Shown here in pieces: positions 1-64,000 of a stretch of 64,000 bases of DNA; position 1 is the first letter of the stretch; each line of letters begins with the position of its first letter. The position numbers were made by a program, and so were the translations under genes. The stretch lies in the NCBI RefSeq assembly GCF_001458335.1, contig NZ_CYTO01000004.1:1-64000 (forward strand). Reading direction: 5' to 3'. The stretch is from Cognatishimia activa (GTDB lineage: Bacteria > Pseudomonadota > Alphaproteobacteria > Rhodobacterales > Rhodobacteraceae). The notes under the pieces were generated by a model. It was not told where the DNA came from, made no database searches, and was given only the letters and a program-made list of their open reading frames with translations.

Positions 1-31
1 CGCCCGCCACTGGCGGGCGTTTCGCGTTTTT
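1..31 (+). terminator. Rho-independent terminator of a gene left of the window
   Basis: An 8-bp GC-only stem (CGCCCGCC / GGCGGGCG, 1-8 and 12-19) with a three-base loop is followed by a T-rich stretch to about 31. It must end a transcript that enters from the left on the plus strand, because the first gene starts after it. Confidence 0.8.
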
Positions 32-74
32 ACCTGTCCTTGACCGCGCTGAATGCGCCGGGTAAGCCAACCCT

Positions 75-437
75 ATGGATAAGCCAAAGAAAAAATCTCG
101 TCAGCAGGTCTACACCCTGCTCGTGCAGGTCGGTCGCAAAGACGGCGACGGTCTTCCTGAAGGCGCTACGGGTGGGGCGTTGATGATCTACGCATCCGGT
201 GTTGATGAAGCAGAGGCGGTGCGGGAGACGGTGGCGATCCTGAAACAAGCGGACCTCGCACCATTGGATGTAACCGGTTACGGTACTTTGCCTGAGCGGG
301 AAGCACAGGGCCATGAGATCCACGCCGATGAACGCGAGTTGATGGCGCGAGCTTTGGAAGAGAACTCTGTGATTGTTGCGCAGATGACGCCTTTCTTTAA
401 TGGCGAAGAAAGCGCGGACGACGATCTAGTTCAGTGA
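75..437 (+). CDS. conserved hypothetical protein, 120 aa
   Basis: I do not recognise the family. The protein is soluble-looking, with no signal peptide or membrane segment. It opens with a basic stretch (MDKPKKKSRQQ) followed by an alternating hydrophobic segment (VYTLLVQVGRK) that looks like a beta strand. The middle is acidic and helical, with DEAEAVRETVAILKQADL near residues 44-61, and the C-terminus is acidic (EESADDDLVQ). The layout suggests a small alpha/beta domain. The ribosome site before the ATG is weak. Its 3' end overlaps the convergent channel gene by 12 bp. No function is proposed. Reality of the gene is supported by its position behind a terminator and its plausible composition. 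Confidence 0.7.
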   Translation: MDKPKKKSRQQVYTLLVQVGRKDGDGLPEGATGGALMIYASGVDEAEAVRETVAILKQADLAPLDVTGYGTLPEREAQGHEIHADERELMARALEENSVIVAQMTPFFNGEESADDDLVQ

Positions 438-1481
438 TCCGAACCATTTTCGACGCAGGCGATCGTATTCGCCATTTTCACGCAGCTTTAAAAGCGACTG
501 ATTGATGGGCTCTTTGAGCGTGCTGCCGCTTGGCATGGCAATCCCGTAGTTCTCTCTTAAGAACACCGGCCCGGTCAGCGTCGCGATGCCTTCGCCGGAG
601 TTTTTTGCGTAGAATGCAAGAACCGGTGCATCAAAAACAACCGCGTCAAATTCTTCGGCGGCGAATCCCGCTTTCAAGCTGTCCAGATCCGGCTTCCCGA
701 CGAAAGCAATATCGCGATTGCCGAGGAAACTCGCGGCAGTCGACCCTTCAATTGTACCGACCTCACGACCGTAAAGATCGTTCACTGATGTGATGTTTTC
801 GTTAATCGCCTCGACAGTCATAACGGCGGTGATGCGGGGCACAAAAACAGAAACAATGAAGAGGGATGAAAGCACCAAAAGCACAGCAAAGATGCGGCCA
901 AAGAAGGAGCGAGGCACGCGTTCCTCAAAGCCGCCGTTCACCACAAGGTTCAGAGCCCACCAGAAGCTTGGGAACATTGCTTCTTTGGCTGGGCGGTCGA
1001 AATATGGCTGCGCTTTGCGTTCAAACACCCACATCAACATGCCTCCGCCAAACAGCATTGCGAAGGCTAGGACAATGGCAATCAACAAGTCTTTAGAGGC
1101 CAGTGCTGTCCAGATCGGAGACTGCGTGGAACCACCCTTTGGGACCATGATCTGCAAGCCGCTTTCAAAAATCGGATGGCTAAAATCCATGACCTGTTCA
1201 CGAGACGCTGTGATCGAGATATTGGCGATTGCCACATCAGAGCTGCTTGCTTCGACAGAACCAAGCATGTCTGCAAAGGAGTCAAAGTAACTAATTTCGA
1301 AAGGGTAGCCGAGATCTTCAGCAATCAGTTCCATGAGTTCAATCGAGAAACCAGTTGGCGCGCCATCTTCCAAATAAGAGAACGGCTTGCGTTCGACGGT
1401 AGCGACCGAAACGGATTGTGCTGAAATTGGCAGAGCCCAAAACAGCAACATAAGTGTTGGAATCAAAAAACGTTTCAGCAT
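426..1481 (-). CDS. ionotropic glutamate receptor-like ligand-gated channel
   Basis: Predicted inner-membrane channel with a periplasmic amino-acid-binding domain split by a pore (351 aa). From the ATG at 1481, which has GGGGA upstream, the order is: signal peptide 1-22; S1 lobe; helix M1 about 131-153; re-entrant pore loop about 170-190; helix M2 about 196-220; S2 lobe to the end. There is no C-terminal fourth helix, as in the cyanobacterial GluR0 type. Ligand residues known from the family are in place: Arg94 in ITASREQVMDFS, the GST motif at 246-248, and Asp284 in VVFDAPVLAF. The pore reads VVNGGFEERVPRSF rather than TVGYGD, and is closer to the NMDA receptor, with Asn182 at the N site. 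The main alternative is a plain ABC binding protein, but the M1-P-M2 insertion argues against it. An upstream in-frame start at 1535 is possible. Confidence 0.85.
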   Translation of the reverse strand: MLKRFLIPTLMLLFWALPISAQSVSVATVERKPFSYLEDGAPTGFSIELMELIAEDLGYPFEISYFDSFADMLGSVEASSSDVAIANISITASREQVMDFSHPIFESGLQIMVPKGGSTQSPIWTALASKDLLIAIVLAFAMLFGGGMLMWVFERKAQPYFDRPAKEAMFPSFWWALNLVVNGGFEERVPRSFFGRIFAVLLVLSSLFIVSVFVPRITAVMTVEAINENITSVNDLYGREVGTIEGSTAASFLGNRDIAFVGKPDLDSLKAGFAAEEFDAVVFDAPVLAFYAKNSGEGIATLTGPVFLRENYGIAMPSGSTLKEPINQSLLKLRENGEYDRLRRKWFGSLN

Positions 1482-1538
1482 CGGACGTCCCCACATCGAC
1501 CCGAAGTGCCTACTCAATGCTTTGCTTTTGATCAAGAA

Positions 1539-2687
1539 TTATGCGGCGCGCAGCTGTGCCAAGGTGACTGCTTCGTAGCTTTTGAGCACCGGAAATGCGG
1601 TTTTTGAATGCTCTGGCAGCGTATAAGGATCAAATTGACCCAAGAGTGTGGATTTCAACAGCTCTTTCTTGCGACGGATTCGACCTATGTTCATGCTTTC
1701 GATTGCTGTGCCACCTGCCAAAATTGGCTCGTGGTCGGGCAATAACAATTGGACATAAGTCACCAGTTTGTGCCCGTCCTCGTATCGCGCTGACGCCGCA
1801 GATGTCAGATGCTTCACTGGAACCAGCACGCTGTCGGATCCAAAGAGGTACTCGACCTGCGTTCCGCCGACGACAAGTCGCGCTTCTGGTGTGAGGACGA
1901 CGTCTTGGGTTAGTCCGAAATAGGGCGCGCGCAGTCGGATTGGCTGAAATGATCCGCGCGCGGGCACGGTTTTTCTTAGAACTTGAAGAACCGGGATGGC
2001 GTCTCCATTCAACGACGTGACCAAATCACCGCGTTTGAGAGTGCCAATGGGTTTCATGCCCTCTGGTGTTTGCACAGGTGTTTTAGGGCAGATGCCGGGC
2101 ATTGGGCCAATTGGCTCTACCTGATCGGACACTGCGATAAACACGAGATCTTCACACAAATGACGCCCGCCGCGCGGTTGCATCAGCGCCTCAATGGCGC
2201 GTGCGGTTATCGGTAGGGGGCGTTCGATTTCGCGCAGATACAGTTTATTGGTGCCTGGACGTTCGATCACCAATTGGCCGCGCCCGTTTGGCATGTCCCA
2301 GGAATAGCTGATCCGCAAAAGGCTCGACTGATCTTCTGCGTCGTGGGACAGGGCCGCGTGAATGATCTCATTCTCAGCACGCAGTAAGAAATGGATGCCG
2401 CCGCCGGGCATGGCTTGGATCGAAAGGTCACAGACCGAAGCGCCACGTAATTCAAGCCCTGCGATGGTTTGCGGTTTGCTGCCCGGTGCGACCAATGTTT
2501 CTAACATCAATGTGCCGCGCTCATGCAGCGCGCTTGCGCTCAGGTCTGACAGCGATTGGGAGCTGTTATCCGCAAGGGCTACCCAGCTCAAGAGATGGAC
2601 TCCGGGCGTTTGAAGGTGGCGTGTTTTGTCATGTCTGCTCGTCCCAGATGTCTTGGGTCTTGTTTTGATTTTGTCTGATTCTAACAC
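1539..2687 (-). CDS. Hint-domain protein with degenerate block B
   Basis: Member of the Hedgehog/intein (Hint) proteins common in Rhodobacteraceae, 382 aa. The N-terminal 195 residues are an uncharacterised beta-rich region with SWVALADNSSQS at about 34. The Hint core starts at GIC, where Cys200 would be the autoprocessing nucleophile, and continues TPVQTPEGMKPIGTLKRGDLV. Block B normally carries TxxH; here it reads LTPEARLVV, so the histidine is Ala269. The late segment DHEPILAGGTAIESM matches the family. Cleavage activity is therefore doubtful; the domain may be structural. The longest frame begins with GTG at 2687 without a clear ribosome site, so the start is uncertain. It is divergent from dapE. 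Confidence 0.75.
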   Translation of the reverse strand: MLESDKIKTRPKTSGTSRHDKTRHLQTPGVHLLSWVALADNSSQSLSDLSASALHERGTLMLETLVAPGSKPQTIAGLELRGASVCDLSIQAMPGGGIHFLLRAENEIIHAALSHDAEDQSSLLRISYSWDMPNGRGQLVIERPGTNKLYLREIERPLPITARAIEALMQPRGGRHLCEDLVFIAVSDQVEPIGPMPGICPKTPVQTPEGMKPIGTLKRGDLVTSLNGDAIPVLQVLRKTVPARGSFQPIRLRAPYFGLTQDVVLTPEARLVVGGTQVEYLFGSDSVLVPVKHLTSAASARYEDGHKLVTYVQLLLPDHEPILAGGTAIESMNIGRIRRKKELLKSTLLGQFDPYTLPEHSKTAFPVLKSYEAVTLAQLRAA

Positions 2688-2776
2688 GGAGATTTAAAAG
2701 CTGAACAGGTTTTTCCGTTGGTTTGCACAGGTTCCGGATTCAGGCTAGGCGTGAGGGACCTAAGATCGAGGACATC

Positions 2777-3922
2777 ATGCCCAAAACCGACGCAGCAAAC
2801 CTGACCGCTGAACTTATCAAATGCCCTTCTGTCACCCCAGCAGAAGGCGGTGCATTGTTGCATCTGGAAAAGTTGCTTGTGGGCGCGGGTTTTGAATGCA
2901 CGCGCGTTGATCGTGGCGAGGTGTCTAACCTTTTCGCGCGCTGGGGTGAGAAAGGCCATCCGCATACCTTTGGCTTTAATGGTCATACGGATGTGGTGCC
3001 AGTTGGTGATGAGGCTGCTTGGTCTAAGCCGCCTTTTGGCGCTGTGATTGAAGATGGCATTATGTTTGGGCGCGGCTCTACTGACATGAAATCGGGCGTT
3101 GCCGCCTTTGTCGCGGCGGCGATGGACCTCGTGAAAGACACACCGCCTCAAGGTGCGATCGTGATTACGATCACCGGTGATGAGGAGGGGGATGCCGTCG
3201 ACGGAACCACTGCGCTGCTCGACTATATGGATGCCAATCAAGAAAAGATGTCCGTCTGTTTGGTGGGTGAACCAACCTGTCCAAATGAAATGGGTGAGAT
3301 GATGAAGATTGGCCGACGCGGGTCTCTGACCGCTTGGTTCACCTTCAAAGGTGTGCAGGGCCATGCGGCCTATCCTCATCGCGCAAAGAACCCGCTTCCG
3401 GCGATGGCACAGTTGATGCACCAGTTTTCGAGCTATGAGTTGGATCAGGGAACCGAGCATTTTGATGCCTCTACTTTGGCAGTGGTTACGATGGATACAG
3501 GAAATCCGGCGACAAACGTGATCCCGTCAGAATGCAAATCCACAATGAATATCCGCTTCAATGATGCCCATTCAGGCGCGTCACTCACGGACTGGATCAA
3601 TGAACAAGTGGCCGAAACCACGCGCCAAACCGGGATTGAGATCGATGTGACGATCAAGATCTCTGGCGAGAGTTTCATTACACCGCCCGGACCGCTGTCA
3701 GATCTGGTCGCCAGTGCGGTGCAGGCTGAGACCGGTGTGACCCCCGTATTGTCGACCAGTGGCGGAACCTCGGACGCGCGTTTCGTTCAGCATCACTGCC
3801 CCGTTGTGGAGTTCGGGCTGGTTGGGCAATCGATGCATCAGGTGGATGAACATGTTTCGGTGGCGCAAATTCACCAACTGAAAGAGATCTACAGCCGCAT
3901 TCTAAAGGACTATTTCGCATGA
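2777..3922 (+). CDS. dapE: succinyl-diaminopimelate desuccinylase
   Basis: Hydrolyses N-succinyl-LL-2,6-diaminopimelate to LL-diaminopimelate and succinate in the cytoplasm, feeding lysine and peptidoglycan synthesis. The 381-aa M20 metallopeptidase shows the metal-site motifs [11 protein letters not shown] (His70, Asp72), [19 protein letters not shown] and, near the C-terminus, [16 protein letters not shown]. The length is normal. The ATG at 2777 is chosen because GAGG lies just upstream and family members begin close to this point; an in-frame extension to 2723 is unlikely. The following GNAT gene overlaps by 4 bp, so the two are translationally coupled. Confidence 0.95.
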
Positions 3923-4341
3923 GCTGGGAGATCTTCCAGACCGATGACATCGCGGCCTGTGTCGCTTTGCGGCGCGAAGTTTTTATCGTCGAACAAGGCA
4001 TCGCTGAGGAAGATGAGATTGATGACCTCGACGATGAGGCGATCCATATCTTAGCGAGCGTTGACGGAACCCCTGTCGGCACCGCGCGGCTGTTGATTGC
4101 GGGCACCACGGGAAAAATCGGCCGGATTTGTGTTCTGAAATCCCAACGCGGCACCGGGCTTGGCGCGGCGCTTGTTCAATTTGGTGCGCAGCACCTCAAG
4201 GAACGTGGCGATCTAACCCGTATTGCACTGGGCGCGCAGGAATATGCGATTGGGTTCTACGAGAAGCTTGGCTTTAAAGTATGCGGCCCGATCTATGATG
4301 ATGCGGGCATTCCCCATCGCGACATGGAAATCCTGCTCTAA
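3919..4341 (+). CDS. GNAT acetyltransferase, ElaA-like
   Basis: Small acetyl-CoA-dependent N-acetyltransferase of 140 aa. The acetyl-CoA loop is visible as [12 protein letters not shown] (consensus RxxGxG/A), preceded by IGRICVLK and followed by the typical C-terminal segment [14 protein letters not shown] ending in PHRDMEILL. This pattern matches the ElaA/YjcF group, whose substrate is not established. The ATG overlaps the dapE stop codon (ATGA). It may acetylate a small amine, but the sequence does not say which. The name is confident at superfamily level only. Confidence 0.85.
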
Positions 4342-4398
4342 CCTTGCGGATCTCGCTTTCACAGTGACGTCTTGTGCCTCACGTGTTAGGGCGCAGAT

Positions 4399-6651
4399 AT
4401 GAGAATGCCTAGCAAAGAAGAAATCCTAGAATGGATTTCTGAGAACCCGACGCTTACCAGCAAACGTGACATCGCCAAAGCTTTTGGCATCAAAGGTGCT
4501 GCGCGCATCGATTTGAAACGCGTTCTGCGCGAGCTGGAGGCAGAAGGTCATCTGCGCAAACGCAGCCGCAGCTATCGCGATCCCGAACAGTTGCCGCCAG
4601 TCAGTGTCTTGCAAATCCTGGGCGCGGATGCGGATGGTGATTTGTTGGCGCGGCCCATGGAATGGGAAGGCGAGGGCGAAGAGCCGTCGATCCTGATGGT
4701 CCTGAAAGCGTCCGATCCAGCGCTTGGCGAGGGCGACCGGGTGCTTGCGCGCCTGACAGAAGTGAAGGGCGAGGATCACGCATATGAAGGCCGCTTGATC
4801 CGTCGCATTGGAACCAACCCGAAACGCGTGCTTGGTCTTTTCCGAAAAGGGACCGAGGGCGGGCGGATCGTGCCGATTGATAAAGGCACTGACAAAGAAT
4901 GGTCTGTACCCGAAGGTCAGGTGAATGGCGCCAAAGATGGTGAGCTTGTCGAAGGTGAACAGATTGGCCCGAAATCTCGGATGGGATTGCCAAAGGCAAA
5001 GATCGTCTCGCGTCTTGGGGACCCAACCGCGCCGAAAGCGGTGTCTCTCATTGCCATCCACCAGCACGGTATTCCAGATAACTTCCCTGACGCGGTGATC
5101 GCTGAGGCTGATGCCGCGAAACCTGCTTCACTTGGTGACCGCACCGATTTGCGGACCATGCCGTTGGTTACCATCGACCCGGCCGATGCGCGGGATCACG
5201 ATGATGCTTGCTGGGCGCATGCGGATGATGACCCCGAGAATATCGGCGGCCATATCGTTTGGGTCGCCATTGCAGACGTTGCCCATTACGTGACGCCGGG
5301 ATCTGAGTTGGACCGCGAAGCAAAGAAGCGCGGCAACTCAAGTTACTTCCCGGACCGTGTTGTCCCGATGTTGCCGGATCGCCTGTCAGGCGATCTGTGC
5401 TCGCTGCATGAAGGTGTGCCGCGTGCTTGTATGGCGGTGCGTTTGAAGCTGAACGCCCAAGGGCAAAAGATCGGCCACCGCTTTGTCCGTGGGATGATGA
5501 AATCCGTTGCCTCATTGAACTATGAAGAGGTGCAGGCCGCACGCGATGGCAATCCGAATGAGCGCTGCGCCGAACTGCTGGATGAGGTGATTACACCGCT
5601 CTATGAAGCCTACGAAGCAACCAAGATCGCGCGGGCCGAGCGTCAGCCTTTGGAACTGGACCTGCCAGAACGTAAGATTGTGCTGAGCGATAAGGGCGAG
5701 GTGACCTCTGTCGATTTCCGTGAACGGCTGGACGCGCATAAGCTGATCGAAGAGTTCATGATCCTTGCCAATGTGGCTGCGGCGGAAACCCTGATTGCAA
5801 AGAAATCGCCACAGCTGTTTCGTGTGCACGAAGAACCAAGTCCCGAGAAATTGGACAGCCTGCGGGATGTGGCGCGGTCTTCGGGTTTGAACCTTGCGAA
5901 GGGGCAGGTGCTTCAGACGCGCCACCTCAATAAGCTGCTCAAAGACGCGCTTGGCACGGATGAGGCGGAGCTGATCAACCTGACAACTTTGCGGTCGATG
6001 ACCCAGGCTTATTATGCGCCGAGCAACTTTGGACATTTTGGGTTGGCGTTGAAGTCATATGCCCATTTCACATCACCGATCCGCCGTTATGCGGATCTGA
6101 TCGTTCACCGGTCGTTGGTGTCTTGCCATGGCTGGGGCGAGGATGGTCTGACACCGCATGACATTGAAAACCTCGAGCAGACTGGCAACCATATCTCCGA
6201 AACGGAACGCCGCTCTATGTTGGCGGAACGGGATACAACTGACCGTTACCTCGCCGCCTATCTGAGCGAGCGACTGGGCAATGAATTCAGTGGCAAGATC
6301 AGCGGGATCGCTCGGTTTGGGGTGTTTGTAAAACTCGATGAAACGGGTGCTGATGGTCTGGTGCCCATGCGCGAGCTGGGGAACGAATATTTCAAATATG
6401 ACCCGGACAGCAATACATTGACCGGATCGGATACGGGTCTGGTGATCGGATTGGGTCAGCGAGTCACTGTGCGTTTGGCTGAGGCCGCGCCGGTGACCGG
6501 CGGTGTCATTCTTGAGATCTTGGAAATCAACGGCAAACGACCCTCGCAAGGACGCAAATCCGGCCGTCGAGGACCGTCGAAGCGCAAGATGTCTTCCGCC
6601 AAGAAAAAGGCAGCAAAGACCAAACGCAAAGTGGCGCGCAAAAGGCGTTAG
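4399..6651 (+). CDS. rnr: ribonuclease R
   Basis: Processive 3'-to-5' exoribonuclease that degrades structured RNA, including rRNA fragments and trans-translation targets. At 750 aa it has the full RNase II/R layout: an N-terminal winged-helix region (about 1-60), OB-type cold-shock domains, the RNB catalytic domain beginning about 240 with TIDPADARDHDDA supplying the metal-binding aspartates, an S1 domain about 625-705 (GKISGIARFGVFVKLDE), and a strongly basic Lys/Arg tail (about 710-750). smpB, its usual partner in trans-translation, lies about 19 kb away. Its TAG stop shares a TTAG with the convergent DUF1801 gene. Confidence 0.97.
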   Translation: MRMPSKEEILEWISENPTLTSKRDIAKAFGIKGAARIDLKRVLRELEAEGHLRKRSRSYRDPEQLPPVSVLQILGADADGDLLARPMEWEGEGEEPSILMVLKASDPALGEGDRVLARLTEVKGEDHAYEGRLIRRIGTNPKRVLGLFRKGTEGGRIVPIDKGTDKEWSVPEGQVNGAKDGELVEGEQIGPKSRMGLPKAKIVSRLGDPTAPKAVSLIAIHQHGIPDNFPDAVIAEADAAKPASLGDRTDLRTMPLVTIDPADARDHDDACWAHADDDPENIGGHIVWVAIADVAHYVTPGSELDREAKKRGNSSYFPDRVVPMLPDRLSGDLCSLHEGVPRACMAVRLKLNAQGQKIGHRFVRGMMKSVASLNYEEVQAARDGNPNERCAELLDEVITPLYEAYEATKIARAERQPLELDLPERKIVLSDKGEVTSVDFRERLDAHKLIEEFMILANVAAAETLIAKKSPQLFRVHEEPSPEKLDSLRDVARSSGLNLAKGQVLQTRHLNKLLKDALGTDEAELINLTTLRSMTQAYYAPSNFGHFGLALKSYAHFTSPIRRYADLIVHRSLVSCHGWGEDGLTPHDIENLEQTGNHISETERRSMLAERDTTDRYLAAYLSERLGNEFSGKISGIARFGVFVKLDETGADGLVPMRELGNEYFKYDPDSNTLTGSDTGLVIGLGQRVTVRLAEAAPVTGGVILEILEINGKRPSQGRKSGRRGPSKRKMSSAKKKAAKTKRKVARKRR

Positions 6652-7043
6652 TTCAGGTGATAGGTCAGGGCGTGTCGGATCAAGCTGCGCAAACGGAATG
6701 GCTCGATTTGATCTGTGCTGTCAAACAGCACCGCGCGGTTGCCGTCCAGCCGATCCCATCCCGGAAAACGCATGGCATAATCTGCAATGACCGTTGATTG
6801 GCAGTGCGCAAAAATCGCAAATTGGGCTTGTTTGTGGGTCCCAAGCCGAAGTGTGGTCGCCGCTTTCCGTTCCGGTGTGATGTAGCTGGGTTGTCCCCAT
6901 CGCAAAACCTCTGACACTTCGCCGATTTCTGGAAGTGATTTTGCCTCTTCCAAAATCAAATCGCGCAGCGCGAGCAATCCCGCGCGGGCGGGAGGCGGGT
7001 AGGCGTCAAACACTTCTTTAATCTTTGGATCCGGAAACGTCAT
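6648..7043 (-). CDS. DUF1801 domain protein
   Basis: 131-aa cytoplasmic protein of the YdhG/DUF1801 fold. Visible family features are the opening helical repeat (EVFDAYPPPARAGLLALRDLI), the segment VLRWGQPSYITPE, which corresponds to the conserved xxWGxPxY core, and FAHCQSTVIADY in the middle. Function is unknown; members resemble the fold of frataxin-like or ligand-binding proteins. It is divergent from the WYL regulator at 7106, so the 62-bp gap probably holds both promoters. The pairing suggests, but does not prove, that the regulator controls it. Confidence 0.8.
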   Translation of the reverse strand: MTFPDPKIKEVFDAYPPPARAGLLALRDLILEEAKSLPEIGEVSEVLRWGQPSYITPERKAATTLRLGTHKQAQFAIFAHCQSTVIADYAMRFPGWDRLDGNRAVLFDSTDQIEPFRLRSLIRHALTYHLN

Positions 7044-7105
7044 GCGACCTTCATGGCAGATACTCTTGCCAATTTTTGTCAGCAGTGGTCAGCTATACCG
7101 TAACC

Positions 7106-7807
7106 ATGTCCAGAACCGCGCGTCTTTTTCAATTGATGCAAGCCCTTCGTAGCTTGCCTTCGCCCGTAACCGCCGAACGGTTGGCGGATGAAACGGACGT
7201 GTCAGTCCGCACGCTCTATCGTGATATCGACAGTTTGCGGGGCCTTGGTGCCGTCATCGATGGCGAGGCGGGCTTTGGCTATACGCTGATCGAGGATGCG
7301 ACCCTGCCGCCATTGGGTTTTGAAGATGAAGAGTTGGAGGCGCTGGTCTTGGGTCTCCGAGAGGTCATGGCCGTTGGCGACCCGTCTTTGGCAAAGGGCG
7401 CTGAGTCCGCATTGGCGAAACTTGGTGCGCGGCTTCCAGAAGGGCAATCTCGACGTCTGAAACACGCGGTCTTGTCTGCCACGAGTTTTTTTCCGCCACC
7501 GCCGCCCACGGTCGACGCGGAGGTCCTGCGGCAAGCCGCTTGGGATGAACGGCGCATTCGGTTCAATTACTCTGATGCCAAGGGCGCAAAAACCCGCCGG
7601 GAGGTCTATCCGCTTTCCATTGTCTTCATGCAGTCCAGCCATTGCCTCGTCGGGTGGTGTCATTTGCGCAATGACTACAGGGCTTTCCGTTTGGATCGCA
7701 TGTTGGATCTGGAGGTTATGGATGAAAGCTTCCGCCCGCGCCGCGTCAGCATGTTGCGGGACTATTGGCAAAAAATGCGCGCCGAAGCGCTGGAACATGG
7801 GTATTAA
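7106..7807 (+). CDS. YafY-type HTH/WYL transcriptional regulator
   Basis: 233-aa DNA-binding regulator. The N-terminal HTH_11 domain covers about 1-60 (RLFQLMQALRSL, then TAERLADETDVSVRTLYRDI as the recognition helix). A linker rich in prolines (FFPPPPPTV) leads to the WYL domain, about 135-215, with ARREVYPLSIVF-like strand and SSHCLVGWCHLRNDYRAFRLDR. WYL domains are thought to sense nucleic-acid or nucleotide ligands. The ATG at 7106 gives the standard MSRTARLF start; the upstream in-frame region overlaps the divergent gene and is rejected. The target is unknown. Confidence 0.88.
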   Translation: MSRTARLFQLMQALRSLPSPVTAERLADETDVSVRTLYRDIDSLRGLGAVIDGEAGFGYTLIEDATLPPLGFEDEELEALVLGLREVMAVGDPSLAKGAESALAKLGARLPEGQSRRLKHAVLSATSFFPPPPPTVDAEVLRQAAWDERRIRFNYSDAKGAKTRREVYPLSIVFMQSSHCLVGWCHLRNDYRAFRLDRMLDLEVMDESFRPRRVSMLRDYWQKMRAEALEHGY

Positions 7808-7877
7808 CCATTTCGTTGTTCTGTGTTGCGCAGGTTTCCGGCTAAGCTGGCTTTGAGAGCGAGTAGAGAGTCAAATT

Positions 7878-9218
7878 ATGGTATTTAAATCAACGTTGCG
7901 CGCTTTGATTTGCGCATTTGCATTGAGTCCAGCGAGCGGTTTTGCAAGCGCGCCAGAGACCTCGTTACGCCCTGTTCTGCGGGCCGCAACGTCGAATGTT
8001 CAGGTGGAAACGCCCGTTATTATGGCGTCGGTTTCGGTGCAAAGCTCGATGCGCCCTGTTTTGCGTCCAGAGAAGATCGCACCACAAGTCACACAGGCAA
8101 ACGCGCGGTTCCAAGCTTGGATCAGGTCTTTCAAAACCCGTGCCGCAAGGCAGGGGATCTCAAAATCCGTACTCGATCGGGCATTCCGCGGGGTGCAATA
8201 CAATGCGGACGTTGTGCGCCGAGATCGCAATCAGTCTGAATTCACCAAGACGCTTTGGGAGTATCTCGATTCTGCGGCCTCCGATAGCCGCGTGAAAAAC
8301 GGGAAAGCTGCGCTTCGAAAGCATCGCCGTAAGTTGGAAGCCATCGAGCGCCAATACGGAGTCGACAAAGAAGTTGTCGTTGCCGTGTGGGGGCTAGAGA
8401 GTGCATACGGTGCCGTACGGGGTGACACACCCATCATTGAAGCTCTGGCGACCCTGGCATTCGATGGCCGACGTGGTCGGTTCTTTGAACAGCAGCTCAT
8501 TGCGGCACTTAAAATATTGCAAAACGGTGATACCACGCCCCGCAACATGGTTGGCAGTTGGGCTGGCGCGATGGGTCATACGCAGTTCATTCCAACATCG
8601 TATTTGGCATTCGCTGTGGATTTCACGGGGGACGGGAAACGCGATATCTGGTCGGATGATCCAAGCGACGCTTTGGCTTCGACGGCAGCTTATTTGAAGC
8701 GTTCCGGTTGGGTCACCGGTCAGCCGTGGGGCGTCGAGGTGACATTGCCGCGCGGGTTTAACTACGCTTTGGCAAACAGAAAGATCAAAAAGAGTCCAAG
8801 CCAATGGGGTGCGCTCGGCGTCAAAGGTCTCGATGGGCGAAGTGTAAAAAACTATGGTCAGGCATCGCTCTTGCTACCTGCGGGCTCCAAGGGTGCAGCG
8901 TTCTTGATCTTCAAAAACTTCGACGCAATTGAGCGCTACAATACCGCCGATGCCTACGTGATCGGTGTCGGGCATCTAAGCGATCGGATCAAAGGTGGCG
9001 GCAAATTCCAATCGCGTTGGCCGCGCGAAGATCGGGCGCTGACGTTTTCTGAACGTAAGGAGTTGCAGCGACGTTTGACCGCCGCGGGTTTTGACACGGT
9101 TAAAATCGATGGCAAGATCGGACCGCTGACCATTGATGCGGTGCGGGCATATCAGCGGTCTGAAGGCCTAGAGCCAGACGGCTATGCCTCATTGGCGATT
9201 TTGAAACGATTGCGTTAG
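7878..9218 (+). CDS. MltB-family lytic murein transglycosylase
   Basis: Cleaves the MurNAc-GlcNAc bond of peptidoglycan, giving 1,6-anhydro products, in the periplasm. The 446-aa protein has a signal sequence (about 1-25), a low-complexity stretch with two RPVLR repeats, and the SLT_2/MltB catalytic domain from about 75 to 370. The catalytic Glu is in VWGLESAYG (about residue 173), followed by GSWAGAMGHTQFIPTSY. A C-terminal peptidoglycan-binding domain lies at about 385-446 (ERKELQRRLTAAGFDT...). No lipobox is seen, so it is probably soluble. Its stop is interlocked with the convergent kinase gene at a TTAG. Confidence 0.92.
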   Translation: MVFKSTLRALICAFALSPASGFASAPETSLRPVLRAATSNVQVETPVIMASVSVQSSMRPVLRPEKIAPQVTQANARFQAWIRSFKTRAARQGISKSVLDRAFRGVQYNADVVRRDRNQSEFTKTLWEYLDSAASDSRVKNGKAALRKHRRKLEAIERQYGVDKEVVVAVWGLESAYGAVRGDTPIIEALATLAFDGRRGRFFEQQLIAALKILQNGDTTPRNMVGSWAGAMGHTQFIPTSYLAFAVDFTGDGKRDIWSDDPSDALASTAAYLKRSGWVTGQPWGVEVTLPRGFNYALANRKIKKSPSQWGALGVKGLDGRSVKNYGQASLLLPAGSKGAAFLIFKNFDAIERYNTADAYVIGVGHLSDRIKGGGKFQSRWPREDRALTFSERKELQRRLTAAGFDTVKIDGKIGPLTIDAVRAYQRSEGLEPDGYASLAILKRLR

Positions 9219-10072
9219 GCCGGATAGAGCGCGTTCAACTCTGCCTCTAGCGCCTCTTTGTAGGCTAGGTTTTCGCGCTCGATTTGCCACTGGCAGTAGG
9301 CAGACATCCTATAGTGATAGAGTGGCGCAAGCGCGTGGTAGCGCATCTGTTGCGCGTCATCAAACTGACGCAAGAAGCCTTGGGTTTCTTGCTCGGACAA
9401 GGTGGCACCCCGATAGAGAAGCTGCATCGCAGGGGACAAGAATACAGCGAGGTCTTCTGTTGGATCGCCGATTGCTGGACATTGCCAATCAATCAGGCGC
9501 AGGCCGTTTTCGCTCAGGATCAAGTTACCCGGCACGATGTCGCAATGGAGCATGACCTTGTTGTCGCTCGGCGCGACGCGACTTTCGACGGAAGGCGTCT
9601 GCAGGCTTTGTCCTGATTTTGCAAAAATGGCGTTGGCTTGTTGCATCAATTCTGCCGAGCCATTCGCTGCTGATCGTAAACCTGAGGGCGGTTCTATCGC
9701 ATGAACACGCTTGACCAAATCCGCGACCTTTTTCACGCCATCCGTCCAAGGCTCGCCCGGCAAGGCATGATAGAGATTGCAATCCGCGCCGCTGGATTGG
9801 AAGCTTGCGATCCAGTCTGGGGCGATGCTCTTTCCAGCAAGATGCCGCAGTAATGTTGCTTCCGCACCCGCGTCATTGGGAAACAAAGGGTTGTCAGTCT
9901 TGTCGCGATAAAGCTTTAGAACCGCAGACTGTCCTTCGCTCCCATCAACGCGCCAAGACGCATTGGTCCTTCCGCCAATGAGCGCCTGCCAAACCCCGTG
10001 TTCCGCCCACGGAATATGCGCACATACTTCGGCGCGCACGTCAGAGGGAGGCAGCGGGTGGGATAGGATCAC
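9215..10072 (-). CDS. choline/aminoglycoside-kinase-fold phosphotransferase
   Basis: 285-aa ATP-dependent small-molecule kinase of the APH/choline kinase fold. The nucleotide lobe has AVLKLYRDK (about 49-57, catalytic-type Lys), the Brenner motif is LHCDIVPGNLIL and the metal site is LRLIDWQCPAIGDPTEDLA. The family phosphorylates choline, ethanolamine, homoserine or similar hydroxyl compounds. The substrate cannot be told from sequence. It stands alone, facing mltB, and is divergent from polA. Resistance to an aminoglycoside is not implied. Confidence 0.82.
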   Translation of the reverse strand: MILSHPLPPSDVRAEVCAHIPWAEHGVWQALIGGRTNASWRVDGSEGQSAVLKLYRDKTDNPLFPNDAGAEATLLRHLAGKSIAPDWIASFQSSGADCNLYHALPGEPWTDGVKKVADLVKRVHAIEPPSGLRSAANGSAELMQQANAIFAKSGQSLQTPSVESRVAPSDNKVMLHCDIVPGNLILSENGLRLIDWQCPAIGDPTEDLAVFLSPAMQLLYRGATLSEQETQGFLRQFDDAQQMRYHALAPLYHYRMSAYCQWQIERENLAYKEALEAELNALYPA

Positions 10073-10224
10073 GGTGTCAGGTCCAATTTGAAAATCGCGC
10101 TGACGCTACTGGAGATGCGGTGATGCGGCAAGACTGTCAGTAGGGTGTGCCGCCGGGTGATTTCCATCTGGCCCAGAGACAACCATCATGGCACAAGGGT
10201 GCCCAAGAAACGTGGGAGCGGAAC

Positions 10225-13038
10225 ATGGCAGAAACGGGCGAAGCAAAGTTTGGCAAAGGATGTCACCTGCATCTGATCGATGGCTCGGCCTTTATTTTCC
10301 GCGCCTATCATGCTCTGCCACCACTAACGCGCAAATCTGATGGGTTGCCGATTGGCGCCGTCGCCGGGTTCTGCAACATGCTGCAACGCTATGTTGAAGG
10401 AAACACTGGACCGGATGCGCCGACCCATGTGGCAGTTATTTTTGACTATTCTGGCAAGTCCTTCCGCAATGACATGTACGACCAGTACAAAGCCAACCGC
10501 CCGCCTGCACCGGAAGACCTAGTGCCACAGTTTCCTTTGACACGTGATGCAACGCGAGCCTTCAATATCGCTTGCAAAGAGATCGAAGGTTTTGAAGCGG
10601 ATGACATCATCGCAACGCTCGCTTGCCAAGCGCGCGATGCGGGGGGGCGCTGCACCATCATCAGCTCTGACAAAGACCTGATGCAGCTTGTGGGCGATGG
10701 GGTCGAGATGCTCGACGCCATGAAAAACAAGCGCATTGATCGCGACGGCGTGCATGAGAAGTTCGGCGTTGGACCGGAACGCGTTGTGGATGTGCAGGCC
10801 CTTGCGGGTGACAGCGTTGATAACGTACCTGGCGCGCCTGGGATTGGGATCAAAACCGCTGCGCTTTTGATTAATGAATTTGGTGATCTTGAAACACTTC
10901 TGGACCGTGCCGAAGAGATCAAACAGCCCAAACGCCGTCAGACGCTGATTGAAAAACGCGATCAGATCGAGCTGTCCAAGCGGCTCGTGCAATTGGATTG
11001 CGAGATGGAGCTGGACTTCACTCTGGAAAGCCTCGAGGTGCAGGACCCGGTGTCTGAGAAGCTGATGGAGTTTCTCGCAGAGATGGAGATGCGGACTCTG
11101 TCAAAGCGGATTGCAGCACAATTGGGTGTTGAAGCGCCGGTGATTGCCGAAGCGCCAAAGGCAGACACTGCTGCGGATGCACCCGAAGCGATCCCATTTG
11201 AAGTGGACAAATACCAACATGTCGATTCTGCCGCCGAGCTTGAAGCTTGGATAGCCAAGGCCCACAAACGCGGTTGGATTGCGGTGGACACGGAAACCAC
11301 CGGGCTGGATGATATGCAGGTCGATCTGGTTGGGATCTCGCTTTGCGTCGAAGCCGGAGACGCCTGCTACATTCCTTTGGCGCATAAGAAAGGTGATGCT
11401 GACGACCTGTTTGGCAGCGATGATCTGGCGGACGGCCAGATGAACCTCGAGGAAGCGGTTTCAATGCTTAAGCCGTTGCTCGAAGACCCGGCGGTTATGA
11501 AGATCTTCCAGAACGCCAAATACGACTGCAAGATCTTCAAACGCTACGGTGTCTCTGTCGCGCCGATTGATGACACGATGCTGATGTCCTACGCGATGAA
11601 TGCTGGGGTCCATAATCATGGCATGGATACGCTTAGTGAGACCTATCTGAGCCACAAGCCAATCTCGATCAAATCGCTCTTAGGGACCGGCAAATCCGCG
11701 ATCACCTTTGACAAGGTGCCGTTGGAAGATGCGGTGAAATATGCAGCAGAAGATGCAGATATCACGCTGCGTTTGTGGCAGCTGCTCAAGCCGCAACTGC
11801 ACCAAAAGAAAGTTACCACAGTCTATGAAACGCTAGAGCGTCCGCTGGTGCCGGTGCTGTCTGAAATGGAAATGCATGGCGTTTTGGTGGATCGAGATGC
11901 GCTTAGCCGAATGTCCAATTCCTTCGCGCAGAAGATGGCGCAGTATGAGGCGGAATTGCACGAGATCGCCGGTAAGTCATTCAACGTTCAATCTCCCGCG
12001 CAGGTAGGCCAGATCCTCTTTGAAGACCTCGAACTGGAAGGCGGCAAGAAAACCAAAACCGGCCAATGGTCCACGCCTGCCGACGTTTTGGAAGACCTTG
12101 CTGCGGAACATGACTTCCCGCGCCGCGTTCTCGATTATCGTCAGTTGCAAAAACTGAAGTCGACCTATACCGACGCGTTGCAAGACCATATCAATCCTGA
12201 CACGGGACGTGTGCATACGTCTTACTCTCAGATCGGCGCGAACACCGGGCGGTTCTCTTCCAATGATCCGAACCTGCAAAACATACCCGTGCGTACGGAA
12301 GAGGGTCGTCGCATTCGCGAGGCATTTGTCGCGGCACCTGGCAACAAGCTAATTGCGCTCGACTATAGCCAGATCGAGCTGCGTATTCTGGCGCATATCG
12401 CTGGGATCGATGCGCTGAAACAGGCCTTCAAAGACGGGCACGACATCCACGCGATGACTGCGTCAGAGATGTTTGATGTTCCTTTGGATGAGATGACACC
12501 GGATGTGCGACGTCAGGCGAAGGCGATCAACTTTGGTGTGATTTATGGCATCTCGGCCTTTGGTCTTGCGCGGAACCTGCATATTCCGCGCAGCGACGCC
12601 CAGGCCTTTATCACACGCTATTTTGAACGCTTTCCGGGCATTCGCACCTATATGGATGACACAAAGGCCTTCGCGAAAGAGAACCTCTATGTGCAGACGT
12701 TGTTCGGGCGCAAAATCAACATGCCGCAGATCAATGCGAAGGGACCTCATGCGGGGTTCGCAGCACGCGCAGCAATCAACGCGCCGATTCAGGGTACGGC
12801 CGCTGACATCATTCGCCGCGCGATGATCCGCATGCCTTCAGCAATCAAAGGTCTTCCTGCCAAGATGCTCCTGCAGGTGCATGATGAATTGATCTTTGAA
12901 GTTGCCGAAGATGCGGTTGACGACACGATCGCGGTGGCACGCGATGTGATGCAAGGGGCGGCAGACCCAGCGGTGAAACTGGATGTGCCGTTGGTTGTGG
13001 ATGCGGGCATCGGAGACAATTGGTCCGAAGCCCACTAA
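10225..13038 (+). CDS. polA: DNA polymerase I
   Basis: Gap-filling and Okazaki-fragment-maturing polymerase, 937 aa with all three domains: 5' nuclease about 1-300 (LIDGSAFIFRAYHALP and the helix-hairpin-helix VDNVPGAPGIGIKTA); an intact 3'-5' exonuclease about 340-530 (VDTETTGLDD near 354); and the polymerase domain about 555-937. Motif A is LIALDYSQIELR (Asp about 713), the O-helix RRQAKAINFGVIYG, and motif C VHDELIFE. The ATG at 10225 follows GGGAGCG and matches the usual N-terminus better than the longer frame to 10147. It is a single-gene unit. Confidence 0.97.
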   Translation: MAETGEAKFGKGCHLHLIDGSAFIFRAYHALPPLTRKSDGLPIGAVAGFCNMLQRYVEGNTGPDAPTHVAVIFDYSGKSFRNDMYDQYKANRPPAPEDLVPQFPLTRDATRAFNIACKEIEGFEADDIIATLACQARDAGGRCTIISSDKDLMQLVGDGVEMLDAMKNKRIDRDGVHEKFGVGPERVVDVQALAGDSVDNVPGAPGIGIKTAALLINEFGDLETLLDRAEEIKQPKRRQTLIEKRDQIELSKRLVQLDCEMELDFTLESLEVQDPVSEKLMEFLAEMEMRTLSKRIAAQLGVEAPVIAEAPKADTAADAPEAIPFEVDKYQHVDSAAELEAWIAKAHKRGWIAVDTETTGLDDMQVDLVGISLCVEAGDACYIPLAHKKGDADDLFGSDDLADGQMNLEEAVSMLKPLLEDPAVMKIFQNAKYDCKIFKRYGVSVAPIDDTMLMSYAMNAGVHNHGMDTLSETYLSHKPISIKSLLGTGKSAITFDKVPLEDAVKYAAEDADITLRLWQLLKPQLHQKKVTTVYETLERPLVPVLSEMEMHGVLVDRDALSRMSNSFAQKMAQYEAELHEIAGKSFNVQSPAQVGQILFEDLELEGGKKTKTGQWSTPADVLEDLAAEHDFPRRVLDYRQLQKLKSTYTDALQDHINPDTGRVHTSYSQIGANTGRFSSNDPNLQNIPVRTEEGRRIREAFVAAPGNKLIALDYSQIELRILAHIAGIDALKQAFKDGHDIHAMTASEMFDVPLDEMTPDVRRQAKAINFGVIYGISAFGLARNLHIPRSDAQAFITRYFERFPGIRTYMDDTKAFAKENLYVQTLFGRKINMPQINAKGPHAGFAARAAINAPIQGTAADIIRRAMIRMPSAIKGLPAKMLLQVHDELIFEVAEDAVDDTIAVARDVMQGAADPAVKLDVPLVVDAGIGDNWSEAH

Positions 13039-13039
13039 G

Positions 13040-13417
13040 TCACTTCGACATCGAGAAGATGCCGAGTGAGTTCCCAAAAGGGTCAATCGCATATTGAAAC
13101 CGGCCAAATGGCATGTCGATGATTGGCCCGATGATGGCCGCGCCCGCTTTTTGTGCGCGGCCCACTGTGGCTTCTAGCGTGTCAGGCGCGTGAAGATGCG
13201 CCGTGATGCCTTCACCATTTGAAGCAGGTTTTCCGGGATAGATGTGGCCCGCTACATCGTTTTCGCTTTGCTTCGGGAAGAAGGAAACCGGGTTCGGCCC
13301 GCCTTCCTCGATTTCCATTTCGCTATCGAATACGGCGCTATAAAAGGCGCAGCCTTCTTTCATATCGGTCACGGGAATCTCGCACCAAACAAGAGTGTCT
13401 TTTACTGGGTAGGTCAT
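13040..13417 (-). CDS. VOC (glyoxalase-fold) family protein
   Basis: 125-aa protein of the vicinal-oxygen-chelate superfamily. The start MTYPVKDTLVWCEIPVTDMK has the classic first strand of the fold followed by FYSAVFDSE, and the second beta-alpha-beta half contains GRFQYAIDPFGNSLGIF. The similarity is to the PhnB/bleomycin-resistance-like branch, whose reactions vary too much to name one. The ATG at 13417 has GGAG at a good distance; a much longer frame reading into 13687 is rejected because it overlaps the neighbouring gene. It ends 2 bp after polA on the opposite strand. Confidence 0.85.
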   Translation of the reverse strand: MTYPVKDTLVWCEIPVTDMKEGCAFYSAVFDSEMEIEEGGPNPVSFFPKQSENDVAGHIYPGKPASNGEGITAHLHAPDTLEATVGRAQKAGAAIIGPIIDMPFGRFQYAIDPFGNSLGIFSMSK

Positions 13418-13484
13418 TGGATATCTCCACTTTGAATGTGGGATATTCCTACCGCAGAGGCCTGTCAGTTTTTGGCAGGAACCC

Positions 13485-14057
13485 CTAAAGCTGGTCGGCT
13501 TTGATGAGCGGGAAGAAGGAACCGCTGGAATAAACACCAAACCAGCCATCACGTTCGGCACCCAAGTCCACAAGGCGATAGAATGTCTTGCGATCAATAC
13601 GTGCTTCAAGCCTCGAACGTACCGTGGCGTATGGTTTTGGTTCATCACTTCCCGGATCGATTTCAACGCGGATCGGGTGTTCGTCATTCACTGTAGTGAT
13701 ATCGCCCACATGCGTTTCAAACTGAATCACCTGCGCGTCACCCTCGCCTTCCACGAAAATGTCCGTGGCAACAAAGGGGACATCCTCAACGGTAATCCCA
13801 ACCTTTTCGACCGGGGTGACCAGAAAATAGGAATCACCCTCTTTGCGCAAAATCGACGAAAACAGCTTGACCATCTCTGGGCGATTGATCTTTCCGCCCT
13901 CATGAATCCAAGTTCCGTCTTTTTTGATTTGCATATCAAGATCGCCGCAAAACGGCGGATTCCACAGGTGAACTGGGGGCAAACCGCGCCCTTTGGCTTC
14001 TTTGGCCGCGGCAGCGATGCCTTCAGCAGACGGATTAACACCGTTTTGTGTACTCAT
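13485..14057 (-). CDS. DUF1285 protein
   Basis: 190-aa conserved protein of the DUF1285 family, cytoplasmic, function unknown. Landmarks are PPVHLWNPPFCGDLDMQI at about 28-45, KDGTWIHEGG, INRPEMVKLFSSILRKEGDSYFLVTPVEK, and a C-terminal strand-rich half with RSRLEARIDRKTFYRLVDL. A start at 14069 (four residues longer) is equally open; 14057 is favoured by a GGGAAATGG-type ribosome site. It is divergent from the MoxR operon, which in related genomes is a frequent neighbour as far as I recall, so a shared promoter region of about 70 bp is likely. Confidence 0.85.
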   Translation of the reverse strand: MSTQNGVNPSAEGIAAAAKEAKGRGLPPVHLWNPPFCGDLDMQIKKDGTWIHEGGKINRPEMVKLFSSILRKEGDSYFLVTPVEKVGITVEDVPFVATDIFVEGEGDAQVIQFETHVGDITTVNDEHPIRVEIDPGSDEPKPYATVRSRLEARIDRKTFYRLVDLGAERDGWFGVYSSGSFFPLIKADQL

Positions 14058-14125
14058 AGTTTTTGCCATTTCCCGGAACCGCGATACAGTTACCCTAAAC
14101 ATATAGAAAAAGCAGGAGATTTGTC

Positions 14126-15133
14126 ATGACTGATCCCGACCGCTTGTTGGCTGAGATCGAAACCCTCGGCGAGAAGTTGGGACAGGCCAAAGCCGCAGTC
14201 ACCAAGCGCTTTATTGGCCAAGAACGGGTGGTTGACTTGACACTGTCCGCTTTGCTTTGCGGTGGGCATGCGCTGCTGATTGGTCTGCCGGGACTTGGAA
14301 AGACGCGATTGGTTGAGTCGATCGCCACGGTCATGGGGCTGCATGGCAATCGCGTGCAGTTCACGCCGGACTTAATGCCTGCCGATATTCTTGGCTCTGA
14401 AATCCTTGAAAAGGCCAAAGGCGGCGGCAAAGAGTTTCGCTTTGTTCCCGGTCCGATCTTTTGCCAGCTTTTGATGGCAGACGAAATCAACCGAGCCAGC
14501 CCTCGAACGCAATCAGCTTTGTTGCAGGCGATGCAAGAGAAGAAGGTCACGGTCGCGGGGGAAGATCGGCTGCTTGACACGCCATTCAATGTTCTCGCAA
14601 CGCAGAACCCAATCGAACAGGAAGGCACCTATCCGCTGCCTGAAGCGCAGCTGGACCGGTTCTTGGTGCAAATCGACGTACCGTATCCGGACCGAGATAC
14701 AGAACGCGATATCCTGCTTTCCACCACCGGTGTCTCGGAGGAAGCGCTGCATCAGATTTTCACTGCAGAGGAACTGGTGGCTGCCCAAGAATTGCTGCGG
14801 CGCATGCCGGTCGGCGAAAGTGTGATGGAGACGATCTTGGACGTCGTTCGCGCCTGTCGCCCGGATGATGACACCGCGACAGAGCATGTCAAAGACGTCG
14901 TGGCATGGGGGCCAGGGCCTCGTGCTGCGCAGGCCTTTATGATGATGACCCGAGCTTGGGCATTGCTAGATGGTCGTTTGTCACCATCCGCTGATGATGT
15001 CGTTGATCTGGCTGGACCTGTCTTAAGCCATCGCATGGCGCTTAATTTCGCGGCGCGTGCGCGCGGTGATAGCCTATCCGATGTGATCCAATCCGTTGTT
15101 GAGCGACCCAATCAGAGTGGTGCTGCTGCGTGA
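14126..15133 (+). CDS. MoxR-family AAA+ ATPase
   Basis: 335-aa AAA+ chaperone-like ATPase, first gene of a four-gene membrane operon. Walker A is LIGLPGLGKTRLVE (about 51-64), Walker B is LLMADEINRASPRTQSALLQAM, and sensor 1 lies in FNVLATQNPIEQEGTYPLPEAQLDRF, all typical of the MoxR branch. Such ATPases act with von Willebrand-type partner proteins to assemble or activate envelope or metal-enzyme complexes. The next three genes encode such VWA-like proteins. GGAG stands 6 bp before the ATG. GTG of the next gene overlaps its stop. Confidence 0.93.
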   Translation: MTDPDRLLAEIETLGEKLGQAKAAVTKRFIGQERVVDLTLSALLCGGHALLIGLPGLGKTRLVESIATVMGLHGNRVQFTPDLMPADILGSEILEKAKGGGKEFRFVPGPIFCQLLMADEINRASPRTQSALLQAMQEKKVTVAGEDRLLDTPFNVLATQNPIEQEGTYPLPEAQLDRFLVQIDVPYPDRDTERDILLSTTGVSEEALHQIFTAEELVAAQELLRRMPVGESVMETILDVVRACRPDDDTATEHVKDVVAWGPGPRAAQAFMMMTRAWALLDGRLSPSADDVVDLAGPVLSHRMALNFAARARGDSLSDVIQSVVERPNQSGAAA

Positions 15134-16005
15134 GCGCGCATCCGCAACTCAGACGCAGGGCCGAAGCAGCCGCGTCGACGTTGCCGCCGCTTTTGGCCCG
15201 GGCAAATACCTTGGCGAATACGGTATTGCTTGGCGAGCATGGTCGCCGACGTGCAGGGCTGGGGGATGACTTCTGGCAATACCGCCCGGTGCAGTTGGGC
15301 GACACTTACCGCATGATCGACTGGCGTAAGTCAGCAAAAACCAACGCACAATATGTGCGGCAGAAGGAATGGCAAATCGCCCAATCGGTTTGTCTATGGG
15401 TCGATCCCTCTGCTTCAATGGACTACTCCAGCAACCCTAAACGCCCGCCTAAGCTGGATCGTGCCCGGCTCTTAGCTCTGGCCGTCTCAATCTTATTGAT
15501 CCGTGCAGGTGAGCGCGTCGGTTTGGCTGGGACGGCTTTGCCACCCAAGCGGGGTGATGGTCAAATTTGGCGTTTAAGCGAAGCAATGCTCGCACAGGAT
15601 CAGAGAGATGATTACGGCATCCCGGAAGCGCGCGCGATGATCCCGAATTCGCGGGCCGTGTTTGTGTCTGACTTCATGGGTAACTTTGAGGCCGTTGAAC
15701 ATGCGCTCTACAAGGCCGCCGACCGCGGCGTGCGTGGTGTGTTGCTGCAGGTTCTGGACCCTGCGGAAGAAGCGTTTCCATTTTCTGGACGTGCAATCTT
15801 TGAAAGCATGCAGGCACAGGTGATGCATGAAACCCGCAAGGCCAATGATCTTCATGCAAAATACAAAGAACGTTTACAGGAACGTAAAACCTCTTTGCGC
15901 AGGTTGGCGCGCGTTACTGGATGGCAATACGAGTGCCATCTGACCGATGCACCAGTGCAAACCGCACTGTTGTGGCTGTATCGCGCATTAGAAAGGGGGC
16001 GCTGA
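15130..16005 (+). CDS. DUF58 (VWA-like) protein, MoxR partner
   Basis: 291-aa protein of the DUF58 family, which pairs with MoxR ATPases. The family signature is seen in LGDTYRMIDWRKSAKTNAQYVRQ, and the VWA-like metal site follows as VDPSASMDYSS (an intact DxSxS). The later part, RAVFVSDFMGNFEAVEHAL, gives the expected second strand. No membrane segment is obvious, which suggests a cytoplasmic or peripheral protein. The GTG start is interlocked with the moxR stop (GTGA), so production is coupled to the ATPase. Confidence 0.9.
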   Translation: MSAHPQLRRRAEAAASTLPPLLARANTLANTVLLGEHGRRRAGLGDDFWQYRPVQLGDTYRMIDWRKSAKTNAQYVRQKEWQIAQSVCLWVDPSASMDYSSNPKRPPKLDRARLLALAVSILLIRAGERVGLAGTALPPKRGDGQIWRLSEAMLAQDQRDDYGIPEARAMIPNSRAVFVSDFMGNFEAVEHALYKAADRGVRGVLLQVLDPAEEAFPFSGRAIFESMQAQVMHETRKANDLHAKYKERLQERKTSLRRLARVTGWQYECHLTDAPVQTALLWLYRALERGR

Positions 16006-18740
16006 TGTTTGGATTGCCCCTCGCTTTCACGACCCCATGGATCCTTGTAGCCCTGATTGGATTGCCGGTTCTATGGTTGCTGTTGCGCGCGGTGCCGCCT
16101 GCTCCGATACGGCGTCGCTTTCCGGGCGTGGTGTTGTTGTTGGGCTTAGAGGACGACGAAAGCGTCATGGACCGCACACCTTGGTGGTTGTTGCTGTTGC
16201 GGATGTTGCTTGTGGCCTGTGCGATTGTTGCAATGGCAGGGCCAGTTCTTAATCCAGACACCAACGAGAGCTCCAATCGGCCAATGCTCGTACTGTTGGA
16301 TGGAAGCTGGGCGTCTGCGCCGTCTTGGCGTCAACAAAGTGAAGCGATTGTCGCGACGCTTGAAGAAGCGGATCGGCAAGGCCGTGACGCAGCGGTATTG
16401 CAGATTGCGGCCCCAAACGAACTGGAGATCCTTCCCGCCGCCATTTGGGCGAAGCGGTTTGTTGACTTCGCGCCGAAACCCTGGCGCCCGTCGGAAGCGC
16501 AATTCGTCGAGGCTGCAGGGACCTTGAAGGATCAGAGCTTTGACACGCTCTGGGTGTCTGATGGCTTGCAAACAGCCGGGCGAGACGCGCTCTTGAGCAC
16601 GCTTCGCGAACTTGGCGACGTTACGGTGTTGCAAGACCCCGCTGCGGTCATCGGTCTGCGCAATTTGGAACTAAAAGATGGGGAGCTTGTGCTGTCTGCC
16701 CATGCATCAAATGCCATAACACGCGCACCGGAAGTTCAGTTGATTGGTAAAGATCCGACTGGTGTTGATCGTGTGCTTGCGAATGGGAGTTTGGTTTTCT
16801 CAGGTGAGCAGAACGCTGAAACTGCTTTCGCGTTGCCTGCAGAGTTGAGAGGCCGCGTTTCGCGGGTTGAGATATCTGGCATAGATTCCGCCGGTGCTGT
16901 CTATTTGACCGATGATAGCATTCGCCGCCGCGAGGTGGCGCTGATTGAAGCGGATAGTGAGCAGGAAGGTTTAGAGCTTCTGTCGCCCAGCCACTTCTTG
17001 AAACAGGCTTTGATAGAGAATGCTGACCTTTTGGAAGGGGCTTTGCCGGATGTTTTGCCGGCCAATCCGAATGTGATTGTGCTGTCGGATGTCGCAGTTT
17101 TAGCTCCGGCGGAAAAGACTGCCTTATTGGAATGGGTCGAGACAGGCGGATTGTTATTGCGGTTTGCCGGGCCCCAAATGGCCGCAAGCGATCTGAGTCG
17201 TGATGTGGAAGATCCCTTAATGCCCGTGCGCCTGCGTGCCGGTGGCCGTGCGGTTGGCGGTGCGATGAGTTGGGGAGAGCCCAAAGCCATTGCACCATTC
17301 CACGAGGACAGCCCCTTTGCCGGTTTGGTGGTGCCAGAGGATTTAAGGGTAACCGCCCAGGTCGTCGCGCAACCTGATCCCAATTTGGCAGAACGCGTGC
17401 TGGCGGAGCTAAGCGATGGGACGCCGTTGGTCACGCGCAAAATCGTTGAACAGGGTCAAGTGGTTCTATTCCACGTGACGGCGAATGCTGAATGGTCTGA
17501 TGTGCCTTTGTCTGGGCTTTTCGTGCAGATGTTGGATCGTCTTGCAGTATTGTCCGCGAGCGGGAGCAACGAAGCTGCTGCGATGGAGGGTACCGTTTGG
17601 CAGCCTATCCAAGTGTTGTCAGGACAGGGGCGGTTGTTGGATGGGCAGAATCTTTCTGGCGTAGATGGCGAAGCGCTCTTGAACGCCGATACTGGTCTAA
17701 ATCTGCAACCGGGTCTTTACCGTTCGGGGAAGAGTAGTTTTGCGCGGAATGTCTTGCGACCTGATGATGTGCTTGAACGCGTTCGATGGCCAGATTGGGT
17801 GCGCGTCACAGGCTTTGAAAAACCTGCAGCATTCGATTTGAAATGGCTTCTCTTAGTTGCTGCTATGGCCTTGCTTGCGGTGGATACACTTGCATCGCTT
17901 GTGATGTCTGGCCGATTGAGAGGCACAAGCATCGCTGCAATTGCAACGTTCTTTCTGTGGATACCAGAACCGTCGCAAGCTCAGTCTCTCACGCCAAGTG
18001 AAACCACTGACGAGATCGCGTTGGCGTATGTTTTGACCGGCGACACAGCGGTGGATGATCTGTCTTATTCGGGGCTTTATGGTTTAAGCAATGTGCTCTT
18101 CCAACGCACATCGGTTGAGCCCGTCAATCCGATTGGCGTCGATCTTGAAGCGGATGAGCTCGCCTTTTTTCCGCTGCTCTATTGGCCCATCAGCACGGTT
18201 CAGTCACTACCTTCTGCGAAGGCGATTGAGAAAGTAAATGACTATCTTCGCTCAGGCGGCATGATCCTTTTTGATACTCGCGATGCGGACGTCGCGCGGT
18301 TGGGATCTTCTAGCCCAGAGGGCCGTCGATTGCAGCAAATCGCCGGCGCGCTTACGGTGCCTGCATTAGAGCCTATTCCAGCCGATCACGTGCTTACGCG
18401 GACTTTCTATCTTTTGCAGGATTTTCCGGGTCGTTATGCAAGCCGAGACGTCTGGGTTGAAGCCGCGCCGCCAGATGCTGAGCAGGTCGAGGGTATGCCG
18501 TTTCGCAACTTGAACGATGGGGTGACGCCCGTTGTGATTGGCGGCAATGATTGGGCGTCAGCCTGGGCGACGGATCGTTTTGGTGTGCCGCTCTATCAGG
18601 TGGGTCGCGGCTCGACTGGCGAACGTCAACGGGAGTTGGCTTACCGGTTTGGTGTCAATCTTGTGATGCATGTGCTGACCGGTAATTACAAATCTGATCA
18701 GGTCCATGTGCCTGCTTTGTTGGATCGGTTGGGTCAATGA
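16005..18740 (+). CDS. DUF4159 membrane protein with BatA-like N-terminus
   Basis: 911-aa inner-membrane protein of the MoxR operon. The N-terminus has two membrane helices (about 9-27 and 60-81) in the arrangement of BatA/aerotolerance proteins (TPWILVALIGLPVLWLLLRA, then RTPWWLLLLRMLLVACAI). A VWA-like strand reads MLVLLDGSWAS, lacking part of the metal site. After a large periplasmic-type region a further helix lies at about 620-645, and the DUF4159 domain occupies roughly 685-905, with SYSGLYGLSNVLFQRTSVEP and LRSGGMILFDTRDAD. DUF4159 resembles a glutamine-amidotransferase fold without activity. The start shares TGATG with the preceding gene. Confidence 0.88.
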   Translation: MFGLPLAFTTPWILVALIGLPVLWLLLRAVPPAPIRRRFPGVVLLLGLEDDESVMDRTPWWLLLLRMLLVACAIVAMAGPVLNPDTNESSNRPMLVLLDGSWASAPSWRQQSEAIVATLEEADRQGRDAAVLQIAAPNELEILPAAIWAKRFVDFAPKPWRPSEAQFVEAAGTLKDQSFDTLWVSDGLQTAGRDALLSTLRELGDVTVLQDPAAVIGLRNLELKDGELVLSAHASNAITRAPEVQLIGKDPTGVDRVLANGSLVFSGEQNAETAFALPAELRGRVSRVEISGIDSAGAVYLTDDSIRRREVALIEADSEQEGLELLSPSHFLKQALIENADLLEGALPDVLPANPNVIVLSDVAVLAPAEKTALLEWVETGGLLLRFAGPQMAASDLSRDVEDPLMPVRLRAGGRAVGGAMSWGEPKAIAPFHEDSPFAGLVVPEDLRVTAQVVAQPDPNLAERVLAELSDGTPLVTRKIVEQGQVVLFHVTANAEWSDVPLSGLFVQMLDRLAVLSASGSNEAAAMEGTVWQPIQVLSGQGRLLDGQNLSGVDGEALLNADTGLNLQPGLYRSGKSSFARNVLRPDDVLERVRWPDWVRVTGFEKPAAFDLKWLLLVAAMALLAVDTLASLVMSGRLRGTSIAAIATFFLWIPEPSQAQSLTPSETTDEIALAYVLTGDTAVDDLSYSGLYGLSNVLFQRTSVEPVNPIGVDLEADELAFFPLLYWPISTVQSLPSAKAIEKVNDYLRSGGMILFDTRDADVARLGSSSPEGRRLQQIAGALTVPALEPIPADHVLTRTFYLLQDFPGRYASRDVWVEAAPPDAEQVEGMPFRNLNDGVTPVVIGGNDWASAWATDRFGVPLYQVGRGSTGERQRELAYRFGVNLVMHVLTGNYKSDQVHVPALLDRLGQ

Positions 18741-20776
18741 GCAGCGAGATCCTCTTTGATCCCCTTATGGATTTACGCCTGATTGTGGCGCTGGCCCTGA
18801 TCATGACAGCAATTTGCGGCTTCGCACTTTGGCGTGGTTTGACAGGTTGGTGGCTGCGCTCGTTAGGCGCAGTGATCCTTCTGGCAACGTTGATGGGGCC
18901 GGTCCTGCAACGTGAAGACCGTGACGAGCTGGCTGACGTTGTTTTGCTCCTGCACGATCAAACTTCAAGCCAACAGCTCGGCACGCGTGAAGCGCGTTCT
19001 GAAGGGGCGATCGAAGAGCTGACAAACAGATTGAACGCGCGCCGCATGACCGAAGTGCGGCGGATCAATGTTCGCGACGCCGAAGGCGACCAAGGCACCG
19101 CGTTGATGGGTGCCCTGAAAGATGCCTTGGCGAGCGAACCTTCAGGCCGGGTTGCTGGGATTATCGCCGTTTCTGATGGGCGTGTGCACGATCTTGAGGA
19201 AAGCCCGGATTTGCCTGCGCCTTTGCACTTGCTGCACACGGGACTTGAGGGCGATTGGGATCGTCGTTTGATTGTGCGCGATGCACCAGCCTTCGCAATT
19301 TTAGGTGAGCCGATTACCCTGCGACTGCGCATTGAAGATTCTGGTGCAGCACCAGGCGACGTGGAAGCGCCGCTGGAAATCTCGGTGGATGGCGAAGAGC
19401 CGCAGCGGGTCAATATTCCGATCGGAGCGGATATCGAAATCCCTGTGGTCCTCCCCCATGGTGGGCGCAATGTGTTGCAATTTACTGTCCCAACCGGCGA
19501 TGGCGAACTGACGGACCGCAATAACTCTGCCATCGTTCAGATCAACGGCGTGCGAGATCGCTTGCGCGTTTTGCTGGTTTCGGGCGAGCCACATCCCGGC
19601 GGACGCACCTGGCGCAATCTGCTGAAATCCGATAGTTCCGTGGATCTTGTACACTTCACCATCTTGCGGCCACCAAGCAAGCAGGACGGCGTGCCGGTGG
19701 ATGAGCTGTCTTTGATTGCTTTCCCCACCCGCGAGCTGTTTCTCGAGAAAATCGATGATTTCGATTTGATTATTTTTGACCGTTACAAACGGCGTGGGAT
19801 TTTGCCCTCGCTTTATCTGCAATTTGTTGTGGATTACGTGAATGATGGGGGCGCGGTTCTGCTCGCTGCAGGACCTGATTTCGCGACGGCCGATAGCCTC
19901 TACCGTTCTCCGCTGTCAGAGATTTTGCCTGCGGGGCCCACTGCGCGGGTGGTCAATAAGCCTTATGTGCCTAAAGTTAGTGATGTCGGAAATCGGCACC
20001 CGGTTACGGCGGGATTGCCTCAGGTCGACGACTGGGGGGAATGGCTTCGGATCGTCGATGTGGTCCCAGAGCGCGGAAATGTGGTGATGACCGGGGCGGA
20101 TGATCGTCCTTTGCTGACACTCGACCGTGTTGGAGAGGGCCGGGTCGCGCTTTTATCCTCTGATCAAGCATGGCTTTGGGCGCGTGGATATGACGGCGGC
20201 GGCCCTCAACTGGAACTGCTGCGCCGGTTGGCCCACTGGATGATGGCAGAGCCTGAACTGGAAGAAGAAGCGCTTTGGGGAGAAGCCATTGGCCAGAAAA
20301 TGCGCATTCTCCGACGGTCTTTGGCAGATGAGGTTGGTGATGTTGAGGTAACGACTCCCTCAGGAAACACCGTCTTTCTGCCTCTCGAAGAAATCGAACC
20401 AGGCTTGTTTGAGGCACGCTTTGATGGCCCAGAGATTGGCCTTTACCGCCTCGCCAACGGGGACCAATCCGCGGTGATTGGCCTAGGGCCGGCTGCGCCG
20501 CGCGAATATGCGGAAGTCATCGCCACTGGGTCTGTTCTGGAACCGGTTATCGCGCCTTTACGCGGCGGGATCGTTTCATTGGAAAACGGTGTTCCCAAGC
20601 TGCGCGACGTACGCGCGGGGCGTCCGGCGGCGGGTAATGGGTGGATCGGTCTTACACCGCGAAACGCTTTTGAAACACTCAGTGTTTCGCGCACTCAATT
20701 GCTGCCCCCATGGGTTCTGCTGCTCGTGATCTCCGCCTTCATCATAGGCGCTTGGTTGCGCGAAGGTCGCCAATAA
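18737..20776 (+). CDS. membrane protein of the MoxR operon, 679 aa
   Basis: Last gene of the operon, overlapping the previous one by ATGA. It has two N-terminal membrane helices (about 11-31 and 36-56), a long periplasmic region, and a C-terminal helix (PPWVLLLVISAFIIGAWL) ending in a short basic tail. The segment DVVLLLHDQTSS mimics a VWA strand with a degenerate metal site. The region of about 275-500 (RVLLVSGEPHPGGRTWRNLL, FDLIIFDRYKRRG, YVNDGGAVLLAAGPDF) has the look of a catalytically dead class I glutamine amidotransferase. No enzyme activity is proposed; it probably forms a complex with the upstream proteins. Confidence 0.85.
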   Translation: MSSEILFDPLMDLRLIVALALIMTAICGFALWRGLTGWWLRSLGAVILLATLMGPVLQREDRDELADVVLLLHDQTSSQQLGTREARSEGAIEELTNRLNARRMTEVRRINVRDAEGDQGTALMGALKDALASEPSGRVAGIIAVSDGRVHDLEESPDLPAPLHLLHTGLEGDWDRRLIVRDAPAFAILGEPITLRLRIEDSGAAPGDVEAPLEISVDGEEPQRVNIPIGADIEIPVVLPHGGRNVLQFTVPTGDGELTDRNNSAIVQINGVRDRLRVLLVSGEPHPGGRTWRNLLKSDSSVDLVHFTILRPPSKQDGVPVDELSLIAFPTRELFLEKIDDFDLIIFDRYKRRGILPSLYLQFVVDYVNDGGAVLLAAGPDFATADSLYRSPLSEILPAGPTARVVNKPYVPKVSDVGNRHPVTAGLPQVDDWGEWLRIVDVVPERGNVVMTGADDRPLLTLDRVGEGRVALLSSDQAWLWARGYDGGGPQLELLRRLAHWMMAEPELEEEALWGEAIGQKMRILRRSLADEVGDVEVTTPSGNTVFLPLEEIEPGLFEARFDGPEIGLYRLANGDQSAVIGLGPAAPREYAEVIATGSVLEPVIAPLRGGIVSLENGVPKLRDVRAGRPAAGNGWIGLTPRNAFETLSVSRTQLLPPWVLLLVISAFIIGAWLREGRQ

Positions 20777-20857
20777 CGCGTTAATCCCAACTAAGCGGTT
20801 CAAACACGGTGCTTGGCACGTTAGAAGACAGGCAAATTACTTCCCGGAGCGACCCTC

Positions 20858-22375
20858 ATGAGCACCCCGAAACCTGTTGTCCTTTGCATCCTTGATGGTT
20901 GGGGTCTGTCAGACACCACCGAAGGCAACGCGCCTGTTCTGGCGCCGACTCCAAATTTCGATGCGATGATGGCAGGTTGCCCGAATGCGACGTTGATCAC
21001 GCATGGCCCTGATGTGGGTTTGCCGACTGGGCAGATGGGGAACTCGGAAGTGGGCCATACAAATATCGGCGCTGGTCGGGTCGTGGCGATGGATCTGGGG
21101 CAAATCGATTTGGCCATTGAGGACGGCTCGTTCTTTGATAATGGCGAAATCGTCGCATTTGCGGGAAAGCTGAAATCCACTGGCGGGACCGCTCATTTGA
21201 TGGGGGTTGTCTCCGATGGCGGGGTGCACGGCCACCTCAACCACATCATCGCTTCTGTGAAAGCGATCACCGATCATGGGGTGCCAGTTGTTGTGCACGC
21301 GATTGCCGATGGACGCGACGTAGCACCGAAATCAGCGCTGCCCTATATCGCCGCTCTGGAATCGGCTCTGCCTGCGAATGCCACCATCGGGACGGTCATC
21401 GGGCGGTACTACGCCATGGACCGTGACAACCGATGGGAGCGGGTTTCTGAAGCATATAACGCCATGATCTTTGGCGAAGGCCTCAAGGTCGACGGTGCAG
21501 CGCAAGCCATCGAAGATGGGTATGCGCGGGATGAGAGCGACGAGTTCATTAAGGCAAGCGTCGTTGGCGCTTTCGATGGCGCGAAGGACGGTGATGGATA
21601 TTTCTGCCTCAACTTCCGCGCCGACCGCGCGCGCGAAATCCTTGCGGCGATTGGCCAACCGGGTTTTGACGATTTTGAGGTTGGAACGCGACCTGCGCTG
21701 ACCATGCTCGGCATGGTGGATTACTCTGATGAGCACGTGAAATTCATGGCGTCAGCTTACCCAAAGAAGCCAATTGTGAACACCCTAGGTGAATGGGTCG
21801 CGAAACAGGGCAAGACACAGTTCCGTTTGGCGGAAACTGAAAAATACCCGCACGTGACATTCTTCCTGAATGGCGGAGAAGAAACGCCATCTAAGGGTGA
21901 AGACCGTTTCATGCCAAAGTCGCCGAAAGTCGCGACTTATGACCTGCAACCAGAAATGTCGTCTGCGGAAGTCACTGAGCAATTCGTTTCTGCAATTGAA
22001 CACGGTTATGACTTGATCGTCACCAATTACGCCAACCCTGATATGGTGGGACATACCGGTGATCTCGATGCCGCCATGGCCGCTTGTTCTGCAGTGGACG
22101 AGGGTCTTGGCGCCGTGCGTACTGCATTGGAAAAAGTTGGTGGAACAATGATTGTCACCGCTGACCACGGCAATTGCGAAGTGATGATTGATCCAGTGAC
22201 CAAAGGTCCGCACACCGCGCATACCACGAACTTGGTGCCGGTCGTTCTCGTGAACGGCCCGGAAGGCGCATCCCTTAAGGAGGGTCGCCTGGCAGATCTC
22301 GCGCCATCGCTGTTGGAGTTGATGGGATTGAGCCAGCCCGAAGAAATGACCGGGGAAAGCCTGATCTCACGATGA
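20858..22375 (+). CDS. gpmI: 2,3-bisphosphoglycerate-independent phosphoglycerate mutase
   Basis: Interconverts 3- and 2-phosphoglycerate in glycolysis and gluconeogenesis using two manganese ions. At 505 aa it has normal length. The alkaline-phosphatase-type core is seen at both ends: LCILDGWGLSDTTEGNAP (metal Asp13), TGQMGNSEVGHTNIGAGR with the phosphorylated Ser63, and the C-terminal metal site VTADHGNCEVM and GPHTAHTTN. The inserted transferase domain contains GVHGHLNHI and ADGRDVAP and RYYAMDRDNRWERV. It heads a coupled unit gpmI-envC-ctpA (ATGA overlaps), an arrangement common in alphaproteobacteria. Confidence 0.97.
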   Translation: MSTPKPVVLCILDGWGLSDTTEGNAPVLAPTPNFDAMMAGCPNATLITHGPDVGLPTGQMGNSEVGHTNIGAGRVVAMDLGQIDLAIEDGSFFDNGEIVAFAGKLKSTGGTAHLMGVVSDGGVHGHLNHIIASVKAITDHGVPVVVHAIADGRDVAPKSALPYIAALESALPANATIGTVIGRYYAMDRDNRWERVSEAYNAMIFGEGLKVDGAAQAIEDGYARDESDEFIKASVVGAFDGAKDGDGYFCLNFRADRAREILAAIGQPGFDDFEVGTRPALTMLGMVDYSDEHVKFMASAYPKKPIVNTLGEWVAKQGKTQFRLAETEKYPHVTFFLNGGEETPSKGEDRFMPKSPKVATYDLQPEMSSAEVTEQFVSAIEHGYDLIVTNYANPDMVGHTGDLDAAMAACSAVDEGLGAVRTALEKVGGTMIVTADHGNCEVMIDPVTKGPHTAHTTNLVPVVLVNGPEGASLKEGRLADLAPSLLELMGLSQPEEMTGESLISR

Positions 22376-23508
22376 AGTTTCCCGCCGTCCTTGCTGCGCT
22401 GACCCTCAGCGCCCAACTTGCCCATGCTGAGATCGATGCGGCCTCGGCGGCGCGCGCGGCGGCAGAAAAGCTTGAGTCGGCGTCCTTGTCTTTGGCAAAG
22501 GCGAAATCCTCCCGGAACCAAGTCAAAGCGCTGACACAGACTATTCAGGCCTATGAAGAGGGTTTGGCCTCTTTACGAGAAGGCCTGCGCCGCGCGGCTA
22601 TTCGTGAAAGCCAACTGGATCAGCAACTTAAATCTAAAGAAGGCGAAATCGCGCGCCTTTTAGGTGTCTTGCAAGCGGTTGGCCGGACCCAAAGCCCAAC
22701 GATGCTACTGCACCCTGAAGGCCCGGAAGGAACTGTGCGTGCAGGGATGATCCTTGCGGATGTCACGCCTGCTATGGATGGTGAGGCCGCAAAGCTGCGG
22801 GATCTACTCATCGAGGTCCGGATTTTGCGGGAACTGCAGCAAGGCGCTGCAGACACATTGGGAGAAGGCCTAAGTGGCGCGCAAGATGCGCGGATTGCAT
22901 TGGCGAAGGCGATCTCTGATCGCACAGATTTGCCAAAACGGTTCACGGAAGACCCGGTTCAAACTGCGCTTCTGATCGCATCCACTGAAACCCTTGAAGG
23001 GTTCGCGAGCGGCCTCACTGAAATGTCGCCGGAGCCTGAAGGGATTTCTCCGCTCCCAGATATTTCCCACCGCAAAGGATCGCTGCCACTGCCGGTGCAA
23101 GCAGAGGTCTTGCGTCGTCCCGGTGAAGCTGATGCTGCAGGCCTTGTGCGACCTGGTCTGGTATTGGCAACGCGCCCAAATGCGCTTGTGACGTCCCCTG
23201 CTGCGGCGACGATCCGCTATCGTGGCCCGCTTCTGGATTTCGGCAACGTTATGGTGCTTGAACCCCAACCCGGACTGCTTTTTGTTATCGCAGGGCTTCA
23301 CACGGTCTACGGTGAGGTCGGTCAAGTGGTTGCAAGTGGCGCTCCGGTGGGTCTAATGGGCGGAAATGATCCTACGACCGATGCCATTCTTTCACAGTCC
23401 AGTGAGGGCACTGGTCAGGATCGCACAGAAACGCTCTATATAGAGGTGAGACAGGGCAAGACTCCGATCAACCCGGAGGATTGGTTCCAAACCGATAAGG
23501 ATGGATGA
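22372..23508 (+). CDS. EnvC-like murein hydrolase activator
   Basis: Periplasmic protein of 378 aa with a short signal peptide (MKFPAVLAALTLSAQLAHA), a long coiled-coil region (about 20-190, heptad-rich) and a C-terminal LytM/M23 domain (about 265-378). The metal-binding HxxxD and HxH residues of active M23 peptidases are absent; the matching segment reads FGNVMVLEPQPGLLFVIAGL. That is the state expected of EnvC-type activators, which switch on amidases at the division septum and do not cut peptidoglycan themselves. The start overlaps gpmI by 4 bp and ctpA overlaps its end. Confidence 0.9.
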   Translation: MKFPAVLAALTLSAQLAHAEIDAASAARAAAEKLESASLSLAKAKSSRNQVKALTQTIQAYEEGLASLREGLRRAAIRESQLDQQLKSKEGEIARLLGVLQAVGRTQSPTMLLHPEGPEGTVRAGMILADVTPAMDGEAAKLRDLLIEVRILRELQQGAADTLGEGLSGAQDARIALAKAISDRTDLPKRFTEDPVQTALLIASTETLEGFASGLTEMSPEPEGISPLPDISHRKGSLPLPVQAEVLRRPGEADAAGLVRPGLVLATRPNALVTSPAAATIRYRGPLLDFGNVMVLEPQPGLLFVIAGLHTVYGEVGQVVASGAPVGLMGGNDPTTDAILSQSSEGTGQDRTETLYIEVRQGKTPINPEDWFQTDKDG

Positions 23509-24842
23509 AGATGAGAAGATTCGTCGTTGCTGCGTTGGGCGGCACATTGGCCGGTATTCTGGCGACAACCCAGATTGCAGGCCCGCTGATCGCGCAAGAG
23601 AACGACCGTCAGGCGACTGTGTATGAGCAGCTTGATCTTTTTGGCGATATCTTTGAACGCATCCGCGCTCAGTACGTCGAAGAGGTTGATGAGAAGGACC
23701 TGATTGAAGCGGCCATTAATGGCATGCTGACGTCTCTGGATCCGCATTCTGGCTATCTCGCACCGCAAGACGCTGCTGAGATGCGACAGCAAACGCGCGG
23801 AGAGTTTGGCGGCCTGGGTATCGAAGTGACCCAAGAAGAGGGCTTCGTTAAGGTGGTTTCTCCGATCGATGGCACCCCAGCGGATCAAGCGGGTATCGAA
23901 GCAGGTGACTTTATCACCCATGTCGATGGTGAAAGCGTTCTTGGTCTGACATTGGATGCAGCTGTGGAAATGATGCGTGGACCGGTTGGGTCCGAAATCA
24001 TCGTGACCATTGCGCGCGAAGGTGAGACTGAGCCGTTTGATGTGTCTATCATTCGTGACACAATCAAGCTGACGGCGGTGCGCTCCCGGACCGAGGGCGA
24101 CAGCCTCGTAATGCGTGTGACGACGTTCAACGACCAAACCTACCCGAACCTCGCAGAGGGTATTGCGAAAGAAGTCGAAGCGGCCGGCGGTTTGGACAAT
24201 ATCAATGGTCTCGTGCTTGACCTGCGCAACAACCCCGGTGGTCTGTTGACCCAAGCGATCCGAGTTTCCGATGCTTTCCTTGAGAAGGGTGAAATCGTGT
24301 CGACCCGCGGTCGTGACGTGGCTGACGGTGAACGCTTCAATGCAACTCCAGGCGATCTGATCAACGGTAAACCGATTGTGGTTTTGATCAACGGCGGTTC
24401 AGCATCTGCGTCAGAGATTGTAGCGGGTGCCTTGAAAGATCATCGCCGCGCGATTGTGGTTGGCACAAAGAGCTTTGGTAAAGGCTCGGTTCAAACGGTT
24501 ATGCCGCTGCGCGGCGAGGGTGCTATGCGATTAACCACGGCGCGTTATTACACGCCGTCTGGCCGCTCTATCCAAGCGCTGGGCGTGTCACCTGACATCG
24601 TTGTTGAACAGCCGCGCCGACGCGTTGGAGAAGAAGAGGAAGAAGATCTTCGTCCAAACCGTAGCGAAGCGGACCTGCGTGGTAGCTTGAACAATGACAG
24701 CTTATCTGAGGACGAAATTCGTCAGATTGAAGAAGATCGCGCTGCCGCTGAAGCTGCTGCACAACTTCGCGAAGATGACTACCAGCTGGCCTATGCGATC
24801 GATATCCTGACCGGTCTGACAGCGCTTGCACCAGCAGAGTAA
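23505..24842 (+). CDS. ctpA: carboxyl-terminal processing protease, S41 family
   Basis: Periplasmic serine protease, 445 aa. A signal/anchor segment covers about 1-25. The PDZ domain lies at about 95-170 (GIEVTQEEGFVKVVSPIDGTPA) and the catalytic S41 domain at about 190-365. The Ser-Lys dyad is recognisable as the Ser in GGSASASEIVAG and the Lys in GTKSFGKGSVQTV. The substrate loop GLVLDLRNNPGGLL is conserved. The tail is acidic and coiled (REEEEEDL-type). CtpA proteases trim envelope proteins, including murein hydrolases, which fits coupling to the EnvC-like gene. A start six bases later (23511) is possible. Confidence 0.95.
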   Translation: MKMRRFVVAALGGTLAGILATTQIAGPLIAQENDRQATVYEQLDLFGDIFERIRAQYVEEVDEKDLIEAAINGMLTSLDPHSGYLAPQDAAEMRQQTRGEFGGLGIEVTQEEGFVKVVSPIDGTPADQAGIEAGDFITHVDGESVLGLTLDAAVEMMRGPVGSEIIVTIAREGETEPFDVSIIRDTIKLTAVRSRTEGDSLVMRVTTFNDQTYPNLAEGIAKEVEAAGGLDNINGLVLDLRNNPGGLLTQAIRVSDAFLEKGEIVSTRGRDVADGERFNATPGDLINGKPIVVLINGGSASASEIVAGALKDHRRAIVVGTKSFGKGSVQTVMPLRGEGAMRLTTARYYTPSGRSIQALGVSPDIVVEQPRRRVGEEEEEDLRPNRSEADLRGSLNNDSLSEDEIRQIEEDRAAAEAAAQLREDDYQLAYAIDILTGLTALAPAE

Positions 24843-24865
24843 ACTCTGTTCGTGAACTCTTTGAT

Positions 24866-24897
24866 CTCTCCCCGGAAACGGGGAGAGTTTCTTTTTT
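24866..24897 (+). terminator. Rho-independent terminator after ctpA
   Basis: A perfect 9-bp stem (CTCTCCCCG / CGGGGAGAG) closes on a GAAA tetraloop and is followed by TTTCTTTTTT. It ends the gpmI-envC-ctpA unit 23 bp after its stop and isolates rppH. Confidence 0.93.
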
Positions 24898-24926
24898 AAG
24901 CCCCTTTGATTGGTGATGAGGAATCC

Positions 24927-25409
24927 ATGACCCCTGAAGACATCGCTAAGTTGCCCTACCGCAAAAACGTAGGTGTGATGCTGGTAAACGCTGAAAACGA
25001 CGTATTTGTCGGACAGCGCATGGACAGCGAAGTCCCTGCTTGGCAGATGCCGCAAGGAGGTATCGACAAGGGAGAGGCGGCGCAAACGGCTGCGCTGCGC
25101 GAGCTTGAAGAAGAAACAGGTGTGTCTCCGGATCTTGTGACCGTTGTTGCGGAAACCGATGGGTGGATTTCGTATGATCTGCCGCACGATATTGTTCCTA
25201 AGATTTGGAAAGGCCGGTATCGCGGCCAAGAACAGAAATGGTTTCTGCTCCGGTTCCATGGGGCTGACGACCAGATCAACATTAAGGTAGACCATCAGGA
25301 ATTCTCGGAATGGCGATGGTTGCCGTTCTCTGAGCTTGTCGAGAATATCGTGCCATTCAAACGTTCAGTCTATGAACAGGTCGTCTCTGAGTTTGCAGAC
25401 AAAATCTGA
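24927..25409 (+). CDS. rppH: RNA 5'-pyrophosphohydrolase
   Basis: Nudix hydrolase of 160 aa that removes pyrophosphate from 5' ends of primary transcripts and so starts RNase E-dependent decay. The Nudix box is complete: [19 protein letters not shown] followed by ETGV. Other RppH marks are [13 protein letters not shown] at the start, AWQMPQGG before the box and QKWFLLRF and [14 protein letters not shown] after it. The ATG at 24927 has GAGGA upstream; a TTG start at 24906 is disfavoured. Confidence 0.95.
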
Positions 25410-25475
25410 GACCGCGACGAACCGGCGCTGAATCCGATAGACAGGGTTTCCCCCAGACTGTAATCAATCCCGACC

Positions 25476-25952
25476 ATGGCCAAGAAAGATAAATCCGACC
25501 CAAATTACAAAGTGATCGCTGAAAACCGGCGCGCGCGCTTTGACTATGCCATCGAAGATGACATCGAATGCGGGATTGTCTTGACTGGGTCAGAAGTAAA
25601 ATCGCTTCGCGAAAACTCCGCGAATGTGGCTGAAAGCTATGCCGAGGTCGTAGACGGGGAACTGTGGCTTGTGAACAGTTACATCGCGCCGTACGACCGT
25701 GCGATGTTCAGCCATCTGGAACGCCGCCGCCGCAAGCTGCTTGTGAGCAAACGTGAATTGGCGCGGCTTTGGAACGACACCCAGCGCAAGGGTATGACCA
25801 TCGTTCCGCTTGTCATGTACTTCAATCACAAGGGGTTTGTGAAACTGAAGATTGGCATCGCGAAGGGTAAGAAAAACCACGACAAACGTGCAAGCGAAGC
25901 CAAGCGCGATTGGGGACGTCAAAAGCAACGCCTGCTACGTCACGGCGAATAG
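25476..25952 (+). CDS. smpB: SsrA-binding protein
   Basis: Binds tmRNA and delivers it to stalled ribosomes. 158 aa, normal length. Recognisable segments are [30 protein letters not shown], the oligonucleotide-binding barrel with [15 protein letters not shown], and the basic C-terminal tail ([18 protein letters not shown]) that enters the decoding centre. It is monocistronic here. No tmRNA gene was seen beside it; alphaproteobacterial tmRNA is split in two pieces and often sits elsewhere. Confidence 0.97.
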
Positions 25953-25975
25953 ACTTCGGCTCTTGAAGAACAAAG

Positions 25976-26001
25976 CCCCACGCTGCTTGCGCAGCATGGG
26001 G
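25976..26001 (+). terminator. probable transcription end hairpin after smpB
   Basis: The stem CCCCA-c-GCTGC / GCAGC-a-TGGGG has ten pairs with one C-A mismatch and a TTGC loop. No T run follows, so it may be a 3'-end-stabilising hairpin or a Rho-dependent end, not a classical intrinsic terminator. Confidence 0.5.
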
Positions 26002-26214
26002 GTACTCATAACTCCCTGGCACTCGTAATTCTGGTGCCTCGATTCGAGGCGTTGCTTAAATTATACACCAAATTGAGAGCGTTTATCCCAGTTTTCATCG
26101 GATCAAAGTATTGTGATGTTATGGTGTAACGCTCTGGAGACTTTCCTTGGCTGTTTAGGTCAATCAATTCAGGCGATTTGCAGAGTTACATGCGATCTCA
26201 ATGACGCTCAGGCT

Positions 26215-26242
26215 TGCCTACAGCAATCGTCAGATGTAGGCA
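26215..26242 (+). promoter_or_regulatory. leader hairpin upstream of sseA
   Basis: Perfect 8-bp arms (TGCCTACA / TGTAGGCA) enclose a 12-base loop. It ends 29 bp before the sseA start codon, outside the ribosome site. It may regulate sseA translation or transcription, or be a DNA-binding site; only the symmetry is observed. Confidence 0.4.
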
Positions 26243-26271
26243 GGTCGCGAACTCTGACATTGAGGTCAAAC

Positions 26272-27129
26272 ATGTCACAGAACGATCCCAAGACCTTGGT
26301 TTCGACAGACTGGCTTGAAGAGCAGTTGAAAAATCCAGATTTACGCATTCTGGATGCATCTTGGTTTATGCCAGCAGAAAACCGGGACCCGCGGGCCGAA
26401 TTCAACCTAGAACACATCCCCGGCGCTCGGTTCTTTGATATCGATGAGATATCGGATTTGCGTTCCGATCTGCCGCATATGGTTCCGCCGGTCGAGAAGT
26501 TCCTGTCTAGGGTGCGCGACATGGGCGTGGGTGATGGACATCAGATCGTTGTATATGACCGCAAGGGTATTTTTTCCGCACCGCGCGTGTGGTGGCTCTT
26601 CAAATTGATGGGTCATGAAGACGTGGCCGTTCTAGATGGCGGCTTGCCGAAATGGAAATCTGAGGGTCGCCTATTGACCGCAGAACCTTCACAGATCCGA
26701 GACCGTCACATGTTTGCGAACTTCCGCAGCGAAATGGTCAAAGACGTTACCCAGGTGTCTCATGCATCCAAACTGCAAGACTATGCGATTGTCGATGCGC
26801 GCGCTGCTGAGCGATTCCGGGGTGAGGTCGAAGAGCCTCGTGAAGGGATGCGTTCTGGTCACATTCCGAATTCGCGCAACGTGCCATTTGCGAGCTTGCT
26901 CAACGTAGATCACACAATGAAAACGCCAGACGAGACTCGGGCGATTTTTGAGGCAGCCGGTGTCGATCTGACCAAACCAGCGATTACAACCTGTGGATCC
27001 GGCGTTACTGCCGCGATTCTCATTCTAGCGATGGAGCGGTTCGGCAAAACCGACCATGCGCTTTACGACGGATCTTGGACCGAGTGGGGTGCTTTCCCAA
27101 CGGTCCCTATTGCCACTGGAGAGGCCTAA
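26272..27129 (+). CDS. sseA: 3-mercaptopyruvate sulfurtransferase
   Basis: 285-aa tandem-rhodanese sulfurtransferase that moves sulfur from 3-mercaptopyruvate to thiophilic acceptors. The first rhodanese domain (about 1-135) is inactive in the family; the second (about 155-280) carries the active-site Cys241 in TTCGSGVTA, the loop that distinguishes mercaptopyruvate from thiosulfate enzymes. The start (ATG at 26272 with GAGG) gives the expected N-terminus; the frame extends further left without support. Its stop overlaps the aminotransferase start by one base (TAATG). Linking it to an aminotransferase is sensible because transamination of cysteine yields 3-mercaptopyruvate. Confidence 0.93.
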   Translation: MSQNDPKTLVSTDWLEEQLKNPDLRILDASWFMPAENRDPRAEFNLEHIPGARFFDIDEISDLRSDLPHMVPPVEKFLSRVRDMGVGDGHQIVVYDRKGIFSAPRVWWLFKLMGHEDVAVLDGGLPKWKSEGRLLTAEPSQIRDRHMFANFRSEMVKDVTQVSHASKLQDYAIVDARAAERFRGEVEEPREGMRSGHIPNSRNVPFASLLNVDHTMKTPDETRAIFEAAGVDLTKPAITTCGSGVTAAILILAMERFGKTDHALYDGSWTEWGAFPTVPIATGEA

Positions 27130-28313
27130 TGCTCGGCAACCTGAAAGCTCAACCCGCAGATAAAATTCTCGCCCTCATGGCGAAATTCAAAGAAGACCCA
27201 CGCGATCAGAAAATCGATCTGGGCGTTGGCGTCTACAAAAACGCTGAGGGCGTAACCCCAGTCATGCGCGCTGTGAAAGAAGCGGAGCGTCGTTTGCTGG
27301 AAGAGCAAACCAGCAAGAGCTACGTCGCTCTTGCGGGCGACCCAGCGTTTGCAGATGCAATGATTGATCTCGTTCTCGACGGCGCCGTTGCACGCGATCG
27401 GATTGCAGCGATTGCCACTCCGGGCGGTACAGGCGCGGTGCGCCAGGCGTTTGAGCTGGTGAAACTGGCTAATCCTGAAGCACGTGTGTTTGTCTCGAAC
27501 CCAACATGGCCAAACCACGTTTCCATCCTGAAATATGTCGGTATCGAAACCGTAGCGTATCGTTACTTCGATACAGAAACCCGTGCGGTTGATTTCGACG
27601 GTATGCTTGAAGACCTGGCGCAGGCAAACGCGGGTGACGTCGTTCTGTTGCACGGCTGCTGTCACAACCCGACTGGTGCGAACCTGAACCTGACCCAATG
27701 GCAAGCCGTTGTTGATGTGATCAACGAAAAGGGCCTGATCGCGATGATCGATATCGCATATCAGGGCTTTGGTGACGGTCTTGAAGAAGACGCAGCAGCG
27801 ACGCGCCTCGTCGCGTCCTCTGTAAAAGAGGGTTTGATCGCGGCGAGCTGCTCGAAAAACTTCGGTGTATATCGCGAGCGGACCGGCATTCTGATGGGGA
27901 TTTCTGAATCCGCCGATCAAACAGGCATCGTACAGCAAAACCTGAACTTCTTGAATCGTCAGAACTATTCGTTCCCACCAGATCACGGTGCGCGCGTGGT
28001 GACAATGATCCTGACGGACCCAGAGCTGCGCGCCGATTGGGCGGCAGAATTGGAAGACATCCGCATCAGCATGCTGGGCTTGCGTCAGCAATTGGCGGAT
28101 GAATTGCAGAAACTGTCTGGCTCTGATCGCTTTGGCTTTATCGCCGAGCACCGCGGTATGTTTAGCCAGATCGGCACAACACCAGAATTGGTCGAAAAGA
28201 TGCGTGTTGATGCAGGGATTTATATGGTGGGCGACAGCCGCATGAACATTGCAGGTCTGAATGAAAAGACCGTGCCGATCTTGGCGAAAGCGATCGTAGA
28301 CGCTGGCGTCTAA
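27129..28313 (+). CDS. aromatic/aspartate aminotransferase, class I
   Basis: 394-aa PLP-dependent aminotransferase of the AspC/TyrB type. The N-terminus has DKILALMAKFKEDPRDQKIDLGVGVYKN, the co-factor region HGCCHNPTGANL, and the Schiff-base Lys243 in CSKNFGVYRERTG; the substrate-carboxylate Arg lies in GDSRMNIAGLN near the end. Such enzymes accept aspartate, tyrosine, phenylalanine and sometimes cysteine. The last could supply mercaptopyruvate to SseA, with which it is translationally coupled; that link is inference. tyrB is the likely name but aspC-like specificity is not excluded. Confidence 0.92.
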   Translation: MLGNLKAQPADKILALMAKFKEDPRDQKIDLGVGVYKNAEGVTPVMRAVKEAERRLLEEQTSKSYVALAGDPAFADAMIDLVLDGAVARDRIAAIATPGGTGAVRQAFELVKLANPEARVFVSNPTWPNHVSILKYVGIETVAYRYFDTETRAVDFDGMLEDLAQANAGDVVLLHGCCHNPTGANLNLTQWQAVVDVINEKGLIAMIDIAYQGFGDGLEEDAAATRLVASSVKEGLIAASCSKNFGVYRERTGILMGISESADQTGIVQQNLNFLNRQNYSFPPDHGARVVTMILTDPELRADWAAELEDIRISMLGLRQQLADELQKLSGSDRFGFIAEHRGMFSQIGTTPELVEKMRVDAGIYMVGDSRMNIAGLNEKTVPILAKAIVDAGV

Positions 28314-28333
28314 ATATCGCCAAAACAGAATCG

Positions 28334-28369
28334 AAAGCCACGCCTGACTAGCGTGGCTTTCTTCGTTTT
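28334..28369 (+). terminator. Rho-independent terminator after the aminotransferase gene
   Basis: A perfect 10-bp stem (AAAGCCACGC / GCGTGGCTTT) with a seven-base loop is followed by CTTCGTTTT. The AAAG at its left also allows use from the minus strand, where the convergent hydrolase gene ends at 28368. Confidence 0.85.
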
Positions 28370-29396
28370 AGAGATCGAAGTGGCTGGCGATCGCTGCGAT
28401 TACGTCAGCATGGATTTTTTTGCGATCCGCACCTTCTGGGTCAGAGCAAACCGCGTCGTCCTTCTCCATTTCTAGGATTTTTTCGCCTTCCGGTTTGCAC
28501 AATGGCAAAGCTGAGAAATGGAAGGCCGGGGCAACCACGATACTTTCAAGATCGGGACGCTTTTGTTCAAACCCGCTGCCGCCACTTGTGACATCTGTGG
28601 CCTGCAGGCGGTCTTCGACTTCACCCAGTATGATCAAAAGCGCCTCGCCAATCAGTTCGTCGGCCATCTCTTGAGTGACGCCATATGTAAAGGCCGGATC
28701 GATTGCGGCGACTGCTGAAATGCGAGCGTCTTGGTAGGATGCACTCCATTTTTCCGCGTCCAGCGCTCGTAGGTCGACGCCGGCGCGTTGCAGATCGTTA
28801 CAGTGGGTCGAGCCTCCTGCAGTCTTATCACAATACAATGCGTAACCGTCCGCACTGCTGCGCAGCCCGCCCATGCTGAGCGCCGTCCAGCCGCCAAAGG
28901 AGAAACCGGTGGCGTAGAGCCGAGACATGTCGACGCTGTCGCCAAATGCACCGGCAGCAACTGTGTCTAAGGCAACTTGCAGATCTTGGACACGCGTCCA
29001 GTGATCCATTCCGGCCAGCATGTCAAAGTCACGGAAGGTCGAGTTTGGGTGGTCCACCCCAATAACAATCGCGCCTTCCTGAACAAGACCGGCTGCCAGC
29101 CAACTCATAGCCGCAGCGCGACCGCCCAAACCGTGTGACATCAGCACGACCGGATGGGTCCCATCGGCCATAGCCGCGTTTTCAAACATCGGCGTGCCAA
29201 AGAAAACCGGGTTTTCGGCAAAGCTAATAGACTGCCCACTGTTTTCGGCAGCTGGGTAATACACGGTCATCAACATGTCGCGGCCGTGGTGCTCGGCAAA
29301 GACCATGCTGTTTTGAACGCCGACCGGGTCGGCTTTTGCCGCTTGAACTGCAAAACCAGCGGCAATTGCTATTGAGAGTGCTGTGATACGAAACAT
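28368..29396 (-). CDS. secreted alpha/beta hydrolase (PAF-acetylhydrolase/esterase-like)
   Basis: 342-aa alpha/beta-hydrolase with a signal peptide (about 1-22, ending AVQAAKA), so probably periplasmic or exported. The oxyanion strand is VVLMSHGLGGRAAAMSWLA, the nucleophile elbow is ATGFSFGGWTAL (GxSxGG), and the C-terminal His is in FHFSALP or the HADV region. Cysteines in CDKTAGGSTHCND suggest a disulfide outside the cytoplasm. Substrate is unknown. It is divergent from a membrane AraC-type regulator, and the space between holds a 17-bp perfect inverted repeat, so it is probably that regulator's target. Confidence 0.83.
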   Translation of the reverse strand: MFRITALSIAIAAGFAVQAAKADPVGVQNSMVFAEHHGRDMLMTVYYPAAENSGQSISFAENPVFFGTPMFENAAMADGTHPVVLMSHGLGGRAAAMSWLAAGLVQEGAIVIGVDHPNSTFRDFDMLAGMDHWTRVQDLQVALDTVAAGAFGDSVDMSRLYATGFSFGGWTALSMGGLRSSADGYALYCDKTAGGSTHCNDLQRAGVDLRALDAEKWSASYQDARISAVAAIDPAFTYGVTQEMADELIGEALLIILGEVEDRLQATDVTSGGSGFEQKRPDLESIVVAPAFHFSALPLCKPEGEKILEMEKDDAVCSDPEGADRKKIHADVIAAIASHFDL

Positions 29397-29455
29397 CGTG
29401 AATGTCCTTTCGGGTCAGTGATGTTTCTGAAATGCCAACCTCCCGTCGCGCAGGC

Positions 29456-29498
29456 GTCCTATAACCGGTTTTAGGTGGTCGAAAACCGGTTATAGGAC
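29456..29498. promoter_or_regulatory. 17-bp perfect inverted repeat, candidate operator
   Basis: The left arm GTCCTATAACCGGTTTT (29456-29472) and the right arm AAAACCGGTTATAGGAC (29482-29498) match without error across a 9-bp spacer. Each arm contains the 8-bp palindrome AACCGGTT, and the two copies are 21 bp apart, two helical turns. It lies 59 bp from the hydrolase start codon and 30 bp from the AraC gene, where a shared operator would sit. A stem-loop is an alternative, but no T run follows. Confidence 0.75.
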
Positions 29499-29528
29499 TA
29501 TCAAAACCTTATTGATTGGAGACGCATT

Positions 29529-30530
29529 ATGCCGGTTCTGCCGCTGCCATTGGTATTTGCTTTGTTTCTTTGTGTGATGCTCTTGCAATCCGCGTTGCGT
29601 GGCGAAGGGGCTGGCTGGTTGCGTGTGTTGTTACTGTTCTGCGCGATACAGAACGTCTTGATCGCGTTTGTTCACCACTATGGCGTTTCAGAACTGCGGA
29701 TCGTCTTACCCATCACAGCGTCAATTATTCCTTCCTTTGTGTGGGTCGCGTTTAAGTCCACGGCAGTGCGCTCCTTTGGCCCCGCAGATCTTGCCCATAT
29801 CATACCTGCGGTGATTGTCGCCTTTGCCACGTTGACCAATCCGGCGTTGCTGGACGTGTTGGTTCCATTGGTCTTCTTTTTATATGGCTCCGCTCTGCTT
29901 TTTGCATTGTCGCGCGGCGAGGACCAATTACACCGGGTGCGCCTGCAACACGGCAGCAGCCCGTTGTTCATATGGCGTGGCATTGCGGCGGTTTTGCTGG
30001 TCTCTGCCCTGTCTGATGTGGCGATTGTTGCTGACCACATTCTTGGCGATGGCAGCTACACCCCATGGATTGTTAGCTTTATCGGGTCCGTCAGCGTCCT
30101 TGCACTTGGCGCGCTGGCGATGGCGAAACCGATTGCCGATGTCGAAGAAAATGTCGTGGTCTCTGTCGCGCCAGAGGAACAGATCGAAGACGCAGCTCTC
30201 ATGTTGCGCTTAGATACCTTGGTGAGAGAGGGTGAACTTTACCTCAATCCGGATCTGACCCTTTCGATGCTGTCGCGTCGCTTGTCAGTACCGGCCAAGC
30301 GGTTATCGACGACGATCAACCGTGAAACAGGGCAAAACGTCTCTCGTTACATTAATGCCTTTCGCATTGAACATGCTTGCGTGCTTTTGTCGGCGGGAAA
30401 GAACGTGACACAAGCGATGCTGGAATCGGGTTTCAACACCAAGTCGAACTTCAACCGAGAGTTTCTCCGGGTGAAACATTGCACGCCCAGTGACTGGCGA
30501 ACTTTGTCGCCGGCACCTACCGCTGCATGA
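29529..30530 (+). CDS. seven-helix membrane AraC-family regulator
   Basis: 333-aa protein with about seven hydrophobic helices in the first 200 residues (roughly 1-23, 29-51, 56-75, 86-102, 106-126, 147-172, 177-198) and a C-terminal AraC HTH domain (about 225-325). The HTH is recognisable as LTLSMLSRRLSVPAKRLSTTINRETGQNVSRYINAFRIE-like sequence in two parts, with ESGFNTKSNFNREFLRVKHCTPSDWR. This is a membrane-tethered one-component sensor; the signal is unknown. It is divergent from the secreted hydrolase and probably binds the inverted repeat at 29456-29498. Confidence 0.85.
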   Translation: MPVLPLPLVFALFLCVMLLQSALRGEGAGWLRVLLLFCAIQNVLIAFVHHYGVSELRIVLPITASIIPSFVWVAFKSTAVRSFGPADLAHIIPAVIVAFATLTNPALLDVLVPLVFFLYGSALLFALSRGEDQLHRVRLQHGSSPLFIWRGIAAVLLVSALSDVAIVADHILGDGSYTPWIVSFIGSVSVLALGALAMAKPIADVEENVVVSVAPEEQIEDAALMLRLDTLVREGELYLNPDLTLSMLSRRLSVPAKRLSTTINRETGQNVSRYINAFRIEHACVLLSAGKNVTQAMLESGFNTKSNFNREFLRVKHCTPSDWRTLSPAPTAA

Positions 30531-30534
30531 CGTT

Positions 30535-31371
30535 TCATCTTTCAGTCTGGCGCAAGTCCAGTAGCGTGCACAATGCGTCGATTGCGGCGCGAATTGGTGG
30601 ATCGTGACGTCCATCTTGGTGGAACACCATCCAATTTTCGTGGCTAAGCTCGTCAATAACTGTCCCGCTTTGCACCAAACCGGGAATTTCGCGACCGGCG
30701 AAGATCGGTAGAATGACTTGTCCGATTCCGGAGAGTGCTAACTCTACCAAAACGCGCGGATCTGAAGCGGTCGCGAGAATCTTGTCACCATAGTGCTCGT
30801 AAACCCAACGCTGAGAGGGAACCATTGTCGCGTTTTCGCTGCGATTGACCCAACCTAAAGTGTCTTCCGATACAGCGAATGGGGCAAAGTGAATAGTCGC
30901 GAGTTTGCGCCCCGCGAGCCAATTCTGATCGGGTCGTCGGTTGCGAATACCAATATCAGCTTGCCGTCTCGCTATGTCTACTTGGGCATCTTCGGTCATA
31001 AAAGCTGGGCGCCAATTACTTTCAGGTGACCAGACCTGGGGCAGCCTCTGGGACATAAAACTGCAGGCCCAGTGGCCGGTTGTCACTCGGACGAAGCGCT
31101 GTGGCTGCTTGTCGCGAAAGCGACGCAATCTTGCTTGCAGCTCGCGCAGATCTTCAAGTTCGATCAACAAATTTGCGCCCTCAGGAGTGAGGGCGTAGCC
31201 ACTATTGCCGCGTTGGAACAAGAGTTGTCCCATATCTGACTCAAGCTCGGTCATGCGTCGGCTAAGGGTCGCGATACTTTTGCCGGTGGTTGTCGCCGCC
31301 TGGGTCAATGAGCCCGTTTCGGCAATGGCAATAAAAAGTGCGTAGTCATCCAAGGACGGTTCTGTTTTCAT
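30535..31371 (-). CDS. LysR-family transcriptional regulator
   Basis: 278-aa LysR regulator. The N-terminal winged HTH covers about 1-65 (DDYALFIAIAETGSLTQAATTTGKSIATLSRRMTELES in two visible helices) and an effector-binding domain fills the rest (about 90-275), with VDIARRQADIGIRNRRPD and ELALSGIGQVILPIFAGRE. It is slightly short for the family but complete. The 3' end faces the AraC gene 4 bp away. The likely target is upstream, the small ORF or the divergent region at 31372-31467, as LysR regulators usually control a divergent neighbour. Confidence 0.88.
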   Translation of the reverse strand: MKTEPSLDDYALFIAIAETGSLTQAATTTGKSIATLSRRMTELESDMGQLLFQRGNSGYALTPEGANLLIELEDLRELQARLRRFRDKQPQRFVRVTTGHWACSFMSQRLPQVWSPESNWRPAFMTEDAQVDIARRQADIGIRNRRPDQNWLAGRKLATIHFAPFAVSEDTLGWVNRSENATMVPSQRWVYEHYGDKILATASDPRVLVELALSGIGQVILPIFAGREIPGLVQSGTVIDELSHENWMVFHQDGRHDPPIRAAIDALCTLLDLRQTER

Positions 31372-31467
31372 TTTTGAAAAGCCTGTTTTGGAGCTTTGGC
31401 CTTATTGCTTGCATGTATTTCTCGTAATTGAAAGCATACCTTTCCGAAAATGAAAATTGGTGATGCC

Positions 31468-31644
31468 ATGCAATTTGGTCTTTGGCCTTTGATCCACAAG
31501 CTGGATCCGAATTTACTCATTCAAACATCTGAGAAAGAACCGACCGAACAAGAGATTATTGCGGTTCGGGTTTATGCTGCAAAGCGGCAAGCGCGCCGAG
31601 ACTTCATTTTGCGCTTACGGCGATTTGTTGCGGGGGCGTCTTAA
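31468..31644 (+). CDS. small hypothetical protein, 58 aa
   Basis: A short frame with a modest ribosome site (GGTGATGCC before the ATG). The predicted protein starts MQFGLWPLIHKLDPNLLIQ and ends in a strongly basic amphipathic tail (AAKRQARRDFILRLRRF). I do not recognise it. It is divergent from the LysR gene and followed, after about 155 bp, by a strong terminator, which suggests a real transcript. It could equally be a non-coding transcript or chance frame. A start at 31450 would add six residues. Confidence 0.4.
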   Translation: MQFGLWPLIHKLDPNLLIQTSEKEPTEQEIIAVRVYAAKRQARRDFILRLRRFVAGAS

Positions 31645-31800
31645 AGCGATTTCTCCCAAAACAAAATTTTTTGCGTTCAGCGACGGAATCTCCCAGCTCA
31701 TTCGTTTAGATTTTGTAGCCAGTTTGGTTACGTCGCCGTGTTGGGACTTGTCCCGCCCCCCGAAAGTCACGGCGTCGCGCGACCCCAGATTTGCGCAAGG

Positions 31801-31848
31801 GAAAAGCCTGAGCACTCGGCTCGCCGAGCGCTCAGGCTTTTCTTTTTC
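31801..31848 (+). terminator. strong Rho-independent terminator
   Basis: A 13-bp stem (GAAAAGCCTGAGC / GCTCAGGCTTTTC) is extended by an inner CTCGG/CCGAG stem around a short loop, with TCTTTTTCT after it. The arms are A/T-ended on both sides, so it can work in both directions. It ends a transcript coming from the small ORF region and lies just before the VOC gene. Confidence 0.88.
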
Positions 31849-31886
31849 TGCGCAGCGCGTCACAACAGCGTTTGGAGGGTGTCCCA

Positions 31887-32288
31887 ATGAAACAATCCTT
31901 AGCACATGTCGCATTGGTCGTACGTGACTACGATGAGGCGATCGCGTTTTATGTTGAAACCTTGGGTTTTGAGCTGCTTGCGGATGAATATCAGCCCGAG
32001 CAGGACAAGCGATGGGTTGTGGTACGTCCGAAAGGGGCGGAGGGATGTTCGATTGTTTTGGGTAAAGCCACGAACACCCATCAAGAGAAGTATATCGGCG
32101 ATCAAGCCGGTGGCCGCGTGATGATGTTTCTACAAACCGATGACTTCTGGCGCGATTACCATACCTATCGCGATAAGGGTGTCGTTTTTGTGCGTGAGCC
32201 GAACGAAGCGGCTTATGGAACGGTTGCCGTTTTCAAAGACATCTACGGCAACCTATGGGATCTGATTGAATTCAGCGATGGTCGTTAG
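31887..32288 (+). CDS. VOC (glyoxalase-fold) family protein
   Basis: 133-aa single-domain glyoxalase/dioxygenase-fold protein. The first metal-strand is SLAHVALVVRDYDEAIAFY and the second half ends FKDIYGNLWDLIEF with the usual Glu. The middle strand GGRVMMFLQTDDF fits. Many such proteins act on methylglyoxal-like compounds or confer bleomycin-type resistance, but the sequence alone does not choose. GGAGGG precedes the ATG at 31887. It is not overlapped by other genes and faces the thioesterase gene convergently, 9 bp away. Confidence 0.85.
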   Translation: MKQSLAHVALVVRDYDEAIAFYVETLGFELLADEYQPEQDKRWVVVRPKGAEGCSIVLGKATNTHQEKYIGDQAGGRVMMFLQTDDFWRDYHTYRDKGVVFVREPNEAAYGTVAVFKDIYGNLWDLIEFSDGR

Positions 32289-32297
32289 CGCTTGGGC

Positions 32298-32753
32298 CTA
32301 ATCCTTAGGCAAGCGGCGATAAACCATATTGGTCTCGGCGTTTTCAGGCAGTGGTCGTGGTTTGCCCTCTTCATCAATCGCCACGAATACGAATTTTGAG
32401 TTGATCACATTCTCCGCGCTGGCCTCATTACGTGGTCGCGCCCAAGCCTGAATGTTCATCGTGATCGAAGAGCGCCCGATCTTTTCTAGCTTGGCATAGA
32501 TGGAGACTTCGTCGCCCACGTGAACCGGGCGTACAAATTGAATGCCATCAATGGCCACGGTTGCACAGCGACCCCGCGCAATCTGGCCAGCGAGATTCCC
32601 TGCAGCCAAATCCATTTGCGCGAGCAGCCACCCACCAAAGATATCACCAGACGGGTTTGTGTCGGCGGGCATTGCGATGGTGCGGATTGCAAGCGTCCCG
32701 CGTTCTTCGAGTTGGTTGACGAGCTCTTTGGCGCGCGTTGCGAGATCTGGCAT
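32298..32753 (-). CDS. yciA: acyl-CoA thioesterase, YciA-type hotdog protein
   Basis: 151-aa hotdog-fold thioesterase that hydrolyses acyl-CoA thioesters in the cytoplasm. The YciA/BACH signature is clear in MPADTNPSGDIFGGWLLAQMDL-like sequence (NPSGDIFGGW with the catalytic Asp), and the second strand FVRPVHVGDEVSIYAKLEKIG supports it. The tail GKPRPLPEN is common in the group. It is the last gene before the glnK-amtB unit on the same strand, but a terminator at 32824-32853 separates them. Confidence 0.88.
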   Translation of the reverse strand: MPDLATRAKELVNQLEERGTLAIRTIAMPADTNPSGDIFGGWLLAQMDLAAGNLAGQIARGRCATVAIDGIQFVRPVHVGDEVSIYAKLEKIGRSSITMNIQAWARPRNEASAENVINSKFVFVAIDEEGKPRPLPENAETNMVYRRLPKD

Positions 32754-32823
32754 CCGTGTGTTCCCTAAAAGTCTGGGCCAAAATTAGTAGGTTAATGTGA
32801 CAATCACAAACCGAAGGTTAGAA

Positions 32824-32853
32824 AGAAAAAGCCCGAGGCGTGTGCCCCGGGCT
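32824..32853 (-). terminator. Rho-independent terminator after amtB
   Basis: Read on the minus strand, AGCCCGGGGC and GCCTCGGGCT pair around a short loop with one unpaired base, followed by TTTTTC. It sits 25 bp after the amtB stop and closes the glnK-amtB transcript. Confidence 0.85.
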
Positions 32854-32877
32854 CTCTCAAACTTATGTCCTAAGACC

Positions 32878-34209
32878 TTAGCCTTTGGAGAACTCAGGAT
32901 ATGCTTCCATACCCAGCTCTGCCATATCCAGACCGTTAATCTCAGCTTCTTCCTCAACACGGATGCCCATGGTGGCTTTCAGGATGAACCAAACCAGACC
33001 GGAAGCAACGATAGTGAAGATGCCGACTACGAAGATAGAGTACAGCTGTGTGCCCAGGGATGCGTCGGAGTTGGTGAATACAACTGCGATTGTGCCCCAG
33101 ATACCTGCGATCAAGTGAACAGGGATCGCACCAACAACATCGTCGATTTTCAGTTTGTCGAGCATTGGAACCGCGAAGACCACGATCACACCGCCAACGG
33201 CACCGATCAGAGTTGCAGAACCCAGAGTTGGTGTCAGAGGCTCAGCTGTGATGGACACGAGGCCCGCCAGTGCGCCGTTCAGAACCATAGTAAGGTCAGG
33301 CTTCTTGTACAGGATCTGTGTCAGAAGCAGAGCCGCGATCGCACCACCAGCAGCCGCTGTGTTTGTGTTTGCGAAGATACGGGAAACGTCTGCAACGTCA
33401 CCAACAGTGCCCATCGCCAGCTGAGAGCCGCCGTTGAAGCCGAACCAACCCAGCCACAGGATGAATGTACCCAGTGTTGCCAGTGTCAGGTTAGAGCCAG
33501 GCATAGGAACGGTTTTGCCGTCTTTGTACTTGCCGATACGTGGGCCGAGGATGATTGCGCCAGTCAGAGCTGCCCAGCCACCTACGGAGTGCACAACAGT
33601 GGAACCCGCGAAGTCCAGGAAGCCTGCTTCGTCCAAGAAACCGCCGCCCCATTTCCAGGAAGCCTGCAGTGGGTAGATGATTGCTGTCAGAACGATCGTG
33701 AAGATCAGGAATGGCCACAGCTTGATGCGCTCAGCCAAAGTACCAGACACGATGGATGCTGTGGTTGCACAGAACATCAGCTGGAAGAAGAAGTCAGAAC
33801 CAGTGGACGCATAACCGTAGTCATCTGCGCCATCACGGCCAACACCGACTGCTTCCAGAACACCTACGCCCCAAACGCCGGACAGAACGCCGTCGACGGA
33901 CCATGTGCCCAGTGGGTACATCAGGTTGTAACCGATCAGGTAGTAGAAGATCGCTGCCAGAGAGAACAAAGAGATGTTCTTTGTCAGCTGCATGGTTACG
34001 TTTTTGCCGCGAACAAGGCCCGCTTCAAGCATCGCAAAACCAGCTGCCATCCAGAAAACCAGGAAGCCACCGACCAGGAACAGCAGGGAGTTCAAAATAA
34101 AGATAGAGTCTGTGGATGCGTCCACGCCCGGAACCGCGTCTTGGGCAAAGCCCAGAGTTGGAAGGGCGGTCAGCGCAGTTGCCAGACCAATTTTGTTAAC
34201 GAGTTTCAT
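32878..34209 (-). CDS. amtB: ammonium transporter
   Basis: 443-aa ammonium channel/transporter with a cleavable signal peptide (MKLVNKIGLATALTALPTLGFA) and eleven or so membrane helices. Family segments include FLVFWMAAGFAMLEAGLVRGKN, FFFQLMFCATTASIVSGTLAER (the Phe gate and signature), and the conserved histidines in STVVHSVGGWAALTGAI and AIPVHLIAGIWGTI. The C-terminus, LDMAELGMEAYPEF, is the GlnK-contact tail. It is made from the same transcript as glnK, 25 bp upstream, so PII can block it when ammonium is high. Confidence 0.96.
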   Translation of the reverse strand: MKLVNKIGLATALTALPTLGFAQDAVPGVDASTDSIFILNSLLFLVGGFLVFWMAAGFAMLEAGLVRGKNVTMQLTKNISLFSLAAIFYYLIGYNLMYPLGTWSVDGVLSGVWGVGVLEAVGVGRDGADDYGYASTGSDFFFQLMFCATTASIVSGTLAERIKLWPFLIFTIVLTAIIYPLQASWKWGGGFLDEAGFLDFAGSTVVHSVGGWAALTGAIILGPRIGKYKDGKTVPMPGSNLTLATLGTFILWLGWFGFNGGSQLAMGTVGDVADVSRIFANTNTAAAGGAIAALLLTQILYKKPDLTMVLNGALAGLVSITAEPLTPTLGSATLIGAVGGVIVVFAVPMLDKLKIDDVVGAIPVHLIAGIWGTIAVVFTNSDASLGTQLYSIFVVGIFTIVASGLVWFILKATMGIRVEEEAEINGLDMAELGMEAYPEFSKG

Positions 34210-34234
34210 TGGTATTTCCCTTTTCCCGCGCGCA

Positions 34235-34573
34235 TTACAGCGCGTCCTCGTTGGTTTCGCCGGTCCGAACGCGTACCGCTTGGGATACGTCCAGAACGAA
34301 GATTTTGCCGTCGCCGATTTTGCCGGTACGTGCTGTGGAAGAGATTGTCTCCACAGTTTGGTCAACCATCGCGTCAGACACGACGAGTTCCAGCTTCACC
34401 TTTGGCACGAAGTTCACAGTGTATTCAGCACCGCGATAAATTTCTGTGTGACCAGATTGAGCACCAAAGCCCTTAATCTCTGTCACCATAAGACCGCGCA
34501 CGCCGATATCAGTCAGCGCTTCGCGGACCTCTTCCAACTTGAACGGTTTGATTGTTGCAATAATCAGTTTCAC
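34235..34573 (-). CDS. glnK: nitrogen regulatory protein P-II
   Basis: 112-aa PII signalling protein that reads 2-oxoglutarate, ATP/ADP and nitrogen state. It has the entire fold: [19 protein letters not shown], the T-loop with Tyr51 ([11 protein letters not shown]) for uridylylation, and [13 protein letters not shown] near the end. The start is GTG (34573) with AGGGGA upstream, not the longer upstream frame. Co-transcription with amtB is the ancestral arrangement and supports the name GlnK over GlnB. Expression is probably nitrogen-controlled; a weak NtrC-like site lies about 140 bp upstream. Confidence 0.96.
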
Positions 34574-34712
34574 CCGTTTCCCCTTTCTGATGCAGATGAC
34601 CGACAACACGGCCACCAACTCGATGCAGCGGCAGAAAATCGCCTGATGGCGCGAAATCGAAGCAAAACGCGGGATTTTTGAGCTTTCGACTGGGTGAAAA
34701 CGCACAATTTTT

Positions 34713-34725
34713 GCACAAATTGGTG
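34713..34725 (-). promoter_or_regulatory. weak NtrC-like site upstream of glnK
   Basis: GCACAAATTGGTG resembles the NtrC half-site pair GCAC...TGGTGC but has one base too few between the halves. It sits about 140 bp from the glnK start, in an AT-rich region, beside a direct repeat (GCACAA at 34702 and 34713). It is only a candidate. Confidence 0.3.
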
Positions 34726-34840
34726 TTTGTGATTAAAAAATATGCGAAATGAAAAGGGTTTTTTGCGACAAGATCGGCTCTACTTTCGTCTGTGAATTCG
34801 TTAGACTGCGCAAAAAGAGCGATCTCGGGCAGACATCACA

Positions 34841-36997
34841 ATGAGTGATTCCAGAAAGAAAAAGCCGCCATTGGTGGCAGAGAAGCGGTATGGCGCAAAG
34901 GCGGCTTCGCCGAAAAAGGCAAAGCCTGCGCGGAAGGCAAAAACCAAAAAGCCTCGCTCGCGTCCTGCGACGCGCCGCCCTGACGCGAAGAAGCGCACTG
35001 GTATTCTGGGCTTTTTCACAAACCTGATCCTCTGGATGCTGAGCCTGATTTGGAAAGTGACATGGCGCAGCGCCATGGTGGTCGGTCTGATCATTGGATT
35101 GGCGGTCACCTATGTTTACTTGCAACTGCCGGAATTGGACGAGTTGCTCGATGGACGCGCTCAAGGGTCGGTGACATTGCAAGACCGCAATGGCGACGTA
35201 TTCGCGTGGCGCGGGGATCAGTTCGGCGGTGTCGTGACTGCAGACACCGTGTCTCGTCATCTAAAGAATGCTGTGATCGCGACAGAGGACAAACGATATT
35301 ATCGCCATTTCGGTGTCAGCCCGAGGGGCGTGGCATCGGCGGTTCGCATCAACCTGCGGGAGGGCCGTGGCCCGCTTTCCGGTCATGGTGGTTCGACCAT
35401 CACGCAACAGACCGCAAAGCTTCTGTGTTTGGGTGTGGAGTATGACAAGACACAATGGGAGAGCGAAGCGGCTTACGTCTCTGATTGTCGTCGAGGGTCC
35501 ATGTCTCGCAAGATCAAAGAAGCGATTTATGCGATGGCGATGGAGGCGAAGTATTCTAAGGACGATATCCTCTCCATCTACCTGAACCGCGCCTATATGG
35601 GCGGCGGCGCTTATGGTGCAGAAGCTGCAGCACAACGTTACTTCGGTAAAAGCGCCGCAACTTTGAACCCAGCTGAGTCTGCGACGATCGCGGGGCTGTT
35701 AACCGCTCCGTCACGGCTCGCACCGACCAGCAACCTGAAAAGGTCTCAGGACCGGGCCGCGACTGTTTTACGCTTAATGAATGATCAGGGGCTTTTGTCG
35801 GACGCGGACACGAAAAAATGGCAGAATAATCCGGCCACACTTTCGCAAGCAGCGCAGGCAAGGGCAGGTGGTTACTTTGCTGATTGGGTCATGTCGACGG
35901 GTCCGGAGTTCTTTACCAACAATACGACCGAAGACGTGATCATCTCTACCACGCTGGACCAGCGGATTCAGAAGGCTGCCGAAGACGGCCTGAGCTGGGT
36001 GTTTGAAAACAAAGTGCGGGAAGGGTCCAAAGCTGAGGCTGCAATTGTTGTAATGTCAGCCGACGGTGCGGTACGTGCGATGGTCGGCGGGCGGCAGTCA
36101 AAGGTGTCTGGTGCCTTTAACCGGGCGGTCCAAGCCAAGCGTCAAACCGGGTCCGCCTTTAAGCCGTTTGTTTACGCGACGGCTTTGGAGCTGGGTTACA
36201 CGCATACTGATACAGTTATGGATGCGCCTTATTGTCTGAATATTCCGGGGTCCGGCGAATGGTGTCCGCGCAACTACACCAATAAGCACTACGGCGAGGT
36301 TTCGCTTGAGTGGTCCTTGATGAACTCGCTCAATGTACCAGCGGTAAAGATTTCCGAAGCGGTGGGTCGGGACAATGTGCGCAAAGTGGCTGGTGACTTT
36401 GGCATCGCGAGCGACTTGGCCGATGGTCCAGCGCTTGCTCTCGGTGCGTCTGAGTCGACCCTGCTGGAAATGACCGGCGCGTATGCCGGCATTTTGAACG
36501 GTGGCTCTTCAGTGACGCCATTTGGTTTGGTGGAATTGCGCCTGCAAGGAGATGCAGAACCGCTCATGGGCACTGGCGGCGGCATCGGTGAGCGCGTGAT
36601 CAGCGACGGTGCGGCGCGCGAACTCATATACATGATGTCCAAGGTTGTCTCTGAGGGGACTGGCGCACGTGCGCAGCTGCCGAGCTGGCAGGTGGCCGGT
36701 AAGACCGGCACCACGAGTGCGGCGAAAGACGCTTGGTTCATTGGCTTCACAGCCGATTACGTTGTGGGTGTTTGGATGGGGTATGACGATAACACACCCT
36801 TGACCGGTGTGACTGGTGGCGGCCTGCCTGCAGAGATTTGGCGTGAAGTTATGCAACGGGTGACGGATGGCATGTCTCCGCGACCATTGCCTGCGTTCAC
36901 ACCGAAACCAAAACCACGGCCATTGCCGCCAAAGCGCGAAAACAATCGCGAAAATGTCTTGGAACAGTTGCTACGAGGCCTGCTCGGCGGGAATTGA
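34841..36997 (+). CDS. class A penicillin-binding protein (PBP1A-like)
   Basis: Bifunctional peptidoglycan glycosyltransferase-transpeptidase, 718 aa. It has a basic cytoplasmic tail (about 1-75, Lys/Arg-rich), one membrane anchor (about 80-97), a GT51 domain (about 115-300) and a transpeptidase domain (about 360-665). GT motifs: ATEDKRYYRHFG with Glu149, GGSTITQQTAK, and SIYLNRAYMGGGAYG. Transpeptidase motifs: Ser438 in GSAFKPF (SxxK), Ser496-Leu-Asn498, and KTGTTS at 621. A proline-rich C-terminal tail (PKPKPRPLPPKRE) is unusual. It stands alone, divergent from glnK, facing the OmpA gene. Confidence 0.94.
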   Translation: MSDSRKKKPPLVAEKRYGAKAASPKKAKPARKAKTKKPRSRPATRRPDAKKRTGILGFFTNLILWMLSLIWKVTWRSAMVVGLIIGLAVTYVYLQLPELDELLDGRAQGSVTLQDRNGDVFAWRGDQFGGVVTADTVSRHLKNAVIATEDKRYYRHFGVSPRGVASAVRINLREGRGPLSGHGGSTITQQTAKLLCLGVEYDKTQWESEAAYVSDCRRGSMSRKIKEAIYAMAMEAKYSKDDILSIYLNRAYMGGGAYGAEAAAQRYFGKSAATLNPAESATIAGLLTAPSRLAPTSNLKRSQDRAATVLRLMNDQGLLSDADTKKWQNNPATLSQAAQARAGGYFADWVMSTGPEFFTNNTTEDVIISTTLDQRIQKAAEDGLSWVFENKVREGSKAEAAIVVMSADGAVRAMVGGRQSKVSGAFNRAVQAKRQTGSAFKPFVYATALELGYTHTDTVMDAPYCLNIPGSGEWCPRNYTNKHYGEVSLEWSLMNSLNVPAVKISEAVGRDNVRKVAGDFGIASDLADGPALALGASESTLLEMTGAYAGILNGGSSVTPFGLVELRLQGDAEPLMGTGGGIGERVISDGAARELIYMMSKVVSEGTGARAQLPSWQVAGKTGTTSAAKDAWFIGFTADYVVGVWMGYDDNTPLTGVTGGGLPAEIWREVMQRVTDGMSPRPLPAFTPKPKPRPLPPKRENNRENVLEQLLRGLLGGN

Positions 36998-36999
36998 AC

Positions 37000-37947
37000 C
37001 TACTGGCTGAGTAGCACCGCTTCGACCCGGCGATTTGCATTTCGCCCGCTGTCAGTTTTGTTGGATGCGATTGGCGCGAGGTAGCCGACCCCCTGCGCAT
37101 CAATTCGTGCGGCAGGTATGCCTAGGTCGTTGACCAGTCGCCCTTTTACTGCCAAAGCGCGACGCTCTGACAACGCGACGTTTCCTTCAAGACTGCCAAC
37201 ATTGTCTGTATGGCCAACCAGCGCGATACGGGCATCTGGAGTAGCGATGAGGTAAGCGGCGATGGCTTGTAAGGAAGCGAAGTCTCCATCTGCGAGATTG
37301 GCTGACCCAGTCTCAAATTTTAAGTCGCTCAGCACGACATGCCCACCAAGATCCAACGCCTTGATCAAATCAGATGGTATTGTTGGGTCGACCACGGTTG
37401 GTGCGACCGGAGCGGTCACCACCGGTTTGTCCAAAGGCAGCTCTCCAGCTTCGGGACCTGGCAGAACAGCAATCAATTGCGTGTAGCCAAGCACGTCGGA
37501 TGTGCTTACCAAAACGCTCACCGCTTCGGTGCCTTTGCTTGTGTCTTTCAATGCAGACACAAAGCGATAATTGGCCAAATCGACGAACATTCCGGGGGCG
37601 GGCATAACTTCGGTTGCGAACCTGAAATCAAATCCACCACAGCTACTTGCATCACAATCTAGCAAAATCGCGAAACCTGAAGCTTCCAGCTGGCCACGCA
37701 GTGGCGCGATCAATTGTTCTGTGTCGAGATCTTCGCCCTGCAAATGCCAAGCTTGACGTGAGACATGACCCGTCAGTTGGCGGGATGAAAGAGTACCATC
37801 ATAAAAAGGTCCATCAGGAAGTGCGTAGCTGCCTGACTCTTTGACCTCATCTTCTGCCAACACGCTACCCTGCGGCATCGCGATTTCAAGCGCCGCTGCA
37901 GCAACAGGAAAAAACAGGCATGGAATGAGGGCTGCGACTCTGTTCAT
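37000..37947 (-). CDS. OmpA-family protein
   Basis: 315-aa envelope protein with a signal peptide (about 1-19) and a C-terminal OmpA domain (about 205-315) that binds peptidoglycan: ALVGHTDNVGSLEGNVALSERR, and RIDAQGVGYLAPIAS and NRRVEAVL. The N-terminal half (about 20-190) is a globular domain I cannot assign; it has CDASSCGG, a pair of cysteines that could form a disulfide. No beta-barrel pattern is seen. It probably links the outer layer of the cell envelope to peptidoglycan. Confidence 0.88.
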   Translation of the reverse strand: MNRVAALIPCLFFPVAAAALEIAMPQGSVLAEDEVKESGSYALPDGPFYDGTLSSRQLTGHVSRQAWHLQGEDLDTEQLIAPLRGQLEASGFAILLDCDASSCGGFDFRFATEVMPAPGMFVDLANYRFVSALKDTSKGTEAVSVLVSTSDVLGYTQLIAVLPGPEAGELPLDKPVVTAPVAPTVVDPTIPSDLIKALDLGGHVVLSDLKFETGSANLADGDFASLQAIAAYLIATPDARIALVGHTDNVGSLEGNVALSERRALAVKGRLVNDLGIPAARIDAQGVGYLAPIASNKTDSGRNANRRVEAVLLSQ

Positions 37948-38002
37948 GCTAGCTGTATGAGCCAGTGAAAAGGCTTATGCAACCGCTACACATCTGCGGA
38001 GG

Positions 38003-38725
38003 CTAGGCTTTGATCCGGTAGTGATAGCTGCCGATATTTTGCATGCCCAATGACTGATAGAGCTTGTTTGCGGCTGTGTTAGTTTGCGTGCAAATGACCG
38101 AAACTGTTTCCCCGCCGTTTTCTAGAGTCCAAAATCCCGTGCGGATCATCGCCCAGCGTCCAAGGCCGTTGCGGCGCTGACGTGGTGTGATCTCAAGTGC
38201 GTGGATCATAGAAACGCCGTCATGCATGCTGACAAATGATGTGCCCGCAGGCTTATCGTTCCATCGGCTAAGCAGTCCAGTTTTTGGATATGCAGCACGG
38301 AGCATCACTTCAATGCGCTCTTGGGCGACGCCGCCCTCGGACCAAAGCTCTTCCATGATTGCCAAAGGTTCCCAAGTCGGGATGGCGACGGTGCGCGGAG
38401 GCGTTTCTATTGCAAGGTCTTTGGCGGCGATGGCGTAGACATTTACGGGATCAATGACGCTATAGCCTCGCCCGATCAGAATTTGGTCCAGCGCCCCTTC
38501 GCCCTCACGAATTTGAAACAGGCGTGATTGGCCAAGTGCATCCATCGCTGCTTCTGCTTCATCATAATTGGCACGAGCGAGAGGGGCGTTCAGTGTCGCC
38601 GCGGAGACCCGTTTGCCACCACCTTTTCCATCGCGCACGATGAAGCCGCCGATCTCGCGTTGCGATGCGCAAGGCCAAGTGGCTTCACATACGTCATACA
38701 GCTTGTCGATGGTCGGCAGGGTCAC
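38003..38725 (-). CDS. GNAT acetyltransferase, 240 aa
   Basis: Two-lobed GNAT-family protein. The acetyl-CoA loop is RQRRNGLGRWAMI (about 190-202), and the C-terminal strand-helix reads TQTNTAANKLYQSLGMQNIGSYHYR. The first half looks like a degenerate second GNAT lobe, as seen in larger members. The start GTG overlaps the stop of the cinA-like gene (GTGA) so the two are coupled. The substrate cannot be inferred. Confidence 0.82.
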   Translation of the reverse strand: MTLPTIDKLYDVCEATWPCASQREIGGFIVRDGKGGGKRVSAATLNAPLARANYDEAEAAMDALGQSRLFQIREGEGALDQILIGRGYSVIDPVNVYAIAAKDLAIETPPRTVAIPTWEPLAIMEELWSEGGVAQERIEVMLRAAYPKTGLLSRWNDKPAGTSFVSMHDGVSMIHALEITPRQRRNGLGRWAMIRTGFWTLENGGETVSVICTQTNTAANKLYQSLGMQNIGSYHYRIKA

Positions 38726-39441
38726 GCAAACATATCCTTAAGCTCTCTCATAAACGCATCGATACGCGTTTGATCCGTTCCGCGTGCGACCACGTTTGCA
38801 CCATAGATGCCATTGTCTTGGAAAGGGTATGAGCCAATCGAAAGCTCGGCAAATTTTTCTGCCAACACCCCAAGAGGCCCTGCAAGGTCCCCTTCGCCGC
38901 GGTTGATCCTTAGGGTGGCGGATAAAAGCGGCGCGCCTCCGGTGATGTTGGGCAAGACACTGGCAACCATGGCTTTGAAAACCGACGGTACGCCCGCCAT
39001 GACGTGAACGTTTTTGATCGTGAAACCCGGTGCGACAGAAACGGGGTTCTCGATCAAAGTTGCATCGTCCGGTATACGGGCCATCCGCAGGCGTGCTTCA
39101 TTCAATTCACGCCCAGTACTCTCATAATGTGCTGCCAAAAGATCGCGGGCATCGTCGCGCACGTCGATATGCTGATCAAAGGCGGCGGCCACACAATCGG
39201 CGGTGATGTCATCGTGAGTTGGACCAATGCCGCCGGATGTGAAGACATGATCGTAGCTATCTGAAATAGAGCGGACTGTTTCGGTGATCATCGCCGCGTC
39301 GTCGCTGATCACACGCACTTCTTTTAAATCCACACCGCGTTCTGTTAGCTGCCCAGCCAAGTAATGCATGTTTGCGTCGCGCGTGCGTCCCGAGAGGATT
39401 TCATCTCCGATCACAATCATCGCTGCGGTGGGGTTTGGCAT
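38722..39441 (-). CDS. CinA-like molybdopterin-binding-fold protein
   Basis: 239-aa protein with the MoaB/MogA-like fold of the CinA N-terminus. Characteristic segments are AAMIVIGDEILSGRTRDAN and VFTSGGIGPTHDDITADCVAAAF. It lacks the C-terminal NMN deamidase domain of full CinA, so it matches the short form (about 240 aa) that is common in alphaproteobacteria. Function in the short form is unclear; nucleotide pyrophosphatase activity is possible. GGAGAG precedes the ATG at 39441; a longer frame to 39504 is disfavoured. Confidence 0.88.
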   Translation of the reverse strand: MPNPTAAMIVIGDEILSGRTRDANMHYLAGQLTERGVDLKEVRVISDDAAMITETVRSISDSYDHVFTSGGIGPTHDDITADCVAAAFDQHIDVRDDARDLLAAHYESTGRELNEARLRMARIPDDATLIENPVSVAPGFTIKNVHVMAGVPSVFKAMVASVLPNITGGAPLLSATLRINRGEGDLAGPLGVLAEKFAELSIGSYPFQDNGIYGANVVARGTDQTRIDAFMRELKDMFA

Positions 39442-39570
39442 AAGGCTCTCCGGACGCTTTAGGGTCTTTGGTCGGCAAGATAGCGTGCGCCTTGACCGTC
39501 GCAAGGCCCGCTGGCCGAGAAAGCTCTAATGTGGCCTTTCTTATTTGAAATGCCCTGCTACTAAGTTCCC

Positions 39571-40275
39571 ATGAATTTTGCAGAACCATTGATCCCGGCC
39601 ACCTTGGTCCGTCGTTACAAACGCTTTCTATCTGACGCCGTTTTGCCGGATGGGCGTGAGATTACCGCCCACGTCGCCAATCCCGGCGCGATGCTGGACC
39701 TGACGGAGCCCGGAACCAAGATCTGGTTGGAACCCAATGATGACCCCAAGCGCAAACTCAAATTTGCATGGCGGATGAACGAGACCGATGATGGCACTTT
39801 GATTGGTGTGGATACATCGATGCCGAACCGCATAGTGAAAGAGGCACTTCTGGCGCGCTCTATTCCGGAGCTCGCGGATTACGAGAATATCCGTCCAGAA
39901 GTGAAATACGGGGAAAACAGCCGCATTGATTTTCTGCTGACCGACCCAGACAAGCCGGACCTTTACGTAGAGGTCAAAAACGTTTCTACCAGCCGGTCGC
40001 CACATCTTTCAGAGTTTCCTGACTGCGTGACCGCGCGCGGTGCGAAGCACTTGTTTGAATTGGCTGAAATGGCCCGCAGCGGAAAGCGCGCGATGATGTT
40101 TTATCTAGTACAGCGTACCGATTGCCATGAGATGAGCATCGCTGCTGATCTGGACCCTGCATATGGCGAGGCGTTCCAAGCGGCCATGGCGGCTGGCGTT
40201 GAAGTTCTAGCCTATGATTGCGCAATGTCGCCCCAAGGTATCTCGATCGGGCAAAGGCGTGCGTTTATTCGCTAG
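39571..40275 (+). CDS. sfsA: SfsA family protein
   Basis: 234-aa member of the SfsA family, a nuclease-fold (PD-(D/E)XK-like) nucleic-acid-binding protein originally called sugar fermentation stimulation protein. Family landmarks are LVRRYKRFLSDAVL, ITAHVANPGAMLDL, SRIDFLLTDPDKPDLYVEVKNV with the acidic/Lys nuclease-like core, and ARGAKHLFELAEM. Its actual role is unsettled. It runs toward map, 68 bp downstream, and the two may be one transcript. Confidence 0.94.
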   Translation: MNFAEPLIPATLVRRYKRFLSDAVLPDGREITAHVANPGAMLDLTEPGTKIWLEPNDDPKRKLKFAWRMNETDDGTLIGVDTSMPNRIVKEALLARSIPELADYENIRPEVKYGENSRIDFLLTDPDKPDLYVEVKNVSTSRSPHLSEFPDCVTARGAKHLFELAEMARSGKRAMMFYLVQRTDCHEMSIAADLDPAYGEAFQAAMAAGVEVLAYDCAMSPQGISIGQRRAFIR

Positions 40276-40343
40276 AGCCCCTCTGGTCCTTTGCCGCAAA
40301 GAGTCCTAAGTAAGGGGAAATTTGACGATTTGGAGCGTGCCTC

Positions 40344-41156
40344 ATGATTGGTAAGGCCGGACGAACCCGCGACGGGATCAAAATCTATCAGCAAGCCGAT
40401 TTTGCCGGCATGCATGCGGCAGGCGCGGTCACGGCCACGATTTTGGACGAGATTGCGGAATTCGTGTTTCCGGGCCAAACCACGGGTGAGATCGATCGGA
40501 TCATCACTGAAAAGGTCGAAGCTGCAGGCGCGAAATCCGCTACGATTGGCTATCGGGGCTATCAGCACGCAAGCTGCATCTCGGTGAACCACGTTGTTTG
40601 TCACGGTATCCCGGGCGGCAAAGTTCTTAAGGATGGCGACATTCTGAACATCGACGTAACCACCATCGTTGACGGTTGGTTCGGCGATTCAAGCCGCATG
40701 TATGTGGCGGGGAAACTGCCACGCAAGGCGGAGCTACTGATTCAAGCCACCCATGACGCGCTGTTCAAAGGCATTGAGATCGTGAAGCCGGGAAACACCT
40801 TTGGTGACATTGGCCACGCCATTCAGAGCTTTGCAGAAAAGAAACGGATGAGTGTGGTGCGCGATTTCTGCGGCCACGGTCTTGGCCGGGAATTCCACGA
40901 GCCACCAAACGTGCTGCACTATGGCCGCCCTGGCACCGGTGCGGTGCTGGAAGAAGGCATGTTCTTCACGATTGAGCCGATGATCAACCTAGGTCGGCCT
41001 GAAACCAAGGTGTTGGCGGATGATTGGACAGCGGTAACCCGTGATAAATCCTTGTCCGCGCAGTTTGAACACTCGATTGGTGTGACCGCCGATGGGTTTG
41101 AGATTTTCACTCTGTCGCCAAACGGGACCTTCCACCCGACCTATAATACCGCGTGA
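40344..41156 (+). CDS. map: methionine aminopeptidase, type I
   Basis: Removes the starter methionine from new proteins. The 270-aa M24 enzyme has the metal-binding set: substrate His in GYQHASCISVNHVVCHGIPG, the Asp pair in ILNIDVTTIVDGWFGDSSRM, the later His in DFCGHGLGREFHEPPN, and Glu in GMFFTIEPM and QFEHSIGVT. The length is normal for an enzyme without N-terminal extension. It faces rsmD convergently with 11 bp between and no visible terminator. Confidence 0.96.
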   Translation: MIGKAGRTRDGIKIYQQADFAGMHAAGAVTATILDEIAEFVFPGQTTGEIDRIITEKVEAAGAKSATIGYRGYQHASCISVNHVVCHGIPGGKVLKDGDILNIDVTTIVDGWFGDSSRMYVAGKLPRKAELLIQATHDALFKGIEIVKPGNTFGDIGHAIQSFAEKKRMSVVRDFCGHGLGREFHEPPNVLHYGRPGTGAVLEEGMFFTIEPMINLGRPETKVLADDWTAVTRDKSLSAQFEHSIGVTADGFEIFTLSPNGTFHPTYNTA

Positions 41157-41167
41157 TCTGAGGGGCT

Positions 41168-41737
41168 TTAAGCGATCCCCTGATATTCTAAGAACGTCAC
41201 ATGTGTGTCGCCGTATTTGCGCTGGTCTAACAGCTCGAAACCCGGCGGCGCGAGTTGCGGCGCGTTCTCTTCAAAAACTACGAGCGCTTCTTTCGCGATC
41301 CAACCGCCCTCGGTTGCGGCGACAAGTGCTTTGCCGCCTAAGTTTTTGCCGTAGGGTGGATCGAGGATGATCAGATCGAAAGCCTCTTCGGTGTTTGCAG
41401 GCAGCCGCGCGGCATCTCTAGCAAGCACTCGGCACGCGGCCTTGCTCTTTGTAATTTGAATATTCTGGCGAATGAGAGATTGGGCTTTGCGCCCGTCATC
41501 CACGAAACACACCGCTTCAGCCCCGCGCGACAGCGCTTCAAGGCCGAGTGCACCTGTGCCGGCAAACAAATCCAAAACCCGTGCGCCGGTGATGGGGTCT
41601 CCAAATTTTCCGCCCATCAGGACATTAAATAGGTTTTCCCGCACGCGGTCGGTTGTGGGGCGCAGATGTGCGCTAGCGTCGCCTTTGCCAACCGATGCAA
41701 GCGCAGTGCCTTTAAACTGGCCGGCGACAATCCTCAT
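41168..41737 (-). CDS. rsmD: 16S rRNA m2G966 methyltransferase
   Basis: Methylates guanine-966 of 16S rRNA during 30S assembly. 189 aa with the RsmD hallmarks: MRIVAGQFKGTAL at the start, LRPTTDRVRENLFN, the SAM motif VLDLFAGTGALGLEALSRGA, and the catalytic DLIILDPPYGKN. Near the end, YGDTHVTFLEYQ matches the family. The start codon overlaps the flavoprotein stop upstream by 4 bp (ATGA), so it is the second gene of a pair. Confidence 0.93.
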   Translation of the reverse strand: MRIVAGQFKGTALASVGKGDASAHLRPTTDRVRENLFNVLMGGKFGDPITGARVLDLFAGTGALGLEALSRGAEAVCFVDDGRKAQSLIRQNIQITKSKAACRVLARDAARLPANTEEAFDLIILDPPYGKNLGGKALVAATEGGWIAKEALVVFEENAPQLAPPGFELLDQRKYGDTHVTFLEYQGIA

Positions 41738-42942
41738 GCCTTCAGCGTTGCCTTCAAGTCTCTGGTTGGATCGGCGACCAAGTCAGCACTTGGTGATTTC
41801 CCCGCTTCAATCAGACGTTTGCCAATCATGTAGTCGCGGGGTGCATTCATCGCATCGACCGCCAAAAGCGTGTCCCCCTGATAATACCAAACAGACTGGC
41901 TTGTTTCATCGGCTTTGCGGGTCACAACATTGTCGTAACCGGTGTTCAGTCCCGCAATTTGCAGTTTGACGTCATACTGATCGGACCAAAACCATGGCTT
42001 GGCGATGTAATCGGCCTCGGCACCCATGATATTTCGAGCGATGACCTCTGCCTGATCAATCGCGTTTGGTACGCTTTCAAGGCGGATGAGGTTTCCTTTG
42101 TAAGGGAACGATGCGCAGTCACCTGCAGACCAGATATTAGCAACCGACGTGCGCCCATGGGCATCTGTCTTGATACCATTCTCCAGAACCAAACCGGCCA
42201 TCTCAGCCAGCGCTGTATTTGGTGTGATGCCAACACCGACAATCACGAAATCCAGATCCAGTGCGGTGCCATCGCTGAGCACCGCCCCGGACACGCGGTC
42301 GGTTCCTGTCAGGTTCTGCAAGCCAAAACCTTCCCGAATGTCCACGCCGCGCGCTTGGTGCAGGTTCCTGAAATAATCTGACGTTTCCGGTGACGCGACA
42401 CGCTGTAGGATACGCTCTGACATTTCGACAAGTGTGACCTTTAGGCCCTTTGCCGCCGCCACCGCTGCCGCCTCCAGGCCAATGTAACCGCCGCCCACAA
42501 TCAAAACATGGCGGCCTTCCAAGAATTCCGGCGCCATGGCGTCAGCGTCCTTGAGATCGCGCATCGTATAAACACCTGCAAGAGCGCCGCCAATGGATGC
42601 TGGCAGGCGTCGAGGCGCAGATCCGGTGGTCAATACAAGATGGTCATAGTCGAGCGTTTCTGAGCCAACTGATATGGCGTTCTGACCTGGTGACACATTG
42701 GTCACTTCCTCGCCAAGACGCACATCGATGTTGTTCTCTTCGTAAAAACGCGCAGGTCTTAAGAACAGGCGTTCAAGATCCATCTCTCCAAGCAGGTACT
42801 TCTTTGAAAGAGGCGGCCTTTGATAAGGCAACGCGCTCTCCGATCCGATCAACGTGATCTCTCCATCGAACCCTTCACTGCGCAATTTTGCGACACAAGA
42901 GGCACCCGCTTGCCCTGCACCAACGACGATTACATGCGACAT
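41734..42942 (-). CDS. FAD/NAD(P)-dependent ferredoxin reductase-type oxidoreductase
   Basis: 402-aa flavoprotein of the rhodocoxin/putidaredoxin reductase group. FAD binding: VIVVGAGQAGASCVAKLRSEGF at the N-terminus and NIWSAGDCASF later. NAD binding: HVLIVGGGYIGLEAAAVAAAKG. It has LTTGSAPRRLP in the middle and a C-terminal ferredoxin reductase domain. Such enzymes pass electrons from NADH to a [2Fe-2S] ferredoxin for a cytochrome P450 or dioxygenase; no such partner is nearby. Coupling to rsmD is probably a packing effect. Confidence 0.88.
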   Translation of the reverse strand: MSHVIVVGAGQAGASCVAKLRSEGFDGEITLIGSESALPYQRPPLSKKYLLGEMDLERLFLRPARFYEENNIDVRLGEEVTNVSPGQNAISVGSETLDYDHLVLTTGSAPRRLPASIGGALAGVYTMRDLKDADAMAPEFLEGRHVLIVGGGYIGLEAAAVAAAKGLKVTLVEMSERILQRVASPETSDYFRNLHQARGVDIREGFGLQNLTGTDRVSGAVLSDGTALDLDFVIVGVGITPNTALAEMAGLVLENGIKTDAHGRTSVANIWSAGDCASFPYKGNLIRLESVPNAIDQAEVIARNIMGAEADYIAKPWFWSDQYDVKLQIAGLNTGYDNVVTRKADETSQSVWYYQGDTLLAVDAMNAPRDYMIGKRLIEAGKSPSADLVADPTRDLKATLKA

Positions 42943-43029
42943 GTCTGAACCTTCTCAATTCCCGTTGCCGAAGCTAATCCGAACCCTATATCTCTACGCG
43001 AAGGAAACGCAATTACGGAGATACACCAA

Positions 43030-43518
43030 ATGTCTATTTCAGTCGGAGATTCTTTACCGGGCGCCACCCTATCGACCATGGGTGCAGATGGCCCTGAAAC
43101 CGTCGATTTTGGCGCGATGACCAAAGGGCGCAAAGTGGTTTTGTTCGGCTTGCCCGGCGCGTTCACGGGGACATGTGACGCTGCGCATCTGCCAAGCTTC
43201 ATGCGCACTGCTGACGCTTTCAAAGAAAAAGGCGTGGAAGAGATTATCTGTGTCTCCGTGAACGATCCATTTGTAATGAAGCGCTGGGACGAATCTGCGG
43301 GCGCGTCCGAAGCGGGCATCACGATGCTGGCAGACCCACAGTCAGAGTTGACCAAAGCGCTGGGGTTAAACTTCACCGTTGAACCGCTGGGTTTCTATGA
43401 CCGTTGCCAACGATTTGCTCTGCTCGCTGAAGATGGCGACGTGAAGGTCATGAACCTAGAGGAACAAGCCGGTGTTTGTGGTATCAGCAGTGGCGAAGAG
43501 CTGCTGGAACAAGTTTAA
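43030..43518 (+). CDS. peroxiredoxin, Prx5 type
   Basis: 162-aa thiol peroxidase that reduces hydrogen peroxide and organic hydroperoxides. The peroxidatic Cys49 is in FGLPGAFTGTCDAAHLPSF, the Prx5 signature. Other cysteines are in DRCQRF and AGVCGIS; the latter could be the resolving one. ICVSVNDPFVMKRW and LNFTVEPLGF-type segments support the assignment. It is divergent from the flavoprotein gene (88 bp apart) and is followed by a clear terminator, so it is monocistronic. Confidence 0.93.
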   Translation: MSISVGDSLPGATLSTMGADGPETVDFGAMTKGRKVVLFGLPGAFTGTCDAAHLPSFMRTADAFKEKGVEEIICVSVNDPFVMKRWDESAGASEAGITMLADPQSELTKALGLNFTVEPLGFYDRCQRFALLAEDGDVKVMNLEEQAGVCGISSGEELLEQV

Positions 43519-43525
43519 GTCAATT

Positions 43526-43551
43526 GGGCGGCTAATAGCCGCCCTTTTTTT
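43526..43551 (+). terminator. Rho-independent terminator after the peroxiredoxin gene
   Basis: The perfect 7-bp stem GGGCGGC / GCCGCCC with loop TAATA is followed at once by seven T residues, 8 bp after the stop codon. Confidence 0.93.
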
Positions 43552-43555
43552 AATC

Positions 43556-44737
43556 CTAGTCCTGCTCTTCACGCTGTTCATTTCGGAATGGGCCATAAGC
43601 TGTCAGGACTTCAATTTCCTCTGCCACCGCTTCTCTTTCGGCAACCAAATAGCGGGCAATAGCGTCTGAGAAATTTGGGTCTGAAATCCAATGAAGCGAG
43701 TGAGTGGTGACTGGCAGGTACCCGCGCGCCAACTTATGCTCGCCTTGTGCACCTGCTTCGACGCGCTTCAAACCATGTGCGATTGCCCAATCGATGGCTT
43801 GATAGTAGCAAATTTCAAAATGCAGGCAGTTGTGATGCTCGGTGCAGCCCCAATAGCGCCCATAAAGCGTATCCGAGCCAATGAAATTCATCGCACCCGC
43901 AACCGCGATCCCCTCTCTTTCAGCGAAGATCAGCAGTACATCCTCACGCATCGTTTGATGAACGCGATCAAAGAACTCACGCGTCAGATAAGGAGTGCCC
44001 CATTTTCGCGCTCCGGTATCCTGATAGAAGACCCACATTGCGTCCCAATGAGCAGACGTGATCTCGTCACCAGTGTACGTGTTTATGACACCGCCGAAGG
44101 CCTGCGCCTGCGCCCGTTCCTTGCGTATGTTTTTGCGTTTTCGAGAGCTGAGATCCTCTAAGAAAGCGTCAAAGTCAGCATAGCTCTGATTGACCCAGTG
44201 AAATTGTTGGCCGGTGCGGTGGAGCAAGCCAAGTTGCTGGCCAAGCTCACTTTCTAGGCCCGTGCAAAATGTTGTGTGGATCGAACTAAGGTTGTTGGCT
44301 TTGGCAACTTCCATTGCGCCTTGCATCAATGCCGCTTGGCCCACCTGTTCAAAGCCGGGTTTTACCAAAAATCGACGCCCAGTTGCCGGTGTAAACGGGA
44401 CCGCGATTTGTAGTTTCGGATAGTAGCGCCCGCCCGCGTTTTCGTATGCGTGTGCCCAGTTGTGATCGAATATATATTCGCCCTGACTGTGGCCTTTTGC
44501 ATAAAGCGGCGCGCCAGCGATCATGGCTCCGTTTGCGTGTGCGGTTACATATTGCGGTTGCCATCCGGTCCCAGGACCAACCGATCCACTTTCTTCCAGC
44601 GCAAGTAAAAAACGATAGGTCGTAAAAGGATCTAACGGGCGTGTCCCTTTGCCTGGATCGGCGCAGGCATCCCACTCTGCTTGAGGGATGCTCGCAAGAG
44701 ACCCATGGACCTGAATTTCGATGGCGGTGTCTGACAT
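43556..44737 (-). CDS. GNAT/FemAB-like acyltransferase (DUF482 type)
   Basis: 393-aa protein of the COG3146 group, with a GNAT-like fold found in putative peptidoglycan-associated acyltransferases. Segments are FLALEESGSVGPGTGWQPQY-like near the N-terminus, ENAGGRYYPKLQIAVPFTPATGRRFL, and, at the C-terminus, EICYYQAIDWAIAHGLKRVEAGAQGEHK. It is probably cytoplasmic. The start is ATG at 44737 with GGGAGCC upstream; a GTG at 44749 is disfavoured. Function is unproven. Confidence 0.82.
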   Translation of the reverse strand: MSDTAIEIQVHGSLASIPQAEWDACADPGKGTRPLDPFTTYRFLLALEESGSVGPGTGWQPQYVTAHANGAMIAGAPLYAKGHSQGEYIFDHNWAHAYENAGGRYYPKLQIAVPFTPATGRRFLVKPGFEQVGQAALMQGAMEVAKANNLSSIHTTFCTGLESELGQQLGLLHRTGQQFHWVNQSYADFDAFLEDLSSRKRKNIRKERAQAQAFGGVINTYTGDEITSAHWDAMWVFYQDTGARKWGTPYLTREFFDRVHQTMREDVLLIFAEREGIAVAGAMNFIGSDTLYGRYWGCTEHHNCLHFEICYYQAIDWAIAHGLKRVEAGAQGEHKLARGYLPVTTHSLHWISDPNFSDAIARYLVAEREAVAEEIEVLTAYGPFRNEQREEQD

Positions 44738-44780
44738 AACGGCTCCCACTCGGCCATATTTGGGTCAGAAATCGGCAGCT

Positions 44781-45548
44781 TCAAGCAGGATGTTGGGCAA
44801 GGTACTGTTCAAACGTAATGTTTTCCGCCACTTCACGTGCTTTTGCCTCTATCGCTGCGGATGTCACCGTCCAGCACAAGATATTAGCGCCGTGCGATTT
44901 GAGTTCGGCGACACGCGGCCGGTTTAAATCAGCGACTTCGTGGCTGATGAAACTTGCGCGACTGCGCTCATAATCCGGAATATCACGCAATTGCTCACAG
45001 ACCGTTCGCGACAGGGGTGCCCAACTTTCTGGATCGTACGCGCTTGTGACGATACCGCGCGGTATATCCGGGCAAAGATCAGCAAGTAGCGCGACAGTAT
45101 TCGGGTTGAATGACATGACCGCGAGAGGGCCCTCATAGGTGTTCAAAAGGTTTGCAGCGGCTTTTTCCAAGGGCCCTACATCGGTCCCCATTTGCCCGTC
45201 TTGGTCCTTAAGTTCAATGAGCAGCGGCACCTGCCCATCAATGAGTTTAAGAACCTCGTCCAAAGTCGGAATTGTTTCCGAGCCGCCTTTGAGCGGGATG
45301 GCTATTAAGTCTTTCGCCGACTTTTGGCGAATGGGACCCGATGCTTCGGTCAGGCGGTTTAACCCATAGTCATGGAAAACCATCGCGACATCGTCGCTGG
45401 ACAGTTGCAGATCAATCTCGATCCCGTATCCCAAATTTATCGCGGCCTTAATTGCGGCGCGGCTATTTTCGGGCCGCCCCTGAGCCACGTCGTGTAGGCC
45501 GCGATGGGCAAGGGGGGTGGTCAAAAATCTATGATCCAAGCGGGTCAT
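44781..45548 (-). CDS. glycerophosphodiester phosphodiesterase family protein
   Basis: 255-aa GDPD-fold enzyme that hydrolyses glycerophosphodiesters to glycerol-3-phosphate and an alcohol. The TIM-barrel catalytic motifs are complete: APLAHRGLHDVAQGRPENS (His and Glu), GYGIEIDLQLSSDDVAMVFHD (metal acids and His), and VPLLIELKDQ (Glu). No signal peptide is seen, so a cytoplasmic, UgpQ-like enzyme is likely. The start overlaps ridA by ATGA. Confidence 0.88.
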   Translation of the reverse strand: MTRLDHRFLTTPLAHRGLHDVAQGRPENSRAAIKAAINLGYGIEIDLQLSSDDVAMVFHDYGLNRLTEASGPIRQKSAKDLIAIPLKGGSETIPTLDEVLKLIDGQVPLLIELKDQDGQMGTDVGPLEKAAANLLNTYEGPLAVMSFNPNTVALLADLCPDIPRGIVTSAYDPESWAPLSRTVCEQLRDIPDYERSRASFISHEVADLNRPRVAELKSHGANILCWTVTSAAIEAKAREVAENITFEQYLAQHPA

Positions 45549-46006
45549 TTAACTTGGAAAACCCCGTCGATTTCCACAGCGACGCCAAAGGGCAGGGACG
45601 GCGCAGATACCGCAGCGCGCGCGTGCTGCCCGACTTCGCCAAGCGCATCACCAAATAGATTAGACGCACCGTTGATCACCTGAGGCTGCTCAGTGAATTC
45701 TAAGGTTGAGTTCACAAAACCGGTCAACTTCACCACTTTCACCAAACGGTCGAGATCTCCGTCGCATGCAGCTTTGACCTGAGCCAAAAGAGCGATAGCA
45801 CAAGCCTTCGCTGCTTCCGCGCCCGATTCAACATCCATCGTGTCTCCCAATTTTCCGATGATCAAACCATCCGGACCTGATGGGATCTGACCAGACACGT
45901 AGACCATGTCACCTACCTTTACGTAGGGTACATAATTCGCTGCCGGCGCAGGTGCTTCAGGCAAAGTGATACCCATTTCTGCGAGCTTGGTTTCGAAAAC
46001 ACCCAT
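45545..46006 (-). CDS. RidA/YjgF-family protein
   Basis: 153-aa RidA superfamily protein. RidA itself deaminates reactive enamines and imines formed by PLP enzymes. Landmarks are VKVGDMVYVSGQIPSGPDG, LLAQVKAACDGDLDRLVKVVKLTGFV, and the end LPFGVAVEIDGVFQ. The usual catalytic Arg is not found in that end: RidA has VEIEAIA-type sequence where this has VEIDGVF, so activity may differ. The ATG at 46006 has AGGAG upstream. It is coupled to the GDPD gene. Confidence 0.85.
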   Translation of the reverse strand: MGVFETKLAEMGITLPEAPAPAANYVPYVKVGDMVYVSGQIPSGPDGLIIGKLGDTMDVESGAEAAKACAIALLAQVKAACDGDLDRLVKVVKLTGFVNSTLEFTEQPQVINGASNLFGDALGEVGQHARAAVSAPSLPFGVAVEIDGVFQVK

Positions 46007-46081
46007 CACAAATCTCCTTTGAGTCGCTGGCGCGAAGCTATGCGCAGCAATGCGATTTGAGAAGGGCGATTTTGCGGTTGG

Positions 46082-47380
46082 TCAACTTTCGCGCATCGCG
46101 CGCGAGAAATAATTCGTGAAAGGTTCCAGCAAGTAAGTCAAAGGCGTTCGGTCTTTTGTTCTTAGAAAGGCATCGACCGGCAATCCTGGTCTCAGAACAA
46201 GGTCGTCCGGTAATTTCGCAAATTCGACCGGGTCGACGCGAACTTCAGCGCGATAATAGGTTTTCCCAGTGATTTCGTCCGCAAATGTGTCTGCGGACAG
46301 GTGTGCGACGACGCCCATAAGCGGTGGTGTTGTTTTTTGGTCCAAGGCAGACAGCCGAAGGTCGACTGATTGGCCTATATAGACTTCATCTACCTGAGTC
46401 GGCGCGACTCGCGCGACGACGCGCAGCGATGCATCTTTCGGGACGATGTACAGCAACGGTTCCGCGGCGATGATCACCGATTTTTCTGAGAAAACCGACA
46501 TCCCATGAACGTGACCGGACACCGGAGCGCGGATTGTCATTTGTTCAAGGCGCCGTCTTTGGGTGTTGAGGGTTTGAATCAATTCAACTTCCTGCACCTC
46601 AATATCTCGCAGAGTTTCGATCGCCCGTTCGCGATATGCTGCTAAACGTCGCGTGGCTTCAATCTCAAGTTCAGTCTGCCGACCTGATGCTTGGGCACGG
46701 GCGGCCTTCAGTGACCCAATTTGACCCTGCAGATCTGCTTCGTCTCGCAGTAAGGACCGCACCTGATGAGACCGCGCCAATCCCTTTTTTAGAAGAACTT
46801 CTTGATCCAAGAGTTCCTTCCGCAGCAACACCAGTTGTTTTGATAAGGCGTCATTCTGGGCGTCCAGCCCAGCCAATTGATCGTCGATTTGCGCACGGCG
46901 TTCGTGAATTTGGTCGGTTTCTTGACGCAGTGCAGTCTGACGCGCTTTGAAGAGGTCGGATTGCCCCTCCAGCAACGATTGAACATCTGAATCTTTTGTC
47001 GCGATATTCAGAAGCTTTGCGTCGAAGGTGATGCTGTCGGCTCCATTGCGCTCGCTGATAAGTCGCCCGCGCCGCGCCGTAATTTCGAACAATTGCCTTT
47101 GCAGAATTGCGATGGTGGATTCCAAGCGATTTGTGTCCAATTGAATCAACGGATCACCGGCGCGCACCCAATCGCCTTCGTCTACAAAAATGTCAGAGAC
47201 AATTCCGCCCTCGAGATGCTCGACCACCTGTCGCTTTTGACCTGCTTCGATTTGGCTCGGAACAATGAGAGCGCCAGCGATCTGGAAGCCTGTCGCCCAA
47301 GCACCGAATCCAAAAAACAAGAATCCTATGGCGATCAAACCAATCCAAACGTGCCTTTTTGTTGAATCTAGATTCCCCAC
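46082..47380 (-). CDS. HlyD-family type I secretion adaptor
   Basis: 432-aa membrane-fusion protein that bridges an inner-membrane ABC exporter to a TolC-type outer channel. One N-terminal anchor helix (about 11-33), a biotinyl-lipoyl half (ALIVPSQIEAGQKRQVVEHLEGGIV), a long coiled coil (about 95-280) and the closing lipoyl half and barrel (IRAPVSGHVHGMSV, VARVAPTQVDEVYIGQSVDLRL) are all visible. The start is a GTG, 5 bp after the ABC stop, so the two are co-translated. No outer-membrane partner is nearby. Confidence 0.93.
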   Translation of the reverse strand: MGNLDSTKRHVWIGLIAIGFLFFGFGAWATGFQIAGALIVPSQIEAGQKRQVVEHLEGGIVSDIFVDEGDWVRAGDPLIQLDTNRLESTIAILQRQLFEITARRGRLISERNGADSITFDAKLLNIATKDSDVQSLLEGQSDLFKARQTALRQETDQIHERRAQIDDQLAGLDAQNDALSKQLVLLRKELLDQEVLLKKGLARSHQVRSLLRDEADLQGQIGSLKAARAQASGRQTELEIEATRRLAAYRERAIETLRDIEVQEVELIQTLNTQRRRLEQMTIRAPVSGHVHGMSVFSEKSVIIAAEPLLYIVPKDASLRVVARVAPTQVDEVYIGQSVDLRLSALDQKTTPPLMGVVAHLSADTFADEITGKTYYRAEVRVDPVEFAKLPDDLVLRPGLPVDAFLRTKDRTPLTYLLEPFTNYFSRAMRES

Positions 47381-47385
47381 TGTTA

Positions 47386-49137
47386 CTACTGCATTCCCAT
47401 TTGGGTGCGCGCGGTCTCAAGCGCTTGTTCTATGCCGCGGTGGTTTGAAACCGCCTTACGCAAAACACGGTCTCTTGCTCCGAAAGCATCGACACGGCCG
47501 TTCTTAAGAACAAGCACATTTTCGCATTCTCGGATGGCATCCGGTCGTTGAGACATGATGATGACTGATTTTTTTGCCGTCTTCATGCGTTTTATGGAAC
47601 GGTTGAGAGCGGCTGCGCCAGAACTGTCGAGATGAGAGCTTGGTTCATCCAAAACCAAAATCACTGGGTCCGAGTAGAGCGCGCGGGCCAACGCGATACG
47701 TTGCAATTGACCCGCAGAGAGGAGCTCATTGGCATTGTTAAAAACAGTATCGTAACCTTTTGGAAGGCTTAAGATCAGCTCGTGCGCCTCAGCCCATTTC
47801 GCTGCCTGAACAACTTTTTCGGAGTCTGGTTCTGACGAAAGTCCAGCGATGTTCTCTGCAATCGTAGCTTCAAATAGTTCAACATGCTGAGGCAGATAGC
47901 CGATATATTTTGCAAGCTGAGCGATTGGGTATTGATCGATTGAAGCTTGGCTCAGCTCTATCTTTCCTGAAGTGATCGGCACTGCGGTCACTAGGGCACG
48001 CGCCAAAGTGGATTTCCCTGATGCAGATGGCCCAATCACGCCAAGGGCCTCACCTGGTTGTAGATTGAAATGAACGTTTTTTAGAACGACACGATCGTTT
48101 AGATTAGGCGCAACGCTTAGCGCCTTAACATCCAACCTCGCCTTGGGCTTGGGAAGTTCGATAGGTTGGGCTATGCGTGGTGCTTGTGTGAGCAAAGCAG
48201 CAAGATTCCACCAACTCTTACGCGCATTTTGAAAATTCGACCATTGACTGATGGCGATTTCAATTGGTGCCACGGCACGTGACGCCAAGATTGAACTGGC
48301 AAGCACCGCGCCCAGCGAGAGTTCTGATCGCACGACCAAATGCGCCCCTGTTGCTAACATGGCTGATTGCAACAACAATCGAAGCGTTTTGATTGCTGCT
48401 GAGAACCCACCCGTTATATCCGAACCTTGCAGGTGGTGCGCATGCAGATTTCGGATGTTTCTCTGCAAACGTTCGAAACCGCTGCCTTGAATGCCAAGAC
48501 CCTGAAACGAATTGGGGTCACGGCCTAGCATGTTTCTTAAACCTGATCCTTGATGAGCGAGCTGATGCGCTTTTTGCCGCGGGTTTTGGGATAGGTGCTG
48601 ATTGAGGATGGCGGCAAAAATCAAAAGGATGGTTCCCAATAGTGCCACGTGACCTAGCCATGGGTGGAAAACAAAGAGGCCCAGCAAGAATATCGGGGTC
48701 CACGGCATATCAAATGCTGCTAACGGACCGGGGGAGGCGGTAAAGCGTTTGAGCGTCTCGAGGTCTGACAGCCCCCATTGCGTTCTATGCGACGCAAAAC
48801 GGGAAGGGGGCGTGAGCAGAGCGTCAAACACACGTTTCTCAAGTTGCTCATAAAATTTTTCAGCAATGCGCGCCAATATGCGTCCACGGACATAATCCAG
48901 CACTCCCATAATCAGCAAAAGAAAGACGACTAAACCTGTGAGTACGACGAGGGTTTCAATGCTTCGGCTCATCAATACCCTATCATAGATCTGCAACATA
49001 TAGATCGGGCCAGAGAACATGAGGAGATTGGTAATCGTACTGAAGAACGCTACGATCCAATAAAACGCGCGGCTTTGACGACGCGCGGCGCGTAACTCTT
49101 CTAGTCCGCTTGCAAACTCTTTCAGATTTCTTGCCAT
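47386..49137 (-). CDS. type I secretion ABC transporter, PrtD-like, variant H-loop
   Basis: 583-aa half-size exporter: membrane domain about 25-310 (six helices) then an ATPase domain about 335-560. There is no peptidase domain, so it is of the PrtD class for cargo with C-terminal signals. Walker A is GPSASGKST (369-377), signature LSAGQLQR (473), Walker B VILVLDEPS (492). The switch region reads IIMSQRPDA with Gln530 where nearly all ABC proteins have His; the codon is CAA (47548-47550). The protein is otherwise intact. It may have slow or altered hydrolysis. The cargo is not in the window. Confidence 0.9.
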   Translation of the reverse strand: MARNLKEFASGLEELRAARRQSRAFYWIVAFFSTITNLLMFSGPIYMLQIYDRVLMSRSIETLVVLTGLVVFLLLIMGVLDYVRGRILARIAEKFYEQLEKRVFDALLTPPSRFASHRTQWGLSDLETLKRFTASPGPLAAFDMPWTPIFLLGLFVFHPWLGHVALLGTILLIFAAILNQHLSQNPRQKAHQLAHQGSGLRNMLGRDPNSFQGLGIQGSGFERLQRNIRNLHAHHLQGSDITGGFSAAIKTLRLLLQSAMLATGAHLVVRSELSLGAVLASSILASRAVAPIEIAISQWSNFQNARKSWWNLAALLTQAPRIAQPIELPKPKARLDVKALSVAPNLNDRVVLKNVHFNLQPGEALGVIGPSASGKSTLARALVTAVPITSGKIELSQASIDQYPIAQLAKYIGYLPQHVELFEATIAENIAGLSSEPDSEKVVQAAKWAEAHELILSLPKGYDTVFNNANELLSAGQLQRIALARALYSDPVILVLDEPSSHLDSSGAAALNRSIKRMKTAKKSVIIMSQRPDAIRECENVLVLKNGRVDAFGARDRVLRKAVSNHRGIEQALETARTQMGMQ

Positions 49138-49298
49138 GAGCGTTTAGATAGCGCTCATTTCCAAAGAAATGCTTACGAATTGAGCGGGAAAACGCCTGTG
49201 GCGCGTCGGACACAGCTTTTGTGCATAATCAACGTTGGGTGTAGTCTATTCCAATCGATATTCTAAATGGAAACTGTCTGATTCAGTCGAGAAAACCA

Positions 49299-50072
49299 GT
49301 GCCCTTTGTAATTCCTTCTTCGCGCCAATTTCTGCGTGGTTCTATTTTATTGAGTTTCATTTCTTTGGTGGGCGCATGCGCGACGCCGCGTGATAGCGTG
49401 TCTTCGGCTGAGATCTACGATCCAAACGAAGCCGCAAACCGTGAAGTTCATGAGTTTAACCGCAAGGTGGATCGCGTGTTATTTCGTCCGGTGTCAAATG
49501 GTTACGGCAATTATGTTCATGAAGACCTTCGCATGTTGGTTTCAAATTTTGCTGACCACCTGTCATTGCCTGCGGACATCGTTAACAATTTGCTGCAGGG
49601 CGATTTAAAAGGAGCTGGCGGTAACAGTTTTCGTTTGGTTTTCAACACTGTTTTTGGTTTCGGCGGGATTGTTGATCCAGCAGACGCAGTTCATGTGCCA
49701 CGTCGGGAAACCGATTTCGGCGAGACGTTCCACGTTTGGGGTGTAAAAGAGGGTGCGTATGTGGAATTGCCGCTTCTGGGCCCATCGACTGAGCGTGATA
49801 CCGTCGGAACGATTCTTGATTTTACCTTGGATCCGGTATCGGTATTTCTGCCGCGCCCGGAGAAATATGTCGGTACCGCAGCCAACTTCGCAGACTTAAT
49901 GGGTGACCGTTATGATTTGCGCGCCACCATCGACTCTGTCCTCTACGAAAGCGCAGACAGCTACGCGCAAGCACGGATTCTTTACTTGCAAAACAGGCGC
50001 TTTGCGCTTGGGGTAGAAGTGGAAGAGGCAGAAACTGATTTCGATCCGTTTGCGGATCCTTTTGCACAGTGA
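49299..50072 (+). CDS. MlaA-family outer-membrane lipoprotein
   Basis: 257-aa VacJ/MlaA lipoprotein, the outer-membrane part of the retrograde phospholipid-transport system. The lipobox SLVGAC places the acylated Cys at 27. Landmarks are YDPNEAANREVHEFNRKVD, FRLVFNTVFGFGGIVDPAD, and ETFHVWGVKEGAYVELPLLGPST. The C-terminus is acidic (EEAETDFDPFADPFAQ). The start is GTG with weak ribosome support. It is followed 10 bp later by mlaC, in the usual order, but the MlaFEDB genes are not in the window. Confidence 0.92.
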   Translation: MPFVIPSSRQFLRGSILLSFISLVGACATPRDSVSSAEIYDPNEAANREVHEFNRKVDRVLFRPVSNGYGNYVHEDLRMLVSNFADHLSLPADIVNNLLQGDLKGAGGNSFRLVFNTVFGFGGIVDPADAVHVPRRETDFGETFHVWGVKEGAYVELPLLGPSTERDTVGTILDFTLDPVSVFLPRPEKYVGTAANFADLMGDRYDLRATIDSVLYESADSYAQARILYLQNRRFALGVEVEEAETDFDPFADPFAQ

Positions 50073-50082
50073 GAGTGAAACT

Positions 50083-50667
50083 TTGAAACGTCGTACTTTT
50101 CTTTCCACCATCGCTGCTTCTACGCTTGTGCCTGCGCATGCTTTCGCGCTGACAAGTGCAGAGGCCGAGAAGCTTGTGGACAAAGTGGTTGCCGACATCA
50201 ACAAAGTGATTGGGTCGGGGAAATCCTTGAACGCGATGATTGGCGATTTTGAGAGGATTTTTAAGCGTTATGCGGACGTTGCCTTCATAGCGGGTTCGGC
50301 TCTTGGTCCTGATGCGCGCGGCCTTAGCAACTCTCAGCGCAATAGATATGTCGATGCGTTCACAGGATACATTTCACGAAAATACGGCAAACGTTTCAAT
50401 GAATTCGTGGGCGGACGGGTCGAAGTGAACAGTACTCGGAAAGTGAAAAGCTATTACGAAGTCTTGGGCACGGCGCATCTTCGCGGAGAGTCTCCGTTCG
50501 AATTAAATTTTCGCGTGTCAAACCGCACAGGCAAAGATCTGTTCTTTGACCTTATCATTGAAGGGATTAGCCTGCGTTTGACTGAAAAAAGTGAGATCGG
50601 CGCGATGCTGGACAAACGTCGTGGTGATATCGACGGATTGATCGCGGATCTTAAAAAAGCGGGTTAA
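50083..50667 (+). CDS. mlaC: MlaC-like periplasmic phospholipid-binding protein
   Basis: 194-aa periplasmic shuttle of the Mla system. The likely start is the TTG at 50083, since the signal KRRTFLSTIAASTLVPAHAFA begins right after it. KRRTFLS fits the twin-arginine consensus (RRxFL), so export may be by Tat. The mature part has VDKVVADINKVIGSGKSLNAM and AFTGYISRKYGKRFNEF, matching the MlaC/Ttg2 helical and barrel parts, and ends DGLIADLKKAG. Co-transcribed with mlaA. Confidence 0.9.
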   Translation: MKRRTFLSTIAASTLVPAHAFALTSAEAEKLVDKVVADINKVIGSGKSLNAMIGDFERIFKRYADVAFIAGSALGPDARGLSNSQRNRYVDAFTGYISRKYGKRFNEFVGGRVEVNSTRKVKSYYEVLGTAHLRGESPFELNFRVSNRTGKDLFFDLIIEGISLRLTEKSEIGAMLDKRRGDIDGLIADLKKAG

Positions 50668-50739
50668 CCGCACGGCGCATTTTCCACTACCTTGTTTGGT
50701 CGCATATCTTGATCGCGGCGATTCTACGTTTGTGTGCAC

Positions 50740-50768
50740 AAAAAAATCCCCGGTGTTGAACCGGGGAT
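50740..50768 (-). terminator. Rho-independent terminator of the LysR gene
   Basis: On the minus strand ATCCCCGGT / ACCGGGGAT forms a 9-bp stem with a five-base loop, followed by six to seven T residues. It is 41 bp past the LysR stop. The plus-strand side has no T run, so it is not a good mlaC terminator. Confidence 0.88.
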
Positions 50769-50809
50769 AGTCGGCTTTCAAAGCCTCAGGAATTTCGTTG
50801 GTATTACTA

Positions 50810-51715
50810 TCACCACTCGGCCGGACCTTTGGCAGCGAAGGAGTGCACCAAGAAGTCGATGAAGGCGCGCACTTTAGGCTGGGTGAACCGGCCTGGCGGA
50901 TAAACCGCGTAGATGCCTTGTGTCTCGATTGGTAGATCAGGAATTGCGTCCTCAACCAGACCTTGCTCCATTGCATCCGCGTAGAGGTAGCTTGGCAAGT
51001 AAGCGATACCGAGACCTGCGATGGCCGCATTCAGCAAGGACTGACCGTCATTTACGCTTAGCCAACCTGCTGTGCGCACCTGGCGTTTTTCGCCGGATGG
51101 TGCTGTTAGCTTCCACACAGCGCCATTGGACTGGCTGGAGTAATGCAGCAGCTTGTGCTCGTTTAGATCATCGATCTTGGTCGGGCGACCGTGCTTTTCA
51201 AAATATTCCGGGCTCGCGATCATTCGCGTGGTCGTCTCTGTCAGCTTGCGCGCACGAAGAGAGCTGTCTTCCAGCTCTCCGACACGAATTGCCATATCAA
51301 AGCCTTCGGAAATCAGCTCCACATAGCGGTTGTTCAGAACCATATTCACGGTGACTTCCGGGAAATCCGCAAGAAACTCACCCAAGACAGGGCTCAGGTG
51401 GTTAACCCCAAAGTCGGTGGCAACAGAAATGCGCAGCAAACCTGATGGTGCTGACTGCATAGAAGTTACAAGTGCATCCGCTTCGCCTGCGTCATTCAAA
51501 ACACGGCGGGCGCGGTCGTAATAAGCGAGGCCAATTTCTGTTGGGCTAACCCGACGGGTGGTGCGGTTAAGCAGGCGGGCACCCAAACGTGCCTCCAGGC
51601 TGGAAACATGCTTGGAGACCGCGGATTTTGAGATACCCATCTTTTTGGCGGCATCAGTGAAGCCACCTTGGTCAACGACCGTGGCAAAAGCTTCCATTTC
51701 CGTTAGGCGATCCAT
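50810..51715 (-). CDS. LysR-family transcriptional regulator
   Basis: 301-aa LysR regulator. HTH: DRLTEMEAFATVVDQGGFTDAAKKMGISKSAVSKHVSSLEARLG-like region about 1-62, here with ISKSAVSKHV as recognition helix. The effector domain (about 88-300) includes SAPSGLLRISVATDFGVNHLSPVLGEFLADFP-type motifs and LLNAAIAGLGIAYLPSYLY. It belongs to the CrgA/AaeR-like branch. It is monocistronic with its own terminator; the target is not obvious. Confidence 0.9.
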   Translation of the reverse strand: MDRLTEMEAFATVVDQGGFTDAAKKMGISKSAVSKHVSSLEARLGARLLNRTTRRVSPTEIGLAYYDRARRVLNDAGEADALVTSMQSAPSGLLRISVATDFGVNHLSPVLGEFLADFPEVTVNMVLNNRYVELISEGFDMAIRVGELEDSSLRARKLTETTTRMIASPEYFEKHGRPTKIDDLNEHKLLHYSSQSNGAVWKLTAPSGEKRQVRTAGWLSVNDGQSLLNAAIAGLGIAYLPSYLYADAMEQGLVEDAIPDLPIETQGIYAVYPPGRFTQPKVRAFIDFLVHSFAAKGPAEW

Positions 51716-51868
51716 TTCGCAATCCTCGTGTCAAAACGTGTTGACCTAAGGTTTGATATCAAAATGAGGCGTGAAAGGGGCAGGGGGCGGACAATATCGG
51801 GGTTTTGTGAGGGATCGTTTGCGGCGTGGAAACAACTTGGTTGGCTGCAATGACCTATTTTAAAGCGA

Positions 51869-52243
51869 CTACATGGATTCCAAACAATGCCGACGGAATG
51901 CGCGTTTGAGCATATCCAGTTCCGCTCGCAGCAAATCCATTTCGGCGCGGATATCTTCTGCAATCGCTTCACCAGAAATGATCGTAATCACCTCCAGTGT
52001 CTCTTGTGCCATCACATCGCGGATTAAGATTGTTTGAACGCCATCCCCTAAAATATGCGCTGGAATCGGAATGCGCAGGGTCCAGCGCCCTTCGCCAACT
52101 TCCACCAGCTTTAACTGGTCAAGCGGCTTTTCTTCAAAGACGGGTTCCAGATGCGGTTGATCCGTGACGCCTTTTTCTGCGGTCACGATACCTTCCCAAA
52201 TGCCTTCAAAGAGACGGGTTTTGCTGATGCTATATTGGCTCAT
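51869..52243 (-). CDS. conserved hypothetical protein, 124 aa
   Basis: I do not recognise this protein. It has no signal peptide or membrane segment. The N-terminal 80 residues are strand-rich (RLFEGIWEGIVTAEKG, LDQLKLVEVGEGRWTLRIPIPAHIL), and the last 35 residues form an acidic-basic amphipathic helix (EDIRAEMDLLRAELDMLKRAFR), probably a coiled coil or leucine-zipper. It follows the DUF6478-like gene by 9 bp on the same strand, so the two are probably co-transcribed. Confidence 0.75.
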   Translation of the reverse strand: MSQYSISKTRLFEGIWEGIVTAEKGVTDQPHLEPVFEEKPLDQLKLVEVGEGRWTLRIPIPAHILGDGVQTILIRDVMAQETLEVITIISGEAIAEDIRAEMDLLRAELDMLKRAFRRHCLESM

Positions 52244-52252
52244 CTCTTATCC

Positions 52253-53026
52253 TCACATCTCGGCGCGGGGGCGGCGACTAAAGGTAACATCGCGCAAAAT
52301 GACTTGGTTCATTTCGGGACCTTCAAAGATCAAATCGACCCAAGCCTTTTCGATGCGCTTTTCATTGAGTTTGGAATAGGCGAGATCAAACTCAACCATA
52401 ATGTCTTCTTCATGCAGGGGCAGTTCCCGGACAATTTGTTCGGTGTTGGGCCCATGTTTGATGTTGAACCGTGCAAAGATCTCCAACGGTTTTTCCATCT
52501 CAACAATCGTGTCCATGCGGATCACGTATTGCCGGTTGAGGTCGTGAAGCGCGTCTTTAGGGAAATCGATCACCAGTGACAAAAAGGAGCCGTCAAAGCG
52601 GAAAACATCCATTCTTAGACCGTAGGGCGCGAGGTCCTTGGCGCGGGTATTGCGCAATTGGCGAAGCGTTAGTTCAGAGATTGAGCAATCGTGAAAAAGT
52701 GTAACCTCTTCACCAAGACCCTCTTTGCTTTGCACCGCAACGCGACCCTTCGATGGCAGGCTCTCGCGCCAAACAGTAGGTCGCCATGCCCAGTCGGTGC
52801 CATGGGGTTTTGGGAAGGTGTTGGACCCAATGATCGGTAATGCAAGTCGACCGTCGGCCACCGAGATCAGAGAATCAAGGTGGGAGCGCAGTTGGCGTGC
52901 CAAAGTTCGGCGTCGTTTCAAAGTGCGCAGGTCTGTTTCTGAGGCTTCGCGCGCAGCTTGCGCCCAAAATCGGGTCACGCCGCGATTTACAATTCTGCGC
53001 CAGATTCTACCTGATCTAATGCCCAT
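52253..53026 (-). CDS. conserved hypothetical protein (probable DUF6478 family)
   Basis: 257-aa protein that resembles, from memory, a Rhodobacteraceae family called DUF6478; I could not check this. The start has a basic, arginine-rich helix (TLKRRRTLARQLRSHL). The rest is strand-rich, with DGRLALPIIGSNTFPKPHGTDWAWRP-like sequence near residues 60-85, FHDCSISELTLRQLRNTRAKD, VFRFDGSFLSLVIDFP, and the end RDVTFSRRPRAEM. No catalytic pattern is seen. The start at 53026 has GGGCAGG upstream; a TTG at 53074 is disfavoured. Confidence 0.75.
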   Translation of the reverse strand: MGIRSGRIWRRIVNRGVTRFWAQAAREASETDLRTLKRRRTLARQLRSHLDSLISVADGRLALPIIGSNTFPKPHGTDWAWRPTVWRESLPSKGRVAVQSKEGLGEEVTLFHDCSISELTLRQLRNTRAKDLAPYGLRMDVFRFDGSFLSLVIDFPKDALHDLNRQYVIRMDTIVEMEKPLEIFARFNIKHGPNTEQIVRELPLHEEDIMVEFDLAYSKLNEKRIEKAWVDLIFEGPEMNQVILRDVTFSRRPRAEM

Positions 53027-53102
53027 CCTGCCCGTCTTCCCGCCTCGCTGAGACTGATCGCGATTTGGAAACAATTCGCGACTTGTTTCTGTATTGTGTA
53101 GC

Positions 53103-53750
53103 CTATTGGTTTATTTGAAACAAACGTCGAAATGCGAGAATGGTCGTTTTTTGCGATTGTATCTTAGCGGTAGCCTGATCGGACAAAGGTTTGGCTTGGA
53201 TGCCTCGCGCGAGATCTTCCAAAATAGGTTTGCCTTTGGCACCAATCACCGATCCCTTCTCAGGGCCATAGAGCGCCAAGGTCACAATCCGATCCTGCAC
53301 CTTCATTGCGGCACGCCAATACTGCGCCGCCGCTCCATCAAGGCGGGATGTGTCGCTCGCGTTCACTTGTTGCATAATGAGGCCCGGAACGCGCGGGGAT
53401 TGGGTCGCGCCGGTTCCCATCAACGTTTCTAATTCAAGGTCGCTTTGATCCGCAGTCAGCTGTGCGCCAAGGCTAACAGTAAGAATTCCACGATCTGCGG
53501 GATTCGTTTTCGGTGTGCCCGCCAGTACGTCACAATTGGTCATAAGAACAAAACTGCTCGAAGGTCTAGAAGACGTATCGACACAATATGACCTAGGCGC
53601 ATTAACAAGGATTTCACCGCCCGCTAGGGCATGTATGCGGGCTTGCTTTGGTGAATTGGTGGACGGGCCGATGGTCGGAATACAAGCGGCCAAAGCGAGA
53701 GTTGAACTGCAAATCGCGAGGGCTTTGATCAACGGTGATTGGCGCAGCAT
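53103..53750 (-). CDS. hypothetical lipoprotein, 215 aa
   Basis: Signal II sequence MLRQSPLIKALAICSSTLALAAC places the acylated cysteine at position 23 (LAAC), so an outer- or inner-membrane lipoprotein is likely. The mature part is not recognised. It has two cysteines (SYCVDTSSR, MTNCDVLAG), which may form a disulfide, and a region of alternating hydrophobics near ILTVSLGAQLT. It is on the same strand as the DUF6478-like gene but 76 bp upstream of it. A start further left (53822) would displace the signal and is rejected. Confidence 0.72.
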   Translation of the reverse strand: MLRQSPLIKALAICSSTLALAACIPTIGPSTNSPKQARIHALAGGEILVNAPRSYCVDTSSRPSSSFVLMTNCDVLAGTPKTNPADRGILTVSLGAQLTADQSDLELETLMGTGATQSPRVPGLIMQQVNASDTSRLDGAAAQYWRAAMKVQDRIVTLALYGPEKGSVIGAKGKPILEDLARGIQAKPLSDQATAKIQSQKTTILAFRRLFQINQ

Positions 53751-53871
53751 TCTCAACTCGTAACAGAACGTTACGGATGAATATCCAAGCGGGGCATCCA
53801 TAGCAAGTCTCGGGCAAACCAATCGCGATCACGCACTATACCTGTGGCCTAAATGACGATAGGGCTTTGTC

Positions 53872-54753
53872 ATGTCCGTTTATGATCCGCATCAAGTTCT
53901 TGTTGCACCTGCCCGCACCAGCGCCAGTTTGCCACGCCTGTTTGGCGGAGTGGTCGTTTTGATGATTTCGATCATGGCGTTCAATGTCGCGATGATCCGA
54001 GTCTTGGAGGGGATGACCGATTGGGAACGGTTACAGATTGAGCTGATCACCGGTGACACGGCGCGTGCAATGCTGATCACGCTGTATTCATTTACCCTTC
54101 CTATCGCATCTCTTTGGGTGGTCACCCGTCTTTTGCATGACCGATCATTCACCAGCTTAATCGGTCCGCTGCGTCATGCTTTTGTCGATTTCTTCAGGGT
54201 TTTCCGCTGGCTCATTGTGCTGGTCGCAGTGATGCTTGTGTTGCCCGCGCCTGCATCCCAACAACCCAGCATGCATCTTGGGTTTGATACTTGGTTACCT
54301 CTGGTCTTGCCCGCACTGCTGGGGGTTCTGATCCAAGTAAGTGCAGAAGAGTTGATGTTCCGCGGCTATCTTCAAAGCCAACTCGCCGCTCGCTTCTCTC
54401 ACCCGATCATTTGGATGGTCATTCCAAGCATGATTTTTGGCTTCTTGCACTTCAGCCCCGAAGCCTACGGAGAGAACGCACTCTTTATAGCGCTATGGGC
54501 GACCCTGTTTGGTGTCGCTGCGGCTGATTTGACAGCGCGTTCAGGCTCCCTAGGCCCTGCGATAGCCCTGCATTTTGTAAATAATGTCGTGGCGATTATG
54601 ATCGTGGGCATGCAGCATCATTGGGATGGGCTCGCGCTGCTTCATATGCCCTATGGTCCACAGGATGCGGGTCATGTTCGGACAGCTTTGATCGTAGAGG
54701 GGCCAATTTTGTTTTGTTTTTGGCTTGCAGCGCGGATCGCGATCAGGCGTTGA
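53872..54753 (+). CDS. CPBP-family intramembrane metalloprotease
   Basis: 293-aa multi-spanning membrane protein with the CPBP/Rce1-type glutamic protease motifs: EELMFR at 159-164 (EExxxR), FGFLHFSPEAYG with the FxxxH, and ALHFVNNV near the C-terminus. Six to eight helices are seen, beginning at about 28. Members process prenylated proteins or bacteriocin-related peptides in other systems; no substrate is identified here. The preceding gene is divergent. Confidence 0.87.
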   Translation: MSVYDPHQVLVAPARTSASLPRLFGGVVVLMISIMAFNVAMIRVLEGMTDWERLQIELITGDTARAMLITLYSFTLPIASLWVVTRLLHDRSFTSLIGPLRHAFVDFFRVFRWLIVLVAVMLVLPAPASQQPSMHLGFDTWLPLVLPALLGVLIQVSAEELMFRGYLQSQLAARFSHPIIWMVIPSMIFGFLHFSPEAYGENALFIALWATLFGVAAADLTARSGSLGPAIALHFVNNVVAIMIVGMQHHWDGLALLHMPYGPQDAGHVRTALIVEGPILFCFWLAARIAIRR

Positions 54754-54814
54754 TTGCAATTCGTGAAAGAGCAGCTTATCTGGGTGCCGTTGCGCGACTT
54801 TTGAGGTTTTGTAG

Positions 54815-55765
54815 ATGAACTGGATCACCAACTACGTCCGTCCACGGATCAACTCGATCTTCTCCCGCCGAGAAGTGCCCGAGAACCTGTGGGTCAAATG
54901 TAGCGAATGTAATACGATGCTGTTCCATCGGGAACTGAAGGACAATCTGAACGTTTGTCCTCAATGTGATCACCACATGGCCATCTCACCGCGGGACCGC
55001 TTCGCCTCGATGTTTGATGGCGCGATCTTCACCGAGATCAAAGTGCCAGAGCCAATTTCTGACCCGCTGCACTTTAAAGACCAGAAGAAGTACCCGGATC
55101 GCATGAAAGCCGCTCAGAAGAAGACTGGCGAAAAGGAAGCCATGCTGGTGGCTGAAGGCGAAATCGGGCGCACCCCAGTTGTGGCCTGCGCGCAGGACTT
55201 CTCTTTCATGGGTGGTTCTATGTCCATGTATGTGGGCAATGCGATTGTCGCCGCTGCAGAGCGCGCGGTCGAGCTGAAGCGCCCACTGATCCTTTTCTCC
55301 GCCGCTGGTGGCGCGCGAATGCAAGAAGGCATTCTTGGTCTGATGCAAATGCCACGTACGACGATCGCCATTCAGATGCTGAAGGAAGCTGGCCTTCCAT
55401 ACATCGTGGTGCTCACTCACCCGACCACGGGTGGTGTGACCGCGTCCTATGCGATGTTGGGTGACGTGCAGATTGCCGAACCAAATGCATTGATTGGCTT
55501 CGCAGGTGCCCGTGTGATCGAGCAAACGATCCGCGAGAAACTGCCTGAAGGTTTCCAGCGCGCCGAATATCTCTTGGACCACGGTATGCTAGACCGCGTG
55601 ACCAAGCGGACCGAGATGCGCGACGAACTGATTACGATCGTACGCATGCTTCTTGATATGCCACCAGCGATTAAAGGTGACTTGCCTGCGCCAAACGCTG
55701 ATGAATTAGCCGAAACACCTGCGGAGCCTGAAAAAGCTGAAGCAGAGGCTGGAAAAGCTGACTGA
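54815..55765 (+). CDS. accD: acetyl-CoA carboxylase carboxyltransferase beta subunit
   Basis: 316-aa subunit that, with AccA, transfers the carboxyl group from biotin to acetyl-CoA to make malonyl-CoA, the first step of fatty acid synthesis. The zinc finger is complete (Cys29, Cys32, Cys48, Cys51: VKCSECN and VCPQCDHH). The carboxyltransferase core has FMGGSMSMYVGNAIVAAAE, LFSAAGGARMQEGI, and TTGGVTASYAMLGDVQIAEPNA. The C-terminal tail is acidic and Ala/Glu-rich. It is followed by a terminator-like hairpin and folC, the common accD-folC arrangement. Confidence 0.97.
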   Translation: MNWITNYVRPRINSIFSRREVPENLWVKCSECNTMLFHRELKDNLNVCPQCDHHMAISPRDRFASMFDGAIFTEIKVPEPISDPLHFKDQKKYPDRMKAAQKKTGEKEAMLVAEGEIGRTPVVACAQDFSFMGGSMSMYVGNAIVAAAERAVELKRPLILFSAAGGARMQEGILGLMQMPRTTIAIQMLKEAGLPYIVVLTHPTTGGVTASYAMLGDVQIAEPNALIGFAGARVIEQTIREKLPEGFQRAEYLLDHGMLDRVTKRTEMRDELITIVRMLLDMPPAIKGDLPAPNADELAETPAEPEKAEAEAGKAD

Positions 55766-55791
55766 TTACAGCGTTTCTCTTGTGAATTATG

Positions 55792-55823
55792 ACGCGTCCT
55801 GCATTGAGCAGGGCGCGTTTTTT
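55792..55823 (+). terminator. terminator between accD and folC
   Basis: ACGCGTCCTGC and GCAGGGCGCGT form an 11-bp stem with one T-G wobble and loop ATTGA, followed by six T residues. folC starts about 40 bp later, so it either has its own promoter or is read by partial read-through. Confidence 0.85.
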
Positions 55824-55861
55824 ATATAGCGCATTTAAGAGCATCTATTTGAGACCTCCCC

Positions 55862-57142
55862 ATGGATAACACCGCAAACCAATCCTCTGACGCAATCCTT
55901 GACCGGATGATGGCCCTACACCCCAAGATCATTGATCTGACCTTGGATCGAGTTTGGCGGTTGTTGAAAGCGCTCGACGACCCACAGGAGAAATTGCCGC
56001 CAGTGATCCATATCGCAGGCACCAACGGCAAAGGCTCTACCCAAGCAATGATCCGTGCTGGGATCGAGGGTATGGGCAAGTCTGCTCATGCATATACGTC
56101 GCCGCATCTCGCGAAGTTTCACGAACGCATTCGTTTGGCGGGTGAGTTGATCAGTGAAGAGCATCTGACGGAAGTTTTGGACGAGTGTTACGCCAAGAAT
56201 GATGGCATCGACATCACGTATTTTGAGATCACAACCTGCGCCGCGCTATTGGCCTTTGCTCGGACCAAAGCGGACTACACTCTGCTTGAAGTGGGGTTGG
56301 GGGGGCGACTGGACGCGACCAATGTGATCACGCCAGAGATCTCGGTGATTACGCCTGTTTCAAAAGATCACGAGCAATTCTTGGGAGATACCATCGACAA
56401 GATCGCCGCTGAGAAGGCGGGTATCATCAAACGAGGCGTGCCTTGTGTGGTTGGCCCTCAGGACGACGCTGCGATGGATGTGATTGAGGCCACCGCATTG
56501 CGTCTGGGTGCTCCGTTGCTTGTCTATGGTCAGCACTGGCATGTGAGCACTGAGCGTGGCCGTTTGATCTATCAAGATGATCATGGCCTGCTGGATTTAC
56601 CGATGCCGGCACTGCTTGGAGCCCATCAGGTGATCAACGCCGGTGCAGCTTTGGCTGTTTTGCGCCACTTGGGCGCTGATGATGCAGCTTGTGAAGCGGC
56701 GATGGTGAATGCGGAGTGGCCTGCAAGGATGCAGCGCCTTAAATCCGGCCCACTGATCGACATCGCCGGCGATGCGGAACTCTGGCTCGACGGTGGCCAT
56801 AACGCCGCTGCTGGGATTGCGATCGCGGAGCTTCTGAAGGCTCTGCCACAACGGAACGTGCACCTGATTTGCGGCATGCTGAATACCAAGGATGTAAACG
56901 GCTACCTCGCGCCGATTGCTAAGGAAGTCGTCTCTCTCACAGCTGTATCTATCCCAGGTGAAGCCAACACTCTGCCTGCAGAAGCGACCGCTCTTGCAGC
57001 GGCGCAAGTCGGGATGGAGGCGAAAACGGCTGCGAATGTGGCAACTGCATTGAAAGATATCATCGCAGATCATCCAGATTGTCGGGTTTTGATTTGTGGA
57101 TCACTCTACTTGGCCGGAGTGGTGCTTCGAGAGAACGGGTAG
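55862..57142 (+). CDS. folC: folylpolyglutamate/dihydrofolate synthase
   Basis: 426-aa Mur-ligase-type enzyme that joins glutamate to dihydropteroate and to folates. The P-loop is HIAGTNGKGSTQAMIRAG (about 57-74), with YTSPHLAKFHERIRL after it, LLEVGLGGRLDATNVI, and SVITPVSKDHEQFLGDTIDKIAAEKAGIIK. The C-terminal lobe has LWLDGGHNAAAGIAIAEL and LICGMLNTKD. The first residues (MDNTANQ) are a short extension. The gene is complete. Confidence 0.95.
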   Translation: MDNTANQSSDAILDRMMALHPKIIDLTLDRVWRLLKALDDPQEKLPPVIHIAGTNGKGSTQAMIRAGIEGMGKSAHAYTSPHLAKFHERIRLAGELISEEHLTEVLDECYAKNDGIDITYFEITTCAALLAFARTKADYTLLEVGLGGRLDATNVITPEISVITPVSKDHEQFLGDTIDKIAAEKAGIIKRGVPCVVGPQDDAAMDVIEATALRLGAPLLVYGQHWHVSTERGRLIYQDDHGLLDLPMPALLGAHQVINAGAALAVLRHLGADDAACEAAMVNAEWPARMQRLKSGPLIDIAGDAELWLDGGHNAAAGIAIAELLKALPQRNVHLICGMLNTKDVNGYLAPIAKEVVSLTAVSIPGEANTLPAEATALAAAQVGMEAKTAANVATALKDIIADHPDCRVLICGSLYLAGVVLRENG

Positions 57143-57177
57143 CGCGAATTTTTTTTGCAGGGCTAAGTCGTTGAAAC

Positions 57178-57244
57178 GACTCACTTCTGCGAATCGCTGA
57201 GTGACCGATTCGTAGAAATCGATTCGGAGCCACTTGACCGATTC
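57178..57244. repeat. cluster of five GANTC sites with CGATTCG repeats
   Basis: In the 263-bp gap between the convergent folC and zapE genes, GANTC occurs at 57178, 57191, 57207, 57221 and 57240. Four of them lie in CGATTCG or its complement CGAATCG, and a degenerate copy (CGATGCG) follows at 57251. GANTC is the methylation site of the alphaproteobacterial CcrM methyltransferase. No promoter is needed here, so the cluster has no obvious transcriptional role. A sixth GATTC stands at 57379. Confidence 0.7.
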
Positions 57245-57355
57245 GTTTACCGATGCGTATAGTCTCTCTAGCAGGACTTTTTTCAATAATGGCAGTGGGA
57301 TAGAGGTGGCCGAGCAGCGCCTTTAAGCCCATGACAGGCAAGTCTATCGGGACCA

Positions 57356-57377
57356 GGGGATGCCAACGGGCGTCCCC
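57356..57377. other. hairpin in the folC-zapE gap
   Basis: GGGGATGCC and GGCGTCCCC pair (one T-G wobble) around an AACG loop. It lacks a T run on either side, so it may serve as a bidirectional end hairpin for folC and zapE but is not a classical terminator. Confidence 0.45.
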
Positions 57378-57405
57378 TGATTCGTTTGGAAATCCGTGAT
57401 TTGAC

Positions 57406-58473
57406 TTAGGAGTCCTTGCCCCAATCCGCATCCTGCATTTCGCGAAGACGGCTTGCAGTACGTTCGAACTCAAAAATGCCTTCGCCTTCAAGATAAAGCA
57501 TCTCTGGCTCGGCCGCCGCCGAGCAGATCAGGCGCACTTTTGCTTCATACAGCGCATCGATCAGGGTTACGAAACGTTTGGCTTCGTTAAAGTTATTCCG
57601 GCTGAGCGTCGGGATGTCTTCGAGGACCAGCACTTTCAATGCATCAGAAATAGCAAGGTAGTCGCCAGCGCCGAGAAGCTTGCCGCAAAGGTCGAAGAAC
57701 GTCGCGCGACCGACGCCGTTGCGAAACGCGGGGATTTCTACTTCGCGGCCCTTAACTGTGAGGAATAACGGACTAGCACCACCGCCACTGAGGTCATCAA
57801 AAATAGCGCGCATCTGAGCGCGCGCTTCGCTGCCCGCTTGAACAAAATAGACTTGGCTGCCGGACAATCGATTTTGGCGATAGTCGGTCTCTGATGCCAT
57901 CTCATACACAACCATCTGCTCTTTGAGCACATCGATGAAGGGCAGGAAAAGCTGGCGGTTTAGTCCGTTTTTATAAAGATCATCGGGGACGCGGTTTGAC
58001 GTGGTTACGACAGTCACACCAGCATCAAAAAGCATCTCGAATAGACGCCCAACAATCATCGCATCCGTAATGTCGGTGATCTGCATTTCGTCGAAGGCCA
58101 GCATCCGCACGTCGTCTGCGACTTTTGCAGCAACCGGGGCGAGCGCGTCCTCTACGCCTTCTTTGCGCGCCTCGTGCATGCCTGCGTGGATTTCCTGCAT
58201 AAATGCGTGAAAGTGGACGCGTCGCGCGGGGACATCAGCCGCTTCTACAAACAAGTCCATCAACATAGACTTGCCGCGGCCCACGCCACCCCAAAGATAA
58301 AGGCCCTTTACAGGTTCGGGTTTGGCCTTTTTGAACCAACCTTTTTTCTCGGGTGGTTTCGCAAGCCCGGCGCGCACGCGTTCGAATTCTGGCAACACGG
58401 CCTCTTGCGCCGGGTCTGGGGTCAATTCGCCTGCCGCGACGCGGGCAGCATAGATATCTTGGATTGTCGTCAT
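57406..58473 (-). CDS. zapE: AFG1/ZapE-family ATPase
   Basis: 355-aa AAA+-like ATPase that in E. coli acts on the division ring during late cell constriction, and in mitochondria on misfolded respiratory proteins. Motifs: Walker A LYLWGGVGRGKSMLMDLF, the segment HFHAFMQEIHAGMHEAR, Walker B MLAFDEMQITDITDAMI, and the AFG1 marks VVTTSNRVPDDLYKNGLNR and LSRNNFNEAKRFVTLIDALYE. The frame continues far upstream but the family begins at ATG 58473 (MTTIQDIYAARV). It is divergent from the GST gene. Confidence 0.94.
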   Translation of the reverse strand: MTTIQDIYAARVAAGELTPDPAQEAVLPEFERVRAGLAKPPEKKGWFKKAKPEPVKGLYLWGGVGRGKSMLMDLFVEAADVPARRVHFHAFMQEIHAGMHEARKEGVEDALAPVAAKVADDVRMLAFDEMQITDITDAMIVGRLFEMLFDAGVTVVTTSNRVPDDLYKNGLNRQLFLPFIDVLKEQMVVYEMASETDYRQNRLSGSQVYFVQAGSEARAQMRAIFDDLSGGGASPLFLTVKGREVEIPAFRNGVGRATFFDLCGKLLGAGDYLAISDALKVLVLEDIPTLSRNNFNEAKRFVTLIDALYEAKVRLICSAAAEPEMLYLEGEGIFEFERTASRLREMQDADWGKDS

Positions 58474-58590
58474 GAAATCTGCATAGCGGTTGGCGCAGGG
58501 TGTGAAAAGGGAGCGCGGGTGCTTGACCGAAAAAAGCAGAAGCCAAGCCGCTTGGATACTGGCATTGTGTGCGCGGAACGGAGGGGCGAC

Positions 58591-59217
58591 ATGATCACGC
58601 TTTACACTTGGGATACGCCGAACGGTCGCAAGATTTCGATTGCGCTTGAAGAGATGGGCTTGGCTTACCAGGTGAAGCCAATTGATATCGGCGCCAATGC
58701 GCAGTTTGCACCTGACTTTCTTGCGCTGAATCCAAATCATAAAATCCCGGTATTGGTTGATGATGGGACGGTGGTGAATGAGAGCGGAGCAATCTTGCTC
58801 TATCTTGCTGAAAAAACCGGCCAGTTTGCGCCAGATCGCTCTGATCCTGACTATTGGGAGATGATGCGGTGGCTGATGTGGCAGATGGGCGGGCAGGGAC
58901 CGATGCTGGGCCAAGCCCATCACTTTCTGAAATTCAACCCCGGCAAGGCCCCTTATGCGGAAGAGCGATTTGGGAAAGAAGCGCAGCGGCTCTATGGAGT
59001 ATTGGATCAACACCTAACCGGTCGAGAATTCATTTTGAACGATCTATCGATTTGTGAATTCGCCATTTGGCCCTGGGTGTCGCGGTTTGAGTTCCAGCAG
59101 ATCGACTTGTTCGATTATCCTGCGGTGCGGGATTGGTATGAACGGCTCGCGGATCGCCCTGCTTTCCAAAGAGGCTACAGTGTGCCGTCAGATGTTGGCG
59201 CAATACCCCGTTCGTGA
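58591..59217 (+). CDS. glutathione S-transferase, YfcG/Ure2-like
   Basis: 208-aa GST. The N-terminal thioredoxin-like domain (about 1-82) has MITLYTWDTPNGRKISIALEE, with the TPNGRK motif of the Nu/YfcG group, and LNPNHKIPVLVDDG and NESGAILLYLAE for the glutathione site. The helical C-terminal domain follows with WLMWQMGGQGPMLGQAHHF. Such enzymes are disulfide-bond reductases or detoxifiers. The ATG at 58591 follows GGAGGGG; the frame further upstream overlaps the divergent zapE gene and is rejected. Confidence 0.9.
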   Translation: MITLYTWDTPNGRKISIALEEMGLAYQVKPIDIGANAQFAPDFLALNPNHKIPVLVDDGTVVNESGAILLYLAEKTGQFAPDRSDPDYWEMMRWLMWQMGGQGPMLGQAHHFLKFNPGKAPYAEERFGKEAQRLYGVLDQHLTGREFILNDLSICEFAIWPWVSRFEFQQIDLFDYPAVRDWYERLADRPAFQRGYSVPSDVGAIPRS

Positions 59218-59248
59218 CAGAATTCTTGTTAGGGCAGAGAAGTTGACG

Positions 59249-59265
59249 TATCACAGATTGTGATA
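59249..59265. promoter_or_regulatory. palindromic candidate operator upstream of the MFS gene
   Basis: TATCACA and TGTGATA are perfect 7-bp arms around GAT. A possible -35 (TTGACG) begins 6 bp before it. The site is 76 bp from the MFS start codon, and its form fits a GntR- or TetR-type dimer. No such regulator is next to it. Confidence 0.5.
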
Positions 59266-59340
59266 GACTTCTCACAATTGCTGAATTGACCTGAAGAGTT
59301 TCAAAGACCAATCTTTGCGACTTGAGATAAGGAGACAAAA

Positions 59341-60582
59341 ATGCAGGAACGTACCCCCCTGATGACACCGGTTTTGATCGCTGGCTGCATAATCATTTTG
59401 GTCTCTTTCTCGATCCGCGCAAGTTTCGGCGTTTTCCAAATCCCCATTGCAGAAGAGTTTGGTTGGCTTCGGTCTGAGTTCTCTCTCGCAATTGCGATCC
59501 AAAACCTCGCTTGGGGCATCGGGCAGCCGATTTTTGGCGCGATTGCAGAGCGTATTGGAGATCGCAAAGCGATCTTTATGGGCGCATTGGTTTACGCAGC
59601 GGGTTTGGTTCTGTCGTCCTTCGCAGTCTCTCCACAAGCGCACCAGATGTATGAGGTGCTGGTTGGCTTCGGCGTTGCTGGGACTGGCTTTGGTGTCATC
59701 CTTGCGGTTGTGGGTCGGGCGAGCTCTGACGAAAATCGCTCCATGTCATTGGCGATTGCAACGGCTGCAGGCAGTGCGGGACAGGTGTTTGGTGCACCGG
59801 TCGCTGAATGGATGCTGGGTTTCATGACTTGGCAGACCACGTTCCTCATTTTTGCGGTCGCCATTCTCGGGGTTCTGTTGACCTTGCCGATGATGCGCGC
59901 CCCGGCAGCGACCAAGGCTGAGCTCGAAGAAAGCATGGGCACTATCTTGACCCGGGCCTTCAAGGACCCGTCCTATACGCTCATTTTCCTCGGGTTCTTC
60001 AGCTGCGGTTATCAGCTTGCCTTCGTGACCGCCCACTTCCCGGCCTTTATCACAGAGGTTTGTGCCGCCATTGATCCAAGCGGCATGCTTGCTGCGGTGG
60101 GCATAAGCACAACGTCACAGCTTGGCGCATGGGCGATTGCGTTGATCGGCGCGGCCAATATCGCGGGTACGCTCTATGCGGGTTACCTCGGCAAGCGCTA
60201 TTCCAAGAAGTACCTGCTGGCAGGGATCTATGCCGGTCGTACAATTGCCGCGGCAGCATTCATCTTGTTGCCAATGACCCCGACCACCGTGATTATTTTC
60301 TCCATCGTCATGGGCTCTTTGTGGCTTGCTACGGTTCCGCTCACGTCAGGCCTTGTCGCGCACCTTTATGGTCTGCGCTATATGGGCACGCTTTACGGCA
60401 TCGTCTTCTTCAGTCACCAATTGGGAAGCTTCTTGGGAGTCTGGCTGGGCGGCCGTATGTATGACGCCTATGGCAGCTATGACGCGGTCTGGTGGATCGG
60501 TGTGGGTGTTGGCGCATTCAGTGCCATCGTGCACTTGCCGATTAAAGAGAACCGCCCACCAGCCTCTGCGATGGCCGCTTAG
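59341..60582 (+). CDS. MFS transporter (OFA/monocarboxylate-like)
   Basis: 413-aa major facilitator with about 12 helices. Family traits are the first loop FGWLRSEFSLAIAIQNLAWG, IGQPIFGAIAERIGDRKAIFMG (the loop 2-3 motif GxxxDRxGxR variant), and WQTTFLIFAVAILGVLL. The pattern is that of the oxalate/formate or monocarboxylate antiporter branch, so an organic acid is a likely substrate, but the sequence does not fix it. A palindrome upstream suggests regulation. Its TAG stop is interlocked with the convergent cyclodeaminase gene. Confidence 0.88.
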   Translation: MQERTPLMTPVLIAGCIIILVSFSIRASFGVFQIPIAEEFGWLRSEFSLAIAIQNLAWGIGQPIFGAIAERIGDRKAIFMGALVYAAGLVLSSFAVSPQAHQMYEVLVGFGVAGTGFGVILAVVGRASSDENRSMSLAIATAAGSAGQVFGAPVAEWMLGFMTWQTTFLIFAVAILGVLLTLPMMRAPAATKAELEESMGTILTRAFKDPSYTLIFLGFFSCGYQLAFVTAHFPAFITEVCAAIDPSGMLAAVGISTTSQLGAWAIALIGAANIAGTLYAGYLGKRYSKKYLLAGIYAGRTIAAAAFILLPMTPTTVIIFSIVMGSLWLATVPLTSGLVAHLYGLRYMGTLYGIVFFSHQLGSFLGVWLGGRMYDAYGSYDAVWWIGVGVGAFSAIVHLPIKENRPPASAMAA

Positions 60583-61493
60583 TTTGCGGCCTTCCACCGG
60601 TCTAGAATGTATCGGCTGGTCATGAGATCCAAATGCGCGCCGCCACCATTTTTGAACAAGGTGATCTCGTCCAGAGATGCCCTCTTGAACCGATCCAGAT
60701 GGTAATAATCCGCTGCAATGTCGTCGCGGCTTAACGCGCCACTCTCGAGTGGCGCGATCAGTTCGCCAATGTGTTCAGCGGTCGTGTCAAAGCTATCAAC
60801 AAAGACAGTGGCGCGCCGCATCGCTTCGTCGTCCACCTCTCGCATATCAGGGCGGTATGCACCTATGAGGTCGATGTGTATGCCGGGTTGGAGCCACTCA
60901 CCGCGGATCACAGGCGCGGTGCTCATCGTTGCGCTTGTGACGATATCGGCGGACCGAACTGCCATCTCTAAGTCATTGGCGGCTGACGTATTTGGAAACT
61001 CAGCAGCCAGTTCCTCGGCCTTCCGCGCCGTACGGTTCCAAATTTTGAACTCCGCAGTCGGAAAAGCAGCGCCGTAGGCCTCTCGGAGGCTGCGCGCAAC
61101 CGCACCAGCACCAACGATTAAGATGGAATTGCTGTCAGGGCGCGCGAGACGTCTTGCTGCAAGAAGGCTATCGGCGGCGGTTTTCATTTTGGTGACGAGA
61201 TGGAAATCAACCAGGGCCTCGAGTTCACCGGTCTGGTCATCAAACAGGGTCACCGCACCATTCACCACAGGCGCGTTTCGCGTTGTGTTCCCCGGAAAAA
61301 TAGTCGCGGATTTTACCGCAATCCCCAGTCCATCGATCCAAGCTTGGCGCTGCAACAGTGTGTCTGCACCGCGATAAAGAAAGCTGTCTGAAATCTGCGC
61401 TTTCGCGAGACGATGGCCTTCAGCCAATGCATCGGTCAGCTCAAGCCAATCGAGATGCTTCGCGCCTTCCTCAAATCCGATGTGCAGCGTCAT
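60579..61493 (-). CDS. ornithine cyclodeaminase-family protein
   Basis: 304-aa member of the OCD/mu-crystallin family. Features are the NAD binding site ILIVGAGAVARSLREAYGAAFP, the substrate Lys in HLVTKMKTAADSLLAARRLA, and WLQPGIHIDLIGAYRPDMREVDDEA. Members include ornithine cyclodeaminase, alanine dehydrogenase and ketimine reductase; sequence alone does not choose. It is the last gene of a minus-strand operon with HAD, yaiI and sthA; the first codon overlaps the HAD stop. Confidence 0.88.
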   Translation of the reverse strand: MTLHIGFEEGAKHLDWLELTDALAEGHRLAKAQISDSFLYRGADTLLQRQAWIDGLGIAVKSATIFPGNTTRNAPVVNGAVTLFDDQTGELEALVDFHLVTKMKTAADSLLAARRLARPDSNSILIVGAGAVARSLREAYGAAFPTAEFKIWNRTARKAEELAAEFPNTSAANDLEMAVRSADIVTSATMSTAPVIRGEWLQPGIHIDLIGAYRPDMREVDDEAMRRATVFVDSFDTTAEHIGELIAPLESGALSRDDIAADYYHLDRFKRASLDEITLFKNGGGAHLDLMTSRYILDRWKAAN

Positions 61494-62110
61494 GCAGCCT
61501 CTTCTTTGGTTAATAGCCCCTCTGCGACCAGCCGATCAGCCCAGCCTTGAGGACCTTCAAACAAGTGGGTCTTCCAACCGCGCGCTTGAGCAGTGACAAG
61601 GTTTTCTTCCCGGTCATCTGTGAAAATAAGGCGGTCAGGTTCGATCTGGCAATCTTCTTCCACCATCTCATAGATCCGGTTGAAGGGTTTCACATGCCCC
61701 ATGCGGCCAGACACATACTCTCGGTCAAACTCCCCCAAAACAGGGTAGACTTTGACCGCTGGCGGCCAGTTCTCAACACCGAAATTGGATAGCGCAAAGA
61801 CTGGAACGCCTTTGGTGCGAAGGGCGCGCAGCAACCGCCATGAATGATCAATCGCCGGACTTGCCATATCAAACCAATTGTCATGCCACATACGGATTTC
61901 ATCGCCCCATTCTGGGTGCTCTTCGGCGAAATCATAGATGCGGTCTTTGAACGGCGCGCCAAGATCGATGTCATTGTTCATGTCATGCAGATCAAGTGCT
62001 GCAAACATCGCTTTGCGACGTTCTTCTCCGATCAATCTGTCATAGGCACGCTCAGGCTGCCATTCGATCAGTACGTTGCCGACGTCAAAAATAACGGCTT
62101 CAATGGGCAT
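61490..62110 (-). CDS. HAD-family hydrolase, YihX-like
   Basis: 206-aa HAD phosphatase. Motif I reads AVIFDVGNVLIEWQ, the DxGN variant normal for the YihX group; motif II is PVFALSNFG; motif III and IV lie in HVKPFNRIYEMVEEDCQIEPDRLIFTDDREENLVTA-type sequence, split here as LIFTDDREENL. YihX-like enzymes dephosphorylate sugar phosphates such as glucose-1-phosphate. The gene is 14 bp after yaiI and its stop overlaps the cyclodeaminase start. Confidence 0.9.
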   Translation of the reverse strand: MPIEAVIFDVGNVLIEWQPERAYDRLIGEERRKAMFAALDLHDMNNDIDLGAPFKDRIYDFAEEHPEWGDEIRMWHDNWFDMASPAIDHSWRLLRALRTKGVPVFALSNFGVENWPPAVKVYPVLGEFDREYVSGRMGHVKPFNRIYEMVEEDCQIEPDRLIFTDDREENLVTAQARGWKTHLFEGPQGWADRLVAEGLLTKEEAA

Positions 62111-62124
62111 GTGAAATCCTGTTG

Positions 62125-62577
62125 TTAAAGAGATTTTGCAGCGCGAAGATCACGTTCGAGCGCATCTAAAAAGCGGCTGCGGTCAGCCTTAGAGAATGCT
62201 TTGCCACCGCCTTGCCGAAACGGATCCGCAGAACGCAGGTCGCTCATCAGATCTCGCACGGCCAGGGCTTGGCCGATATTACGCTCGTTGAGCGTTTCGC
62301 CGTTGTGTTTGAGCACCTTTGCCCCAGCTTCCACGCATTTCGCAGCAAGTGGGATGTCACCGGTAATCACCACATCACCGGTCTTTGCCCGGTCGGCGAT
62401 CCACATGTCAGCCACGTCGGGGCCTTCCGGGACAATCACGTTTTCAATGAGCGGATTTTGCGAAGGGCGTAGCCCCCCATTGCTAACCACGTAGACTTTG
62501 ATCTTGTGACGCGTCGCCACCCGCTCGACTTCTGCCTTCACCGGGCAAGCGTCCGCGTCTACATAGATCTCTGTCAC
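62125..62577 (-). CDS. YaiI/YqxD (DUF188) family protein
   Basis: 150-aa protein of the DUF188 family, a PIN-like fold with unknown function. Clear family segments are EIYVDADACPVKAEVERVA, VADMWIADRAKTGDVVITGDIPLAAKCVEAGAKVLKHNG and GKAFSKADRSRFLDALERDL. The conserved acidic residues suggest a metal-dependent nuclease-like activity, unproven. The ATG overlaps the sthA stop (ATGA). Confidence 0.92.
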   Translation of the reverse strand: MTEIYVDADACPVKAEVERVATRHKIKVYVVSNGGLRPSQNPLIENVIVPEGPDVADMWIADRAKTGDVVITGDIPLAAKCVEAGAKVLKHNGETLNERNIGQALAVRDLMSDLRSADPFRQGGGKAFSKADRSRFLDALERDLRAAKSL

Positions 62578-64000
62578 GACTTGCCTTCAGCTTTCAGGCG
62601 TTTTTGGGTCGCTTTCTTTTCCTTGGCGCGTTCTTCTTTTTTGACTTTGAACTCGTCAGGGATCGGCATGCGGTTGAAGGCGTCGAGCCCCGCAACACGG
62701 TAAGCTTCTGCCAAGGTCGGATAGTTGAAGGTATTCTCAACGAAATAGTCGACGGTGCCTTTTAGGTTCATCACCGCCTGGGCAATGTGAATCAGTTCGG
62801 TAGCGCCTTCGCCAACAATCTGCACGCCAAGCAAGCGGCGTGTTTTGAGCGAAAGCAGCATTTTCAGCATGCCGTGCTCGAGCCCCATGATATGTCCGCG
62901 AGAGGTTTCCCTGAACCGCGCAACACCGACTTCATAAGCGATCCCGCGTTCCTGCAACTCTTCCTCGGACATGCCACAGGTGGAGATTTCAGGCACCGAA
63001 TAGATCCCGTATGGGAACCAAGGGCTTTCAGGCAGCGTCGGGGTTTCCAGCGCGTGACATGCGGCGACTCGGCCCTGTTGCACAGAGGTGGACGCAAGGC
63101 TGGGGTGCCCAATGACGTCGCCTGCTGCGTAGATGTGGGGCACATCAGTCTGATAGCTCTTACGGTCCACCGCGACGCGTCCACGGTGATCTGTCTCCAA
63201 ACCGACCGCCTTCAAGTTCAGGCGCTCGGTCGCACCCATGCGTCCCGCTGCAAACAGCAACATTTCAGCCCGAACGTGGCGACCGTTCTCCAAAGTGACT
63301 TCAACCATGTCGTCATGCTCTTCGATCTTCTCGATTGCAGATCCCAAACGCAGATCAACCCCGTTTTCGCGGATCTGGTGGGTGAAGTCTTCGATCAGAC
63401 GTTTGTCGATGAAGTCGAGGAAGCTGTCGCGTGGTTCGATGAGCGTGACTTGAATGTCCAGAGCGGAGAACATGGTGGCATATTCCACCCCGATGACGCC
63501 GGCACCCACCACAACAAGTGAGCGTGGGATCTTCGCCATGTCCAAGAATTCATCACTGTCCAGGATATTGGTGCCATTGAACGGTACGTTGTCGGGGCGA
63601 TAGGTCTTTGTACCGGTGGCGATCAAGAAGTTGTCTGCTGTCAACACGGTGGTTTCACCGGCTTCGGTTGCGACTTCGACCTCTTTGGGGCCGATGAACT
63701 TCGCGAACCCATTCAGCGTTTCAACGTGGTTGCGGTTGAACTGATGTTCCAGCACGTCAACTTCGTGGTCCAAAGTCATATGCAAGCGCGCCTTGAGGTC
63801 GTCTGCTTTGATTTCGTCTTTCACGCGGTAGGATCGGCCATAGAAGCTACGCTCGCGCCATCCAGAAAGGTTGAGAACAGTTTCCCGCAAAGTTTTGGAC
63901 GGGATCGTGCCTGTGTGCACCGATACACCGCCCAAACGATCCCGGCGATCAATCACCAGAACTTTGCGTTTCAACTTGCCCGCTTGAATGGCTGCAGCGC
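62574..64000 (-). CDS. sthA: soluble pyridine nucleotide transhydrogenase, 5' end outside the window
   Basis: Partial gene: the first codons are missing, because in-frame codons (..AAIQAGKLKRK) run to the window edge, where the N-terminal FAD loop would be. The visible 470 or so residues show LGGVSVHTGTIPSKTLRET, ILDSDEFLDMAKIPRSLVVVGAGVIGVEYATMF, and HIYAAGDVIGHPSLASTS. In related reductases a cysteine pair follows the first motif; both cysteines are absent here (GGVSVHTGTIPS), as expected for a transhydrogenase without redox disulfide. It catalyses NADH/NADP exchange and heads the four-gene operon. Confidence 0.9.
   Translation of the reverse strand, partial: AAAIQAGKLKRKVLVIDRRDRLGGVSVHTGTIPSKTLRETVLNLSGWRERSFYGRSYRVKDEIKADDLKARLHMTLDHEVDVLEHQFNRNHVETLNGFAKFIGPKEVEVATEAGETTVLTADNFLIATGTKTYRPDNVPFNGTNILDSDEFLDMAKIPRSLVVVGAGVIGVEYATMFSALDIQVTLIEPRDSFLDFIDKRLIEDFTHQIRENGVDLRLGSAIEKIEEHDDMVEVTLENGRHVRAEMLLFAAGRMGATERLNLKAVGLETDHRGRVAVDRKSYQTDVPHIYAAGDVIGHPSLASTSVQQGRVAACHALETPTLPESPWFPYGIYSVPEISTCGMSEEELQERGIAYEVGVARFRETSRGHIMGLEHGMLKMLLSLKTRRLLGVQIVGEGATELIHIAQAVMNLKGTVDYFVENTFNYPTLAEAYRVAGLDAFNRMPIPDEFKVKKEERAKEKKATQKRLKAEGKS

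Follow-up and report, generated by a model that had tools for sequence, protein, structure and literature searches.

Five GANTC sites of the CcrM type lie within 67 bp between two convergent genes of Cognatishimia activa, which raises the question of what such a cluster could serve at a place where, according to a preliminary description of this DNA, there is no promoter to regulate. The convergent arrangement is correct, with folC on the plus and zapE on the minus strand, and a letter scan of the window (the whole stretch of 64,000 nucleotides analysed here) confirmed the five sites and their intervals of 13, 16, 14, and 19 bp (Table 1). Four sites had been placed inside the repeat CGATTCG; four indeed read CGAWTCG, but only three are CGATTCG and the fourth is its reverse complement CGAATCG. 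Site 1 reads CGACTCA. We take the upstream gene to be folC from its domain content and protein family, and the downstream gene to be zapE, presumably encoding a cell-division ATPase.

One GANTC site per 256 bp, the frequency assumed in the preliminary description, is too high for this genome. The whole window holds 98 sites vs. 286 expected from dinucleotide shuffles, and the 630 sites in 464 kb of sampled sequence correspond to one per 737 bp, so that a cluster of this density is rarer than had been thought. Within this sample, which combines the window with 20 additional 20-kb stretches (~14% of the 3,358,706-base genome), positions 57178-57244 are the only run of five GANTC in 67 bp. The next densest are runs of three, located inside or at the edge of coding sequences, with one (L206, 3306-3363) left unplaced. 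The approximately three-fold shortage of GANTC in the window agrees with the published avoidance of this motif in CcrM-bearing genomes, where it is described as under-represented overall and over-represented between genes (passages of PMC3973325).

Dense GANTC stretches also occur in other settings. In the window, four sites lie within 70 bp (47306-47375) at the start of the minus-strand ORF 46082-47380, adjoining the minus-strand ORF 47386-49137; both are presumably secretion-type genes. In other genera, seven GANTC starts fall within 60 bp together with TTGACTGATTCGATTCTGATTCG (L139 1080-1139, also L112), and five sites within ~67 bp (L129, ~1455-1521); neither folC nor zapE was matched in the L139 stretch or the L129 locus. 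A repeated unit containing CGACGCGCATGCGCGCGCGAATCGATT makes GANTC recur through ~1440-1720 of L131. Nearly identical DNA with CGAATCGGTGACTCTTGACCGG was found near position 1501 in four genera (L118, L119, L121, and L122), and a fifth (L123) scores the same; this DNA resembles an element, mobile or plasmid-borne, that these genera share and that brings along a GANTC promoter-like site.

Table 1. Features of the folC-zapE region of C. activa, in window positions.
Feature	Position	Strand	Basis or occurrence
folC (folylpolyglutamate synthase type), upstream convergent neighbour	55862..57142	+	Pfam Mur_ligase_M and Mur_ligase_C matches
Distal box TGAAACGACTC around GANTC site 1 (57178-57182)	57172..57182	+	Site in 9/9 Cognatishimia genomes; box also in operon-bearing L167 and L191
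GANTC site 2 (CGAATCG)	57191..57195		Present in 8/9
GANTC site 3 (CGATTCG)	57207..57211		Present in 8/9
GANTC site 4 (CGATTCG here, CGAATC in others)	57221..57225		Present in 9/9, central base A or T
Sigma-70-like promoter: -35 TTGACC (57234-57239), 18-bp spacer, -10 TATAGT (57258-57263)	57234..57263	+	10/12 consensus positions
GANTC site 5, adjoining the -35 hexamer, ~30 bp upstream of the predicted start	57240..57244		Present in 9/9
Predicted non-coding RNA, ~118 nt (start and end predicted)	57270..57387	+	Conservation; no conserved small ORF; no Rfam match
Intrinsic-terminator-like hairpin	57354..57379	+	Terminator scan; compensatory changes in alignment
zapE/AFG1-like ATPase, downstream convergent neighbour	57406..58488	-	Pfam AFG1_ATPase, E 2.6e-104

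Contrary to the preliminary description, the region does contain a promoter-like sequence. A sigma-70-like promoter lies inside the cluster and a terminator-like hairpin follows 90 bp further on; they are the only such site and hairpin in 57100-57450, where shuffles lead one to expect 0.3 of each. In 9/9 Cognatishimia genomes, GANTC site 5 begins at the base right after the -35 hexamer, i.e. in the region between the -35 and -10 elements. Transcription would start at ~57270, seven bases past the -10 element, placing site 5 at about -30. The sequence TTGACCGATTCG and the 18-bp spacer are likewise present in all nine genomes, with a -10 element of TATAGT in seven and TATATT in two. An exact search of the own genome found TTGACCGATTCG once and a control with reversed letters twice, and no regulon was found by this route. 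A named-genome search with the promoter pattern returned eight stretches, five from the genus, one from a Pseudoprimorskyibacter MAG, where it follows folC, and two from a planctomycete and a Paenibacillus, which lack a folC or zapE match and were taken as chance.

Of the options listed in the preliminary description, a small RNA is the one that the sequence supports. Small-RNA genes are recognised by a promoter of their own, an intrinsic terminator within ~50-300 bp, and the lack of a conserved ORF, and all three are found here. RNAalifold on the nine Cognatishimia RNAs yields 14 consensus pairs. Five of these have compensatory changes, and every one of the five belongs to the terminator hairpin, so that pairing support is confined to the terminator; folded as a single sequence, the complete RNA is unremarkable (z -1.57). 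In the own genome the hairpin is followed by a weak T tract, which reads TTTTTT in L008 and L009. No small ORF is common to the nine RNAs, and both a small protein encoded in the RNA and an antisense ORF across the array were rejected because neither is conserved. Rfam covariance models gave no match up to E 5 over 56900-57700 and none at the gathering score in 14 related loci. A model of the RNA body run over 248 family genomes had 13 matches, and none of the 12 outside the own genome has folC or zapE in its 3-kb locus; 11 of these 12, on inspection, look like unrelated terminators or coding DNA, with no true relative among them. A DNA match in another genus (L010) falls in unrelated GC-rich coding sequence.

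The region is present in all nine Cognatishimia genomes searched, and the sites are kept in 43 of 45 site-by-genome cells, 40 of them exactly at -80, -67, -51, -37, and -18 from the -10 element. Three kept sites, all in L008, are shifted by 1 bp, site 3 is lost in L002 and site 2 in L007, and L003, L006, and L009 each have an extra GANTC site. Site 4 varies between GATTC and GAATC among the genomes, indicating that GANTC itself, not its exact letters, is kept. Between the own genome and its eight relatives, the RNA is 61%-91% and the array with the promoter 65%-82% identical, vs. 34%-42% at the four-fold degenerate sites of folC, which are near saturation. The higher identity of the RNA indicates that it is under selection; here we rely on the four-fold sites, as a shuffled control for RNA identity misbehaved owing to free end gaps (mean 0.11, maximum 0.55). 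Such conservation implies that the RNA or its transcription probably still has a function in the genus, and as the RNA body itself is conserved, it argues for a role of its own rather than for transcription toward zapE alone.

Beyond the genus, the promoter can be followed with a promoter-only, sequence-only model of 71 positions, which was run over the 248 family genomes (one per genus) and matches 28 of them at E<=0.05, the own genome included. Ten of the 27 outside matches have folC upstream in the 3-kb locus (L106, L107, L109, L110, L111, L113, L114, L116, L117, and L120), an additional one (L108) sits 1.6 kb after folC, as seen in the longer stretch L133, and 16 are located elsewhere. Among the best ten outside matches, eight lie after folC, the exceptions being L112 and L115. 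zapE is found in 238 of the 248 family genomes and is not adjacent in L109, L110, L114, and L120. In many genera, a rhodanese-like gene and a LysM gene, identified by Pfam on the pair of L140, stand between folC and zapE, and the N-terminus of the rhodanese-like protein suggests that it is secreted. The other genera with the same promoter keep GANTC, with different upstream spacings; L142 has an operon promoter without GANTC.

To compare promoter and operon, 40 flanks (L160-L199) were selected by zapE rank, irrespective of the promoter, and 25 of them were scorable. Fourteen of the 25 have the rhodanese gene, and 12 of these 14 also have the GANTC promoter; among the 11 lacking the gene, one has it. 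The first 40 flanks, of 1.5 kb each, contributed six scorable loci, none with rhodanese. Two of the six have the promoter (L066 and L078, represented in the count by L113 and L107), which brings the totals to 12 of 14 with and 3 of 17 without the rhodanese gene. Flanks in which folC was absent, short, or <200 bp from the end of the stretch were dropped (15/40 of L160-L199 and 34/40 of the first 40, counting L066 and L078 as scored); in several of these, folC and zapE are too close for a promoter to fit between them. Across 59 scored loci, partly chosen through promoter matches, we found the promoter without operon in 18 (nine of them Cognatishimia), with rhodanese and LysM in 15, and with LysM in 3, the operon without a matching promoter in 4, LysM without promoter in 2, and neither promoter nor operon in 17. 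As the promoter test spans 380 bp after folC, L133 is scored as lacking a promoter, although its promoter lies further on; L139 is left out of this count, and so are L066 and L078, which duplicate the genomes of L113 and L107. In the 27 sampled other genera with the promoter, rhodanese and LysM genes follow in 15 and neither follows in 9, as in Cognatishimia, operon absence in these genera being judged within the stretch read. In one of these nine (L186), ~550 bp remain, with a second promoter-like site. The L140 rhodanese protein has no match in any of the nine Cognatishimia genomes; such an empty result would by itself be weak evidence, but the same query matches in 19 other loci; the LysM protein has weak matches, mostly to the LysM domain, in eight of the nine. 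In two additional genera, a GANTC promoter-like stretch lies nearer to zapE (L148 2552-2599, L046; L149 3558-3565, L054) and is followed by a short terminator-ended stretch; no GANTC promoter was found right after folC in either.

Loci with and without the operon can be compared directly. In a quick folC tree, L147, which has only the promoter and a short RNA, is sister to L167 with the full operon (support 89), and both fall in a clade with the operon-bearing L197 (support 99). With 32 of 56 inner branches open, this tree is weakly resolved, and only in the case of L147 does it give some support to a position for the loss of the operon. The alignment between L147 and L167 covers the promoter region and resumes from AGGCAGGAAT through the terminator; in this second part, L147 matches the L167 3'UTR after LysM nearly letter for letter. 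For Cognatishimia, the link between the RNA and an operon 3'UTR is weaker, as it is based on a short motif: CAGGCA lies shortly before the terminator of the RNA in all nine genomes (ACAGGCA in six). By manual reading, it also precedes the terminator that follows LysM in 7 of the 25 loci with an operon or LysM; a scripted count of 12 includes CAGGCG and matches past the terminator. CAGGCA was rejected as a general terminator companion in this genome (6 of 196 terminators vs. 3.6 expected). L167 and L191 also contain the Cognatishimia distal box TGAAACGACTCA.TT.CT.CGAATCGC, and none of 200 shuffles matched as well in either locus. In all, seven operon loci were compared with the array. Its similarity exceeded all 200 shuffles in these two and in L134, where the match lies near the promoter and not at the distal box; it did not exceed the shuffles in L162, L140, L144, and L197. 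As the distal box recurs in the operon locus L167, the array seems older than the loss of the operon.

That the rhodanese-LysM operon of other genera is missing here also suits another reading, in which the promoter is real and GcrA/CcrM-controlled but the transcript has no function, being either a decaying remnant or a by-product of transcription toward zapE, which would itself matter through interference or read-through antisense. The zapE stop lies ~27 bp beyond the terminator hairpin, and the weak T tract makes read-through in this direction possible. A functionless transcript would hardly account for the identity of the RNA relative to the silent sites of folC, and zapE-directed transcription is at odds with L110, L137, and L138, which have the order folC-promoter-RNA without a zapE match in the stretch read, zapE being on another contig there. 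We regard this reading as unlikely.

Which protein would use the array is a related question. All nine Cognatishimia genomes have GcrA (PF07750, over its cut-off) and RAMA (PF18755), a domain that we take to be a marker of CcrM; among 14 control genomes, the former was also found in Caulobacter and, unexpectedly, in Sulfolobus, and the latter only in Caulobacter. These markers, and sites that are kept while the central base of site 4 varies, uphold the CcrM-type link made in the preliminary description. The published GcrA motif YGAKTCK fits 5/5 sites here and 45/46 in the genus, compared to 115/625 background sites. GcrA is hypothesised in passages of PMC7987155 to activate from methylated YGAKTCK in Caulobacter, whereas Brevundimonas is described there as having no preference for it beyond a slight one for C before GANTC. 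According to parts of PMC3667746, GcrA binding is methylation-dependent and mutations to GCnTC lower PmipZ, PpodJ, PflaY, and PpleC by 60%-80%, but CCNA_00697 and ctrA P1 fusions were unchanged when their sites were altered, so not every GANTC promoter is methylation-responsive. Passages of PMC4287350 count 96 cell-cycle start sites that have a GANTC no more than 50 bp away and report activation at 40-60 minutes for start sites with GANTC between -35 and -10; among the cell-cycle start sites bound by GcrA, 31% have a GANTC at this distance.

Another repeat-binding transcription factor, or a MucR-like occlusion of methylation, might instead use the CGAWTCG repeats, with GANTC incidental. The longer CGAWTCG is found at 4/5 sites here vs. 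11/625 background sites, the spacing is fixed, and MucR is reported to shield some GANTCs from methylation in Caulobacter and Sinorhizobium (excerpts of PMC5172544). Against this, the flanks vary (CGAATCA, TGATTCG, and CGACTCA) while GANTC stays, the pattern fits the GcrA motif, and the same promoter keeps GANTC at other upstream spacings elsewhere, making this alternative improbable, more so than a functionless transcript. A methylation-sensitive structural or replication-control site without a role in transcription, or a chance repeat, would suit the high site density between convergent genes but is very improbable, since a promoter (TTGACCGATTCG-N10-CGTATA, 9/9) forms the most conserved block and precedes a protein operon elsewhere, and chance is excluded by the conservation and the sampled background, which revealed neither a lack of conservation in relatives (nine genomes) nor a genome full of equally dense clusters (464 kb).

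We therefore consider it probable that folC and zapE are separated by a small-RNA gene whose regulatory half is the cluster, and that a GcrA/CcrM-type promoter persisted there after its operon was lost and now drives a conserved small RNA; the preliminary interpretation is thus partly supported. By analogy with the GcrA and CcrM families, we propose that the region is methylated, binds GcrA, and is transcribed into a stable RNA in a timed manner. CcrM would methylate the GANTC sites. In Caulobacter, GcrA contacts RNA polymerase and binds GANTC when methylated; here, it would use site 5, such that the promoter may fire at a set time after the replication fork has passed. The four upstream sites with their fixed spacing could provide more GcrA occupancy or a sharper response to the methylation state. 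The product would be a non-coding RNA of ~118 nt ended by the terminator hairpin, and regulation by base pairing is our likeliest guess for its action. As to its origin, the same promoter after folC would have preceded the genes of the secreted rhodanese-like and LysM proteins, as it does in other genera, and their disappearance in Cognatishimia and nine other genera may have left the promoter and a terminator-ended RNA with a 3' end like that of the operon 3'UTR. More tentatively, and with somewhat less than even confidence, we propose that the promoter of a GcrA/CcrM-timed rhodanese-LysM (envelope) operon repeatedly outlived its protein genes in the Rhodobacterales, each time leaving a transcript of promoter, 5' end, 3'UTR, and terminator that is now a conserved regulatory RNA.

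A GANTC cluster that had no explanation thereby becomes a specific candidate gene of marine bacteria, which would encode a non-coding RNA and have a CcrM/GcrA-type promoter of unusual site density, and the rhodanese-LysM operon after folC becomes a candidate GcrA target in many genera of the family. If the proposed origin is true, a regulatory RNA can form when an mRNA loses its coding part, related genera still show the state with the operon, and the small RNA would keep the cell-cycle timing of the lost operon. Bacterial small RNAs derived from 3'UTRs or mRNAs are a known class, with which this RNA would share a 3' end and terminator in common with an mRNA 3'UTR (L147 vs. L167); it differs in that the coding genes appear to be deleted and the RNA retains the promoter of the operon.

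The closest known promoters are the GcrA/CcrM sigma-70 promoters of Caulobacter (ctrA P1, mipZ, and podJ), which likewise have GANTC between -35 and -10, at -28 or -29 in ctrA P1 and at -24 in podJ P2 (part of PMC4287350) vs. about -30 here. GcrA and CcrM-type markers in the genome and sites fitting YGAKTCK are also shared. In contrast, the predicted product here is non-coding, and five sites fall within 67 bp, whereas only 11 of the 96 Caulobacter start sites have more than one GANTC (same part of PMC4287350). Among cell-cycle RNAs of the Alphaproteobacteria, the Caulobacter ncRNA CcnA is similar by description, but its targets ctrA and gcrA are not known to apply to the RNA proposed here (excerpts of PMC8959179). 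EcpR1 of Sinorhizobium is likewise described as a small RNA tied to cell-cycle control, but is titled as stress-induced (PMC4414408, in part). No description of the gene was found in the accessible portions of the literature on Cognatishimia small RNAs, on GcrA and sRNAs in the Rhodobacterales cell cycle, or on GANTC in Dinoroseobacter. The main text of a Ruegeria pomeroyi sRNA survey (PMC4809877, in part) does not name folC, LysM, or GANTC and mentions a single rhodanese gene, as one entry among listed targets; a Paracoccus survey (PMC5107571, in part) contains no term that was looked for. GANTC promoters and cell-cycle ncRNAs are already known, and the new part is the five-site array on a predicted non-coding gene, together with its proposed history from operon to RNA.
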